From an uncultured Ruminococcus sp. (lineage in GTDB: Bacteria; Bacillota; Clostridia; Monoglobales; Monoglobaceae), in assembly GCA_902797885.1 (NCBI GenBank), contig CADBUP010000141.1, positions 1 to 49,098 on the forward strand: a stretch of DNA of 49,098 nucleotides, given 5' to 3'. Below the pieces are notes generated by a model. The model was not told the DNA's origin and searched no databases. It was given only the letters and a program-made list of their open reading frames with translations. Positions within the stretch are counted from its first letter, which is position 1; every line of letters begins with the position of its first letter. Shown piece by piece: positions 1-49,098 of the stretch. The translations under genes and the position numbers were made by a program.

Positions 1-1036
1 CCGAAAAACGGCATTTTATCTTGGGAAATATGATTTTTTCTTCGGCGGTAGCTTTCAAAAACATTTTTGTAATGTCATTAAACAGCGGATTTCCTTCTTT
101 ATCGCAACCGCCGATGACATATGTGTTTTCAAGTTCGTGGTCGGCATAGCCTATCATCTTTGAATCGTGATCATAATGACAGTCAAAAATGATTAAAAAC
201 TGCGAAATCAGTTCAAACGCCTCATCTTTTGTCATTCTGCCGGACTTTATATCCGCTTCATAAAAAGGTTGTAAATCCATATCGACACGACCGAATGAGT
301 TTGGTCCGATTCCCTCAAGAGAGCCTATAACCTTTCGCATAAAGGCATATGTATTTAACGCTTCGTAAAATGATTCGGGTTTTTCCCACGGGCATCGTCT
401 TGCCGAAATTGCAATTCTTTTCAAATTTGTATTATTCGGCTGTGTTTTTAATAATTCATCAGCCGTATCCGCAAACTTTTCACTTATTCTTTTTACGCAC
501 AAAAGTCCCTCGCATACCGCGGATAGGAATTGCTTTTCACCTCCATTGTCCGTACCGTTTAACGCTTCTTGCGCATCTTTATATACGCCTTTCAAACCTT
601 TTTCAAAAATAGGTCTGTAATTCACCAAGAAATGCTGTGCGTCATCATTATATGCGCCGCATATTAAATAAAACAGCTCGTTTCTCTGACGACAGCTAAG
701 CTCCCAAAGTTCAGGATCTTGTTCAATAAATTTATGAAAGTTTTTTCGATAAGTCCAACCACCGATATGTTTGTTCCCGTGATAATCTCTTGCACCGTCG
801 GAAAATCCCGGTATAATTCCCGTTTCATAATAAAACGGCGACTCTTTAAACAAAACAGGATTCATAATATCGGTAATAGTCTTATATTGCAAAACTTTCA
901 TATCGTATGCAGACATACTTTTGTCATACAATTCATCAAGCTTTTTTGTGCCGGCTTTCAGATACTTTTTTGCATTTTCATACGATGTTTTGCTGTAATA
1001 ATTTTTGATTTCATTACGTAATTCATTATATTTCAC
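1..1036 (-). CDS. Glycyl radical enzyme, PFL-like family (N-terminal part, cut by window edge)
   Basis: An open frame of about 345 codons runs off the left edge of the window. I chose the GTG start at 1034-1036 because GGAGG lies 9 nt upstream; a TTG two codons earlier is only 3 nt from it. The visible protein matches the N-terminal half of pyruvate-formate-lyase-like glycyl radical enzymes. It has the EGIGPNSFGRVDMDLQPFY stretch (family pattern G.GR.D..L.PFY), followed by YVIGGCDKEGNPLFND and a segment ending FPKIKCRF. The thiyl cysteine and the C-terminal glycyl loop lie outside the window, so activity and substrate class cannot be judged. It is divergent from an AraC-type regulator, its likely activator. 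It is clearly distinct in sequence from the second GRE at 4781-6913. Family assignment is strong; function is unknown. Confidence 0.85.
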   Translation of the reverse strand, partial: MKYNELRNEIKNYYSKTSYENAKKYLKAGTKKLDELYDKSMSAYDMKVLQYKTITDIMNPVLFKESPFYYETGIIPGFSDGARDYHGNKHIGGWTYRKNFHKFIEQDPELWELSCRQRNELFYLICGAYNDDAQHFLVNYRPIFEKGLKGVYKDAQEALNGTDNGGEKQFLSAVCEGLLCVKRISEKFADTADELLKTQPNNTNLKRIAISARRCPWEKPESFYEALNTYAFMRKVIGSLEGIGPNSFGRVDMDLQPFYEADIKSGRMTKDEAFELISQFLIIFDCHYDHDSKMIGYADHELENTYVIGGCDKEGNPLFNDITKMFLKATAEEKIIFPKIKCRFS

Positions 1037-1058
1037 AATCAAAAACCTCCTTTTTCAC

Positions 1059-1086
1059 ATAATAGCACAATGCCGCTCTCTTGCAA
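1059..1086 (-). promoter_or_regulatory. Promoter of the left-edge GRE gene
   Basis: On the minus strand there is a -35-like TTGCAA (1081-1086), a 16-nt spacer and a -10 TATTAT (1059-1064), followed by GGAGG and the GTG start. It lies back to back with the promoter of the AraC-type gene. Assigned by consensus only. Confidence 0.5.
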
Positions 1087-1104
1087 ATGGAGAATAAAGA
1101 AAAT

Positions 1105-1155
1105 TTGTAAAATAGAGAAATAAATATTTACAAGCTCGTCCAAATATGATATACT
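1105..1155 (+). promoter_or_regulatory. Promoter of AraC-type regulator, with 7-bp inverted repeat
   Basis: TTTACA (1127-1132), a 17-nt spacer and TATACT (1150-1155) form a good sigma-A-type promoter about 30 nt before the AraC start. An inverted repeat, TTGTAAA at 1105-1111 and TTTACAA at 1127-1133, overlaps the -35. It could be an autoregulatory operator, but 7-bp arms in AT-rich DNA are weak evidence. Confidence 0.5.
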
Positions 1156-1187
1156 TTATTTGCACAAAAACATATAAGGTGGTTTTT

Positions 1188-1937
1188 ATGGATTTTAGAA
1201 ATTTAAAAATAAAGGAAATAGAAAGCGTGATAAAATTTACCCCAGACAGGTCCGAATTTTCATCAAAAAACAAATCAACTCATATCATCGGCATTCAACT
1301 ATCCGGAAGTGCACTCCATATTTTCAAGGACAAACAGCTTGTTTTAAGCGAAAACAGTATATACTTTTTTAACCAAAAGGATGACTATGATGTAAAGGTC
1401 ATTGAAAAAGGAACGGCTTTCTCCGTTCATTTTTCAACATATGCGTCGATTTCTACCGATACATTTTTTCTAAAAATCGGCAGCCCCGGCGAAATTATAC
1501 GCCTTCTTGAAGTAATCGAGTCCGGCTTTATGTCTCAAAGCAATGAACTTATGCTTATGTCAAGATTTTATAAACTCTGTTCGCTCATAAACACCCTTTA
1601 TGAAAAGACCTTTATGCCCAAAGATAAACGGATTCTGAATGCTGGAGAATACATAAGTGCACACTTTAAAGATGCGGACTGTCTTGACGCTGCTGCAAAA
1701 AGCTGCGGTCTGTCACGGCGCCGGTTTAATGACCTGTTCAAAAACTGCTTTGACATAACGCCGAACAGGTATATAATAAATTTGAAAACAGACTATGCAA
1801 AAGGACTGCTCAAGTCAGGCTATATAAGCGTTTCTCAAACCGCCATGCTCTGCGGTTTTTCGGATATATATTATTTCAGCAAGGTATTTAAGACCGAAAC
1901 GGGTGTTTCTCCGAGAGAATACAAAAAGGATATGTAA
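1188..1937 (+). CDS. AraC-family transcriptional regulator
   Basis: A 249-residue protein if translation starts at 1188, where AAGGTGG sits 5 nt upstream. An upstream in-frame ATG at 1146 overlaps the -10 of the promoter and is rejected. Residues about 1-130 form an effector-binding or dimerisation region without a recognised motif. Residues about 150-247 are the double helix-turn-helix AraC domain, with LSRRRFNDLFKNCFDITPNRY in the first half and AMLCGFSDIYYFSKVFK plus GVSPREYKK in the second, the classic signature. It is divergent from the GRE gene at the left edge, so it probably activates that gene in response to the GRE's substrate. Family is certain; target is inferred. Confidence 0.92.
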   Translation: MDFRNLKIKEIESVIKFTPDRSEFSSKNKSTHIIGIQLSGSALHIFKDKQLVLSENSIYFFNQKDDYDVKVIEKGTAFSVHFSTYASISTDTFFLKIGSPGEIIRLLEVIESGFMSQSNELMLMSRFYKLCSLINTLYEKTFMPKDKRILNAGEYISAHFKDADCLDAAAKSCGLSRRRFNDLFKNCFDITPNRYIINLKTDYAKGLLKSGYISVSQTAMLCGFSDIYYFSKVFKTETGVSPREYKKDM

Positions 1938-1961
1938 AAGCAATTTTTCACATATCCTTTT
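1924..1961. terminator. Bidirectional intrinsic terminator
   Basis: AAAAGGATATGT (1924-1935) pairs perfectly with ACATATCCTTTT (1950-1961), a 12-bp stem with a 14-nt loop. A T-run follows in both directions. It overlaps the last codons of the AraC gene and separates it from the convergent GRE operon ending at 2013. Confidence 0.75.
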
Positions 1962-2012
1962 CTGCGTTTAAGTCTTATATGTAATTTATATTGAAATTAA
2001 CACCTCTGCGCC

Positions 2013-3107
2013 TTACTGCATATTATCAATAATACTCTGAACTATCTCGGTTACCTCTGTCCGTTTCTGCTGATACCTCTCATATCCCAAGACATGGGTT
2101 CCGAGGTACACGCTTAAATTTCGCGTTCTGTCGATGAAATAATGCGCGCCTGCGGCGCCGCCCCAGCCGAAATCCTCCCGCGTGCTTTCTTCCCACGGAC
2201 ACTGCTGACCGAGTCCGAAACCGCGTTTGTCCGTTACCCAGTATGTCGGCATTTCGATTTGTTCCTTTGTCAGACGGTTTGCGGATAGCATATCGACCGT
2301 TTCCTTTTTCAAGAGCTTGTATGTGCGGATTGCCTCCAAAAACTTTATATAATCGTCAACCGTTGATATGCAGCCTGCTCCGCCGCTTTCGTATTTTGTG
2401 CCGAATCTGAAGCAGTTTGTTTTTTCGCACTCGACCACCCTATCGCTTTCCGCGTCATAACGGTACTGATTTACAATTTTGTTCATATCGTCTGCCGAAA
2501 CCAAAAACTTTGAATTTTCCATTCCGCATACATCAAAGATATTCTTTTTCACATACTCACCGAATGTCATACCCGAAACCTCCTCAACAAGCGCCGCAAG
2601 AACATCGTGACAAAGGCTGTATTCCCAACGATATCCCGGCTCAAAAAGTAGCGGCTCATTTGCAAGATATTTCATAAGCTCTCTTGTCGGGCATTCGCCG
2701 TTCGTGTCCGACTGACACTTTTTTATTTCCGGAGAGTTCAAATCATAGCTGAATCCCGCTGTCATAGTAAAGAGATTTTCCACCGTAATTTTATTTTCCG
2801 CGGGTTTTACTCCCCCGTCAGTCAAAACATTCATATTTTTAAATTCAGGCATATATCCGTAAAGCTCATCGTCCAAGCGAATCAAGCCTTTTTCCCACAA
2901 CTGCAGAGCTGCCGTACAGGTAATCAGCTTTGAGCAGGAGTAGATGTTGTAAAGTTCCTTACCTGTTACGCCCACCTTGTTTTTAACATCCGTATATCCA
3001 TTGTTATGCCTGAAAACGCATTTTCCGTTGTGCATTACTATGCAGTCATAAAACGGAATCCCCATTTCCAAATAACTGTCTAATTTTTCTGTCAACTTTT
3101 CAAACAT
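2013..3107 (-). CDS. Serine hydrolase, beta-lactamase / family VIII esterase fold
   Basis: A 364-residue protein of the penicillin-binding/class C beta-lactamase superfamily. The SxxK nucleophile motif is S57-C-S-K60. The second motif is Y163-S-L followed by CHD, the variant seen in many esterase-type members rather than the Y-x-N of true beta-lactamases. FGWGGAAG (313-320) takes the place of the KTG/HTG motif. There is no signal peptide, so it should act in the cytoplasm, which argues against an antibiotic-resistance role. GGAGG lies 6 nt before the ATG. It is the last gene of the GRE operon, 81 nt behind the SDR. A small-molecule esterase or amidase acting in the same pathway is the likeliest role, but this is inference. 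Confidence 0.85.
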   Translation of the reverse strand: MFEKLTEKLDSYLEMGIPFYDCIVMHNGKCVFRHNNGYTDVKNKVGVTGKELYNIYSCSKLITCTAALQLWEKGLIRLDDELYGYMPEFKNMNVLTDGGVKPAENKITVENLFTMTAGFSYDLNSPEIKKCQSDTNGECPTRELMKYLANEPLLFEPGYRWEYSLCHDVLAALVEEVSGMTFGEYVKKNIFDVCGMENSKFLVSADDMNKIVNQYRYDAESDRVVECEKTNCFRFGTKYESGGAGCISTVDDYIKFLEAIRTYKLLKKETVDMLSANRLTKEQIEMPTYWVTDKRGFGLGQQCPWEESTREDFGWGGAAGAHYFIDRTRNLSVYLGTHVLGYERYQQKRTEVTEIVQSIIDNMQ

Positions 3108-3188
3108 ATGATTAACCTCCTTATTTTTTGCTCGACCGAAAGAGAATAATACGAATTTCGGTTTTGAAATACGAACTACTGCTTTCGC

Positions 3189-3947
3189 CTACAATGTTGC
3201 CGCTCTGTCGCCGCCGTCCGCAACAACCGTATGTCCGCAGATTATCTCTCCATAGTTACTCATAAGATATAGCGCAAGCTCCGCAATCTCGTCGGGACGT
3301 ATAAATCTGCCGATTGCGTGACGCTCGTACGGCTGGTCTATGGCATGAGCATAGTCCGCAATCATCGGCGTGAATGTCGCGCCCGGCGCAATTCCGTTTA
3401 TGATTATTCCGTCGCTTCCGAAACGTTTGCCGAACGCTCTTGTCCACTTTATCACCGCCTGCTTTGCCGCCCCGTATGAACCGGTAATATCCATACAAGC
3501 CGCATTTGACGCTATGTTGAGGATATTTCCGCGTATGCCGCGCGCCCTCATAAAGTCAACCTCGTTCCTCATCATAAAGAACGCCGCCTTAAAGTTCACA
3601 TCGGTCAGTGTGTCCCATTCCTCCTCGGTTATATCCCATGGCTCATATCCGCGCCCTGTCACAACAGCCGAGCCGAGAGCCGCGGCGTTTACAAAGCCGT
3701 TAAGTCCCCCTATAAGTTCCGCCGCCCTTTTAAAATTGCTTTCGCAAAGCGACAAATCGGATATATCCCACTGCATACATTCAAGCCGCGGCGAGGAAAT
3801 CTCTGCCGCCGCGCTCTCCAGCTTTTCCTTATTTCTTCCCACTATGACCACAGTCGCGCCCGCATCTGTAAAACGCTTTGCAATCGCCTTGCCTATTCCG
3901 CTGCCGCCGCCTGTTATCATGACTCTTGAACACCTTAACTCTAACAT
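3189..3947 (-). CDS. Short-chain dehydrogenase/reductase (SDR)
   Basis: A 252-residue classical SDR. The nucleotide-binding TGGGSGIG motif is at 12-19 and the NAA motif near 87-89. A catalytic-type Ser lies around 147, followed by Y158-G-A-A-K162 (YxxxK). A C-terminal VVADGGDRA stretch completes the fold. It should catalyse NAD(P)-dependent oxidation or reduction of an alcohol or ketone. It starts 24 nt after the radical-SAM activase with an AAAGGGGTG ribosome binding site, so it is in the GRE operon. The obvious idea is that it reduces or oxidises the carbonyl product or precursor of the GRE reaction, as dehydrogenases next to GRE diol dehydratases do. The substrate cannot be read from sequence. 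Confidence 0.9.
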   Translation of the reverse strand: MLELRCSRVMITGGGSGIGKAIAKRFTDAGATVVIVGRNKEKLESAAAEISSPRLECMQWDISDLSLCESNFKRAAELIGGLNGFVNAAALGSAVVTGRGYEPWDITEEEWDTLTDVNFKAAFFMMRNEVDFMRARGIRGNILNIASNAACMDITGSYGAAKQAVIKWTRAFGKRFGSDGIIINGIAPGATFTPMIADYAHAIDQPYERHAIGRFIRPDEIAELALYLMSNYGEIICGHTVVADGGDRAATL

Positions 3948-3971
3948 TCGTTACACCCCTTTTGCCGCCTG

Positions 3972-4766
3972 TCAAAACAGCTTTTTGTATTCTTTCATAT
4001 CCGCCTTGTCGGGAACGCTGAATTTTTCGCGCTCCATATTCAGCGCATCATACTTATGTTCACCGAGTGAGTGATACGGCAACAGCTCAACCTTGCTGAA
4101 CTCTATATCTTTTAAAAACTCCGCAATATCTTTCAACTCATCAATATTATTATTGTATCCGCCGATTACCGGTATTCGGATTATTATTTCCGCCCTGCCC
4201 GAAAGCCTTTTAAGATTTTCGAGTATAAGCGAATTTGAAACGCCCGTTCCCTCCTTGTGCAGCTTTTCCGAAAACGCTTTTACATCATACAAAAACAAAT
4301 CCGTATACGGCAGGATTTTCTCAAACTGCTCCCACGGAACATTCCCCGCCGTGTCAACCGCCGTATGTATTCCGCTTTCCTTACACTTTTTTAATACTTC
4401 ATAAAGAAAATCAATTTGCATCATACACTCTCCGCCGGAAAATGTAACACCGCCGCCCGAGTTTTCATAAAACGACCTGTCTTTCACAACCTCTGCAAAT
4501 ACTTCGTCAACCGTGTATTCCTTGCCGCAGATTTGCTTTGCATCATTGAAGCAGATAAAATCGGTGTCTGCCGCCGTAATGCCACGACATCTGCCGCAGC
4601 CCGTGCACTTGTCGGCATAAAACATTATCTGCGGCTTTAGTGACTGACTTTCAGGATTGTGACACCACTTGCATCTGAGGTTACACCCCTTAAAAAATAC
4701 CGTTGTTCTTATCCCCGGCCCATCAACAAATGAATTTCTTTGTATGTCAAATATTACTGCTTTCAT
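3972..4766 (-). CDS. Glycyl radical enzyme activating protein (radical SAM)
   Basis: A 264-residue radical-SAM activase. C28-x3-C32-x2-C35 (GCNLRCKWCHNPE) binds the SAM [4Fe-4S] cluster, and VTFSGGE (107-113) is the SAM-binding GGE motif. Between them is an insert with cysteines at 54, 57, 60, 72 and 80. Activases with a full ferredoxin domain carry two CxxCxxCxxxC sets (eight cysteines), while PFL activase has none, so this insert is reduced. The gene lies 14 nt downstream of the GRE at 4781-6913, with AGGTGGG before the ATG, and should install the radical on Gly686 of that enzyme. Role is near certain; auxiliary cluster content is open. Confidence 0.93.
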   Translation of the reverse strand: MKAVIFDIQRNSFVDGPGIRTTVFFKGCNLRCKWCHNPESQSLKPQIMFYADKCTGCGRCRGITAADTDFICFNDAKQICGKEYTVDEVFAEVVKDRSFYENSGGGVTFSGGECMMQIDFLYEVLKKCKESGIHTAVDTAGNVPWEQFEKILPYTDLFLYDVKAFSEKLHKEGTGVSNSLILENLKRLSGRAEIIIRIPVIGGYNNNIDELKDIAEFLKDIEFSKVELLPYHSLGEHKYDALNMEREKFSVPDKADMKEYKKLF

Positions 4767-4780
4767 AATTTAATCCCACC

Positions 4781-6913
4781 TTAGTTTGATTTTACCGTTC
4801 TTCTGATAATTTCATCTTGAACAGAGTCTGTCAGGTTAACAAAGAAATCTGAAAATCCAGAAACACGAACCCGCAGATTTTTGTAGTTTTCGGGCGCAAT
4901 CTTTGCTTTTCTTAAATCATCCTGCGACACATAATTCAACTGAAAATGTGAACCTCCGTTTTTAAAATACGTCTCCAATAATTTTGCGGTCTTGATAAAA
5001 TTATCCTTATTTAAAACAAGCTTTTCATCAAGATAAAGGTTTGTAACGCTCGGTCCGCCCGACAAAATACAATGCTTGTCGCATTTTGAAACCGCGTTGA
5101 GAAGAGCGGTAAGCCCCTCTCTGTCATATCCGCCGCTTTGCCCTATCCCGAACTTAAGCATTTCTCCGTCACGCCTTCCGTCAGGCGTTGCACGCGTACC
5201 CGAGCCGAAAATCTGATGATGCGGATTATATCCCTGAAGATTGCCGAACAGCAAATGATAACCGAGCTCGGTGGTTTTGTCTTTTGTATATTCGTAAAGC
5301 GTCTCGCAAAACAGCTTTGCAATATAGTTTGACGTCTCATCATCGTTTCCGAAGAACTTTCCTCTTCTTTTTATCAGTTCACGCAATTCTTCATATCCGC
5401 TCCAATTGTTTTTCAGCGCGTCAATCATTTCGCTCATAGTTATAATCTTTTCGTCATACACAAACTGTTTTATTATGCAAAGAGAATCTATGACATTTGT
5501 TATGCCAATAAGGTCTGCCCCCGAAACAACGTTTTTGCAGCTTCCTTTTGTGAATGTTTTTGCACTTTCGATGCAATCGGTAAACAGCAGCGATGTCACA
5601 TAGCTTGTATCTTTTGCTCTTATCCTCATAAATTCATTGTCATAACGAATCATTAAATCAACATCCTTAAAAAGCTCTGATTTATATATATCAAAGAATT
5701 TTCCCCATGTGTCCGCCGCCAAAAGCTCATCTTTACGGTTATACAGTGTATTTTCGATTGAACGCAGCATATTTGTATTCGTAGTGCCTGCAAAAAAGCC
5801 ACCGGGATATGTAAGTTCGTTGCAGCCGACTGAGGAATATCGGCACGCAACCTCATACGGAAAATGAGCAATGTGCGTTGCCGCATATATTTTTACCTCG
5901 TCACTCACAAAAGCAATTCTGTTGTTCTTATCATTAACCGACATATCAAGAACCTTTAAAAATGTTTCAAACGGCAATTTTTTTGTCCAGCGCAGCGAAA
6001 TCTGCGGAATGTATGTCGGAAGCTCGCACATTGCTTCCAATATCAGCATAGAAAAATCGTTAAATACATCCTCTCCGTTTTCATCATAACCGCCTACACA
6101 AAAATGCGACTCTCCCCCGCGCGTAAAGTTTGCTGACCCTTTTCTTGTGTTTGCCTGAAGCATCAGAAAAAGCTCTTGCAGAATTTCCTTCGCCTCTTCT
6201 TTTGTCAATATACCTTTTTTGACATCGTTCTTATAATAATCGTACAGTATTCTGTCAAGCGTGCCTAAGCCGTCAGGCTCATAGCTGAACAGGATATAGA
6301 TTGACAGTACTGCCTCATAAAAGCTGCCCGCGGGATATTGCGGTACCTTTTTTAAGGCTTCCGACAGTCTTAAAAGGTTTTTCTTATACTCGGCATTATT
6401 TAACCCCTGTGCAAATTCAAAAACCTCGGCAGAACATTTGTGTGCCCACTTAATAAGCGCGTCCGCAACCATTTTAAGCGAGTCCAAGAAGCTTATCTTT
6501 TCTGCGTCATCTTTATATTTTTGCTTTGATTTTTCTATATCCTCAATAAGTCCTTTTATACCCATACGAATAATTTTGCCAAAGTCCGCGGTTGCGTGCA
6601 GCCACTCGAAAGTTGAAAGATTATCTATAGGCTTATTATAAAAATATCTTAACGCCTCATCGGTGTTTTTAAGACTTCTTGCGTTCATAAACGGACCTGA
6701 TATTTCTTTTACATCAAGCTTCATATGCCCCGTCATTGTCTGATACTCGGTTATTACCGGTTTCTGAGCCATAATATAATCATAAATTCTTTTCGACTGC
6801 TTTTGGTGTTCGGGAAGGAACAAATCCATTCTGTCAAACTTCACACTTGTATAAGTGGGAAGCATTTTTCCTTCCAAGGTTAACTTTGATAATTCTGATA
6901 TTCTTTCGTTCAT
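4781..6913 (-). CDS. Glycyl radical enzyme (PFL/dehydratase family), substrate unknown
   Basis: A 710-residue GRE, complete but on the short side for the family. The thiyl radical site is in SSVGCNELTYPGG: Cys364 with Glu366 two residues on, the C-x-E arrangement of GRE dehydratases and decarboxylases. The glycyl loop near the C-terminus, VRVSGFSDFFVNL, places the radical on Gly686. The family stretch GLGTLDRILYDYY is near 215-227. The residues after Cys364 (N-E-L rather than the common V-E-P) and the short length do not match a subclass I can name with confidence. It heads an operon with its activase, an SDR and a serine hydrolase, and is divergent from an AraC regulator. AAGGAG precedes the ATG at a somewhat long 12-nt spacing. 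It must work anaerobically in the cytoplasm. Confidence 0.93.
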   Translation of the reverse strand: MNERISELSKLTLEGKMLPTYTSVKFDRMDLFLPEHQKQSKRIYDYIMAQKPVITEYQTMTGHMKLDVKEISGPFMNARSLKNTDEALRYFYNKPIDNLSTFEWLHATADFGKIIRMGIKGLIEDIEKSKQKYKDDAEKISFLDSLKMVADALIKWAHKCSAEVFEFAQGLNNAEYKKNLLRLSEALKKVPQYPAGSFYEAVLSIYILFSYEPDGLGTLDRILYDYYKNDVKKGILTKEEAKEILQELFLMLQANTRKGSANFTRGGESHFCVGGYDENGEDVFNDFSMLILEAMCELPTYIPQISLRWTKKLPFETFLKVLDMSVNDKNNRIAFVSDEVKIYAATHIAHFPYEVACRYSSVGCNELTYPGGFFAGTTNTNMLRSIENTLYNRKDELLAADTWGKFFDIYKSELFKDVDLMIRYDNEFMRIRAKDTSYVTSLLFTDCIESAKTFTKGSCKNVVSGADLIGITNVIDSLCIIKQFVYDEKIITMSEMIDALKNNWSGYEELRELIKRRGKFFGNDDETSNYIAKLFCETLYEYTKDKTTELGYHLLFGNLQGYNPHHQIFGSGTRATPDGRRDGEMLKFGIGQSGGYDREGLTALLNAVSKCDKHCILSGGPSVTNLYLDEKLVLNKDNFIKTAKLLETYFKNGGSHFQLNYVSQDDLRKAKIAPENYKNLRVRVSGFSDFFVNLTDSVQDEIIRRTVKSN

Positions 6914-6941
6914 AATTTAATAGCACTCCTTCTTGTCTTAT

Positions 6942-6969
6942 ATTTTATCACCACATTTAAAAAAGTAAA
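6942..6969 (-). promoter_or_regulatory. Promoter of the GRE-activase-SDR-hydrolase operon
   Basis: On the minus strand there is a -35-like TTTACT (6964-6969), a 16-nt spacer and a -10 TAAAAT (6942-6947), about 30 nt before the GRE start. The weak -35 fits an activator-dependent promoter. Confidence 0.45.
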
Positions 6970-7063
6970 TTAAAATTATTATGTTTTTATAATTTATTAT
7001 GGTATATATTAAAAAAGGTTGCAAAAATTATATTTTAGTGTTATCATAAAAAAGTGGTGATAA
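6945..7063. promoter_or_regulatory. Inverted 10-mers flanking the divergent GRE/AraC promoters
   Basis: GTGGTGATAA occurs on the plus strand at 7054-7063 and on the minus strand at 6945-6954. Each copy points toward the gene it precedes and lies just upstream of or overlapping its ribosome-binding region. Ten identical bases in a 150-bp divergent region suggest a shared protein-binding or translational element. The regulator at 7068 is the obvious candidate binder. Confidence 0.35.
7019..7047 (+). promoter_or_regulatory. Promoter of second AraC-type regulator
   Basis: TTGCAA (7019-7024), a 17-nt spacer and TATCAT (7042-7047) lie just before the AraC gene. The implied leader is only about 15 nt long. 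Confidence 0.5.
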
Positions 7064-7067
7064 TGCT

Positions 7068-7862
7068 ATGAATTTATTCGGATACGAACAAACGGAAATC
7101 AGTAAAATTTATACCGTTGACAAATACACAAACTATAATAAAAATATAAAAGAATATTCTAACTGCTTTCATACATACGAATTAATTTATTTTTTATCCG
7201 GAAGCAATAAAACACTCATAGACGGCGTAACACTTAACGATTGTCCCGATTCTTTGCGCTATATTCCAAAGACGCAGACAACGGGTGCATATCGGGTTGA
7301 GTCAATAGCCGCGCCGTCTGTCTGCATTGATATATATTTTGATGTTTCAACCCCTATGCCTATGCAGCCGCTTGTTCTTTTTGACTGCAATGAACTTCGT
7401 GACAAATTCATCAGGCTTTATTCGGTTTGGAAGCAAAAGGGTACGGGATATTATGCCGAAGCAATGAAACTCTTTTATGACATAATATGTTATATTCAGC
7501 GAACAGGATTAAAATATCTGCCGCCCGTGCAAAAAAGCTATATGGAAAGGGCGTATAGCTATATCCTGCGGCATTACCGCTGCAAACACTTTGACTATAA
7601 TGAGCTATGTAATTCAACGGGGCTGAAATATGCACATTTCAGCACGCTTTTTGTTAAAGCCTTCGGGATGTCTCCCGTCAGACTTGTAACAAAAATGAAA
7701 ATCGACTACGCAAAAGAACTGCTTGTTACAAATCATTTTTCTGTTTCGGAGATTGCCGAAATGTGCGGATTTGATAATCCATATTATTTTTCAAATGTAT
7801 TTAAAAAACAAACAGGCTTTTCGCCCACCAAATATCTATCGGAGATTTATGATATAACATAA
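7068..7862 (+). CDS. AraC-family transcriptional regulator with cupin-like N-terminus
   Basis: A 264-residue regulator. The N-terminal part contains NCFHTYELIYFLSG (about 32-45), the beginning of the cupin-type sugar-binding arm found in many AraC proteins. The C-terminal double helix-turn-helix spans about 160-258, with FSTLFVKAFGMSPVRL and EIAEMCGFDNPYYFSNVFKK followed by TGFSPTKYL. It is divergent from the four-gene GRE operon and is probably its substrate-responsive activator. Only the DNA-binding domain is alike between it and the AraC at 1188. AGTGGTG serves as ribosome binding site about 8 nt before the ATG. Confidence 0.92.
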   Translation: MNLFGYEQTEISKIYTVDKYTNYNKNIKEYSNCFHTYELIYFLSGSNKTLIDGVTLNDCPDSLRYIPKTQTTGAYRVESIAAPSVCIDIYFDVSTPMPMQPLVLFDCNELRDKFIRLYSVWKQKGTGYYAEAMKLFYDIICYIQRTGLKYLPPVQKSYMERAYSYILRHYRCKHFDYNELCNSTGLKYAHFSTLFVKAFGMSPVRLVTKMKIDYAKELLVTNHFSVSEIAEMCGFDNPYYFSNVFKKQTGFSPTKYLSEIYDIT

Positions 7863-7928
7863 CTTTTACCGACTTTAAATATTCTCAGTAAGCCTGTATA
7901 CACAATAATTATCTTTAATTTAAAAATT

Positions 7929-7960
7929 ACCACATAAAAGGCATATGCCTTTTATGTGGT
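7929..7960 (-). terminator. Perfect 32-bp palindrome, terminator of the P1 operon
   Basis: Positions 7929-7944 (ACCACATAAAAGGCAT) are exactly complementary to 7945-7960. On the minus strand the hairpin is followed by AATTTTTAAATT, fitting an intrinsic terminator for the GH3 operon. On the plus side no T-run follows, so termination of the convergent AraC gene is less certain. Confidence 0.7.
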
Positions 7961-7993
7961 TCAAAATAGATGCATTGCAGCCAAATTTACTTC

Positions 7994-10108
7994 TCAATAC
8001 AAATGATTAACTCTTAAGGAAACATATTCATCGCACCACGCGTCTTTTCCTACATAGATTTTAAATTCACCCGGCTCAACAACAAATCTTCCGTTACTGT
8101 TATAGAACCCCAACTCCTCAAAGCCGATTTCAAATTCTGCTGTCTTGCTCTCACCCGCCTGAACGAACAGCTTGTCAAAGCCTTTTAATTCCTTTATCGG
8201 TCTTGTCATTGACGATTTGCAGTCACGAATATAGCATTGTGCCGTTTCTGCAGCATCAAAACTGCCCGTATTCCGAATTGTCACATTTACTTTAACTTTT
8301 TTACCATTATTAATATCATCAATTGATATGCTGCTTTCATCAATATTAATTTTTCCGTATTCAAATGTAGTATATGTAAGTCCATATCCAAACGGGTAAA
8401 GAGGCCTTCCTGTAACATCACAATAATTGTAAGCATCAGGATTATAGTATCCATCAACATCGCGTCCTGAAGGAGGGCAGTTATAGTAAATCGGAATCTG
8501 CCCGCTGTACTTCGGCAGAGTTACAGGCAAACGTCCGCTCGGTGACATTTCTCCGTAAAGGACATCAGCAATTGCATTTCCCGCCTGCGCCCCCGGATGC
8601 CACGCATATATAAGTGCATCAAAATAATCAACATTATTCTCAAGCGCAATCGGACGTCCGAAAAGCAAAACTCCGATTACAGGCTTTCCTGCTTCTTTTG
8701 CCCTGTCTATAACAAATTTCTGCGCCGAAGTAAGTTCTGTCTTCGCCATACTGTTAGCTTCTCCGGTAACAGTTTTTGCTTCGCCGAGAACTATCAATAC
8801 TTTATCGCATTGGTTCAAGTTACGCATAGTATCGTTCTCCGGAATATGACAATTATAGTGAATTATATTTTCACTTTTAGCTTCAAGACCTTCATAAACA
8901 GAAACACTTTCACTGTAATCGGCATCGGCAGCCCAACTTCCGATAATATTTTTTGTATCAAATGCCATACTTCCCATAACACATATTATTTCATCTTTTT
9001 TCAGCGGAAGAACATTGTTATCATTTTTGAGCAATACCAGCGATTCTGCCGCACACTTGCGTGCAACATCACGAATTTCTTGCTTAGGCAATTCTGTATA
9101 CTCAGCATAAGGGTTGTCAAACAGTCCGAGTTTATCCTTAATTTTCAGGACGCGTCTTACTGCTATGTCAATTATCTCCTCTGAAATTTTTCCGTTATGA
9201 ACTGCCTTTTCCAGATTATCAATATATAAGTTATCTATCATATCCATATCAAGACCTGCGCTCAAAGCCAAAATTGCCGCCTCCTCATCGGTTTCAGCAA
9301 CACCCTGACGAATCAGCTGCTTAACCGCCTCCCAGTCACTTATTACAAATCCGTCAAATCCAAGCTCACCTCTCAGCACATCTGTCAGCAGATACTTGCT
9401 TGAAGTAACAGGCTGACCGCTTATTTCGTTAAACGAACTCATCACGGTCATAACACCGCTATCGACCGCCGCCTTAAACGCTCTCAAATAATAATTTCTC
9501 AAAGAATAATCTGAGATTTCGGCTTTGTGGTAATCCCGTCCTCCCTCTGATGCACCGTAACCAATATAATGCTTTGCGCACGCCGCAATATTTGTATTAT
9601 CTTCCCCTTGAAAGCCTTTGACTATTGCTTCTGCCATTTTGCATCCGAGATATGGGTCCTCTCCCGTGCTTTCCACTATTCGTCCCCATCTCGGGTCTCT
9701 TGAAATGTCAAGCATAGGTGCAAAGGTCCAGCGTATTCCATCATTTTTTGCTTCCATAGCAACATATTCATAACCCTTTTTTACAAGCTTCGGGTTAAAT
9801 GTTGCAGCCAGCGCAAGAGGAATCGGCAAATTTATTTTGTGACCGTGTATAACATCGTGACCGTAAATAATGGGTATTCCGTGTTTTTCAACGGCTATTT
9901 TTTGTATTTCATTCAGTTTTTCCAATTCAACAGAATTAAAATCTCCGTTTCCTGTTGTTGAAAAGGCGGCCAAAATCAGTGACCCGTAACAGTCTTTTTC
10001 AATCAACTCTTTCATTTCGTCAACGTTGCTTTCGGATAACATAATCTGACTTAATTGCAGTAATTTTTCACGCAATGTCATTTTTTCTATTATTTTTTCT
10101 ATATTCAT
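7994..10108 (-). CDS. bglX: GH3 beta-glucosidase/beta-xylosidase-type glycoside hydrolase
   Basis: A 704-residue GH3 enzyme starting at ATG 10108, where GGAG lies 6 nt upstream. A longer reading from TTG 10120 would bury that site. The catalytic nucleophile is D258 in GFVISDWEAV. Earlier family blocks include GIPIIYGHDVIHG (77-89), the DISRDPRWGR substrate loop (134-143) and AKHYIGYG (178-185). The C-terminal 100 residues form the fibronectin-III-like domain typical of the BglX architecture. There is no signal peptide, so it acts on imported oligosaccharides, releasing terminal beta-linked glucose or xylose (specificity unresolved). It is the last gene of the P1 operon. The symbol reflects architecture, not proven orthology. 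Confidence 0.9.
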   Translation of the reverse strand: MNIEKIIEKMTLREKLLQLSQIMLSESNVDEMKELIEKDCYGSLILAAFSTTGNGDFNSVELEKLNEIQKIAVEKHGIPIIYGHDVIHGHKINLPIPLALAATFNPKLVKKGYEYVAMEAKNDGIRWTFAPMLDISRDPRWGRIVESTGEDPYLGCKMAEAIVKGFQGEDNTNIAACAKHYIGYGASEGGRDYHKAEISDYSLRNYYLRAFKAAVDSGVMTVMSSFNEISGQPVTSSKYLLTDVLRGELGFDGFVISDWEAVKQLIRQGVAETDEEAAILALSAGLDMDMIDNLYIDNLEKAVHNGKISEEIIDIAVRRVLKIKDKLGLFDNPYAEYTELPKQEIRDVARKCAAESLVLLKNDNNVLPLKKDEIICVMGSMAFDTKNIIGSWAADADYSESVSVYEGLEAKSENIIHYNCHIPENDTMRNLNQCDKVLIVLGEAKTVTGEANSMAKTELTSAQKFVIDRAKEAGKPVIGVLLFGRPIALENNVDYFDALIYAWHPGAQAGNAIADVLYGEMSPSGRLPVTLPKYSGQIPIYYNCPPSGRDVDGYYNPDAYNYCDVTGRPLYPFGYGLTYTTFEYGKINIDESSISIDDINNGKKVKVNVTIRNTGSFDAAETAQCYIRDCKSSMTRPIKELKGFDKLFVQAGESKTAEFEIGFEELGFYNSNGRFVVEPGEFKIYVGKDAWCDEYVSLRVNHLY

Positions 10109-10209
10109 TTCTTTCTCCAATCTTTTTTCGGTATACTGTTCATATGCGCAAGCTCTTAATACTATTGTTGTCTTTTTACGATATCATTTCTATTTTTACC
10201 ATAATATTT

Positions 10210-11301
10210 TTACATCTCAAAATTATTTTTTATAATATTTGAATACAACGCATCTGTCCATCTTTTGCAGCCTTCACCGTTGGGATGCCCTCCAAATCTT
10301 GATTTATTTCTTTCTTTTTCACTTCGGCATAAAACACTAACATTGTCAAATACCATTTCAACATAATTGCAAAAAGTATTTTTGATTGCATAGTTTACTC
10401 TTTCCCAAACGACCGTCTGTTTAGCATTGTAATCAAAAGGCGGAATAGTTTGCAGAATAACTTTAATTCCCGCTTCTTTTAGTATCAGTATAGTTTTGCA
10501 GATATCATCAACAATTTCGTCCGCACTTCTCCCCGATTTGATATCATTTACCCCAAGACATACAATTACAACATCATTTTGCTTTGCTTTAAACAGCCAG
10601 TTACCGTCACTTGCCGCATCACTTGCTCTCGCAAAGCCAACACCCAAATTCCAATAAGCATTATCCCTCCCGAGTTTTTCCGCAAGAGAAACATTCCAAT
10701 GCTCATATAAGTTTTCTTGTGTACCCAGTCCCTGAGTTATCGAATCTCCCAAAAATGCTATTTTTGACTTTACCTTACGGTCACAGCCAACCATATTCAC
10801 GGCAGGAATTATATTCGTTTTTACCCATTGCCCGTTTTCCAATGCAAATACCGGTATCAGCTTTTCTTTTTGGCACGGTACAATATGTCCCTTCCACGAA
10901 ATTTCAAGACAAAGATAACTTCCCTCGCTAAAACACAATTTAACTTCGTCTGATGCAAACATTTCTCCCGGCATAACCTCTTTTTTCGTTTCTCCGTTAA
11001 ATGTTACGGTTTTCATAGCTTCACAAGGCTCTGTTGCTTTATCCGCATAACATTCATTACATATTCCTACCTTAAGGTCACAAATTTTCCAGCTGTCGCA
11101 CACATAATTACAATGAGTTTCTATATTGAATGTAGTGTCAGTTATGTTGGAGAATAAAAATGAATAATTATATTCCCCGGGAGAAAATATTTTAAAATAA
11201 ACTCTGGCGGTTTTTATTGTATCCTTATCTTCGGATATAAAAAAGGTTTGGTTTGAACTGCCCGCCAATGTATTTGAGGTATATCTGTCAAAATAATTCA
11301 T
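10210..11301 (-). CDS. SGNH/GDSL hydrolase with N-terminal beta-sandwich (CE2-like layout)
   Basis: A 363-residue protein starting at 11301, with GGAG 6 nt upstream; 12 earlier in-frame codons precede the ribosome binding site and are rejected. Residues 1-175 are beta-rich. Residues 178-360 form the SGNH fold: FLGDSITQG (Ser187), NLGVGFA (Gly near 220), GVND (Asn252), and GGHPNGEG (His339). The Asp that normally sits three residues before His is Phe336 here. Sandwich plus SGNH with a Ser-His dyad is the known layout of carbohydrate esterase family 2, so deacetylation of sugars is a reasonable guess. It has no signal peptide. Its 5' end shares a 26-bp near-identity with the mobC leader (see findings). 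Confidence 0.8.
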   Translation of the reverse strand: MNYFDRYTSNTLAGSSNQTFFISEDKDTIKTARVYFKIFSPGEYNYSFLFSNITDTTFNIETHCNYVCDSWKICDLKVGICNECYADKATEPCEAMKTVTFNGETKKEVMPGEMFASDEVKLCFSEGSYLCLEISWKGHIVPCQKEKLIPVFALENGQWVKTNIIPAVNMVGCDRKVKSKIAFLGDSITQGLGTQENLYEHWNVSLAEKLGRDNAYWNLGVGFARASDAASDGNWLFKAKQNDVVIVCLGVNDIKSGRSADEIVDDICKTILILKEAGIKVILQTIPPFDYNAKQTVVWERVNYAIKNTFCNYVEMVFDNVSVLCRSEKERNKSRFGGHPNGEGCKRWTDALYSNIIKNNFEM

Positions 11302-11382
11302 AAAATTCTCCATTCCGCCACTAAGATACCGACGCATATATAAGCGCTGACTTACGGCTATTTTTGTTATCGGATTAAGCCT

Positions 11383-12036
11383 TCACAATGCTCTTAAAAA
11401 ATTATACAGCCTTTCGGCAATTCTTCTTACTCCCTTATCAGATGGATGTAATCCGTCCGGCATATACTCTTTTTTAATTATTTCCACATTCGGCTGTATT
11501 CCGCTAATATTAAATAAGTCAACTACGGGCAGCCCGTAATAGCCCGCAACTTCTTTTATAACCGAAACATATCCCGAAAGCGGAACTTCATTTGGCAATC
11601 CGTTTTCTTTCACAGGCGTATCTTCCCCGCATCTATGCAGGGGTGTTATAAAGATAATCTCTGCATTTGAATAACTGTTCAAAAGCTTTTGGCATAAGCA
11701 GTGCATTGCCCCGTAAAAAGTATACTCACTTCTTGAACTAAAGTCACCGATTTTAGCGTCTCCGTGGCCGAAATCATTTGTTCCGCCGAACACAACTATA
11801 ATATCGGCGTTTGGTTCCATCTCATCCGCACGTTCCAAAAAATCTCTGTTCCATTGTTCACAACCAAACTTAACCCTCTGCTTTGCAATTCTCGTCCCGC
11901 AAACACCGTAGTTTTTCACCTCCGCACCCGAAAGATCTGCAAACATAGGCACAAAACTTTTCTCATATGAAGATGTTCCAAGCCCATATGTTATACTATC
12001 ACCAAGAAAAAATATCTTTTTTCCTTTTAGTTTCAT
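11383..12036 (-). CDS. SGNH/GDSL hydrolase (probable sugar esterase)
   Basis: A 217-residue protein if started at ATG 12036, preceded at 10 nt by AAAGGA. An alternative GTG at 12084 adds 16 residues without a good ribosome binding site. All four SGNH blocks are present: FLGDSITYG (Ser14), NYGVCGTRI (Gly47), GGTND (Asn87) and DGLHP (Asp194, His197). The catalytic triad is therefore intact. It is cytoplasmic by lack of a signal peptide. Being the middle of three esterase genes in a glycan operon, it probably removes acetyl or other acyl groups from imported oligosaccharides. Confidence 0.85.
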   Translation of the reverse strand: MKLKGKKIFFLGDSITYGLGTSSYEKSFVPMFADLSGAEVKNYGVCGTRIAKQRVKFGCEQWNRDFLERADEMEPNADIIVVFGGTNDFGHGDAKIGDFSSRSEYTFYGAMHCLCQKLLNSYSNAEIIFITPLHRCGEDTPVKENGLPNEVPLSGYVSVIKEVAGYYGLPVVDLFNISGIQPNVEIIKKEYMPDGLHPSDKGVRRIAERLYNFLRAL

Positions 12037-12138
12037 ATTTAATTTATCCTTTGGTACAATGTTTAAATAGCTTGCAGCCGGCACCTCGGCATAATTTACA
12101 AGTCTGTTTATTTTATTAAAGAGTAACTCATTTTTAAA

Positions 12139-12186
12139 GTTAAAGCCGCACCTTCTTTAATAAAAGTTAAGCGGAGCGGCTTCAAC
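12139..12186 (-). other. Intercistronic hairpin between two esterase genes
   Basis: GTTAAAGCCGC (12139-12149) pairs with GCGGCTTCAAC (12176-12186) with one mismatch across a 26-nt loop. On the minus strand it falls right after the upstream esterase gene. Only a broken T-tract follows, so it may be a leaky terminator or an mRNA-stability element. Confidence 0.45.
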
Positions 12187-12192
12187 ATATAT

Positions 12193-12861
12193 TTAATTAA
12201 TACCCGGTTCTCTGTTATAGTCGAAATCGCATTGCTTAAGAAACTCTCTCGCCATTAAAACAGCTCCTATTTGATTAGGATGCACCCTGTCCCACGCAAT
12301 ACGCGATGAATGCTGAAAAGAGCAATAGTCTTCATACATTTTTTGAAAGTTAATCAGTTTACAATCATACTTTTTTGCAAGATTAATACAGATTTCAACA
12401 TATTCATTCATTCTATGTCGCATTTTATCGCAGGAATTTGGCTCAATATAGTAAGGTGTTGCAATGAAGATTCCTTTTACATTGTCCTTAACAGATAAAA
12501 TCATCTCTTTTACATTATTTTCGTATTCATCAGGCATAACCTGGTCACTTATAATAGCAGGTGTGTCAAACTGACGCCAAACATCATTTATGCCTATACA
12601 AATCGAAACCCAATCGGGCTTTAAATCCAAAACATCTCTTTGAAAACGGTTAAGCAAGTCTCTGCTTGTGTTGCCGCTGATGCCCGAATTGGTTATTCTT
12701 AAGTTAACGTCAGGATAACAAACCGACAACAAATTTTCGATTTCTCTCACATAACTTTTGCCAAGATTTTCAAACAGACCTTCGCCGACAGGAATCTTGC
12801 TTCCCATATCGGTAACCGAGTCTCCCGCAAAAACTATTCTGTCATTATTTTCAAAAATCAA
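12193..12861 (-). CDS. SGNH/GDSL hydrolase, rhamnogalacturonan-acetylesterase-like
   Basis: A 222-residue protein starting at a TTG (12859-12861), supported by AGGAG 9 nt upstream; the next Met (residue 19) lies beyond the catalytic Ser. The triad is complete: FAGDSVTD (Ser15), SGISGNTSRD (Gly63), GINDVW (Asn92) and DRVHPN (Asp191, His194). Among the three tandem SGNH genes this looks most like rhamnogalacturonan acetylesterases. It is predicted to be cytoplasmic. As first intact gene of the P1 operon it starts only 13 nt after the decayed ThuA fragment ends. Confidence 0.87.
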   Translation of the reverse strand: MIFENNDRIVFAGDSVTDMGSKIPVGEGLFENLGKSYVREIENLLSVCYPDVNLRITNSGISGNTSRDLLNRFQRDVLDLKPDWVSICIGINDVWRQFDTPAIISDQVMPDEYENNVKEMILSVKDNVKGIFIATPYYIEPNSCDKMRHRMNEYVEICINLAKKYDCKLINFQKMYEDYCSFQHSSRIAWDRVHPNQIGAVLMAREFLKQCDFDYNREPGIN

Positions 12862-12874
12862 TCTATATCTCTCC

Positions 12875-13147
12875 TCAATCTTTTTCAGATTCTGTACCGC
12901 ATTGCTTCTTTATTATTTCAACCTGCGGACACTCAATATGCTCTCTATAAGTTGGGTTAGCCCAGCGAACAGCATTTTTAATTACGGTTTGTATGTTTTT
13001 ATTATAGAAAGTCGGCACTGACTCATGACCGGGCTGAAAATAAAAGATTTTTCCGTAACCGCGGTTATAACACATCCGCTTCTGAACAGTTCGCCGCCTT
13101 CATACCAGCCCATAAACACAACCTGATCCGGCTCGGGAATATCAAAT
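12875..13147 (-). pseudogene. ThuA-like protein, C-terminal fragment with frameshift
   Basis: Two reading frames together spell the C-terminal third of a ThuA (trehalose-utilisation-type) protein. EPDQVVFMGWYEGGELFRSGC is in one frame. After a shift near 13075-13085, YNRGYGKIFYFQPGHE continues in another and runs to INAVRWA-like sequence (IKNAVRWANP) and a stop. The N-terminal two thirds are missing. The fragment is joined directly to a Gfo/Idh/MocA N-terminus, so it is a deletion product rather than a truncated assembly. Confidence 0.85.
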
Positions 13148-13363
13148 ATTTTTTATAATCCGTGCAATAAAAGTCAACACCAAGACGCTCTGCTACAGCC
13201 TTTGCCTTTTCTTCTATTATGTCACACACTCCGACGATTTCAATATTTTCTATTTTTTCATACGCAGGCGTATGAGCCCAATTCACAATCGCCCCGCACC
13301 GATTATCGCCATTTTAAGTTTTTGTTTTTCTACAATGTTTACCTCCATTTTGTTTACCTCCAT
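13148..13363 (-). pseudogene. Gfo/Idh/MocA oxidoreductase, N-terminal fragment with frameshift
   Basis: Starting at 13363 or at the repeated ATG at 13348, the frame reads to KMAIIGAGR and then hits TGA. Dropping one frame gives IVNWAHTPAY and GVCDIIEEKAKAVAERLGV, so the dinucleotide-binding start of a Gfo/Idh/MocA dehydrogenase is present but broken by a one-base loss near 13290. After about 60 residues the coding sequence ends in the ThuA remnant. The promoter and ribosome binding sites are intact, so the operon still reads through this debris. Confidence 0.85.
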
Positions 13364-13380
13364 TTTGTTTACCTCATTGT
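13336..13380 (-). repeat. 15-bp tandem repeat duplicating a ribosome binding site and start codon
   Basis: On the plus strand TGTTTACCTCCATTT occurs at 13336-13350 and 13351-13365, then a diverged partial copy to 13380. Read on the minus strand each unit supplies GGAGGT, a 7-nt spacer and ATG. The unit is a multiple of three, so both starts share one frame. Confidence 0.85.
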
Positions 13381-13409
13381 GTATAAGATTGCACTCACCT
13401 TTGAAATTT

Positions 13410-13423
13410 TGCAAGCGCTTTTA
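13410..13423. promoter_or_regulatory. cre-like (CcpA/LacI-type) operator in the P1 leader
   Basis: TGCAAGCGCTTTTA fits the catabolite-responsive element consensus TGWAANCGNTNWCA at all but two constrained positions and centres on the palindrome AAGCGCTT. It sits 8-20 bp downstream of the P1 -10, where a bound repressor would block transcription. Glucose repression through CcpA is inferred. Confidence 0.5.
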
Positions 13424-13431
13424 CATTCATC

Positions 13432-13494
13432 ATTATACAGCCCTCTCCTGTCATTGTCTACTGTACTTTATGCATTTTAACTGTACTCTTTGCA
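13432..13494 (-). promoter_or_regulatory. P1: activator half-site direct repeats plus promoter
   Basis: Read on the minus strand, two copies of a TGCA-containing half-site ending AGTACAGT lie 20 bp apart (13480-13494 and 13460-13474). The second runs into the -35 TAGACA (13455-13460). A 17-nt spacer leads to a perfect TATAAT (13432-13437). Sequence and geometry are the same at P2 (37425) and P3 (45832). Direct repeats two helical turns apart overlapping a -35 are typical of AraC-family activators. Confidence 0.8.
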
Positions 13495-13504
13495 TTTTGA
13501 CATT

Positions 13505-16147
13505 TTATTTGTAAACAACGATAAGTTTTGGCAGACCGTATGTCAGATATATCGATACAGGGCGCATTTCCTGAGTTTCTGCATATCCGTTCATATCGTC
13601 AACGCTGCCTTGCGCAATAAAGAAATTTGACTTCCCGGTATTGTGGCACACAACAACTTTACTTGATTTAGCATCTAAAACCGTCCATTTATCTCTTGTT
13701 AAAACATCTTTATTATCAATCAAAATAAATTGAGTATCGTCACGCTTGTACAAGTACCCTGCCTTAAACAAAAACTTATCAGCAATTCCTCCGCCCGTAC
13801 TATATGTATGAAGCTCTCCGTTTGCATTTACCCTACTCATAACAGTGAGAAAAGGCACCTGCCCCTTATGATCTGTCAAATATCTGACCATATCGCCTTT
13901 CTGTACCGAAAGTCCGGTAGTTCCGTCAGCCCCTGTTACAGACTTAAAATAACCGTACTCGCTCTCTTGAACAGTTACAGCGCCGTCTTGCGTACGAACC
14001 GTTATGGCTGTCTTTACCTCGCCATCTTTATCCATACTCTCACTCACCTCTTCCACAACGCCTATCGGAGATGATTCGGTAAGCTTTTGACTTGAATAAT
14101 TATTATCCGTGTACAAAATACATACATCATTGCAGATTTTCTCTGATGAAAGAGAATATGCTTTAAACTTCACATTTTCACCGTCATACATAGGAGCGCC
14201 ATATTGTGCAGAGTATAAATCCTTGTTAAATACATCTTCATTTTCCGGCACATTAAAGAATAATGTATCCTTTCCTACTTTTGCTTTATCCGATATAATT
14301 CCGGTTGCATTAATATATGGAAGCTTTGAATCACCGCTGCTGTATGTCATACGCAGCTTTCCTTCAGCAACAGTATCGGCATTTGCCCAGTCATCACCGT
14401 TTTTAGCCGTCTCTATTATACTCAGTTTATTTTCTTTGTTAATTTTGTATCTTACTAACTGCTTTTCACAGCTTGTCATATTGCCAGATATTTCACTATA
14501 TGTTTTGTATCTGACATCGTTTATTGTCATACTCTCTCTGGTATACAGTGTCTCAACCACACCGTCGGAATTTAACAGTCTTACCTTCATTGCTTCTTTT
14601 AAAGGATTAGTGTCCGGAACCACTTTGATTATATATCCAAATTCATAATCAAAGCCCGACTGCTTATAACCCACAATTACACCGTTGTAATCCAGAAAGA
14701 ATACACCGTTTGCTGTTCCCCACTCATAATTCGTAAGAGAATCAAACGTACTGTCAACCGAAAACTCTGTATCATTTATAACAATCTTATGCGCAGAACC
14801 GTTTTCATCGGCACTTCTCACTTTAGACACCTTGCCGCTGACAACACTTTCGTTTACAATAACAATTAACGGATTTCCGTTTATATCCTTCAGCACAGAT
14901 AAAACATCATTCTTCTTTATTTTATCTTTACTGCACAACGTTCCGTTTTTATAAACTTTTATGTCTTCGTTTTTAAGTTTAATATTTCTGTCCTTATGAT
15001 GCAAATCAATAATATTACCATCCGTGTCTACCGATTTAACAACTGTCTTGTCATAGTTAAAAATTGACAAAACATCATTTTTGCCGTCTCCGTTGCTGTC
15101 AATGACATAGACCACACCCTGTTTGCAATTAAGGCTCACCCCGGAATAATCGGAAACGGAAACCCCATTATAGAGTACATAGATACCATTTGGCAAATCT
15201 AATTTTTTTGTTTTATTGTCTTTGTTATATTCAATTTTCTTTGTTGTAAGACTTTCTATATCCGAAGATTTAATTGTTATAACTCGGTCATCATTCTTAG
15301 CTCTATCAATGTACTTTACAATGCCTTCATTATTAGCAGAGTCATCTTGGACATATGCGTCCACAGATAAGCCTAAAAGCTCGGCTGCGAATACTTCATT
15401 GCACTTAAAAGTATTATCGTCAATTTTAATATAGCCTTCTCTGACAGTACTGCCTCCGTATAAATCAGAAAACTCTGTTGCTGTTATTATTCCGCTATAT
15501 TTTGTGATTTTTAACCTGTCTGACAATATGGTTTCGCCTTTTGCAACGGTATAATTTAAATTTCCTTTACTGTCTACGGTCGAATCAACAATATCAGTAT
15601 CTATCGACTCGTCTATAAGCTTTATAAATTCACTCCATTTCACATCCGAGTTTCCGCTTTTCACAACACTGCCAACAAATTTTTTGTATAAATTAATATA
15701 ATTACTTACAGTCAAATCCCCATCAATAAAATTATCATATCCCAAGGTCTTTACTATGGCAGTTACAAGATCTCCATAACTTACAGCAACATCGGGCTTA
15801 AACGAATTGTCATACATACAAGACATTAATCCGGCTTCAACAACCTGATATATTGCACTTTCATAAGCGCTTCCCGAAATATCATCTATCGTTTTTTTGT
15901 CATTTTTCACTTCTGCATTATAGCCCATTATCTTGCTCAGCGTGTACGCCGCCTCTGCGCGCGTCACAGAGCTGTCATAATCCAATATCACATTATTCTC
16001 AAACAAGCCGAATGCATAAAGCCTATTTAAAAGATTGTCGTTACCCGTTACTTCATAATTGCTTGCAAAAGCAACCGATACAACATTTGACATCAGTAAT
16101 ATACAAGCCAATGCAATTGTAATAATCCTCATTGATAAGCGTTTCAT
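13505..16147 (-). CDS. Large SLH-domain surface protein
   Basis: An 880-residue secreted protein. A signal peptide covers about 1-29 (hydrophobic ALACILLMSNVVSVAFA). The first about 200 residues carry S-layer homology repeats, recognisable from VTRAEAAYTLSKIMGY (about 62-77) and a second unit ending YGDLVTAIVKTLGY. The other about 680 residues are beta-rich, with many short charged turns, and match no catalytic family I know. The start codon overlaps the stop of the preceding SLH gene (ATGA), with GGAGG 6 nt upstream, so the two are translationally coupled. It closes the P2 operon. It likely binds secondary cell-wall polymer and may present or organise the locus's secreted enzymes; that role is inference. 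Confidence 0.82.
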   Translation of the reverse strand: MKRLSMRIITIALACILLMSNVVSVAFASNYEVTGNDNLLNRLYAFGLFENNVILDYDSSVTRAEAAYTLSKIMGYNAEVKNDKKTIDDISGSAYESAIYQVVEAGLMSCMYDNSFKPDVAVSYGDLVTAIVKTLGYDNFIDGDLTVSNYINLYKKFVGSVVKSGNSDVKWSEFIKLIDESIDTDIVDSTVDSKGNLNYTVAKGETILSDRLKITKYSGIITATEFSDLYGGSTVREGYIKIDDNTFKCNEVFAAELLGLSVDAYVQDDSANNEGIVKYIDRAKNDDRVITIKSSDIESLTTKKIEYNKDNKTKKLDLPNGIYVLYNGVSVSDYSGVSLNCKQGVVYVIDSNGDGKNDVLSIFNYDKTVVKSVDTDGNIIDLHHKDRNIKLKNEDIKVYKNGTLCSKDKIKKNDVLSVLKDINGNPLIVIVNESVVSGKVSKVRSADENGSAHKIVINDTEFSVDSTFDSLTNYEWGTANGVFFLDYNGVIVGYKQSGFDYEFGYIIKVVPDTNPLKEAMKVRLLNSDGVVETLYTRESMTINDVRYKTYSEISGNMTSCEKQLVRYKINKENKLSIIETAKNGDDWANADTVAEGKLRMTYSSGDSKLPYINATGIISDKAKVGKDTLFFNVPENEDVFNKDLYSAQYGAPMYDGENVKFKAYSLSSEKICNDVCILYTDNNYSSQKLTESSPIGVVEEVSESMDKDGEVKTAITVRTQDGAVTVQESEYGYFKSVTGADGTTGLSVQKGDMVRYLTDHKGQVPFLTVMSRVNANGELHTYSTGGGIADKFLFKAGYLYKRDDTQFILIDNKDVLTRDKWTVLDAKSSKVVVCHNTGKSNFFIAQGSVDDMNGYAETQEMRPVSIYLTYGLPKLIVVYK

Positions 16148-17790
16148 TGTATACCTCCCGTTTTCACATAGTCACCTTCTATTTTTAAATTCCTGACAGA
16201 ATACAGAATCTTCGCCGCCTCTGCACGCGTAATATTATCAGTCGGGCTGAAACGACCTTCCTCTTTTCCTTCTATTATTCCGCATTTCTTTAAATAATTT
16301 GCCGGTTCCTGTGCATATTCCGCAATACTTTCGGCATCAGAGAATACATCCGTCTCTTCATTTGCTTTCCCTGAAATACCGTACTTTTGCATTGCTCTGT
16401 ATATAATTGTGACAAAATCCTGACGCGTAATATATGTTCCTACGCCAAATAAACCGTCCTCAATTCCGTTTACAACGCCGGAAGATTTCACAGCGTAGCA
16501 ACAATCCTCATACCATTCACCGCTTGCTACATCGCCAAACCCTGTTTTGCTTTCAGGTGTTGGCAGATTAAAAAGACGAACCAACATTGCAGCAGACTCT
16601 TCGCGCAGAATATTATCCATAGGCGCAAATTCGTTTTCACTCTTACCTTTTATCACTCCGTCTTTTGCAAGCGCCTCGATTGCTGTCTTTGCCCACTCTA
16701 CATTCTCTAAATCCTTAAATTTCTGTGTTGGCTCTACCGACCCAGGTGTTGATGGCGAGTAACTTCCGCTGCCCCCAATAGAACCGCCGCCCGAGCCGCC
16801 TGTTGAGCCGCCTGTCGGAGTCGTCGGTATCGTTGCATCCGAAACAGGTGTGGTATACACTTTATTAAAATCCGTTTTAACTTTATACGTTGCATTCATC
16901 ATATTTATGTATATACGTGAATCAGATGATAATGTTTCCGCATTAATACCTATTTCCGATTTTACGTCAGAAATAAATTTCTTGGCATTTTCCCATCCGG
17001 CCGCATTATTTATGTAATATGCAGCAGTTTCCACCATAAAAGTATCTGCAATAAAATTCTCTGTTAAGTTTTGTGCGTTTGCAACTTGGTCTATAATTTT
17101 GTTACATATACTTGCTTTTTCGTTGCCTGTAGTATATTTTGCCCAAATCAAAGGATATCTGTCTGTTATTCTTGCGCTGTTATTTGTCAAAATTGTATCA
17201 AGGTCTGACGCATTATTGCATACGCGTATCATTTGAACAAACAATGCGTCATTAACTATATCATCCAGCTTTTCAACAGTTAATTCACTCTCACTCTTTA
17301 CCGACAGCATAACAATATCCGCTATATTGTTCAGCTGTTCTGTCTCTGCCGTGCTCAACTTAATTCCCAGAACAGGAACAGCTTCGGCAAGTGCAGCTTT
17401 AAAATTACTCAAATCGCTCTTATCCGCATATTCTTTCAGTAAAGTCAGCTTATCCGCCGCCTGGCTGCCGTAATATACAAATGAATCTGTTGAAGCGGTG
17501 TATACACTTTTCTCACCCACTTTTACATTGTAGGTTTTTAGTTCATTGCCGCTTAATTTAAATGAGAATACGTACTTTCCGTCTTTCGCAGTTGTCTGAC
17601 CTTCATATACAGTATTTCCGCTTTCCTTCACATTCACGGTTATCTCGTTGTCGTCTGATATGTCCGAGGTACCGGAAATAGTTACATTTCCGGTATCTCT
17701 GTCATAATCACATTGGGATATTTGTGCGCCATATGCAACAGAGTTCATTGCAATCAGCACGCTTGCCGTAATAAGAATTTTTTTAATCAT
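16144..17790 (-). CDS. SLH-domain protein with C-terminal SLH triplet
   Basis: A 548-residue secreted protein. The signal peptide is about 1-22 (VLIAMNSVAYGA). Residues 25-100 form an Ig-like beta domain, 110-310 a mostly helical region, and 320-352 a Gly/Ser/Thr/Pro linker. Three SLH repeats follow (about 357-410, 416-470, 482-535), with the TRAEAAKILY signature in the last. The linker plus SLH triplet is the standard wall-anchoring arrangement. No catalytic motif is visible. It overlaps the next SLH gene by 4 nt and follows the GH99-like gene by 16 nt with GGAGG before the ATG. A scaffold or glycan-binding role on the cell surface is plausible. Confidence 0.87.
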   Translation of the reverse strand: MIKKILITASVLIAMNSVAYGAQISQCDYDRDTGNVTISGTSDISDDNEITVNVKESGNTVYEGQTTAKDGKYVFSFKLSGNELKTYNVKVGEKSVYTASTDSFVYYGSQAADKLTLLKEYADKSDLSNFKAALAEAVPVLGIKLSTAETEQLNNIADIVMLSVKSESELTVEKLDDIVNDALFVQMIRVCNNASDLDTILTNNSARITDRYPLIWAKYTTGNEKASICNKIIDQVANAQNLTENFIADTFMVETAAYYINNAAGWENAKKFISDVKSEIGINAETLSSDSRIYINMMNATYKVKTDFNKVYTTPVSDATIPTTPTGGSTGGSGGGSIGGSGSYSPSTPGSVEPTQKFKDLENVEWAKTAIEALAKDGVIKGKSENEFAPMDNILREESAAMLVRLFNLPTPESKTGFGDVASGEWYEDCCYAVKSSGVVNGIEDGLFGVGTYITRQDFVTIIYRAMQKYGISGKANEETDVFSDAESIAEYAQEPANYLKKCGIIEGKEEGRFSPTDNITRAEAAKILYSVRNLKIEGDYVKTGGIQ

Positions 17791-17806
17791 TGCTCAACAC
17801 CTCCGC

Positions 17807-20800
17807 CTATAGTGCAAACGCTATACTCTCAATAGCTATATCTCCCTTATCACTTGTTGGGACAAACTTAATCTGTTTAATCTTTCCGTTAATCTCCTCC
17901 GGCAGAACAGCCTTATACTCTGTTATATTTTTATCACTTGGATTAACCTTGATGACAACGCTCTTTTCAGCCGTCCATTCAGAATCCTTTGTTGTTGTAT
18001 AATACAGCCGTGCAAATTCGGAAGACGTATTATTTCTGAATTTTATGTTAACCGACTTAATTGATGACGGTGCAAGATCAAGGTTATCGGGCGATACCAT
18101 TTCAGCTTCTAAGCCGTTGGTTCTCATAACAAGAGCGCTGTCTTTTAACACAGGAACGCTGAAATTATCATTCAAGGTCCAGCCTACAAGGCTTCCGCTG
18201 CTAAATTCATAGCTTATTACTCCGTCTACAAGATTAAGAATATTTGTATCACTGTCATAGCCGACATTATATCCCATAACCTTATCCATATAGTCTATTG
18301 AAATATAGGTGGTGCCATAAACAAGCTTAACAGGTGAACCGAGTACGATTGACCTTCCGTTTTTAAGTACAATGTTTGAGTCAACCGCAACTCTTATTGT
18401 AATATCGCCTGAATCGGAAACGGCTATAGCCTCATTCAAATCAGAATACCAGCCAACCTTCATACCCTTAAGCTCCATTATCTTTCTGAAAGGAATCATA
18501 ACCGTTCCGTCTACTGTTTCAGGAACTATACCCTTGTCAAAGCCGTCAAGGTATGTCGTATCTTTTTCGCGCTTTTCAAAGCCGAGTATCTGAACGTAAT
18601 CGATATATACGTCACCCGGAGCCGAACCGATATCAAATCTCAGCTGATTTAACGTTCCCGTCCATAAATTGTTTTGAGCCATATTTATATAACAATCTAC
18701 ATAATCACCGTTCGCCGGAATTTGAAATTTAATTGACTTGCTTTCGCTGACTGTTGTATCATCCGTTGTTGTAAAGAACATCTGATAAGCTTCAGAACCC
18801 GTTAAGCTCTTAACTCTTACCTTAATATATTCCGCCTTACCTTCGCCGATTTCGATATTCATTCCCTTAGGAGACCAAACCTGAGGGTCAGAGTTTGTTG
18901 ATGTGGCAACTAACGCACCGTCCTTATGTACGATAGGAGTAGTATAACCCTTAGTCCAATCCTCGACCGAATTATCAAAATTCCATTCCTTTATAACCTT
19001 TGTCGGATAATCACCGGTAATTTGATTTCCTGTCTTCTTCTCAAAAACTCTTGAATTATCGTAATCTTTAGTTATACGCGCCTTTTGATTTTCGGTCGGA
19101 CGTTTATCCTCGTGCTCTCCGCCTGTTGTAAAAACTTCACGTATATCATCAAGATATCCAAATCCGCCGTAGTTCATAGGTGATATGATATGACCTTCAC
19201 CAAACTCATTCCAGTTATCAAATATTACCATTTTGCGCGCGTCGGAATCAGTAGGCAAAGACGGCTGATATGTATCTCTTACCCAGTAGCATAAATCTCT
19301 GAACTCATCAACTGTTACAAACTTACCCTTTGGCTGATCCCAAGGCTCGGGGTCCCAGCCCTGAACAACCGTCGGGATGAATTTGTTGTTAGATGCAATC
19401 TTATTTCTCTCCATTGAGCTTGTCTGAACAGAAACGTTTCCGCTCGAATCGCCATAATGATATGCATGATATGCATCAAAATTATATTCGCTGCCTCCGC
19501 TTACAGCCATTACATAAGCTCCGTCAAATCCTTCAGCAACACAAGCGTCTTTGATTGTTTGTATAAAAAGATTTACGTTTTCTTTTCCGACCTGTGTCTC
19601 AAGCTTAGGAACACTGTATATTGAAATAACCGGCTTATTATCTATCTTAAGATAATTATCATCTTTAAACAACCCTTCTATCAAACCCGGAAGTGTATAT
19701 ATTTTAAAATTCTCTATATTAGGCAATGTAGAACTCCAGTTTTCAATCATTACAACATTTTTAACCTTGTCTTTATACTTAGAATACCTCTTTCCGTATT
19801 CATAATCGCGCATTGACGCCGTATTGAAAGGTATATCCTGGGTATTATTAAACCAGCAGTACATCCTAAAGTCTATCCCGTGCTCTGCCATCCACTTAGT
19901 TTCCCAATCGGCAACCTCAACGCTGTTGCCGTCATAGTAACCAAGATACGGCGTTCTTTCTTTATATGCGGTGATACTTGGCCAATTCTGCTGCTGACCT
20001 ATTTCCCACAGTGAGCAAGATAACATACCCAAAAGCTGAGGCGAATCAGTAACAACCGGCTCTTCCACATAATCCTCGGGTTCGGGCAATCTCTCATATA
20101 CCTCAATATTATCAAACACCGCCTTCATATCTGCACCGGGATCGGCTGTAAATTCTATATACCCGTAATCACCCGATGTCATAGGCGCGTTTGCCAATCT
20201 CAGCGTTCCGTTTATATATACATCAAAACAATTTGTGGTGTAGTTTGCATTAATTCGCATTGCATACACAACGTTTGGCCAATATCCGTTATAAAAAGAA
20301 ACATACTGACCATCACCGTTTCTGTAGCATAAATTTCCGTCCTTTGTTTTAATGCTGATACCGTCGCCCATATTTACAATAAATCCATCAGTTTTCTTTT
20401 CAAGCTGGCAAAATTTATAGTTATATGTAACCCAATCAGCTTTTTCATCAAAATCAGCACGTGCCGAGACCTTGTTTGTTGCGGATGTGGATGTTATTAA
20501 AAAGCTGCTTCTGTCGCCCTGCGTTTCAACTCCTATCAATTTGTCCGATGATGTAATTTTACCGCCATCCTGAACATATGACATTGTTTCGGGCAAAATT
20601 GTGTCTGTATTTGTCTCGCCCTCCAAGGCATATTCATTAACAAAATAATCAGCCAAAAGATACAACTTTTGCAAATAGCACTTACCAACCGCCTCATCGG
20701 ATGTTTTGATATAAATATTGTTTGCCGTGGTTTCATTATTTAAAAGCGGAGCGTCGTTTATAACGTGCTTGCCTCTGTAATAAACATCGGCTTTTTTCTC

Positions 20801-21310
20801 TACCTGATTGACATCAACCCTTATATAAACTCTCTCAACCGCGGAATCTGTTTTAATCGTATCGGAAACGAGAATATCCTCGCCGCCGGGCTGTTCATAA
20901 TATAACGCACCGTTTTTTGTGGTAATGCTTGCTACAGGGGTTTTATCGTTTCTTAACTGATAAGATAAACCGTCTGTATATGTTTCAAGCTGTATTTTAA
21001 AGCCGAACATAAGGTTTGTCTTGTTGCTTACTGCTCTAAAATCTCTCTGCTGTTCTGTTCCGGCGTACTTTGATTTGTCGTCAAACCAAAACCAGCCCCA
21101 GCCTTTTTTCGCATCGCCCGCAGCTTCGTTTACAGTCCACATTGCGTCTCCGTAAGTAGTTCTTGTGTTTGCAAAGTCATCCGAAACGCACCGCTCTACC
21201 GCGTCAAGGCTGAACGGAACAGCCGTTTCCTCATTTTCAGCAAGCACAGTATTGTGTGCCGCAAAGAGCAGAATAAACATTAAAGTGTAAAATAAAGTTT
21301 TCTTTTTCAT
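17807..21310 (-). CDS. Secreted multidomain GH99/WbsX-like glycoside hydrolase
   Basis: A 1167-residue protein. Signal peptide about 1-24. Two beta-sandwich (laminin-G/CBM-like) domains span about 40-225 and 240-405. A GH99/WbsX-like TIM barrel covers about 425-735, with LGYYDGNSVEVADWETKWM, GWDPEPW and DNWNEFGEGH near its end. E702 and E705 in that last motif have the E-x-x-E spacing of the GH99 catalytic pair. After the barrel come a W-F-W binding-like module (about 773-912), a copper-amine-oxidase-type surface domain (about 930-1030) and a second W-type module to the end. It probably cuts a glycan internally at the cell surface. It is paralogous to the next-upstream gene, 32 nt away. GH99 proper is endo-alpha-mannosidase/mannanase; membership here is by motif only. 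Confidence 0.78.
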   Translation of the reverse strand: MKKKTLFYTLMFILLFAAHNTVLAENEETAVPFSLDAVERCVSDDFANTRTTYGDAMWTVNEAAGDAKKGWGWFWFDDKSKYAGTEQQRDFRAVSNKTNLMFGFKIQLETYTDGLSYQLRNDKTPVASITTKNGALYYEQPGGEDILVSDTIKTDSAVERVYIRVDVNQVEKKADVYYRGKHVINDAPLLNNETTANNIYIKTSDEAVGKCYLQKLYLLADYFVNEYALEGETNTDTILPETMSYVQDGGKITSSDKLIGVETQGDRSSFLITSTSATNKVSARADFDEKADWVTYNYKFCQLEKKTDGFIVNMGDGISIKTKDGNLCYRNGDGQYVSFYNGYWPNVVYAMRINANYTTNCFDVYINGTLRLANAPMTSGDYGYIEFTADPGADMKAVFDNIEVYERLPEPEDYVEEPVVTDSPQLLGMLSCSLWEIGQQQNWPSITAYKERTPYLGYYDGNSVEVADWETKWMAEHGIDFRMYCWFNNTQDIPFNTASMRDYEYGKRYSKYKDKVKNVVMIENWSSTLPNIENFKIYTLPGLIEGLFKDDNYLKIDNKPVISIYSVPKLETQVGKENVNLFIQTIKDACVAEGFDGAYVMAVSGGSEYNFDAYHAYHYGDSSGNVSVQTSSMERNKIASNNKFIPTVVQGWDPEPWDQPKGKFVTVDEFRDLCYWVRDTYQPSLPTDSDARKMVIFDNWNEFGEGHIISPMNYGGFGYLDDIREVFTTGGEHEDKRPTENQKARITKDYDNSRVFEKKTGNQITGDYPTKVIKEWNFDNSVEDWTKGYTTPIVHKDGALVATSTNSDPQVWSPKGMNIEIGEGKAEYIKVRVKSLTGSEAYQMFFTTTDDTTVSESKSIKFQIPANGDYVDCYINMAQNNLWTGTLNQLRFDIGSAPGDVYIDYVQILGFEKREKDTTYLDGFDKGIVPETVDGTVMIPFRKIMELKGMKVGWYSDLNEAIAVSDSGDITIRVAVDSNIVLKNGRSIVLGSPVKLVYGTTYISIDYMDKVMGYNVGYDSDTNILNLVDGVISYEFSSGSLVGWTLNDNFSVPVLKDSALVMRTNGLEAEMVSPDNLDLAPSSIKSVNIKFRNNTSSEFARLYYTTTKDSEWTAEKSVVIKVNPSDKNITEYKAVLPEEINGKIKQIKFVPTSDKGDIAIESIAFAL

Positions 21311-21342
21311 ATTATCCTCCTTTTATAATACAAAATATAAAA

Positions 21343-23871
21343 TTATAGGTATTGCAAAACTGAATTAACGATTACAGGCATCAAATTATCCCAGATAAAT
21401 ATTTTCATCGTATCCGCATCGTTTTCTTTTTTTATATTATCTATTACCGTGTCATCAAGATCATACTGTTTAATATCTAAAAGTCTTTCATTCTTGTAGT
21501 ACGCAACATAACCTTTTATATTCTTTGATTGCTGCGCATCGAATATAATATTTTCTGCATTATCCAAAACATTGGTTTGATTGCCGTTTTTGTCAACCAC
21601 TCTTACAGGCAAGTTTCTTCGTACACTTACGGAATTATCATACATTGTTGTAATGCGTGCCTTTTGCGAATCGGTAGGTTTTGTATCAAGATGCGCAGAT
21701 GTATTTTCATTTGCAAATACATCTCTTATTGCATCAAGATAAGCAAAGCCCGTGCCGCCCACCGGCATTAACATATGTCCTTCTCCAAATTCATTCCAGT
21801 TACCGAATATGACCATATTTTTACCGTCGTTAGCTTTATCCGCTTTGGACTGCAAATCTTCTTTTATATAACAAAGCACCTCTTTAAACTCTGCGGGCGT
21901 AAGAATAGTTCCTTTTGGCTGCCCCCAGGGTTCGGGGTCCCATCCCATTACGGCAGTAGGAATAAAGTTTTTATAAGTTTGCGTAAAAAATGTAGTCATT
22001 GCCTGCTTTTGCTTATCAACAGATGTCCACTCATAGCCGTAATTATACATATGGCATGCGTCAAAGTCATACTCTCTTCCTCCGTTTACCGTCATAACAT
22101 AAGCGCCGTTAAAACCCGCGGCAACACACGCATCACGAATCGCCTGTATCGCTTCATTAACTTTGTCGCTGCCGCCCATTTGTTCTTCAAATTTCGTAAC
22201 ACTAAAAATTGAAATAATAGGCTTGTTATCAATTTTTTGATAATTGTCATCCTTAAAGTACTTTTCAATCAGACACGGAAGCGTATATTTCTTAAAATTC
22301 GGCAAGCTCGGCAACGCTGAACTGACGTTGTCAATCATTAAAGCATACTTAATGTCATCTTTATACTTTGAATACTTATGTCCTTGGTCAAGATCGTTTA
22401 ATCCGCCCTGATCAAGCGGTAAATCTACAGAGTTCGAAAACCAGCAATAAATTCTATAGTCGATTCCGTGTTCTGACATCCACTTGTTTTCCCAGTCGGC
22501 AACTTCAATACTGTTACCGTCATAATAACCAAGCCACGGCGTGCGATCCTCAAATGCGGCAATACACGGCCAGTTGCTTTGCTGACCCATCTCCCACAGT
22601 GAGCAGGATAACACACCTAAAAGCTGCTCGGAATTTGCCTTAATCGGCTTTTCGACATAGTTGTTCGGTTCAGGCTTTCTTGCATAAACCTCGACTTTAT
22701 CAAACACCGTCTTCTGATGCGTATTCGGCTCTGCAGTAAATTCAATGTATCCGTAGTTATTTGCCGTCATAGATATATTGCCTTTTTTTAGCATACCGTT
22801 TATGTAAACATCGTATTTATGCGTCAAATTATTTGCATTAACCCTGATATCGTATACAACATCGGGAAGATATTCGTATATCTCCTCAAATGCTCCGTCC
22901 GAATTTTTACGGCAAAGCTTACCGTCCTTTGTTTGTATTGTTATTCCGTCACCGATATTTACAACAAATCCGTCATACTTTTGATCTCTCTGGCAAAAAT
23001 TAAAGTCATATGTTATCCAATCCGCCCTTTGATTGAAGGTTGATTTTGCCGAAACCTTAGCCGTTGAAGCATCTGAAGTAAGCAAAAAGCTGTTTTTATC
23101 CGCCGAATAATTTCGGGCAATAACAACAGGAGTGGTAATCGTTCCTCCGTTTTGAACAAAACTCATTGTTTTGGGAAGCTTTGCGCTTTCATCGCAATCG
23201 CCCTCCCACGCATATTCGGCCGCAAAATATCCCGCCATAACTCTGAGCTGTGACAAATAGCATTTGCCTACAGCCTCTTTTGATGTTGAGATATATACAT
23301 TGTCAGCACCGCCCGTTACATTTGCCTCACCGCCGCTGATCGGATTCGTATCATTCCAGTATATTTCTGCACTTCCTGTTTTTTGGTTTAAAATAACTTT
23401 TAACAAATGATACTTGTCAGTTGTAATGTTGCCAATCTTTAACGCTTTATTATATTTATCATAAAAATATAATGCTCCTGACTCGGTTGTAAATTTAAGA
23501 ACGCTCGACTTTCCGTCTCTAAGTTCAAAGCTTACGCCGTCAAAGTATGTATCCATCTTCATTTTAAACGAGAACAATACTTCATCATCGGTAAGTCTTT
23601 GAAACACGCGCTTGCGCTGTGTAGTATCCGCTGCACTGTCATCGGTAAAATAAAACCTGCCCCAACCCTTAAGACTGCTTCCGCAGGTCTCATTAACATA
23701 CCAATTTGCATCGCCGTAAATGCCTCCTGTATTCTGAAAATCATCCATAACCGGAGTCTTTACATCATTCAGACTAAACGGCACCGCTGTTTCGGCAGTT
23801 TCAGCCGATGCCGAAACAGCAGTTAAAAAGGATAACACTATGTAAATCACGATAAAATATGCTTTTTTCAC
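21343..23871 (-). CDS. Secreted GH99/WbsX-like glycoside hydrolase (paralogue)
   Basis: An 842-residue protein with the same order as its downstream neighbour. Signal peptide about 1-23, two beta-sandwich domains (about 35-220 and 235-398), and a GH99/WbsX-like barrel (about 415-725). The barrel contains GYYDGNSIEVADWENKWM, MGWDPEPWGQPKG and GNWNEFGEGH, with E694 and E697 in E-x-x-E spacing. Similarity to the 17807-21310 product is high through the barrel and ends soon after it. The C-terminus here is a single short domain ending TMKIFIWDNLMPVIV, a tail seen in many clostridial surface enzymes. The pair looks like a tandem duplication with different C-terminal modules, suggesting different attachment or sub-specificity. 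Confidence 0.78.
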   Translation of the reverse strand: MKKAYFIVIYIVLSFLTAVSASAETAETAVPFSLNDVKTPVMDDFQNTGGIYGDANWYVNETCGSSLKGWGRFYFTDDSAADTTQRKRVFQRLTDDEVLFSFKMKMDTYFDGVSFELRDGKSSVLKFTTESGALYFYDKYNKALKIGNITTDKYHLLKVILNQKTGSAEIYWNDTNPISGGEANVTGGADNVYISTSKEAVGKCYLSQLRVMAGYFAAEYAWEGDCDESAKLPKTMSFVQNGGTITTPVVIARNYSADKNSFLLTSDASTAKVSAKSTFNQRADWITYDFNFCQRDQKYDGFVVNIGDGITIQTKDGKLCRKNSDGAFEEIYEYLPDVVYDIRVNANNLTHKYDVYINGMLKKGNISMTANNYGYIEFTAEPNTHQKTVFDKVEVYARKPEPNNYVEKPIKANSEQLLGVLSCSLWEMGQQSNWPCIAAFEDRTPWLGYYDGNSIEVADWENKWMSEHGIDYRIYCWFSNSVDLPLDQGGLNDLDQGHKYSKYKDDIKYALMIDNVSSALPSLPNFKKYTLPCLIEKYFKDDNYQKIDNKPIISIFSVTKFEEQMGGSDKVNEAIQAIRDACVAAGFNGAYVMTVNGGREYDFDACHMYNYGYEWTSVDKQKQAMTTFFTQTYKNFIPTAVMGWDPEPWGQPKGTILTPAEFKEVLCYIKEDLQSKADKANDGKNMVIFGNWNEFGEGHMLMPVGGTGFAYLDAIRDVFANENTSAHLDTKPTDSQKARITTMYDNSVSVRRNLPVRVVDKNGNQTNVLDNAENIIFDAQQSKNIKGYVAYYKNERLLDIKQYDLDDTVIDNIKKENDADTMKIFIWDNLMPVIVNSVLQYL

Positions 23872-23914
23872 CGATTTTAATATCCTTTCTGTTTATTTTC
23901 GTCAGCAAATCCGC

Positions 23915-26900
23915 TTATTTGATTTCAAAATCAATACTGCCGGAAACAGGTCTTATACTTTCATTGTCTGCCCAAACAGATGATGATACAGACTGTGCCT
24001 TGCCGCTAATATTCTCAAACATGTGGTTGATTGTGTTTACACCCGGATTTACAGTTACAGAATACTCCTGCGGCAGCGCCGTCATAGCGCCGTTTCCGTA
24101 TTCCCACAGTTTGAGAATAAGCATCTGCGAAGTATTAAGGTTGTTCACAATAGTTCCCGAAACAGCCGCACTGCCCCCGGAAACAGATGTAAATCTCAGT
24201 CCCGAAACCTCCACTTCATCTTTTGTTCTGAAGTTAATACGAATATTTTTTGCGGTTCTGCCTCCGTTATCCGAAACTTCATCGATAACAAGGGTGTAAT
24301 CCGTATTACTGTTAAGAGCAGCGTGTTTAACAGACAATGTGGTCTGATTAGCGGAAACCCCGCTGACCGCAATCTCTTTTTCATCCTTATCGTAAATATG
24401 AATCTTTCCTATTTCAGGCGCTGCCACGGTCTCGTTAAACAAAATATTTATGTTGTCATAAATATCAACATCTGTTACGCCGTCCTTAACCCTTGATTTA
24501 TCACAAATCGCAAAATCGTCAAACCTTGTCAGCGTAACGTTATCGACCAAATACTCGCCAAGTCCTGCACCTTCTCCGTATATTCCCACAGATTTTGCAG
24601 TATCATAGGCCGCCGTAAATGTTGATTGATTTGTTGTCCAATCCGTACCGGGTATCCGCTGACTAAGAAGTTGATTATCTGTGCCGTAAACAACCTCTCG
24701 AAGTATTAATTGTGCATCGGTCAAACGCTTAATTTTGTATTTGAATTTATACTTATCACCCTTATTAACCTTTGCCGAGACAGCCCAGTTACCGTAACGA
24801 TTTGTTATATTTACCTTCATTACTTTATTGTCCGCATCTGTCGGGTCTGCTGCCTGAGAAATTGTATTATCCCATTTGGATATCCCCGCCAACGCGTCGG
24901 TCTCACTCGCATCGTCAAATTCTTTCTTAAATACAACCGTCTCGTTTGAAATTGACATCAGTTCAACTTCATCGATTTCAATAGTACCGCTTGTTGCGGC
25001 CGGGGTTTCGTCAACGCCGTCAATACGGAATTGTTTTAAAATTCCCTTCCATTCCGAGGCGTCCGTCATTCTTACAAATACATCTACATAACCGTTTGTA
25101 TTATTTGGTATCGCAAATGATACATTATCGTTTGATCCGTTTAAGTTATGCGTAGCTGTTGCAAAAAATATCTTTCCCGCTGCCGGTCCGTTTGTCTTGT
25201 TCTTAATTCTAAGCCTGATATAGTTAATTGTACCGTCGCTTCCGTCACCCAGAGCAATATTGCCGCCGGACATATCGGGTGAGATAAAGTTAGGATCTCC
25301 GCCTGTTACATCCATAACCGCCGCACCGTTTTCAACACGTAAATTTTTAGCGTCGCCGCCGACGGTCCAATCCTCAGTTCCTTTTTCAAACGTCCACGAT
25401 GTCGGGACAGCAGGCGCCTCGTAATCACTGAAATATATTTCGTCAATCTGAACTGTGCAGTCAATATTTGTAGGGATAATCTGAACACCCGTTATTGTTC
25501 CCATATCATTGGTTATCGGGAAGTTATATTCCTCCCACTCCGCAGAGCTTACCGGTGCGTCAAAGCTTCTTACCCCGCTTGAAGTCGTAAGCTTAACCTT
25601 CAGCTTTGAATCATTATTGAAATCGCTGTTTTTCATTTTTATCCTTATTGATTTAAATCCTTTATCGGCAGGCGAAATATTAAGAATCGGTGAGTTGAAT
25701 TTCAAAACACGATCCGATGCTGTGTCCATTTCGGTTGCAACAGCAGTCATAACACCTGACTCTGATTTAAAATGAAATGCATTTTCACCGGTCCATCCTT
25801 CAAGGTATCCGTCTCGGTCGAAGCTCCAGCCGGTTGCTTCACCCCATTTAGCGTATACCGTGGTATTCTCTGTTACATCAACAGATTCAACCGTATCGCC
25901 GTCGGGTGTCAAAGCCCACCCCAAAAATTTATAATACTTTCTTTCGGGGAAAACTTTATCAAATGTAAATCCTGCTTTTGCCCATTTATTCGGCTCGGGC
26001 ATATTGGTGACCGTATCAGTTGTGTTCTTATCATACGTCACCGTATATGGAATTGTTTGTCCGCTTACCATTATTTCAACTTCATCGTATAAGCTTTCGT
26101 CAAACCTACAAGTTGCTTTGGCTTTTACCGTGCCGTTATTGTATGCTGTAAGCAAACCGTCGTCCGTTATTTTTGCGATATTCTCATCGCTTACCGACCA
26201 TTTTATATCCTGTGCGGTAGACGCAGGCAAAACACTTGCATCAAGCCGGAGAGTGCCGCTTGCAGCAGTTATTTTTCTCTCACCGTCTGCTATTTTAACG
26301 TCTGTCGGCGGTGTGGTGTACTGCGTTCTCTCATTTTTCGACAACTGCGTATTAATAGCATCAAACATAAGCTTTGCTATATTATCCATACCTACGTCTC
26401 CGGGATGTCTTGCGACACCCTCGTTTGTAAATTGGTCATAAGCTTTGTTTGCTTTTGTATTTAATGTATGAAGCGGAGCATACGTGATCCCAAGTTCTTT
26501 TGCTGCAGCTTCCGTTCCCTTTACCAATCCGCTTTCGGGGTTTCCCCAAAATGACGTACATAAAATTATTACCGCATCGGGGATTTCTTTTTTGAATGCC
26601 TCTACCATCAGCTTTAACGCTTTTTTATAATTTTCTTCAGTAGGGTTAGTCTTTACGTTTTCCCCCATTTGAATAGTAATAATATTAGCGCCTTCATCCT
26701 TTGCGCGCTGTACAAGAACGGGTAAATTTTCAGTAAACTTCGAGTCAATACTATCATATCCAATATCGCCCTCGCCCAATCCTAACTGAGTCGGATTACT
26801 GTCGGGGCCGCATCCGTATACCTGGTCTACCGTACCCCGTCCGTACTTCTGCGTAAGATAATACTGCAGACGATGTACATAATCCTTGTCCTGAGATGAC

Positions 26901-28315
26901 GCCGCCATACCCCATTTTCCTGTCCAGCCGAGGCTTTCTGCCGGCCAATGGAATGTAATTGAGTTTCCGAATGTCATAAGCTTAAATTCGTTTGCGGCAA
27001 GTCTGTCGGGCTGATTTGAAATCGTGATTGTTTTTTCAGCATATAAATCTGTATCAGGTCTAAATGCCTTGATTTTAACAGTACCGTTTAACTGTCCTGT
27101 TACGGTTGCCGTACCGTCATTATTTATTTTAAGCTGACCGTTTACGGTATCCGTCACAAGACTAACATCTGTGCTTTCACGTCCGTCCGCATATCTTAAA
27201 TATGGGGTAAGCGCAACCGTTCCGTTATCTGTATTAACCTCATCGGCGCTTGAATATAAACCGATTTTATCAATTGCATCAGCATCAACATCATCGGGGT
27301 TTTGCGAGATCACAAATTTATCGGCAACATATACATCTGCAATATCAGCGGTAAAGCCATCTGTTTGTCCTTCCGATAACTGTATTCTAAACTGCATTTC
27401 TTTAAGGTTTCCTGTATATCCGTTTACTTCGCTTAAGTCCATAACATAATAGGTATAATCTCCGACGGAAGCTGTTGTCGGTGACGGTATTGAAGTTATC
27501 CACTCACTGCTAGCTGTTGTTACTATAAACGGCGATAAAACCGTTACATTTTTACTTGTTTTTAGCTTAATAACCATCTTGCTGTATGTGTCAGTAGGTA
27601 AACTCAAACCGGTAAACCATAAAATCATTGCTTTGCCCGTTGATTCTAATTCACCGATATTCCAAGCCGGTTTACTTCCAAACTCTCCGAGAGTTGTTCC
27701 GTACAAGGTCAGTTTTGCTCCTTGATTTGTCTCCTCTGTGGCATTAACGGGAATATGGTATTCATTAGCAGTTTCGCCCGTACCATATGTTGAATAGAAT
27801 GTAATATCTTCTATGTCTATATCAGCGCCCTCCGAACCAAACTCAAGCTTAGATTTGGTGCATTTGCCGCTCCATTCGCTGTTTTGTGACAAATCGAAAA
27901 CATATGTTTTAAAGCCCTTGAACTCAGCCGTTGTCGCTGACATTTGGATTGTATCCGCTTCTGCATATTCTTCCGCTCCGTTTGCCATAAAAGAAAATTT
28001 CACCTCGGAAGCCGCACTGCTTCTTGCTTTTACAACCAAATATTTGAATGCGTCGGCATCGACTTCCGCATTGCTTTCCAGATACTTGTTTGCGCCGGAA
28101 GCAAAGCTTACCATACCCTTTTCTATCGTAGGGGTAAATCCGCTTGCCGTCCAATCTGTCAGCTTATTATCTTCAAAATCCCAGCCTTTTGTCTGAACAG
28201 CTTCAGCCTCTGTCTCTTCGGCAAATACAGGCGCTTGAAGCACAATTCCCTGACTCAGCATCATAACGCTTAATGCTATACTTAATAATTTGGTAAAAAT
28301 TCTGTTTTTGCTCAT
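23915..28315 (-). CDS. Giant secreted modular SGNH hydrolase
   Basis: A 1466-residue protein starting at ATG 28315, with AGAGGTG 6 nt upstream; a GTG at 28324 lies inside that site. After a signal peptide (about 1-32) come two binding-type beta modules (about 42-175, 185-335) and an Ig-like domain (about 345-435). An SGNH domain (about 443-662) follows, with FGNSITFHWP (Ser452; GNS instead of GDS), QMGEN (Asn553) and ARHPGD (His637, no Asp at -3). Then come a BIG2-type Ig domain, a Listeria-Bacteroides-repeat-like domain (KFLGWAL, VYAKWG), three W-type modules, an SbsA-like Ig domain and a C-terminal sandwich. It is presumably a surface acetylesterase acting on the polymer before GH99-like cleavage. 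Confidence 0.8.
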   Translation of the reverse strand: MSKNRIFTKLLSIALSVMMLSQGIVLQAPVFAEETEAEAVQTKGWDFEDNKLTDWTASGFTPTIEKGMVSFASGANKYLESNAEVDADAFKYLVVKARSSAASEVKFSFMANGAEEYAEADTIQMSATTAEFKGFKTYVFDLSQNSEWSGKCTKSKLEFGSEGADIDIEDITFYSTYGTGETANEYHIPVNATEETNQGAKLTLYGTTLGEFGSKPAWNIGELESTGKAMILWFTGLSLPTDTYSKMVIKLKTSKNVTVLSPFIVTTASSEWITSIPSPTTASVGDYTYYVMDLSEVNGYTGNLKEMQFRIQLSEGQTDGFTADIADVYVADKFVISQNPDDVDADAIDKIGLYSSADEVNTDNGTVALTPYLRYADGRESTDVSLVTDTVNGQLKINNDGTATVTGQLNGTVKIKAFRPDTDLYAEKTITISNQPDRLAANEFKLMTFGNSITFHWPAESLGWTGKWGMAASSQDKDYVHRLQYYLTQKYGRGTVDQVYGCGPDSNPTQLGLGEGDIGYDSIDSKFTENLPVLVQRAKDEGANIITIQMGENVKTNPTEENYKKALKLMVEAFKKEIPDAVIILCTSFWGNPESGLVKGTEAAAKELGITYAPLHTLNTKANKAYDQFTNEGVARHPGDVGMDNIAKLMFDAINTQLSKNERTQYTTPPTDVKIADGERKITAASGTLRLDASVLPASTAQDIKWSVSDENIAKITDDGLLTAYNNGTVKAKATCRFDESLYDEVEIMVSGQTIPYTVTYDKNTTDTVTNMPEPNKWAKAGFTFDKVFPERKYYKFLGWALTPDGDTVESVDVTENTTVYAKWGEATGWSFDRDGYLEGWTGENAFHFKSESGVMTAVATEMDTASDRVLKFNSPILNISPADKGFKSIRIKMKNSDFNNDSKLKVKLTTSSGVRSFDAPVSSAEWEEYNFPITNDMGTITGVQIIPTNIDCTVQIDEIYFSDYEAPAVPTSWTFEKGTEDWTVGGDAKNLRVENGAAVMDVTGGDPNFISPDMSGGNIALGDGSDGTINYIRLRIKNKTNGPAAGKIFFATATHNLNGSNDNVSFAIPNNTNGYVDVFVRMTDASEWKGILKQFRIDGVDETPAATSGTIEIDEVELMSISNETVVFKKEFDDASETDALAGISKWDNTISQAADPTDADNKVMKVNITNRYGNWAVSAKVNKGDKYKFKYKIKRLTDAQLILREVVYGTDNQLLSQRIPGTDWTTNQSTFTAAYDTAKSVGIYGEGAGLGEYLVDNVTLTRFDDFAICDKSRVKDGVTDVDIYDNINILFNETVAAPEIGKIHIYDKDEKEIAVSGVSANQTTLSVKHAALNSNTDYTLVIDEVSDNGGRTAKNIRINFRTKDEVEVSGLRFTSVSGGSAAVSGTIVNNLNTSQMLILKLWEYGNGAMTALPQEYSVTVNPGVNTINHMFENISGKAQSVSSSVWADNESIRPVSGSIDFEIK

Positions 28316-28344
28316 TAAATTCACCTCTAAATTGAAGAAAATAT

Positions 28345-28378
28345 GCTTGCGGCGTTTGATTTTACTCAGCGCCGCAGC
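28345..28378 (-). other. GC-rich leader hairpin upstream of the giant SGNH gene
   Basis: GCGGCG (28349-28354) pairs with CGCCGC (28370-28375), extended by GCT/AGC across a one-base bulge. It sits in the 159-bp gap between the 583-residue gene and the giant SGNH gene, about 25 nt before the ribosome binding site. No T-run follows, so it looks like an mRNA stabiliser or a weak attenuator rather than a terminator. I see no other structure in that gap. Confidence 0.4.
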
Positions 28379-28474
28379 TATATTTTCCTCGCATACTAAA
28401 TTTCACTTGGGCAAAAGCCCGAATTATATTTTTATCTCTTATTTTTCATCTGTTACCTATATAGTTATTGATTA

Positions 28475-30226
28475 TTATTTCAATACCAAAGCCTTTTCTG
28501 CGGGTTCTAAATTTGCATTCCACAAAAATGCTTTTACTGTATCTGCGCCATCGATTGTGCTGACATCACTTAAGCTTATTTCTCCGTCTGTCTCTGCATT
28601 TGCCAAAATCGGCACACCCTTTACGCCTGTCAGCACACCGTTTTTATATGTTGCTATACATCCGCCGAGAATTTCGCTTCCTGCTTTATACTTTATTTTT
28701 GTTGTATTGGCAAGCACCGTTGTTTCCTTACCGTTTGAATCTACACCCATCATTTTGGGCTCTGCTTTTGTTTTAAAGTTAACCGCAAGATTTTTCAATG
28801 ACTGACTGTTATCAGACGTATTTACAACTCCTAACTTAAGCGTATACTCTGTATTATACTTCAGCGCACTGTCCGGATTTATACAAAACTGTGCATATGC
28901 ACCGCTACCCATCGCATAATTTACACTTGCGACCTCTGTGGTTTGACCTTTTTCATAAATTTTAATATTTGCCTGCCCAGACTCATTTAAACCCAAGTGT
29001 GTATATTGGGTATGTCCTCCCTTTACAGCATAGTTAAACAACAGACCGTATGCACCCGAAACATCAACATTCTCTGCACCTTCGTGTATCTGAGACAACG
29101 GCGATAATGCAAGCTTATCTTCTTTTATCAGTGTTACATCGTCAACCGTTATGTCACACGCATTTGCGGACTGAATTAATATCGCATTACTTGTAGCTGA
29201 CGGCTCATAAAAATCTCTATCAAATGTTATTGCTTTCTCTTCTCCGACATCAATGCTTTGGTTCATAAAAAGGTCATAATCTTTTCCAGCTGCGTCTTTA
29301 GCGCCTATAGCATTTAAATGTACTGTTGCCTGACTCGACCCGTTATTTTTAATTTTTACGGAAACTCTATGCCGTCCGGTAGTATCTTTATTACCGGTAG
29401 GTCCTAAAATATCCACTCTTTGATTTGAAGCTGAAAATTTTATATTTAAGGCATTGTCCTTTTGTTCAATCTCAGTACCGGAAACCGCTGCTCTCACCAT
29501 AATATTTCCACTTGAATCCTTGAGATACGTACGCCACCAATCTTTTTGGTTTGTCTCTTTTGTATACGTCGTATCAAATGTTTGGCTTACTATCGTCTTT
29601 GATTCCGGGGCGGGGATAGCGTATAATGACACCTCATCAATAATAAATGTTCCGGCTTTTGAGCTATCCATTCCAACTTTATCTACAGGGTCTATTCTGA
29701 GAGCCTTAAGCTTACCTGTCCAGCCGCTTACATCGCTCATCTTCAGATAAATATCCGTAAAATCACTTTGATTCTTATTAATCGGAAATGCTTTTGCTTT
29801 ATCGGAAGTGAAATTTGTATCTTCATCGGTCATAAAAAATACTTTGCCTTCATCGGCAATGTCCGAATGGTTTTTCATTCTGATTTTTATGTAGTTAGGC
29901 TTACTTTCCGTACCGTTGCCCAACGTGATACCTTCGCTCGTTAAATCGGACGTAGTAAACTGCGGATCGTTTTGAGTTGTTATTGCATCGGCTCTGATAG
30001 TACCGTCGATAACTCTGAAATTCGCCATTGTATCCGTTTCCGTTTCGTTTACACTCAACTTACCAACCTGCCAGCCTTCTGCCCCTGATTCAAAGCTCCA
30101 TTGCTTTACAATCCGGCCGCTGTTTTGTTCTCCGCTTTCGGCATTTGCAATCATCGGCAACGACAGGGATGACAGCAGCATAACCGAGGCTGTTAAAACG
30201 CTTGCTAATTTCAAACCTTTTTTCAT
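28475..30226 (-). CDS. Secreted protein built of carbohydrate-binding-like modules
   Basis: A 583-residue protein with signal peptide (about 1-29, ending MIANA). Module 1 (about 40-210) begins KQWSFESGAEGW and has IKIRMKN and WTGKLKALRIDP blocks. It is the same module found in the giant SGNH protein and the 1167-residue GH99-like protein. Module 2 (about 213-375) is a second jelly-roll-type domain. An Ig-like domain (about 380-490) and a C-terminal sandwich ending DTVKAFLWNANLEP follow. No catalytic residues or wall anchor are apparent. It probably captures glycan at the cell surface. It follows the GH-D gene by 79 nt and may have its own promoter. Confidence 0.72.
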   Translation of the reverse strand: MKKGLKLASVLTASVMLLSSLSLPMIANAESGEQNSGRIVKQWSFESGAEGWQVGKLSVNETETDTMANFRVIDGTIRADAITTQNDPQFTTSDLTSEGITLGNGTESKPNYIKIRMKNHSDIADEGKVFFMTDEDTNFTSDKAKAFPINKNQSDFTDIYLKMSDVSGWTGKLKALRIDPVDKVGMDSSKAGTFIIDEVSLYAIPAPESKTIVSQTFDTTYTKETNQKDWWRTYLKDSSGNIMVRAAVSGTEIEQKDNALNIKFSASNQRVDILGPTGNKDTTGRHRVSVKIKNNGSSQATVHLNAIGAKDAAGKDYDLFMNQSIDVGEEKAITFDRDFYEPSATSNAILIQSANACDITVDDVTLIKEDKLALSPLSQIHEGAENVDVSGAYGLLFNYAVKGGHTQYTHLGLNESGQANIKIYEKGQTTEVASVNYAMGSGAYAQFCINPDSALKYNTEYTLKLGVVNTSDNSQSLKNLAVNFKTKAEPKMMGVDSNGKETTVLANTTKIKYKAGSEILGGCIATYKNGVLTGVKGVPILANAETDGEISLSDVSTIDGADTVKAFLWNANLEPAEKALVLK

Positions 30227-30291
30227 TTTCTTTACATCCTTTCCTGCTTCAAATTTTTAATATTCATATTTTTAATTATATTTTTAAAATG

Positions 30292-30300
30292 ATTATACCA
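30292..30300 (-). promoter_or_regulatory. Candidate internal promoter (extended -10)
   Basis: The minus strand carries TGGTATAAT, an extended -10, 66 nt before the 583-residue gene. No good -35 is present at 16-18 nt. It could boost expression of the secreted half of the operon relative to the transporter half. Confidence 0.4.
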
Positions 30301-30305
30301 CGCTG

Positions 30306-31751
30306 TCAGACAATTTTTATCACGGCTGCCGGTGATGTTAATTCTCGCCTTTCGTAGTCGGCGAAGCCGTGCTTTCTGAGTAACATTCCGTCAACAACAA
30401 GCTTTCCGTCGGAAAGTGTTACGCTGTTGGTTATATCAGTTGCTTCTTCTGCCAGCATTCCCTGTATGTATATACGGCTGTCTTTTGATATAACGGCCTT
30501 GGGCGCAACGGTTAACGTTTTGAAATAGCCGAATACACCTATCGGATTTTTGCAGCTTGACGGGTATATTGTTACATCCGCCGGGTATATTATACCGCTG
30601 TTCGGCTCAATTGTTCGCCTTACAGCCGAGACCGCATATGCTCCGTTGTTCGGATTTTCGCTTGCAAGAATAATCGGCTTTTCACTGTCACATTTTACAT
30701 CGGGTAATTTTGTTCCTCTTGCCGCAACGGCGGGAACATCAAACGAGTATAACTTTCCCCCGACCTTAAGCCAAAAGTATGGGTCTACATCAAAAAACTT
30801 CGATTCGGTCACCTTTTCCGCCGAAGAAGTATAATCAGCCTCGGCTATGCCGAATGCAGGGAATATTCTTTGCCATTTCAAAAGCGTTTCCATATCACGG
30901 CTATAATGCATTATACCTACATTAAAGCCTAAGCCTGCGGCTATGCTTACGGGCGTTTCAATATTCACAAGGCATTTTACTCCGTGGCGGAATTTTGTTT
31001 TATCCACATTTCTAAGCATCACGTCCGCTCTTTTATATGCGTCCGTTGCCTCAAACTGCTCCGCTAAATCATACGTGCGGAAGCAATCGCTGTACTCACA
31101 CACTTCTGCCATTCCTTTACCCGTTTCATCGGTCACTTTATCACTTGTAAACGGATCTTGCCCGTACGCGTGTTCGATTATAAGATTTGGTGCATATTTT
31201 TTGACACACTTTGTCATCATTTCACGGTAACCGTCCGACTTACTGTGGAGGCCCCAATCAACCTTCCAGTACATCACATCGGCTTCACTGCACCATTTCG
31301 CCCGCTCTTCCCAGTGCGCTCTTGCCTTTTCCATATCCGGCTCTGTTTCCGAAAAAGGAAGCTGAGGCGACACCCATAACCCCAAGCCTTGATAACCAAG
31401 CTCTTTGAGCTTTTTACTTAGATTAATAAGACGTTCCTTCGGAGTATTTCCAAAGGACTTCCACCGTTCGCCGTCAGGCTCTAAGCTGCCGAACGGTCCT
31501 GCTTCGGATGTCTGAAGCGAGTTATATGGCACATCCCAGCCGTCATCAAGCAAAAATATCAATCCGCTTCTGTATTCATCGGGCATAAAATGATAATACT
31601 TATGATTGAAGAGATAATCCTCTGTCAAAGTATCCCTTGCACCCGACGCTGCTACATTAGGTAAATTAAATTTCCTCACCAAACTGTTCTGAACGCCCCA
31701 CGTACAAACATAGTTTGCGCTCTTTGGCTGTACTTTTGGTATTATATTCAT
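30306..31751 (-). CDS. Clan GH-D-like glycoside hydrolase (alpha-galactosidase-type barrel)
   Basis: A 481-residue protein without signal peptide. IFLLDDGWDVPY (65-76), the LKELGYQGLGLWVSP block (115-129) and YWKVDWG (161-167) follow the order seen in clan GH-D (GH27/GH36/GH31-related) retaining alpha-glycosidases. D165 is the likely nucleophile. D222 in EYSDCFRTYD is a candidate acid/base. The last 130 residues form a beta domain. The usual N-terminal sandwich of GH36 is absent. It starts 4 nt after the permease gene with AAAGGGG before the ATG, so it is in the importer operon and should act on imported oligosaccharides. The family number and sugar specificity are uncertain. Confidence 0.65.
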   Translation of the reverse strand: MNIIPKVQPKSANYVCTWGVQNSLVRKFNLPNVAASGARDTLTEDYLFNHKYYHFMPDEYRSGLIFLLDDGWDVPYNSLQTSEAGPFGSLEPDGERWKSFGNTPKERLINLSKKLKELGYQGLGLWVSPQLPFSETEPDMEKARAHWEERAKWCSEADVMYWKVDWGLHSKSDGYREMMTKCVKKYAPNLIIEHAYGQDPFTSDKVTDETGKGMAEVCEYSDCFRTYDLAEQFEATDAYKRADVMLRNVDKTKFRHGVKCLVNIETPVSIAAGLGFNVGIMHYSRDMETLLKWQRIFPAFGIAEADYTSSAEKVTESKFFDVDPYFWLKVGGKLYSFDVPAVAARGTKLPDVKCDSEKPIILASENPNNGAYAVSAVRRTIEPNSGIIYPADVTIYPSSCKNPIGVFGYFKTLTVAPKAVISKDSRIYIQGMLAEEATDITNSVTLSDGKLVVDGMLLRKHGFADYERRELTSPAAVIKIV

Positions 31752-31755
31752 ACAA

Positions 31756-32652
31756 TCACCCCTTTACCGATCCTATAGTAATACCTGTTCTGAAATACTT
31801 CTGGAAGAACGGGAATATCAGCAGCATAGGTCCTGCCGCAAGAATACACATTGCCATTCTTGCACTTACCGTGGGAAGTTCTTTGCCCGTATTCATACCT
31901 GTGCTCATTGCCTCGGCGCTGTTAAGAAAATCGATGTCTTTAATTATTCGCTGAAGCAGCAGCTGCAAGCATACAAGATCGTTTCCGTCTATATAAATCA
32001 TTCCGGTATACCAATCGTTCCAATAACCGAGGGCGTAAAACAATGTGATTGTTGCAACACCCGGCAGCGAACACGGCAAAACGATTCTCGTAAATATTTT
32101 AAGTTCTGACGCGCCGTCTACCTTTGCCGCCTCGGGCAGACTGCTCGGCAAGCCCATCATAAAACCCTTCATCATTATTATGTTCCACGGCGATACGCAT
32201 AAAGGCAGTATTAATACCGCATATGTATTCTTAAGATTCAGCGTGCCCGACAGCCACAGGTAATTTGCAACCAGACCGCCGTTAAACAGCATTGTAAAAA
32301 ACACATAAAATGATAAAATCTTTCTGTACCTATAGGTCGGTCTTGATATTACGTATGCATAACTTGTTGTAAGTGTTGTGGCAAGTATCGTTCCAAGCAG
32401 CGTTACGATAAGCGTAACCTTATATGAATTTAACAACTGTCCCGAAGTTTGAAATATCATTTTGTAAGCTTCAAGCGAAAACTCTTTCGGTATCATTCTG
32501 TAACCATGCTCTGCCAAGTCTGCAGGTGACTGAAACGATGCGCCTATAATTACACAAAACGGATATATAATTGTTATACAAGCAAGTATCAGTATGATAT
32601 GGCTTACTATATGATGATCATTGCTCTTCATTTTTAAGTTAGATTTGTTCAT
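31756..32652 (-). CDS. lplC: ABC sugar transporter permease, LplC/YtcP type
   Basis: A 298-residue CUT1-family inner-membrane permease with six hydrophobic segments. The cytoplasmic EAA loop is EAAKVDGASELKIFTRIVLP (about 174-193), which docks the ATPase. The C-terminus TGITIGSVKG is the standard ending of LplC-type proteins. It follows the other permease by 17 nt with GGGGAGG upstream. No ATPase gene is in the operon; as in many Firmicutes, a shared MsmX-like ATPase encoded elsewhere is probably used. Confidence 0.93.
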   Translation of the reverse strand: MNKSNLKMKSNDHHIVSHIILILACITIIYPFCVIIGASFQSPADLAEHGYRMIPKEFSLEAYKMIFQTSGQLLNSYKVTLIVTLLGTILATTLTTSYAYVISRPTYRYRKILSFYVFFTMLFNGGLVANYLWLSGTLNLKNTYAVLILPLCVSPWNIIMMKGFMMGLPSSLPEAAKVDGASELKIFTRIVLPCSLPGVATITLFYALGYWNDWYTGMIYIDGNDLVCLQLLLQRIIKDIDFLNSAEAMSTGMNTGKELPTVSARMAMCILAAGPMLLIFPFFQKYFRTGITIGSVKG

Positions 32653-32669
32653 TTTTATTATGCCTCCCC

Positions 32670-33620
32670 TTAGAACAATGCGCTTTCAGAATCCAGCTTA
32701 CTTGTAATATAATTCGTTATCATTACAAGTATAAAGCCTGCAAGCGACTGATACAGTGTTGCCGCCGAGGACATTCCGGTATCGCCCATATTCATTAACG
32801 CCCTATATGTAAAGGTGTTAAGAATATCTGTTGTCGGATACAGCAGCGAAGAGTTTATCGGCACATTATAGAATAAGCCAAAGTCGCCGCTGAAGATTTG
32901 ACCGACTTTCATTATTGTAAGCATAATTATCATACTCTTTATGCCAGCAAGCGAAATATACCTTGTCTTCTGCCATTTTGTTGCGCCTTCAATATCCGCT
33001 ACCTCATATAGGGTTGTATCTATACTCATAAGCGCCGCTAAGTATACAACCGCATTATATCCCGTGAACTTCCATATATTCATAAATGTAATTATAAAAG
33101 GCCAGTACTTCGGCTCGTTATACCACATTATTTTTTCGCCGCCGAAGACCTTAATAATTTCATTAAATACACCATAGTTCATATCCAGCATAGCTAACAC
33201 AACATACGATACTATTACCCACGATACGAAATACGGCACGAACAAAATCGTCTGATATATTTTTACCGCCTTTTTACCAAGGTTGTAAAGCATAAGCGCC
33301 ACTGCAATTGAGGCTATTGTACCGATTATAATAAAAGCAATATTGTAAAGCACCGTGTTTCTTGTTGCTCTTAATACATCCGCCCCGTTAAACAAATACT
33401 CAAAATTTTTAAATCCGCACCAAGGACTTTTCCAAAAGCCCAGTCCTACTTTATAATCCTTAAACGGCAGTACTAAGCCGTACATCGGGATATAACTGAA
33501 TATAAATATTATTATTATGGTTGGCAAAGCGAGCAATGTAAGATCAAGGTTCTTAATAAAATATTTTCCCTCTCGCTTTATCTGCCTTGTCCATTTACTT
33601 TGTTTTGTTACGCTTTTCAT
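32670..33620 (-). CDS. lplB: ABC sugar transporter permease, LplB type
   Basis: A 316-residue CUT1 permease. A membrane segment follows the basic N-terminus (about 30-50). The EAA-type loop is YEVADIEGATKWQKTRYISL, and TYRALMNMGDTGMSSAATLY precedes the last membrane segment, as in LplB/YteP proteins. It pairs with the LplC-type permease to form the channel for the lipoprotein at 35917-37386. The start at 33620 has only a distant AAAGGA, so translation may be partly coupled to the regulator gene upstream. Confidence 0.93.
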   Translation of the reverse strand: MKSVTKQSKWTRQIKREGKYFIKNLDLTLLALPTIIIIFIFSYIPMYGLVLPFKDYKVGLGFWKSPWCGFKNFEYLFNGADVLRATRNTVLYNIAFIIIGTIASIAVALMLYNLGKKAVKIYQTILFVPYFVSWVIVSYVVLAMLDMNYGVFNEIIKVFGGEKIMWYNEPKYWPFIITFMNIWKFTGYNAVVYLAALMSIDTTLYEVADIEGATKWQKTRYISLAGIKSMIIMLTIMKVGQIFSGDFGLFYNVPINSSLLYPTTDILNTFTYRALMNMGDTGMSSAATLYQSLAGFILVMITNYITSKLDSESALF

Positions 33621-33665
33621 TTTTAAATCATTAAGTCCTTTCTGTAGATTTTTAAAATCATCATT

Positions 33666-35900
33666 TTACTTAAGCATAGAACTGTACTGTTTTGGCGTCA
33701 TACCAAACATCTTTTTAAATACACGATAATAATAGGCCTCGGATTCATAGCCGCATTCTCGCGATATCTGCAGTACAGACATATTACCCTCACGCAGAAG
33801 CTCTATACTCTTTTCAAGCCGCACCTTATTTATATATTTAGTAACCGGCATTCCGTATTCCTCGGTAAACATACTGCCAAGCAGCCTATAGCCTACCGAT
33901 AGCTTATTGGCTATATAGCTCATACATAAATTTGAATCTGCGTACTCTTCTCTTATTATTCGTTCTGCCTCGCGTACTATTTCCGTATTTTTCTTATTCA
34001 TCATATCATCTTTCACTTTTGTTACTTCGTTTATTACATTTGTCATATTAGACAGTAACATTTTTTCCGCATCGTCAATATACTTCTGCTGTAAAATTTC
34101 TCGCCAAGACAATACTTCAGAAGTTGTCTTGTGTGACAATTTTTCAAGCTCATCTTCTATTATTTTAACAAGAAGCGTTATTTCACTTCTTTCGGTAAAA
34201 TATTCAAGCTTCTTTATTTCGTTGAATACGGAATAAGTATTTGCAGTTATTTTATTAATATCATTTGATGCTATCGCATACTTCAATTGCTCGATGCTTG
34301 TTTTTGATACTCCGTGAATATTGTTAATATTTTCTTGTATCATATTTGGAGTTATGCAGCACCCGTATCCGTAATTATAAGTGTACACAAAGCTTTTTAA
34401 TGTTTTAAACATCTCATCACTTATCTTTGTAACATCTGTTATTTCATCACCAATACACGAATTTACATCCATATTAAAATGATTTTTCATAGCGTCCGAC
34501 ACCATAATGCAGATATTTTTTAAGTTTTCTTGGGGATTATACTCATCTTTCTTCTGCTCAATTATAAATTGTATCAGTCCGTTGTCAGATATCACACCGC
34601 AGCACACGTAGCTCTCTGAAATAAGTTCATTCGCAATATTATATATCCCATACAAAATTGCCTTAACATCTCGATTACTGTTTTGCGCCGCAAAATCGTC
34701 ATAATCCGCTATTTCAAATGCACAAACCGTCAATATCTCCGGTTCGGCACTGATTCCGTTTTTTTCAAGAATTTGTACTATCTCTTTCCGATTCAAAGCA
34801 TTTTCAGAAGACAGCAAACGTCCTATTTCACGGGCTCTCAGATATTGTTTGCGGTCAAACTCTTTTTTGTATTCTATCATTCTGAACACATTGCGTATCT
34901 GTTCTATTTCGTTTTGTGATTTGTTTGTTTCTTTGCATATATCCTTATATAAGTCATCTATAGGACTATACAAATGCTTTGACACTCTAAATCCCGCAAA
35001 CAAAACTACAATTTCCGAAAGAACAGCCATTAAAACTATGATAAACCTCAGCGTCTCTATGGGTTTGTATACTTCCTTATACGGGTACATCTTTATAATA
35101 CAGCCTTCAATGCTGTCGATTTTTTTACTCGCCACGAGATATTTTGTTCCATTCAGCCGTGTCTTCACAATGCTGAATTTGTCCTCGGGCGGATTCTTCA
35201 ACAAGAACTCTGCTAAAAACTTGTTTTCATCAGATTTTATTTTCGCCGTCTCATCGGGCTGGATTATAAAATTTTTTACGCCGCTTATATGATCAACCTG
35301 AACCATATCTTTAAGCCATGACGCATATATATTAACTGCTATATACGACGAATCTTTTGAACCCGAATTATAATCGCTGAATATATATGATACTACACTG
35401 TCATATGTCCCGTCATACATTTTAATACTTCTCATAACAACAGTTGATTTAAACATCAAATTTATCCCCGATATTTCTTTTGCCTGAACAGATTTTTCAG
35501 CCATCGGAACCACCGACCGCGAATAAAACGCATCTGTATTCTCATTGTAAAACTGCAGAGAATGCAGCTTTGGAACAAAAACGGTAAAGTCGTCATATAT
35601 TTTATTTATTGACGAGGATACCTGCATCAAGTTCTCGTTTGGACTTAATATTACATTGTAAACCTCATCGGAATTGTACGCATACTGAAGATAATTACGT
35701 ATGGAGGCGATGGCGGAGTTTATATTACCCTCCGCCTGCTCCATCAACATTTCCGATTCGTTTTGCTTATTTCTTACCGCAAGTGAGTTTACTGCTATAT
35801 ATGCTAAAGTGAATAATCCGCCTACCACCAGCGCAAGCATTATGGATATTATTCGTATTACATATTGGTTAAAGCTTTTGTTAGTATCAAATATCTTCAC
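33666..35900 (-). CDS. Membrane-spanning AraC-type regulator with extracytoplasmic sensor
   Basis: A 744-residue one-protein sensor-regulator. Transmembrane helix 1 spans about 14-38. An extracytoplasmic domain of about 245 residues (Cache-like by position) follows, then helix 2 (about 285-305, IIVLMAVLSEIVVLFAG). A long cytoplasmic linker leads to the AraC double helix-turn-helix at about 649-744, ending RECGYESEAYYYRVFKKMFGMTPKQY. It can thus sense a ligand outside the cell, perhaps the loaded binding protein, and bind DNA directly. It lies between the binding protein (16 nt) and the permeases, downstream of P2. It is the best candidate to bind the direct repeats at P1, P2 and P3, which would make it autoregulated. 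Confidence 0.9.
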   Translation of the reverse strand: MKIFDTNKSFNQYVIRIISIMLALVVGGLFTLAYIAVNSLAVRNKQNESEMLMEQAEGNINSAIASIRNYLQYAYNSDEVYNVILSPNENLMQVSSSINKIYDDFTVFVPKLHSLQFYNENTDAFYSRSVVPMAEKSVQAKEISGINLMFKSTVVMRSIKMYDGTYDSVVSYIFSDYNSGSKDSSYIAVNIYASWLKDMVQVDHISGVKNFIIQPDETAKIKSDENKFLAEFLLKNPPEDKFSIVKTRLNGTKYLVASKKIDSIEGCIIKMYPYKEVYKPIETLRFIIVLMAVLSEIVVLFAGFRVSKHLYSPIDDLYKDICKETNKSQNEIEQIRNVFRMIEYKKEFDRKQYLRAREIGRLLSSENALNRKEIVQILEKNGISAEPEILTVCAFEIADYDDFAAQNSNRDVKAILYGIYNIANELISESYVCCGVISDNGLIQFIIEQKKDEYNPQENLKNICIMVSDAMKNHFNMDVNSCIGDEITDVTKISDEMFKTLKSFVYTYNYGYGCCITPNMIQENINNIHGVSKTSIEQLKYAIASNDINKITANTYSVFNEIKKLEYFTERSEITLLVKIIEDELEKLSHKTTSEVLSWREILQQKYIDDAEKMLLSNMTNVINEVTKVKDDMMNKKNTEIVREAERIIREEYADSNLCMSYIANKLSVGYRLLGSMFTEEYGMPVTKYINKVRLEKSIELLREGNMSVLQISRECGYESEAYYYRVFKKMFGMTPKQYSSMLK

Positions 35901-35916
35901 TTTATATCACAACTTT

Positions 35917-37386
35917 TTATTTAGTTTTCCAAGCGTCTATCTGACTTTGCACTTCTTTATACACATCTTCGATGCCCGCCGCTTTTAGTCTTTGATTTAC
36001 TTCATTAACATATTCATCAAAATTTGACATCGAGCCTGTATAAAATACCTGATTTACTTCTGTTATAATAGAACTAATCTGTACAAGCTTAGTTTTTATA
36101 GGCTCCTTGTCCAATCTGAAACCGTACAAGCCTGATGTTTTTGCATCGTAGTTTGTTTTCATAATGTTCTCAATTGCTTCTCTTGAGTTCCATTCCGAAC
36201 CCCACTGATCAAACAGCGGACCGATATAGTTATGAGATATACCCCACGTTTGCTCTGAGCCGCTTTTTACCGATACTTCCGGCATATCGGGATTAGAATT
36301 ATCTACAACTGTATAGTTTTCGCCCTCTATTCCATATGCAAGCAGGTTTGAAAGCTTGGGGTTTTCCCATACAAGATTTAATATCTGCATTGCAAGCTCG
36401 GGATTTTTTGACCCGCTGTTTACGGCTGTCATAGTTGATTGGAAAGAGCTTGTAGTCATATAGGTTGTGCTTATGTAACTCTCGACGCAATCATATCCGT
36501 ATGCATTTGTCGATTTTGACCCGTCCTCTGTATATATGCCAGGGTTTGATATAACGCCGTACTTTCCCGTCTTAACCTCACTCATATAATCGCTTTTGAT
36601 TGCCGCATCCTTTGCGATATAGCCTTTTTTATAATACTCGTTAACCTTCCTGTACTTTTCCAGAGTAACCGGATCTTCATATTTATATACAAGCTTTTGG
36701 TTTACTTCATCCCATCCAAGACCCGAGCATACCGGTGTTAAATCAGGATTTTCAGAACCGGGTATATCTCTGTTCTGTGACGCGAATGCCGGAGTAATTC
36801 CGGGTTCGTTTTCCTTTACTACCTTTAAAAAGCTTTCAAGTTCTTCAAGTGTGTGAATGTTCTTGTAATCAATATTGTATTTATCTACAAGATCTTTTTT
36901 GAAAACATACGACTTTGTTGTCGCATATGCATTCTGTGACGGAATTGCCATTATCTTTCCGTCGTACTCTGCCGCCTCCCACGCACGCTCGTCAACCTTT
37001 TCTTTTATTGCTGAGCCATACTTGTCGATAAGCTCATTCAGCTCCATAAATCCGCCTCTGTTTACGTTATCATCTATCGGATTAAGCCACGATGACGTCA
37101 ACGCCAAATCATAATTTTCACCCGAAGATGACATAAGTCTCATCTTTTCAGTAAATGATGCGTTATCGATCATCTTAAGTTTAAGGGTTGCTTCTATGCC
37201 TGCTTCGGCGATAATTTTATTCGCCGCATCCTCAACTCTCTGCTGATTATCTTCTTTAATCTGTGTCATCGAACCGGGCAAACACCAAGTGATTTCAGGT
37301 TTGCCAGCGGTCTGTTTACATCCTGCCACTCCGGATATACATGTTGCCGCAAGCAACACTGCTAATAATTTCTTTCCCATTTTCAT
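35917..37386 (-). CDS. lplA: Sugar ABC transporter substrate-binding lipoprotein, LplA type
   Basis: A 489-residue lipoprotein. The signal peptide ends in lipobox VAGC with Cys23 as lipidated residue. The mature part has the family-1 solute-binding layout of LplA/YtcQ proteins, with segments such as GKIMAIPSQN, WDEVNQKLVYKYEDP and a C-terminal DEYVNEVNQRLKAAG. It captures the oligosaccharide outside and delivers it to the two permeases. It is the first gene behind P2 with a leader of about 30 nt, so it should be the most strongly induced gene of the block. Confidence 0.93.
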   Translation of the reverse strand: MKMGKKLLAVLLAATCISGVAGCKQTAGKPEITWCLPGSMTQIKEDNQQRVEDAANKIIAEAGIEATLKLKMIDNASFTEKMRLMSSSGENYDLALTSSWLNPIDDNVNRGGFMELNELIDKYGSAIKEKVDERAWEAAEYDGKIMAIPSQNAYATTKSYVFKKDLVDKYNIDYKNIHTLEELESFLKVVKENEPGITPAFASQNRDIPGSENPDLTPVCSGLGWDEVNQKLVYKYEDPVTLEKYRKVNEYYKKGYIAKDAAIKSDYMSEVKTGKYGVISNPGIYTEDGSKSTNAYGYDCVESYISTTYMTTSSFQSTMTAVNSGSKNPELAMQILNLVWENPKLSNLLAYGIEGENYTVVDNSNPDMPEVSVKSGSEQTWGISHNYIGPLFDQWGSEWNSREAIENIMKTNYDAKTSGLYGFRLDKEPIKTKLVQISSIITEVNQVFYTGSMSNFDEYVNEVNQRLKAAGIEDVYKEVQSQIDAWKTK

Positions 37387-37424
37387 TTTTTGTAAACTTC
37401 CTTTCTGTTTTGATTTATAGTTAT

Positions 37425-37487
37425 ATTATACATTGCAGGCATATCATTGTCTACTGTACTTTTTGCATTTTAACTATACTATTTGAA
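37425..37487 (-). promoter_or_regulatory. P2: activator half-site direct repeats plus promoter
   Basis: On the minus strand the half-sites end AGTATAGT and AGTACAGT, 20 bp apart (37473-37487 and 37453-37467). The -35 TAGACA (37448-37453) overlaps the proximal half-site. Spacer 17 nt, -10 TATAAT (37425-37430). The downstream part, CAATGTATAATRTAAYTATA, is also nearly shared with P3. No terminator is visible between the phosphoglucomutase stop and this promoter. Confidence 0.82.
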
Positions 37488-37524
37488 TTTTTGCCTTATT
37501 TTTCGGGCCTTTACATCACTAATT

Positions 37525-38169
37525 TTATGCAATTTGCTTCAGCAATCGGTTGAAGAAATCAATATCTTCCAAGCTATGCATTTCATAATCAGCGCCTTTT
37601 GCACCTTGCACCGAAAGTGTTTTCATTCCTGCGCGCTTGCCCGCCTCAATCCCGGCATCCGCGTCCTCTACTATCATACAATCCAGCGGTGCAATCTTCA
37701 GCATTTCGGCAGCCTTCAAAAACACCTCGGGATTGGGTTTTGAATGAGTGATATTATTTCCATCCGAAACTGCATCGAAGAAATTGTCAAGTCCTATTTG
37801 TTTTAAAATTATAGGCGTATTCTTGCTTGATGAACCTATTGCAATTTTTATGCCGTTTTCTTTTAAATTCTCCAGCACCTTTAGTGCGCCCGGCAGAATA
37901 TCATTCGGAGTAAGCTCGCATATAAGATCTTTATAATAATTGTTTTTTCTCTCCGCAAGCGCCTGTTTCTCGCTTTCTGAATACTCCTTTTCCGCCCTTT
38001 CAAGCACAATATCAAGGCTTGCCATTCTGCTGACGCCGCGCAGACGATTATTTATTTTTCTGTCAAAATAAACACCTTCTTCGTCCGCCATCTTTTTCCA
38101 CGCACAGTAATGGCAATCATCGGTTGAAACAATAACCCCGTCAAGATCGAATATTACAGCTTTTATCAT
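37525..38169 (-). CDS. pgmB: Beta-phosphoglucomutase (HAD family)
   Basis: A 214-residue HAD-fold enzyme of usual beta-PGM length. FDLDGVI gives the nucleophile Asp8 and general acid/base Asp10. The cap has the RLRGVSR substrate loop (about 43-49). GSSSKN is motif II, the KPNPEVF lysine is motif III, and VEDADAGIEAGKRAG supplies the Mg-binding acidic residues. It converts beta-glucose 1-phosphate to glucose 6-phosphate. It starts 15 nt after the GH65 phosphorylase gene, whose inverting reaction yields exactly that substrate. Confidence in function is high because of this pairing. Confidence 0.93.
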   Translation of the reverse strand: MIKAVIFDLDGVIVSTDDCHYCAWKKMADEEGVYFDRKINNRLRGVSRMASLDIVLERAEKEYSESEKQALAERKNNYYKDLICELTPNDILPGALKVLENLKENGIKIAIGSSSKNTPIILKQIGLDNFFDAVSDGNNITHSKPNPEVFLKAAEMLKIAPLDCMIVEDADAGIEAGKRAGMKTLSVQGAKGADYEMHSLEDIDFFNRLLKQIA

Positions 38170-38184
38170 ATTTGTTTATTCTCC

Positions 38185-40401
38185 TTATATTTTTAATTGC
38201 AACTGACATTTATTGTTAATATTTATAATTTTCCCTTGATAATGAACTTCAATATCAAGGCTGCTATCTGTTTTTAAAGTAAAATCTTCATTAGATAATG
38301 AAATTTCAAAATTACAGCCTTTATATTTAAATTTTAATTCTACTCTATTCCACCACGGCATCATATGCGGATTAATCTCTATGTATTTATCCCGGCACAC
38401 TATGCCTGCGATACCTCTGAACACTGCATACCACGCGCCGACAAGACAACCCGAATGAACTCCTTGCCAACCGCATTTATGTATATCATAAACATCAATA
38501 TAAGATGTCTCAATAAGATAATTGTATGCCGAAAGCATCCTTCCGTTATCCGCCGAACAAATCGAATGTGGAGCAAATGATAATGACGAAGATGATTCAC
38601 ACATATGCTCATAATAATCCCAATTTGCGGCATAATTTGAATTTTCGGGAGCGATATTAAGATAACTATACAAAAGCATAACATCCGGCTGTTTGATAAT
38701 CTGACTTTTGTGATACAGTCCTGACGACTTCATTTGAAATTTTGTCGCATCGGAGCCGCCTGTTTCTTCAAGGGTTCTGCTAAGGTCAAAATATCCGTCA
38801 AACTGTGGAATCATTCCCGACTTTTCAAGCGGCAGATATAAATTATCGGAAATATCCGTATAATCCGCATCAATATTAAAAGATTTTGCATACTCTGATG
38901 TTTTTTCAAGAACAAACTTGACCAGGTAATTTGTATAAGCATCATTATTAACATAAGGATGATGTTCGTCTGTTCCTGTTACACGCTTAATTACGTATTT
39001 GTCATTTTCATACTCTACTCTGCTTTTCCAATAATTACAAAGCTCAATAAGCATTGTCATACCATAATTCTTCAAAAACTCTATATCGCCGGTTACCGTG
39101 TAATAGTGTATAATTCCCCAAGCAATATCCGCATTTATGTGAATCTGCATAAAAGGATGTCTTGCATACTCCCATACTTTTTCATCACCGTTAACAGATG
39201 AACAGAATGCATATTTTGCTCCTTTAAATCCGGCTTTTTCAGCATTTTCTTTAGATTTTTGCAGCCTGTCATAACGATACATCAGAGCTTTTTTTGCAGA
39301 TTCGGGGTCGGTGTAAATAAAAATCGGAAGCTGATAAACTTCGCAATCCCACCATACAAAATTATTATATTTTTCACCCGTAAGTCCCTTAGCCGAAAGG
39401 CTGTGTATATTATCATTCCTTGCTATAGATATAGCAGAGTGATAATTTGCAAAGCGAACCCCGGCATCAGCTTTTTCATCGCCCTCTATTTTAATATCCA
39501 TAGCTTCAAAATAATTACTATACATTTTCATATGTTGTTTATAATATACTTCATACCGTTCTTTGCAGGGAGTCACTTTCTTCGTATCACCCTCCCTTGA
39601 AGAAACTATGTATATTACTTTTTCAACGGTAATTGTTTTGTTTTCCTCGGAATTAAGCTCTGCAATACTGCATATTAGTCCATCTGTATTTTCATTTTTC
39701 CACTCCGTTTGCATCGGATATATCTGCGAGACAGCGGTAATTCCGATTTCGTATCCGTATTTTTTACCCATAGACATTCTTAAAAAAAGTTCATTGCCGT
39801 TTGCACTTTCTTCGATAACCGAGGTTACCTTCTGCCCTCCGGTTTTTACCCTTTTATCTATACCCGAAACAACTTTAATTTTTTTGTTATGATTTATCGG
39901 TGTGATGTTTGCTTTTATGCAATAGATATGGTCATTATCAAAAGATGCAAATCTTTCAAAACAAAAATCAGTTATATCACCTTTTGAATTTTCCCAGCGA
40001 ACCTTTCTGACAAGGCAAGCCCGCCTCATATCAAGATACCGTTCCCATGATAAAATTTTTCCTTCCCATGGATAGAATATTTCTCCGTCTATCGAAATTC
40101 TGAGCAAGAGAAAGTCAGCGTTATTAATCACGCTATCCTGATATTCAAAATTTTTCAGCTTGTCCTCATTTATATAGTACTTTTTCATATACTCATTGTC
40201 CGCAAAGGGCTCCATAACTTCTATAATTTCATCAATTATACCTCTTATATACGCCCCTTGAATTCTTATAGATCCATATTCTTCAAAACTGCCGCGAACA
40301 CCTATGTAACCGTTACCTGTCGTGAATAAAGAAGCATTTAAAGCCTCTTCCTCAATTCTATATTCTTGCTCAATAAATTTATTTGACGTTGATTTTAACA
40401 T
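38185..40401 (-). CDS. GH65 glycoside phosphorylase (kojibiose/maltose/trehalose type)
   Basis: A 738-residue GH65 protein of normal length. The N-terminal beta-sandwich has TTGNGYIGVRGSFEE (27-41). The catalytic barrel has FVWWDCEVYQLPIF (348-361) and VTGTDEHHPYVNNDAYTNY, where E479 is the general acid. ESSSSLSFAPHSI supplies the phosphate-binding serines. It cleaves an alpha-glucosyl disaccharide with phosphate to give beta-glucose 1-phosphate. The linkage (alpha-1,2, 1,3, 1,4 or 1,1) cannot be read reliably. It is cytoplasmic, with GGAGG 6 nt before the ATG, and is followed by beta-PGM. Energy is saved because no ATP is spent on phosphorylating that glucose. Confidence 0.92.
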   Translation of the reverse strand: MLKSTSNKFIEQEYRIEEEALNASLFTTGNGYIGVRGSFEEYGSIRIQGAYIRGIIDEIIEVMEPFADNEYMKKYYINEDKLKNFEYQDSVINNADFLLLRISIDGEIFYPWEGKILSWERYLDMRRACLVRKVRWENSKGDITDFCFERFASFDNDHIYCIKANITPINHNKKIKVVSGIDKRVKTGGQKVTSVIEESANGNELFLRMSMGKKYGYEIGITAVSQIYPMQTEWKNENTDGLICSIAELNSEENKTITVEKVIYIVSSREGDTKKVTPCKERYEVYYKQHMKMYSNYFEAMDIKIEGDEKADAGVRFANYHSAISIARNDNIHSLSAKGLTGEKYNNFVWWDCEVYQLPIFIYTDPESAKKALMYRYDRLQKSKENAEKAGFKGAKYAFCSSVNGDEKVWEYARHPFMQIHINADIAWGIIHYYTVTGDIEFLKNYGMTMLIELCNYWKSRVEYENDKYVIKRVTGTDEHHPYVNNDAYTNYLVKFVLEKTSEYAKSFNIDADYTDISDNLYLPLEKSGMIPQFDGYFDLSRTLEETGGSDATKFQMKSSGLYHKSQIIKQPDVMLLYSYLNIAPENSNYAANWDYYEHMCESSSSLSFAPHSICSADNGRMLSAYNYLIETSYIDVYDIHKCGWQGVHSGCLVGAWYAVFRGIAGIVCRDKYIEINPHMMPWWNRVELKFKYKGCNFEISLSNEDFTLKTDSSLDIEVHYQGKIININNKCQLQLKI

Positions 40402-40436
40402 TTTTAACCTCCGTTATATCAAGTTTGTTGAATATA

Positions 40437-41936
40437 TTATATATTCGGTACACAATTTCGGATTTCTGTTTCTCCGTTTTGTATCAGCTTTACAGTAATC
40501 TGCTTGTCGGTTTTTATATCGACAGTACTGTCAGCATTATGTTTAAGCGAAACATTCGCTTCACCAAAAGCCAAATTGTCAATTCCGTATTCACCGTCTA
40601 AGTACATATTCCACTCAATTGTTTTTTCAAAAGCGTTGCATCGAATACCAAAAACATATTCAATAAGTATAGAAATCGGCACAAGTCCCGTCCAGCCGAC
40701 AAAGTTATCTTTGGCTAAGTTGCCCTGCGCAGCCTTTTCCGGCGCATAATTCTCCCAAAATGTTCCTGTTTCAACAAATACTTTTACAACATTTTCAAGA
40801 GTATTCAGTGCTATATCATATACTTCTTTGCTATAACCGCAGCGGTCAAGCCCGCGCAAAACCATATATGTGGTCGGAGCCCAAACCGAACCGCGCCAAT
40901 AATCGCCTTCGGGATGGTACAGCGGATGATCGTAGGACAAACTCGGCACACGGTGCGGTCGCTTAAACTCATTTTCGTTTTCCAGATGTGCTACTAATCT
41001 TGAAACCCGCTCATCAGGAACAATACCGGTCAAAAGACTCCAGAATGAGGCTATGGTTTTGACTCCGCTTAAACAATTGTCGCGATACATATCGTAATAA
41101 AATCCTGTTTCTTCATCCCACAAATTTTGGTTAATAAAATTCCCAAGCGTCTCTTTTTCAGATTTTAACTCAGCAACGCCATCATCTATACCGGAAATGG
41201 CAGCAATTTTCAGAAGCATATCACAATCGATAAGAGCCTGAAAACAGGCATCGATCCAAATCATATGACCGTGTTCATATCGAGGATTGCAATCGCGCTC
41301 CTGCCGCGGCGAGTTATCCATACCACAGCCAAGTCCCGAAAGGAAATAAGTGCCGTTGCGCCAGGTTCGATTCTTTTTCATCCACAAATGATACGCAAGA
41401 AGCGGATAGTAAACATTCTTCAATCGGCTCTTGTCGCCCGAATATAAGTAATATTCATATTCGCACCAAGAAAGAATGGCAGGCCCGGTCGAAGATGGGT
41501 CAAGGCGTGCATATACTTCTGCTCCGTCCTTTTCACGAATTTCGCGTGAAATAAAGCCGTCTTTGTGCTGATGTGAATAAAAATTGTCAAGCGTCTGCTG
41601 AAAATCAAAAGCACGCGAAGCGTATTTGGCAAACATCAGGATAAACGAAGAGTCCCACATAAATAAATTTCCGTTAAAAGCGGTATCAATGAAAGGGGAT
41701 ACAAAACCGCTCCCCGGCTCCGGATTATTCAGGTTGGAAAATGCAATTTCCCAAGCCTTGTTATAGCAAGCAACCTCCGCCTCGTGACCGCTCCAATATA
41801 TCCTCGGCAGAAGATGGCTGACACTTTGATATGTCGGCAACTCGACCCGATGCGCCTCAGCATTTAAAAATTGATTTTTTGTCAAATATGGGCTATCCAC
41901 ATAGGTAATCTCCATATTTTTATAGAATTCATACAT
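40437..41936 (-). CDS. GH63-like (alpha/alpha)6 glycoside hydrolase
   Basis: A 499-residue protein starting at ATG 41936, with AGAGGT 6 nt upstream; a longer frame to 41990 would overlap the previous gene. The motif order fits the GH63/GH37 clan GH-G fold: NLFMWDSSFIL (90-100), SGLGCGMDNSPR (200-211) with Asp207 as likely general acid, WRGSVWAPTTY, and TFWENYAPE with the likely base Glu. The length matches bacterial GH63 enzymes of the mannosylglycerate-hydrolase type. No signal peptide. It probably removes an alpha-linked glucose or related terminal residue from imported oligosaccharides. Trehalase (GH37) is the alternative, but its signature loops are not evident. Confidence 0.75.
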   Translation of the reverse strand: MYEFYKNMEITYVDSPYLTKNQFLNAEAHRVELPTYQSVSHLLPRIYWSGHEAEVACYNKAWEIAFSNLNNPEPGSGFVSPFIDTAFNGNLFMWDSSFILMFAKYASRAFDFQQTLDNFYSHQHKDGFISREIREKDGAEVYARLDPSSTGPAILSWCEYEYYLYSGDKSRLKNVYYPLLAYHLWMKKNRTWRNGTYFLSGLGCGMDNSPRQERDCNPRYEHGHMIWIDACFQALIDCDMLLKIAAISGIDDGVAELKSEKETLGNFINQNLWDEETGFYYDMYRDNCLSGVKTIASFWSLLTGIVPDERVSRLVAHLENENEFKRPHRVPSLSYDHPLYHPEGDYWRGSVWAPTTYMVLRGLDRCGYSKEVYDIALNTLENVVKVFVETGTFWENYAPEKAAQGNLAKDNFVGWTGLVPISILIEYVFGIRCNAFEKTIEWNMYLDGEYGIDNLAFGEANVSLKHNADSTVDIKTDKQITVKLIQNGETEIRNCVPNI

Positions 41937-41967
41937 TTTATTACCTCTTTCTGTTTTAATTTCGGAA

Positions 41968-43290
41968 TCACAACTGTATTTCAATTTCATTTTCTATATT
42001 ACTCTTAAGCGATACATCAATCTTTTTATCGCCTATTGTTAATTCATAATCGCCGTAAAATCCCTTAAATTTCGCGATTCCGTCTTTGTTTGTTTCAGCC
42101 TCAGTCTTTGTAATCCAACGTTCTTTAAACAGATGATGAATCATTTCGTATGCAGGCTTTTTGCTCATATCAAAGCGTAAAAGCCCACCCCTGTATATAT
42201 TTTCTCCCGATGTCATATCGCCTTGCGGCGCAAATGCCGCATAACCGTCGGTTAAGTTCCAATAAATAATTGCTTCAACCGCTTTATGACTAAACCAAAT
42301 ACCGTAAAGTATTTCAATCAGCTCCGCTTGGATGGCTTCGTCCTCTGCCGAATCTGTGTATGCCGGTATGGTTACTTCTGTAATCTGTAAAGGCTTGCCA
42401 AGCTTTTCGTATGTATCCATAACTTCAAACATTACCTTTGGATTATACATATCCCGAACGTTGTTTTTTTCTTCTTCTTTCGACTCAAAAACATGATATT
42501 GCATTCCCACCGTATCAATGCGCAGTCCCTTTTCCAGACCGTTCTTTATCATCTGATAATATCCGCTTCTTGTATATGCAAACTGCTGCCATTTCCAAAC
42601 CGTTGACGCTTCATTGATAATTAACTCATTGCAAGGAAAATACTTTTCGGCGAGCTTAAAATTCCAATCCAACACCTCATCGGATTTAAAAAACGGATTC
42701 TTGTTAAACGGGTCCTGCGTGCAGAAAAGCTCATTGATAACCTCCCAGCCTTTAATGCGTCCCGCATAACGCTCGGCAAGTTTCTTATACCTGACTTCAA
42801 GCTTGCGTTTCATATCATTAATATCTGTCCAATCAACCCAATCAGGTTGATGACCAAAGTAAGTAAGGCAATGCTCTTTCGGTGTAATTCCGTATTTTTC
42901 GCAATACTCAAGACACAAATCAGGTGCCGGTCGTCTATATACCTTTGGGCTGTCCTTCTCAAATCTCGGTTTTCCTTGAACCGGTTCCAAATCGCACCAA
43001 TAAAACGGCAGCGTAGCTTCATTAAATGTATCTTTAAATAATTCTTTATATTTGCCATTCTTTTCTTCTGTTTCCAGCTCATCAAGCATAAAAATGTTCG
43101 CTCCGTGCAAAAACTCGTGCTTTTTCTGCCTTACCTTAATCGTTTGCCCTACAATCGGATTATCGTTTTTATCCTTTATGGTTATTTTAGCAAAACCCTT
43201 CCGATTTAGTTCAATTCCGTTTTTTACTCGTTCTTTAGTCTCATCCTCATACTTAATAAAATTCTTAAATATATCATCTCGTCTGCTCAT
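41968..43290 (-). CDS. Cytoplasmic GH10-like glycoside hydrolase
   Basis: A 440-residue protein. A short beta N-terminus (KGFAKITIKDKN, HEFLHGANIFML) leads into a GH10 barrel. The acid/base is Glu187 in GWEVINELF and the nucleophile Glu305 in LQITEVTIP. A C-terminal beta extension (about 400-440, including GYYGDYELT-like FKGFYGDYELTI) is present. It lacks a signal peptide, so it is not a classical secreted xylanase but an intracellular enzyme acting on imported oligosaccharides. AGAGGA precedes the ATG by 8 nt. Its position between GH38 and GH63-like genes under the same promoter suggests a heteropolymer containing a beta-linked segment, or a divergent specificity. Confidence 0.83.
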   Translation of the reverse strand: MSRRDDIFKNFIKYEDETKERVKNGIELNRKGFAKITIKDKNDNPIVGQTIKVRQKKHEFLHGANIFMLDELETEEKNGKYKELFKDTFNEATLPFYWCDLEPVQGKPRFEKDSPKVYRRPAPDLCLEYCEKYGITPKEHCLTYFGHQPDWVDWTDINDMKRKLEVRYKKLAERYAGRIKGWEVINELFCTQDPFNKNPFFKSDEVLDWNFKLAEKYFPCNELIINEASTVWKWQQFAYTRSGYYQMIKNGLEKGLRIDTVGMQYHVFESKEEEKNNVRDMYNPKVMFEVMDTYEKLGKPLQITEVTIPAYTDSAEDEAIQAELIEILYGIWFSHKAVEAIIYWNLTDGYAAFAPQGDMTSGENIYRGGLLRFDMSKKPAYEMIHHLFKERWITKTEAETNKDGIAKFKGFYGDYELTIGDKKIDVSLKSNIENEIEIQL

Positions 43291-43383
43291 TTTTTATTTC
43301 CTCTCTCCATATATTAAACTTGTACTAATACGCTATATTTCCGATATCCATATTTTTATGTTATACCTCCCATCTTGAAAGCA

Positions 43384-45795
43384 TTAATTTTGAGCAATCA
43401 TTGTTTCAACCCAAGCGCCGTCTTTAATTATATATGTCTTAAATTCAAAAGGTGCAAATTTAATCTTTGTGCTAATTTTGAAAGCCGAAACATTTGCCTC
43501 ATTTGAGTTATTCTGCGTATTGAAAAGTCTTATTAAAATTCCGTCATTCCGTCTCTGCATTGTTGTAAGCAAAATATTATCGTTATCTATTTCAACAGCA
43601 GTATTTCTTTTTATTCCGTCACCTGACGGAAAAAACGGCACTGAATACGGCGGCATATTAAATAATTCCGCTTCTTTATCTACTGTCTTTTCCGTAGTAA
43701 TTCTGTATTCAAACTCTCTCTCACCCATATCAATATGGTCGAGGAATCTGTCATGCGGAGCAAGCTGACGTTCTTCTATCGGATGTGCCGAATACACAGG
43801 CGTTCTCAGCAAGGTCATACTTATCTCTCCGTCACCGCCGCTTCCGCCGTATGTTCCGTTATTTAATATGTATATCTCATTATCTTCACTTTTTCTGCCG
43901 CACCAATTATGGAATGTCACTTCCGCCCTGTCATCCGCAAGCTCTTCCGTTCCAAATGCTGTCTGACCAATAAACTTTCCGTTTTCAAAATCCGTTCTAA
44001 ATGTCAATTTATATACCCGATCTGTATTGTTTGAGAACATATGTACTTTTATGTCAATATACACATCATTTTTCGGAATCGTATATGTTACAACAGCAAC
44101 CGATTTGTCATACTCAAAAAAGGCCTGAACCTTCATCCTTACATCGCCGTTTTCTGTAACTCTCACATTCTCATATTTTTCATCGGGATAGCCGTTAAAC
44201 TTATTTGCGTCGCAATCACTCATAAGCTTAAACTCACCGATTTTATTATAAAACCCATTCACCCTCATTCCCCAAGGATCTTCGTTATCGGCATAGACAT
44301 TTATTACACCCGATCCCTGTTTAAGTCTTGACTTTCCGTCAACTGTATATTCAGCGATTAAACCTGTCTTCTTATTGATTTTTGCCGTCATACGCGAGTT
44401 ATTTACACATAAGAATCCGTCATTCTCAATCGGATTTGCTATGCGGCTGTAATTCTTTTTAACCTCTAATTCACAGTTGAATCTGTTTATCTGCATCGGC
44501 TTGAGTTCAGCTCGGAACACAATCTTTTTACGCCAGTCAAGAGAAAATGTACAATCTTCCTTTTCGTTCTGCGAAGGTAAATAATTTCCATCTTCATCTT
44601 TTACCCTTGCGATTGTTGTTTCATCTTCATTCCAGTTTTGATCTTCAAGCTGAAACTCAATCTCTATCTCTTTTTGTATCGTATATGGCAAAGGATTGTA
44701 CACAATAACAGGTATCTCACCGCTCTTACACTTTTTTTGCCCGTCACAAAGCTTAAAAAATGCTTTGGCTATATACTTGTCGCATATCTTTTCGGCATAT
44801 CCGAACTCTTTAAGCGAATCCGCTTCTGCTTTCTTTATCATAGACCCCGGCAAGACATCGTGAAACTGTGACAGCATCAATGCTTTTTCAGCTTTTTTAA
44901 TTTCTGTACCATCAGTTGAAATGTCCGATTGCGCTATCATACGCTTCATCATTTCAATTTTATTTTCAACACATCTGTTCGCCTGTTTTATTCTTATCAT
45001 TGATGTATAACAGCCTATCATACAAGGACCGAGAGATTTTTCTATTACTTTAAGTTTATCTTTGTTCACTGTTTTAAAATATTCTTCAGGTGTTGAATGT
45101 TTTATGTTTAACTCAGTATGTTCTTTTATAAACTCGGTTATCTTATTCAAATCAACTCTTGACGGTCCGCCACCGTGATCGCCTATTCCCCACATTACAA
45201 GAATATTTTTCTTATCGATACATTCTTTTAAAACCTCCTCTATCTTTTTGACGCTTTCCCCCTTGAGCGTATTATAACCGCCATAGTGACAGTGACCGAG
45301 TATCTCGCTTCCATCAAAGCCGCGCCAAATAAAATCACCCTTATCTGTTTCCGGGCGCATAAACAGATATGAATCAAAGCCGCTCTTTTTAAGTATTTGC
45401 ACAAGACCTCTCGTATGTCCGAACGGGTCAAAGTTTATTGCCGTTGTCGGAATTTTATCAAACTTTTCTTTGAAATACTTTCTTCCGTATGCTATCTGGC
45501 GAATAAAAGACTCACCCGACAGCATAGTGCAATCGGGCTGCAAATACCATCCGCCCATAATGTGCCATTTTCCTTTGGCAACTAATTTTTGTATGCGTTC
45601 AAACAATCCGGGTTCATATTCTTCTATCCATTCATACAGCAAAGCCTCGTTGTGATTAAATACAAATCCGTCAAATTCTTCACAAAAATCTGCGGCAGTG
45701 CGGAACGTTGAAACCGCCTCTGCCGCCCCCTCCTGCCACTTCCACAGCCATATAGGATCTATGTGTGCATTACATAATAAATATACATTTTTCAT
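43384..45795 (-). CDS. GH38 alpha-mannosidase
   Basis: An 803-residue enzyme starting at ATG 45795, where AAAGGA lies 8 nt upstream. A longer frame reaching 45918 would run through the promoter and is rejected. NAHIDPIWLWKW gives zinc ligands His11 and Asp13. INFDPFGHTRG carries the nucleophile Asp123. HNEALLYEW and SQFHDVLPGSM are further GH38 blocks, followed by large beta domains. It removes alpha-linked mannose from oligosaccharides, in the cytoplasm. It is the first gene behind P3, which points to mannose being a main component of the imported glycan. The exact linkage (1,2/1,3/1,6) is not deducible. Confidence 0.93.
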   Translation of the reverse strand: MKNVYLLCNAHIDPIWLWKWQEGAAEAVSTFRTAADFCEEFDGFVFNHNEALLYEWIEEYEPGLFERIQKLVAKGKWHIMGGWYLQPDCTMLSGESFIRQIAYGRKYFKEKFDKIPTTAINFDPFGHTRGLVQILKKSGFDSYLFMRPETDKGDFIWRGFDGSEILGHCHYGGYNTLKGESVKKIEEVLKECIDKKNILVMWGIGDHGGGPSRVDLNKITEFIKEHTELNIKHSTPEEYFKTVNKDKLKVIEKSLGPCMIGCYTSMIRIKQANRCVENKIEMMKRMIAQSDISTDGTEIKKAEKALMLSQFHDVLPGSMIKKAEADSLKEFGYAEKICDKYIAKAFFKLCDGQKKCKSGEIPVIVYNPLPYTIQKEIEIEFQLEDQNWNEDETTIARVKDEDGNYLPSQNEKEDCTFSLDWRKKIVFRAELKPMQINRFNCELEVKKNYSRIANPIENDGFLCVNNSRMTAKINKKTGLIAEYTVDGKSRLKQGSGVINVYADNEDPWGMRVNGFYNKIGEFKLMSDCDANKFNGYPDEKYENVRVTENGDVRMKVQAFFEYDKSVAVVTYTIPKNDVYIDIKVHMFSNNTDRVYKLTFRTDFENGKFIGQTAFGTEELADDRAEVTFHNWCGRKSEDNEIYILNNGTYGGSGGDGEISMTLLRTPVYSAHPIEERQLAPHDRFLDHIDMGEREFEYRITTEKTVDKEAELFNMPPYSVPFFPSGDGIKRNTAVEIDNDNILLTTMQRRNDGILIRLFNTQNNSNEANVSAFKISTKIKFAPFEFKTYIIKDGAWVETMIAQN

Positions 45796-45831
45796 AAGCT
45801 TCATCCTTTTTACTATAGATATTATAATTAC

Positions 45832-45894
45832 ATTATACATTGCGCTCATATCAGCGTCCACTATACTCTTTGCATTTTTACTATACTTTTTGTC
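45832..45894 (-). promoter_or_regulatory. P3: activator half-site direct repeats plus promoter
   Basis: On the minus strand both half-sites end AGTATAGT, 20 bp apart (45880-45894 and 45860-45874). The -35 TGGACG (45855-45860) is poor, as expected for an activator-dependent promoter. Spacer 17 nt, -10 TATAAT (45832-45837). It lies inside the over-long GH38 frame and so fixes that gene's true start at 45795. Confidence 0.82.
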
Positions 45895-45931
45895 GCATAA
45901 GAGCGCTGCAATAATCACAGAAATTCACTCT

Positions 45932-45976
45932 AAACAAAAACAATCCACCGCTTGCAATATAACTGCAAGCGGTGGA
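45932..45976 (-). terminator. Strong intrinsic terminator upstream of P3
   Basis: TCCACCGCTTGCA (45944-45956) pairs perfectly with TGCAAGCGGTGGA (45964-45976), a 13-bp stem with a 7-nt loop. On the minus strand it is followed by TTGTTTTTGTTT. It insulates P3 from transcription arriving from the ATPase gene. The rest of the 324-bp gap 45796-46119 holds P3, this element and the terminator below; I see no convincing gene there. Confidence 0.75.
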
Positions 45977-46063
45977 CAAACTATTACTGATATTGACGAG
46001 TTAAAAACAAGAATTAAAAATTGTAAGCTTCTTGTGAATAAAGAATGAATTTTTATTTAAAAT

Positions 46064-46105
46064 CATAAAAGCAGCCGTATTTTGAGTTCAAACCAATTAC
46101 GGCTG
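46064..46105 (-). terminator. Intrinsic terminator of the ATPase gene
   Basis: CAGCCGTA (46072-46079) pairs with TACGGCTG (46098-46105), an 8-bp stem with an 18-nt loop. On the minus strand it is followed by CTTTTATGATTTT. It lies 14 nt after the ATPase stop. Confidence 0.65.
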
Positions 46106-46119
46106 TTACAGCTTGTATA

Positions 46120-47439
46120 TTATTTCGTCAAAAATGTGTCTATAATAGGCTTAATTTCTTCAATGGCGTACAAGGGGAGGTTAATCAAACCGTCCTGTTC
46201 TTCATAATCCGCCATAGATGTTCTAATTGATAATTTAGGATTCCACATATTTCGATAAGTCTTTAGACTTTTGGCCTTTAGATTTATTGATGCCTTTGCT
46301 TCTATCGGAACAATCTCTCCCATTATCTGCAGGATAAAATCAATTTCAGCATTCCCGTTCTTATTCGTCCAATAATATATCGGCAAGTCATCAAGCGTTT
46401 TAAGCTGTTGAATAACAAATTGTTCGGTAAGAGAGCCTTTAAACTCAGTAAACACATCATTTCTTCTTATTAAAGTAGACGTATCAAGGTCAGTCAAGCA
46501 TGATAAAAGCCCTATATCCGATACAAAAAGCTTAAAAGACTTCATATCCTCATATGCTTTAAGAGGCATATACGGTTTTGATATGCAACTTAATTTATGA
46601 ACCAATCCACAGTCAATAAGCCACAAAAGAGCGGTTTCATATTCCTTTGCCCTTGCTCCCGAACGAATAAGTCCGTATATAAATTTTTTATTTTCTTTTG
46701 CCAGCTGCGCCGGTATACAGTTCCACAACATTCTTATACGCGGTATTTCGTTTGCCGGTGCATGTTTTGAAAAATCAAGTTCATATGCCTCAAGTATTTG
46801 CTTTTGAATCTCACGTACTCTTATAAAATCAGCATTTATTATATAGTCGTTCACCGCTTCGGGCATTCCGCCGATATAATAATATTCTTTCAGCAGTTCA
46901 ATATATTCATCCCTCAGGATTCCTGCCATTTGAAAATCTTTTTCATCAAGAAGTTCTGATAGTTTTTCCTTTCCTACCGCACATAAAAATTCTTTAAACG
47001 ACAATGGATATAAATCCAAAAATTCTACTTTTCCAACTGGAAATGAAGCTCCGCCGTGAAGAGCTACTCCTAAAAGAGAGCCTGCCGCAATAATCTGATA
47101 TTGAGGAGCGTTTTCGTAAAAATACTTAAGTGAAGAAAGTGCATTCGGCACCTCTTGAACCTCATCAAAAACAAGAAGGGTATTAGCAGGATTGATTTTA
47201 GTATGATAAACCAGCTCTAAGCCTTTTATAATTCTTGAAACATCCAAATCCCTGCTGAAAAGTTCTGTCATAAGCTGATTGTTATCAAAATTTATATATA
47301 TCATATTTTCATAACAGCGTTTACCGAATTCTTTCATAATCCACGTTTTGCCCACTTGTCTTGCACCCCGTATAATAAGCGGTTTTTTTTCCTTGTTTTC
47401 TTTCCATTTTTTTAGTTTGTCCAGAGCAAATCTTTGCAT
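46120..47439 (-). CDS. AAA-type ATPase with DUF4143 domain
   Basis: A 439-residue protein of the AAA_14/DUF4143 family. Walker A is GARQVGKT (about 25-32) and Walker B is LLVFDEVQE. The C-terminal half has the DUF4143 pattern, with YWTNKNGNAEIDFIL and a final nuclease-like VPIEAKAS stretch. Family members are common on chromosomes and mobile elements of anaerobes and their function is not settled; a DNA-processing or defence-linked role is often suggested. GAGGTG lies 7 nt before the ATG and its own strong promoter precedes it. It stands outside the glycan operons, with terminators on the downstream side. Confidence 0.9.
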   Translation of the reverse strand: MQRFALDKLKKWKENKEKKPLIIRGARQVGKTWIMKEFGKRCYENMIYINFDNNQLMTELFSRDLDVSRIIKGLELVYHTKINPANTLLVFDEVQEVPNALSSLKYFYENAPQYQIIAAGSLLGVALHGGASFPVGKVEFLDLYPLSFKEFLCAVGKEKLSELLDEKDFQMAGILRDEYIELLKEYYYIGGMPEAVNDYIINADFIRVREIQKQILEAYELDFSKHAPANEIPRIRMLWNCIPAQLAKENKKFIYGLIRSGARAKEYETALLWLIDCGLVHKLSCISKPYMPLKAYEDMKSFKLFVSDIGLLSCLTDLDTSTLIRRNDVFTEFKGSLTEQFVIQQLKTLDDLPIYYWTNKNGNAEIDFILQIMGEIVPIEAKASINLKAKSLKTYRNMWNPKLSIRTSMADYEEQDGLINLPLYAIEEIKPIIDTFLTK

Positions 47440-47461
47440 TAAACTTCACCTCTTTTATACG

Positions 47462-47490
47462 ATTATACCACTTCTTTGACAAGAAATCAA
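47462..47490 (-). promoter_or_regulatory. Promoter of the ATPase gene
   Basis: On the minus strand TTGATT (47485-47490), a 17-nt spacer ending TGG, and TATAAT (47462-47467) form an extended -10 promoter. It lies about 23 nt before the ATPase start. The remaining part of the gap up to 47670 is AT-rich with no recognised element. Confidence 0.65.
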
Positions 47491-47669
47491 CCGATATTTA
47501 TAACACAAACACATTTTTTCGAGCTAAACTTAGGAGAAACATAGCACTTTTTGCATCAATTATCTTTTTCCTTGCCGCAAAATCGAATTTTCGTTCTTTA
47601 AAACGCCTAAAATTGTTGATTTTGTATATTTTTAAAAGTAAAATTTTATAAAAATGGCAATAAACTTTT

Positions 47670-48179
47670 TTAGTTAAATTCTTTTATCAGATGCTCTAAT
47701 GAAATATTACGCTTTTCAAGCAGGGCACTCACCCAAAATGCAAATGTCATAAAATCGTTATAGTTTAAAACATTCATTTTTCCGGTGTGTAAATTGCACG
47801 TTGATACAACAAAGTGTATATGTACATACCCCTGATTATTACAGAAACCGATATCATCTTTTATTTCGTGGCAAGCAAAAACAGCTTGCCTGTTTTCAAA
47901 GTATTCACATATTTCATATCCTAAACACAATATTATATCCGGTGTCAATTTATTTATTTCCGACTCGGTAAACGACAACACATAATGTTCCGCTTGCTTA
48001 CCGTTTATGCAAAACATTTTGCTTGCAATCTCAATGCATTGTACCGCATCATACATAAATATTCCCTGACCTCCATATATCCTATGAGGCATCTTATCAA
48101 AATTCATTATGTATCCGACAAGATTTTGAATCACGTTATCGTTTGAATATTTTCCCCTTACCTTTTTAAGTATTGCCAT
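47670..48179 (-). CDS. Relaxase-like mobilisation protein, short
   Basis: A 169-residue protein resembling only the N-terminal nuclease domain of mobilisation relaxases. The two-histidine metal motif is H120-I-H122 in GYVHIHFVVS, preceded by FACHEIKDD, in the order usual for the family. Typical relaxases are 300-600 residues and carry a primase or helical C-terminus, which is missing here. The stop at 47670 is followed by non-coding DNA. It overlaps the MobC-like gene by 22 nt. Either it is a naturally minimal relaxase or a remnant of a larger one. The start at 48179 is set by GGAGAACGGAAAG-type sequence upstream. Confidence 0.72.
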   Translation of the reverse strand: MAILKKVRGKYSNDNVIQNLVGYIMNFDKMPHRIYGGQGIFMYDAVQCIEIASKMFCINGKQAEHYVLSFTESEINKLTPDIILCLGYEICEYFENRQAVFACHEIKDDIGFCNNQGYVHIHFVVSTCNLHTGKMNVLNYNDFMTFAFWVSALLEKRNISLEHLIKEFN

Positions 48180-48445
48180 ATCTTTCCGTTCTCCTTATAT
48201 GCACAATTTATATTATTCATTGTATCAAAGCCTTGCAGAGCCTTAGTCAGATATGTTTGAGCATTTGCAAGATTCTCAACAATTTGCGGGCCAATATCAT
48301 CGTTGTAATCGTTCCTGGATTTTACACAGCTTCTTATCCAATCTGAAACCGATAATTTTGACATTTCGGCAGCCTTTTTATATGCGTTGTATTCTTCCTC
48401 TGTAACGCGTATTTCTATACGTTTATTTTTTTGACTGTTATTCAT
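48158..48445 (-). CDS. MobC-like ribbon-helix-helix mobilisation protein
   Basis: A 95-residue protein starting at ATG 48445, with GGAG 6 nt upstream; the frame extends to 48556 but without a better start. RIEIRVTEEEYNAYKKAAE followed by LSVSDWIRSCV is the ribbon-helix-helix DNA-binding pattern of relaxosome accessory proteins (MobC/NikA type). It would bind near the origin of transfer and assist the relaxase, whose gene overlaps its 3' end. The pair marks this end of the window as part of a mobilisable element. Confidence 0.8.
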   Translation of the reverse strand: MNNSQKNKRIEIRVTEEEYNAYKKAAEMSKLSVSDWIRSCVKSRNDYNDDIGPQIVENLANAQTYLTKALQGFDTMNNINCAYKENGKIWQYLKR

Positions 48446-48690
48446 AATATTCTCCATTCCGCCACCCTGCGCCGGCACAAAGTATAATTGAGTTTCTCCT
48501 ATCAGCAGGGTGAGGAATGATAAGAGACTATTACGCCCATATGCGTTTCCAAGCAAAGTGAGGAAAATTTCGCACGGGCAATTTATTCCATCGGAGACAT
48601 TAATGTGCCAGTATTATTTACATTAATACATCCCCATATCCGTACATTAAAATTTCTAATGATATACTTGTAGTATATAAAGCAAGGTAA

Positions 48691-48716
48691 GGATATAATG
48701 TACGTACATCATATCC
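48691..48716. repeat. 26-bp loopless palindrome
   Basis: GGATATAATGTAC (48691-48703) faces GTACATCATATCC (48704-48716), complementary except one G-T position. The centre GTAC-GTAC has no loop, which suits a dimeric protein-binding site better than an RNA hairpin. Confidence 0.6.
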
Positions 48717-48738
48717 TCAATTATGTGTTATGTTCATT

Positions 48739-48769
48739 TAAGTTTAAAATATGCAATATTTTAAACTTA
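48739..48769. repeat. Perfect 14-bp AT-rich hairpin with 3-nt loop
   Basis: TAAGTTTAAAATAT (48739-48752), loop GCA, then the exact complement (48756-48769). There is no adjacent T-run in either direction, so a terminator is unlikely. Lies 22 bp from the preceding palindrome. Confidence 0.65.
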
Positions 48770-48836
48770 CTGAGGTATTAAAAAAAGTGACTATTCAAAT
48801 AAAGGCAAAGGAAAATTACAGATTTTTAAAAACAGT

Positions 48837-48864
48837 TTGACTTTTTTAAAGCATATGATATAAT
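48837..48864 (+). promoter_or_regulatory. Strong plus-strand promoter without an obvious gene
   Basis: TTGACT (48837-48842), a 16-nt spacer and a perfect TATAAT (48859-48864) preceded by TGA. Transcription would start near 48871. The nearest frame is 17 codons from GTG 48894; the next gene starts at 49032. It could drive a small RNA, a short peptide or a long leader. Confidence 0.6.
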
Positions 48865-48978
48865 TAAAATAATACCTATTAATGAGGGCTAATGTGAAAA
48901 AATTAAAAACAGCTATGAACCAGCACTTATATAGATTATATCATTAATTCTATCGAAAATGACTAATAAAAATTTCAC

Positions 48979-49007
48979 TTGCAATTATCGGGACAATGTG
49001 ATAAAAT
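48979..49007 (+). promoter_or_regulatory. Promoter of the right-edge gene
   Basis: TTGCAA (48979-48984), a 17-nt spacer and TAAAAT (49002-49007), 25 nt before the ATG at 49032. Confidence 0.5.
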
Positions 49008-49031
49008 AAAGGCGTAAGCGAGGTGAATCCG

Positions 49032-49098
49032 ATGGATAATGAGTTAAAAGACGATTTGATAAAAAGCGATCTCGAGGCGAGATATGATGAACACGTCA
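49032..49098 (+). CDS. Unidentified protein, first 22 codons only
   Basis: A clear gene start: GAGGTG 8 nt before ATG 49032, reading MDNELKDDLIKSDLEARYDE and on to the window edge. The beginning is hydrophilic and acidic. The ARYDEHV stretch reminds me of the N-terminus of Rpn/PD-(D/E)XK nuclease-family transposase-like proteins of clostridia, but 22 residues are too few to assign. Confidence 0.5.
   Translation, partial: MDNELKDDLIKSDLEARYDEHV

Follow-up and report, generated by a model that had tools for sequence, protein, structure and literature searches.

Positions 2,013–6,913 of the window, the 49,098-nucleotide contig of an uncultured Ruminococcus sp., constitute a real operon for a glycyl radical enzyme (GRE), an oxygen-sensitive radical enzyme, in an uncultured gut bacterium. 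Sequence comparison places this GRE in a distinct family that contains no enzyme of known substrate and that stands apart from all characterised GREs sampled; the family would therefore mark chemistry still undiscovered rather than a known pathway. GREs catalyse some of the hardest bond cleavages of anaerobic gut metabolism, and newly assigned GRE classes (CutC, HypD, IslA and YbiW/PflD) each exposed a formerly hidden pathway. The family described here is well bounded, with a fixed catalytic motif, a short-chain dehydrogenase/reductase (SDR) partner and a dedicated regulator, and it occurs in many uncultured Clostridia and other phyla from herbivore guts.

Organisation of the operon

The window corresponds to contig C141 of a 2.58 Mb assembly in 204 contigs. 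Four genes lie head to tail on its minus strand, separated by intergenic gaps of approximately 14, 24 and 81 bp in the ORF list, and an AraC-family regulator gene, located outside 2,013–6,913, starts 154 bp upstream of the GRE gene (Table 1). All reading frames are intact and the operon spacing is tight. The gene set of GRE, activase, SDR and hydrolase proposed in the sequence-only reading is borne out by both ORFs and Pfam. The GRE contains PFL-like (1.2e-81; 275.7 bits against a cut-off of 24.3) and Gly_radical (5e-19; 69.2 bits against 22.2) domains, and the other genes match Radical_SAM (1.4e-18), adh_short_C2 (5.8e-44), Beta-lactamase (5.4e-51) and HTH_18 (4.6e-18). Membership of the GRE superfamily follows from domain scores above cut-off, the RVxG[FWY] motif with a mid-protein cysteine, an adjacent activase and the predicted fold. 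The two hairpins at 1,923–1,962 and 7,929–7,960 likely bound a cassette of AraC gene and operon, as pattern matches rather than proof of termination.

Table 1. Features of the GRE operon and its surroundings. Positions are those of the window unless a locus is named.
Feature	Position	Strand	Basis or remark
GRE2, 5′ part, GCWG motif	1..1033	−	Remainder on contig C100 (L008:1-1215, +)
AraC-family regulator of adjoining GRE2 unit	1146..1937	+	ORF + Pfam
Hairpin, 17 pairs	1923..1962		Lies where the hydrolase gene and the neighbouring AraC gene converge; likely terminator
Serine hydrolase, beta-lactamase fold, 364 aa	2013..3107	−	ORF + Pfam
SDR, 252 aa	3189..3947	−	ORF + Pfam
Radical-SAM GRE activase, 264 aa	3972..4766	−	ORF + Pfam
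GRE, 710 aa	4781..6913	−	ORF + Pfam; His106, Cys364-Asn365-Glu366, Gly686 in RVSGF
AraC-family regulator, divergent from GRE	7068..7862	+	ORF + Pfam
Hairpin, 14 pairs, 3′ of AraC gene	7929..7960		Likely terminator
BD-FAE esterase, Sapep/PepV-type dipeptidase, then GRE3	L008:2330-6100	+	GRE3 reads GCNEW; sister to focal family

The GRE falls outside the characterised classes

The focal GRE scored far under the cut-off of every NCBIfam GRE equivalog. Its score for the general PFL2-3 family was 285 bits (cut-off 678); it also reached 267 and 221 bits against 1000 for the (2S)-3-sulfopropanediol dehydratases HpsG and HpfG, 242 bits against 1100 for HypD (NF043068) and 206 bits against 1050 for CutC (TIGR04394). 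The arylacetate decarboxylases for indoleacetate and 4-hydroxyphenylacetate gave 203 and 159 bits against cut-offs of 1100 and 1150, respectively. The top phmmer matches among PDB sequences were 8id1 (234 bits), 1r8w (210 bits), 6lon (209 bits) and 5i2a (206 bits); these scores single out no class. In the fold search, 8id1 is named as an N-methyl-cis-4-hydroxy-L-proline dehydratase. Isethionate sulfite-lyase and the X-succinate synthases, which are absent from the tree described below, had only PDB scores lower than those of 8id1 and 1r8w.

A maximum-likelihood tree (LG+C20 PMSF) was built from 50 rows, of which seven reference rows are partial PDB sequences taken from alignments; the tree leaves out IslA, the decarboxylases and the X-succinate synthases, and its deep branches are weakly resolved. 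In it, the focal GRE groups with 16 relatives in a single clade (99/95), which GRE3, encoded on a second contig of the same genome, joins at 100/98. This clade is separate from glycerol/propanediol dehydratase, CutC, HypD, HpsG, YbiW, PflD, 8id1, AfPFL2 and pyruvate formate-lyase (PFL). The sequence-only reading had proposed that the GRE fits no characterised class; the NCBIfam cut-offs and the tree agree with it, and clustering with a characterised class, which would have spoken against that proposal, was not found among the 50 rows.

The AF2 model of the GRE (pLDDT 92, pTM 0.92) has the GRE fold. Its best PDB matches are 1r8w, 2f3o (glycerol dehydratase) and 5i2g (propanediol dehydratase), with TMq values of 0.83–0.84 at 23–25% identity. 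The model also matches 6vxc (TMq 0.83–0.84) and the solved structures of YbiW and PflD (TMq 0.83). Identity as B12-independent glycerol/propanediol dehydratase, HypD, CutC, HpsG, YbiW/PflD, 8id1 or PFL is rejected on the cut-offs, the tree and the active-site alignment.

Each of the closest known systems shares part of the focal architecture. The trans-4-hydroxy-L-proline dehydratase HypD (6vxc) and the anhydrohexitol-6-phosphate lyases YbiW/PflD (8id7, 8id0) have the same His/Cys/Glu/Gly set, the latter pair also the fold, yet both fall in separate clades; in Escherichia coli, ybiW and pflD adjoin aldolase or PTS genes, whereas the focal operon lacks such a partner. The choline TMA-lyase CutC shares the fold, Cys, Glu and radical Gly, but has Asp at the His106 column and lies in a separate clade. 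Although 8id1 is the best PDB match by phmmer, it groups with CutC, and its close relatives have Glu at the His106 column. PFL is set apart by an adjacent Cys-Cys pair (CCV) where the focal GRE has GCN. Aminoacyl radical enzymes are unusual GRE homologues, mostly from uncultured gut bacteria and with substrates not known, in which Ala, Ser or Thr replaces the radical Gly (PMC11528403); the focal family, in contrast, retains the radical Gly in all 45 aligned sequences. The family is not described in the literature covered on anhydroglucitol GREs, on GREs with beta-lactamase and polysaccharide utilisation genes and on rumen GREs, which included few subscription papers.

Active site of the family

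Residues His106, Asp214, Cys364, Asn365 and Gly686 are invariant in the 45 aligned family sequences, and the alignment confirms the positions given earlier for Cys364, Glu366 and Gly686. Glu366 is present in 40 of the 45, with Met in four and Ala in one, so the Glu base is not essential across the family. A hallmark of the family is GCN at the thiyl cysteine, which reads GCNEL in the focal GRE. The short length noted before is also a family trait, at approximately 710 aa throughout.

His106 aligns to His164 of glycerol dehydratase and to the corresponding His of HypD, PflD and YbiW; we take the roles of residues at these aligned positions to be established knowledge for the four enzymes. The pocket loops differ from those of glycerol dehydratase: the H281/S282 loop is several residues shorter in the family, Asp447 has no equivalent, its place being taken mostly by Gly or Ser, and two residues are gained ahead of the HH-x-x-FG stretch. 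As judged from the alignment, the residue set fits a dehydratase or lyase acting by elimination, and the pocket loops fit none that is characterised. Another reaction type therefore remains conceivable, given the shorter H281/S282 loop and the lack of Asp447.

These features bear on whether the GRE is simply an ordinary propanediol/glycerol dehydratase whose sequence has drifted. Such an origin would explain the top structural matches to 1r8w and 5i2g, the shared fold and the conserved His, Cys, base Glu and radical Gly. It is nevertheless very unlikely, as the focal GRE is approximately 80 residues shorter, reads GCN rather than GCV, has the altered loop and no Asp447, and does not group with 1r8w and 5i2a in the tree; furthermore, glycerol dehydratase-like GREs with the motif GCVEPQ co-exist in genomes that hold the family.

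The catalytic Glu, two residues after the Cys, is replaced by Met, Ala or Leu in the family members at L094:8001-10127, L096:3630-5759, L101:8001-10130, L106:8001-10127, L109:8001-10127 and L033:1286-3424.

Operon partners

Seventy-nine family operons, some cut by contig ends, were compared. An activase is encoded in 44 of them and an SDR in 14; eight have a dipeptidase, five a PTE-family hydrolase, five a PGA_cap hydrolase and three the beta-lactamase-fold hydrolase. Of the 63 loci whose upstream sequence is long enough, 48 have a divergent AraC gene, which the sequence-only reading had recognised as the operon's own regulator. The conserved core is AraC, GRE and activase.

The radical-SAM cysteines are intact in all 41 aligned family activases. 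In the focal activase, C28, C32 and C35 form the CX3CX2C motif, and C54, C57, C60 and C72 remain for one auxiliary cluster. Its ferredoxin-like insert is shortened to four cysteines; 28 of the 41 family activases carry cysteines for two auxiliary clusters. The best NCBIfam score of the focal activase was to the HypD activase, at 326 bits against a cut-off of 425.

The focal SDR is 70–73% identical to the SDRs of three other GRE operons (L083, L107 and L114), and SDR identity among these four exceeds the identity among their GREs. Because those three operons were found via the GRE, a search with the SDR itself is the unbiased test. With the SDR as query against 381 genomes of the class, the sole other close match (73%) sits in a GRE operon. 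Specific coupling of the SDR to the GRE thus appears well supported by these comparisons, although it is not heavily sampled, since there is only one independent case. Subclades differ in gene order, some having the SDR gene upstream of the GRE and others having it downstream. The 65 of 79 operons that lack an SDR, some of them truncated by contig ends, count against the function proposed below.

The hydrolase behaves differently. Its nearest solved structures are carboxylesterases, making it esterase-like rather than beta-lactamase-like. Relatives at 40–58% identity occur in 26 other genomes, and the 17 neighbourhoods read around an identified hydrolase (38–57% identity) have no GRE nearby. 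An obligatory partnership between hydrolase and GRE is ruled out by these GRE-free neighbourhoods. A linear route from hydrolase to GRE to dehydrogenase had been suggested; co-occurrence upholds its SDR part, whereas the 'hydrolase first' part, with hydrolases in three of 79 operons and 17 GRE-free contexts, is weakly supported.

Other family operons carry alternative hydrolases (M20 dipeptidase, PTE-family or PGA_cap), and many carry none. The GRE could instead be a C–N or C–O lyase for an amino-acid-like or acyl-amine substrate, similar to HypD, HplG or N-methyl-hydroxyproline dehydratase, with an M20, PTE or beta-lactamase-fold hydrolase cleaving an amide, ester or lactone to set that substrate free. 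Sapep/PepV-type dipeptidases and PTE-family hydrolases in several operons would suit this alternative, as would the dipeptidase of the same type beside GRE3 in the focal genome and the top phmmer match to 8id1. We consider it unlikely: the lead of 8id1 is small (234 versus 210 bits), the tree places 8id1 with CutC, and most operons are without M20, PTE or beta-lactamase-fold hydrolases.

Proposed function

Our preferred reading, held with slightly better than even confidence, is that the operon is a regulated anaerobic catabolic module in which a dehydratase- or lyase-type GRE makes a carbonyl compound that the SDR reduces. AraC would switch the module on with an inducer, and the activase would install the radical on Gly686. 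By homology, the radical would pass from Gly686 to Cys364, whose thiyl radical may then take a hydrogen from a hydroxylated substrate carbon. Glu366 would serve as the base that accepts the hydroxyl proton, and His106, at the position of glycerol dehydratase His164, could assist a neighbouring leaving group, most likely water. The GRE would thereby act as a dehydratase or lyase and release a carbonyl compound. The specific co-occurrence of the SDR suggests that it reduces or, less likely, oxidises the GRE product with NAD(P)(H). The esterase-like hydrolase would be an accessory that the module can do without, perhaps removing acyl groups from the substrate.

The window at 7,994–45,918 is a probable polysaccharide-use region, with a GH3-like gene, three SGNH-like hydrolases, sugar ABC transporter-like genes, other glycosidase-like genes and large secreted proteins, all assigned from translations alone. 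These carbohydrate-like surroundings suggest a small plant-derived polyhydroxy compound as substrate, which is only a working guess because many relatives adjoin unrelated genes.

The same glycosidase-, SGNH- and transporter-like genes would also suit a ring-opening C–O lyase that acts on a cyclic ether or anhydrosugar and feeds sugar breakdown. The models for such a reaction are YbiW and PflD, the enzymes for 1,5-anhydroglucitol-6-phosphate and 1,5-anhydromannitol-6-phosphate, with which the focal GRE has its His, Cys and Glu residues and its fold in common. It lies outside the YbiW/PflD clade, however, and neither the focal operon nor the recurrent partners in family operons were seen to include an aldolase, kinase or PTS gene; together with the unrelated genes beside many relatives, this makes a ring-opening lyase improbable.

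With regard to the family as a whole, it is possible, at somewhat less than an even chance, that the GCN proteins constitute a GRE class of new function, whose substrate and perhaps bond cleavage are new to GREs, serving plant-compound degradation in many uncultured herbivore-gut bacteria; the same tentative proposal assigns a different radical reaction to the GCNM/GCNL/GCNA subclade, which lacks the Glu base. The regulator and the SDR offer direct handles for finding the GRE substrate.

Neighbouring GRE units

GRE2, which the sequence-only reading did not mention, starts at position 1,033, runs off the edge of the window and continues on contig C100. The ends of C141 and C100 share 16 bases in frame, and a relative at L070:1615-3849 matches both halves of GRE2 unbroken, at 86 and 88% identity. 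Beyond GRE2, C100 encodes an AraC regulator, a BD-FAE-family alpha/beta hydrolase, a dipeptidase of the Sapep/PepV type and GRE3. The junction therefore yields a series of three consecutive GRE units, in each of which a divergent AraC gene is present. GRE2 reads GCWG, with no Glu after the Cys, and no adjacent activase was seen on the C141 and C100 sequence examined. In two further genomes, L070 and L108, a GRE2 relative and a focal-family GRE are encoded on one contig. While GRE2 is 86–88% identical to the L070 copy, the focal-type GREs of the two genomes are only approximately 50% identical.

Distribution of the family

The family is sporadic: 36 other genomes from the same genus and family were searched, and none gave a match at E ≤ 1e-60. 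This scatter could be read as a sign of lost function, but a catalytically dead operon is scarcely credible given its intact frames, tight spacing and retained catalytic residues. Nine genomes other than the focal one, out of 391 sampled from the class, have members at 43–53% identity, some in two copies, and one further relative was found at 30% identity. One genome from another family of the class gave a 30% identity match.

A pattern scan of approximately 85,000 species genomes returned 87 relatives, a minimum figure given that the scan relied on just two peptide patterns; the 80 kept are from MAGs or uncultured assemblies. Their hosts are mostly Clostridia and Oscillospiraceae from the hindgut of sheep, goat, deer, buffalo and yak, and further hosts belong to Kiritimatiellae, Verrucomicrobia, Lentisphaerae/Victivallales and Abditibacteriota. 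The viral contigs searched held no relatives.

Seven genomes with the family have 5–12 PFL-family matches each, many in further uncharacterised clades. In genome G100, a single stretch of contig C24 at about 25–71 kb (L034 in part) contains seven PFL-family matches. Genomes like G100 have up to 12, several in uncharacterised clades (GCYE..., RVCGW). A GRE-like protein at L208 (G126:C50:2790-4586) has RIHGT in place of RVxG[FWY] at the aligned radical-site region.
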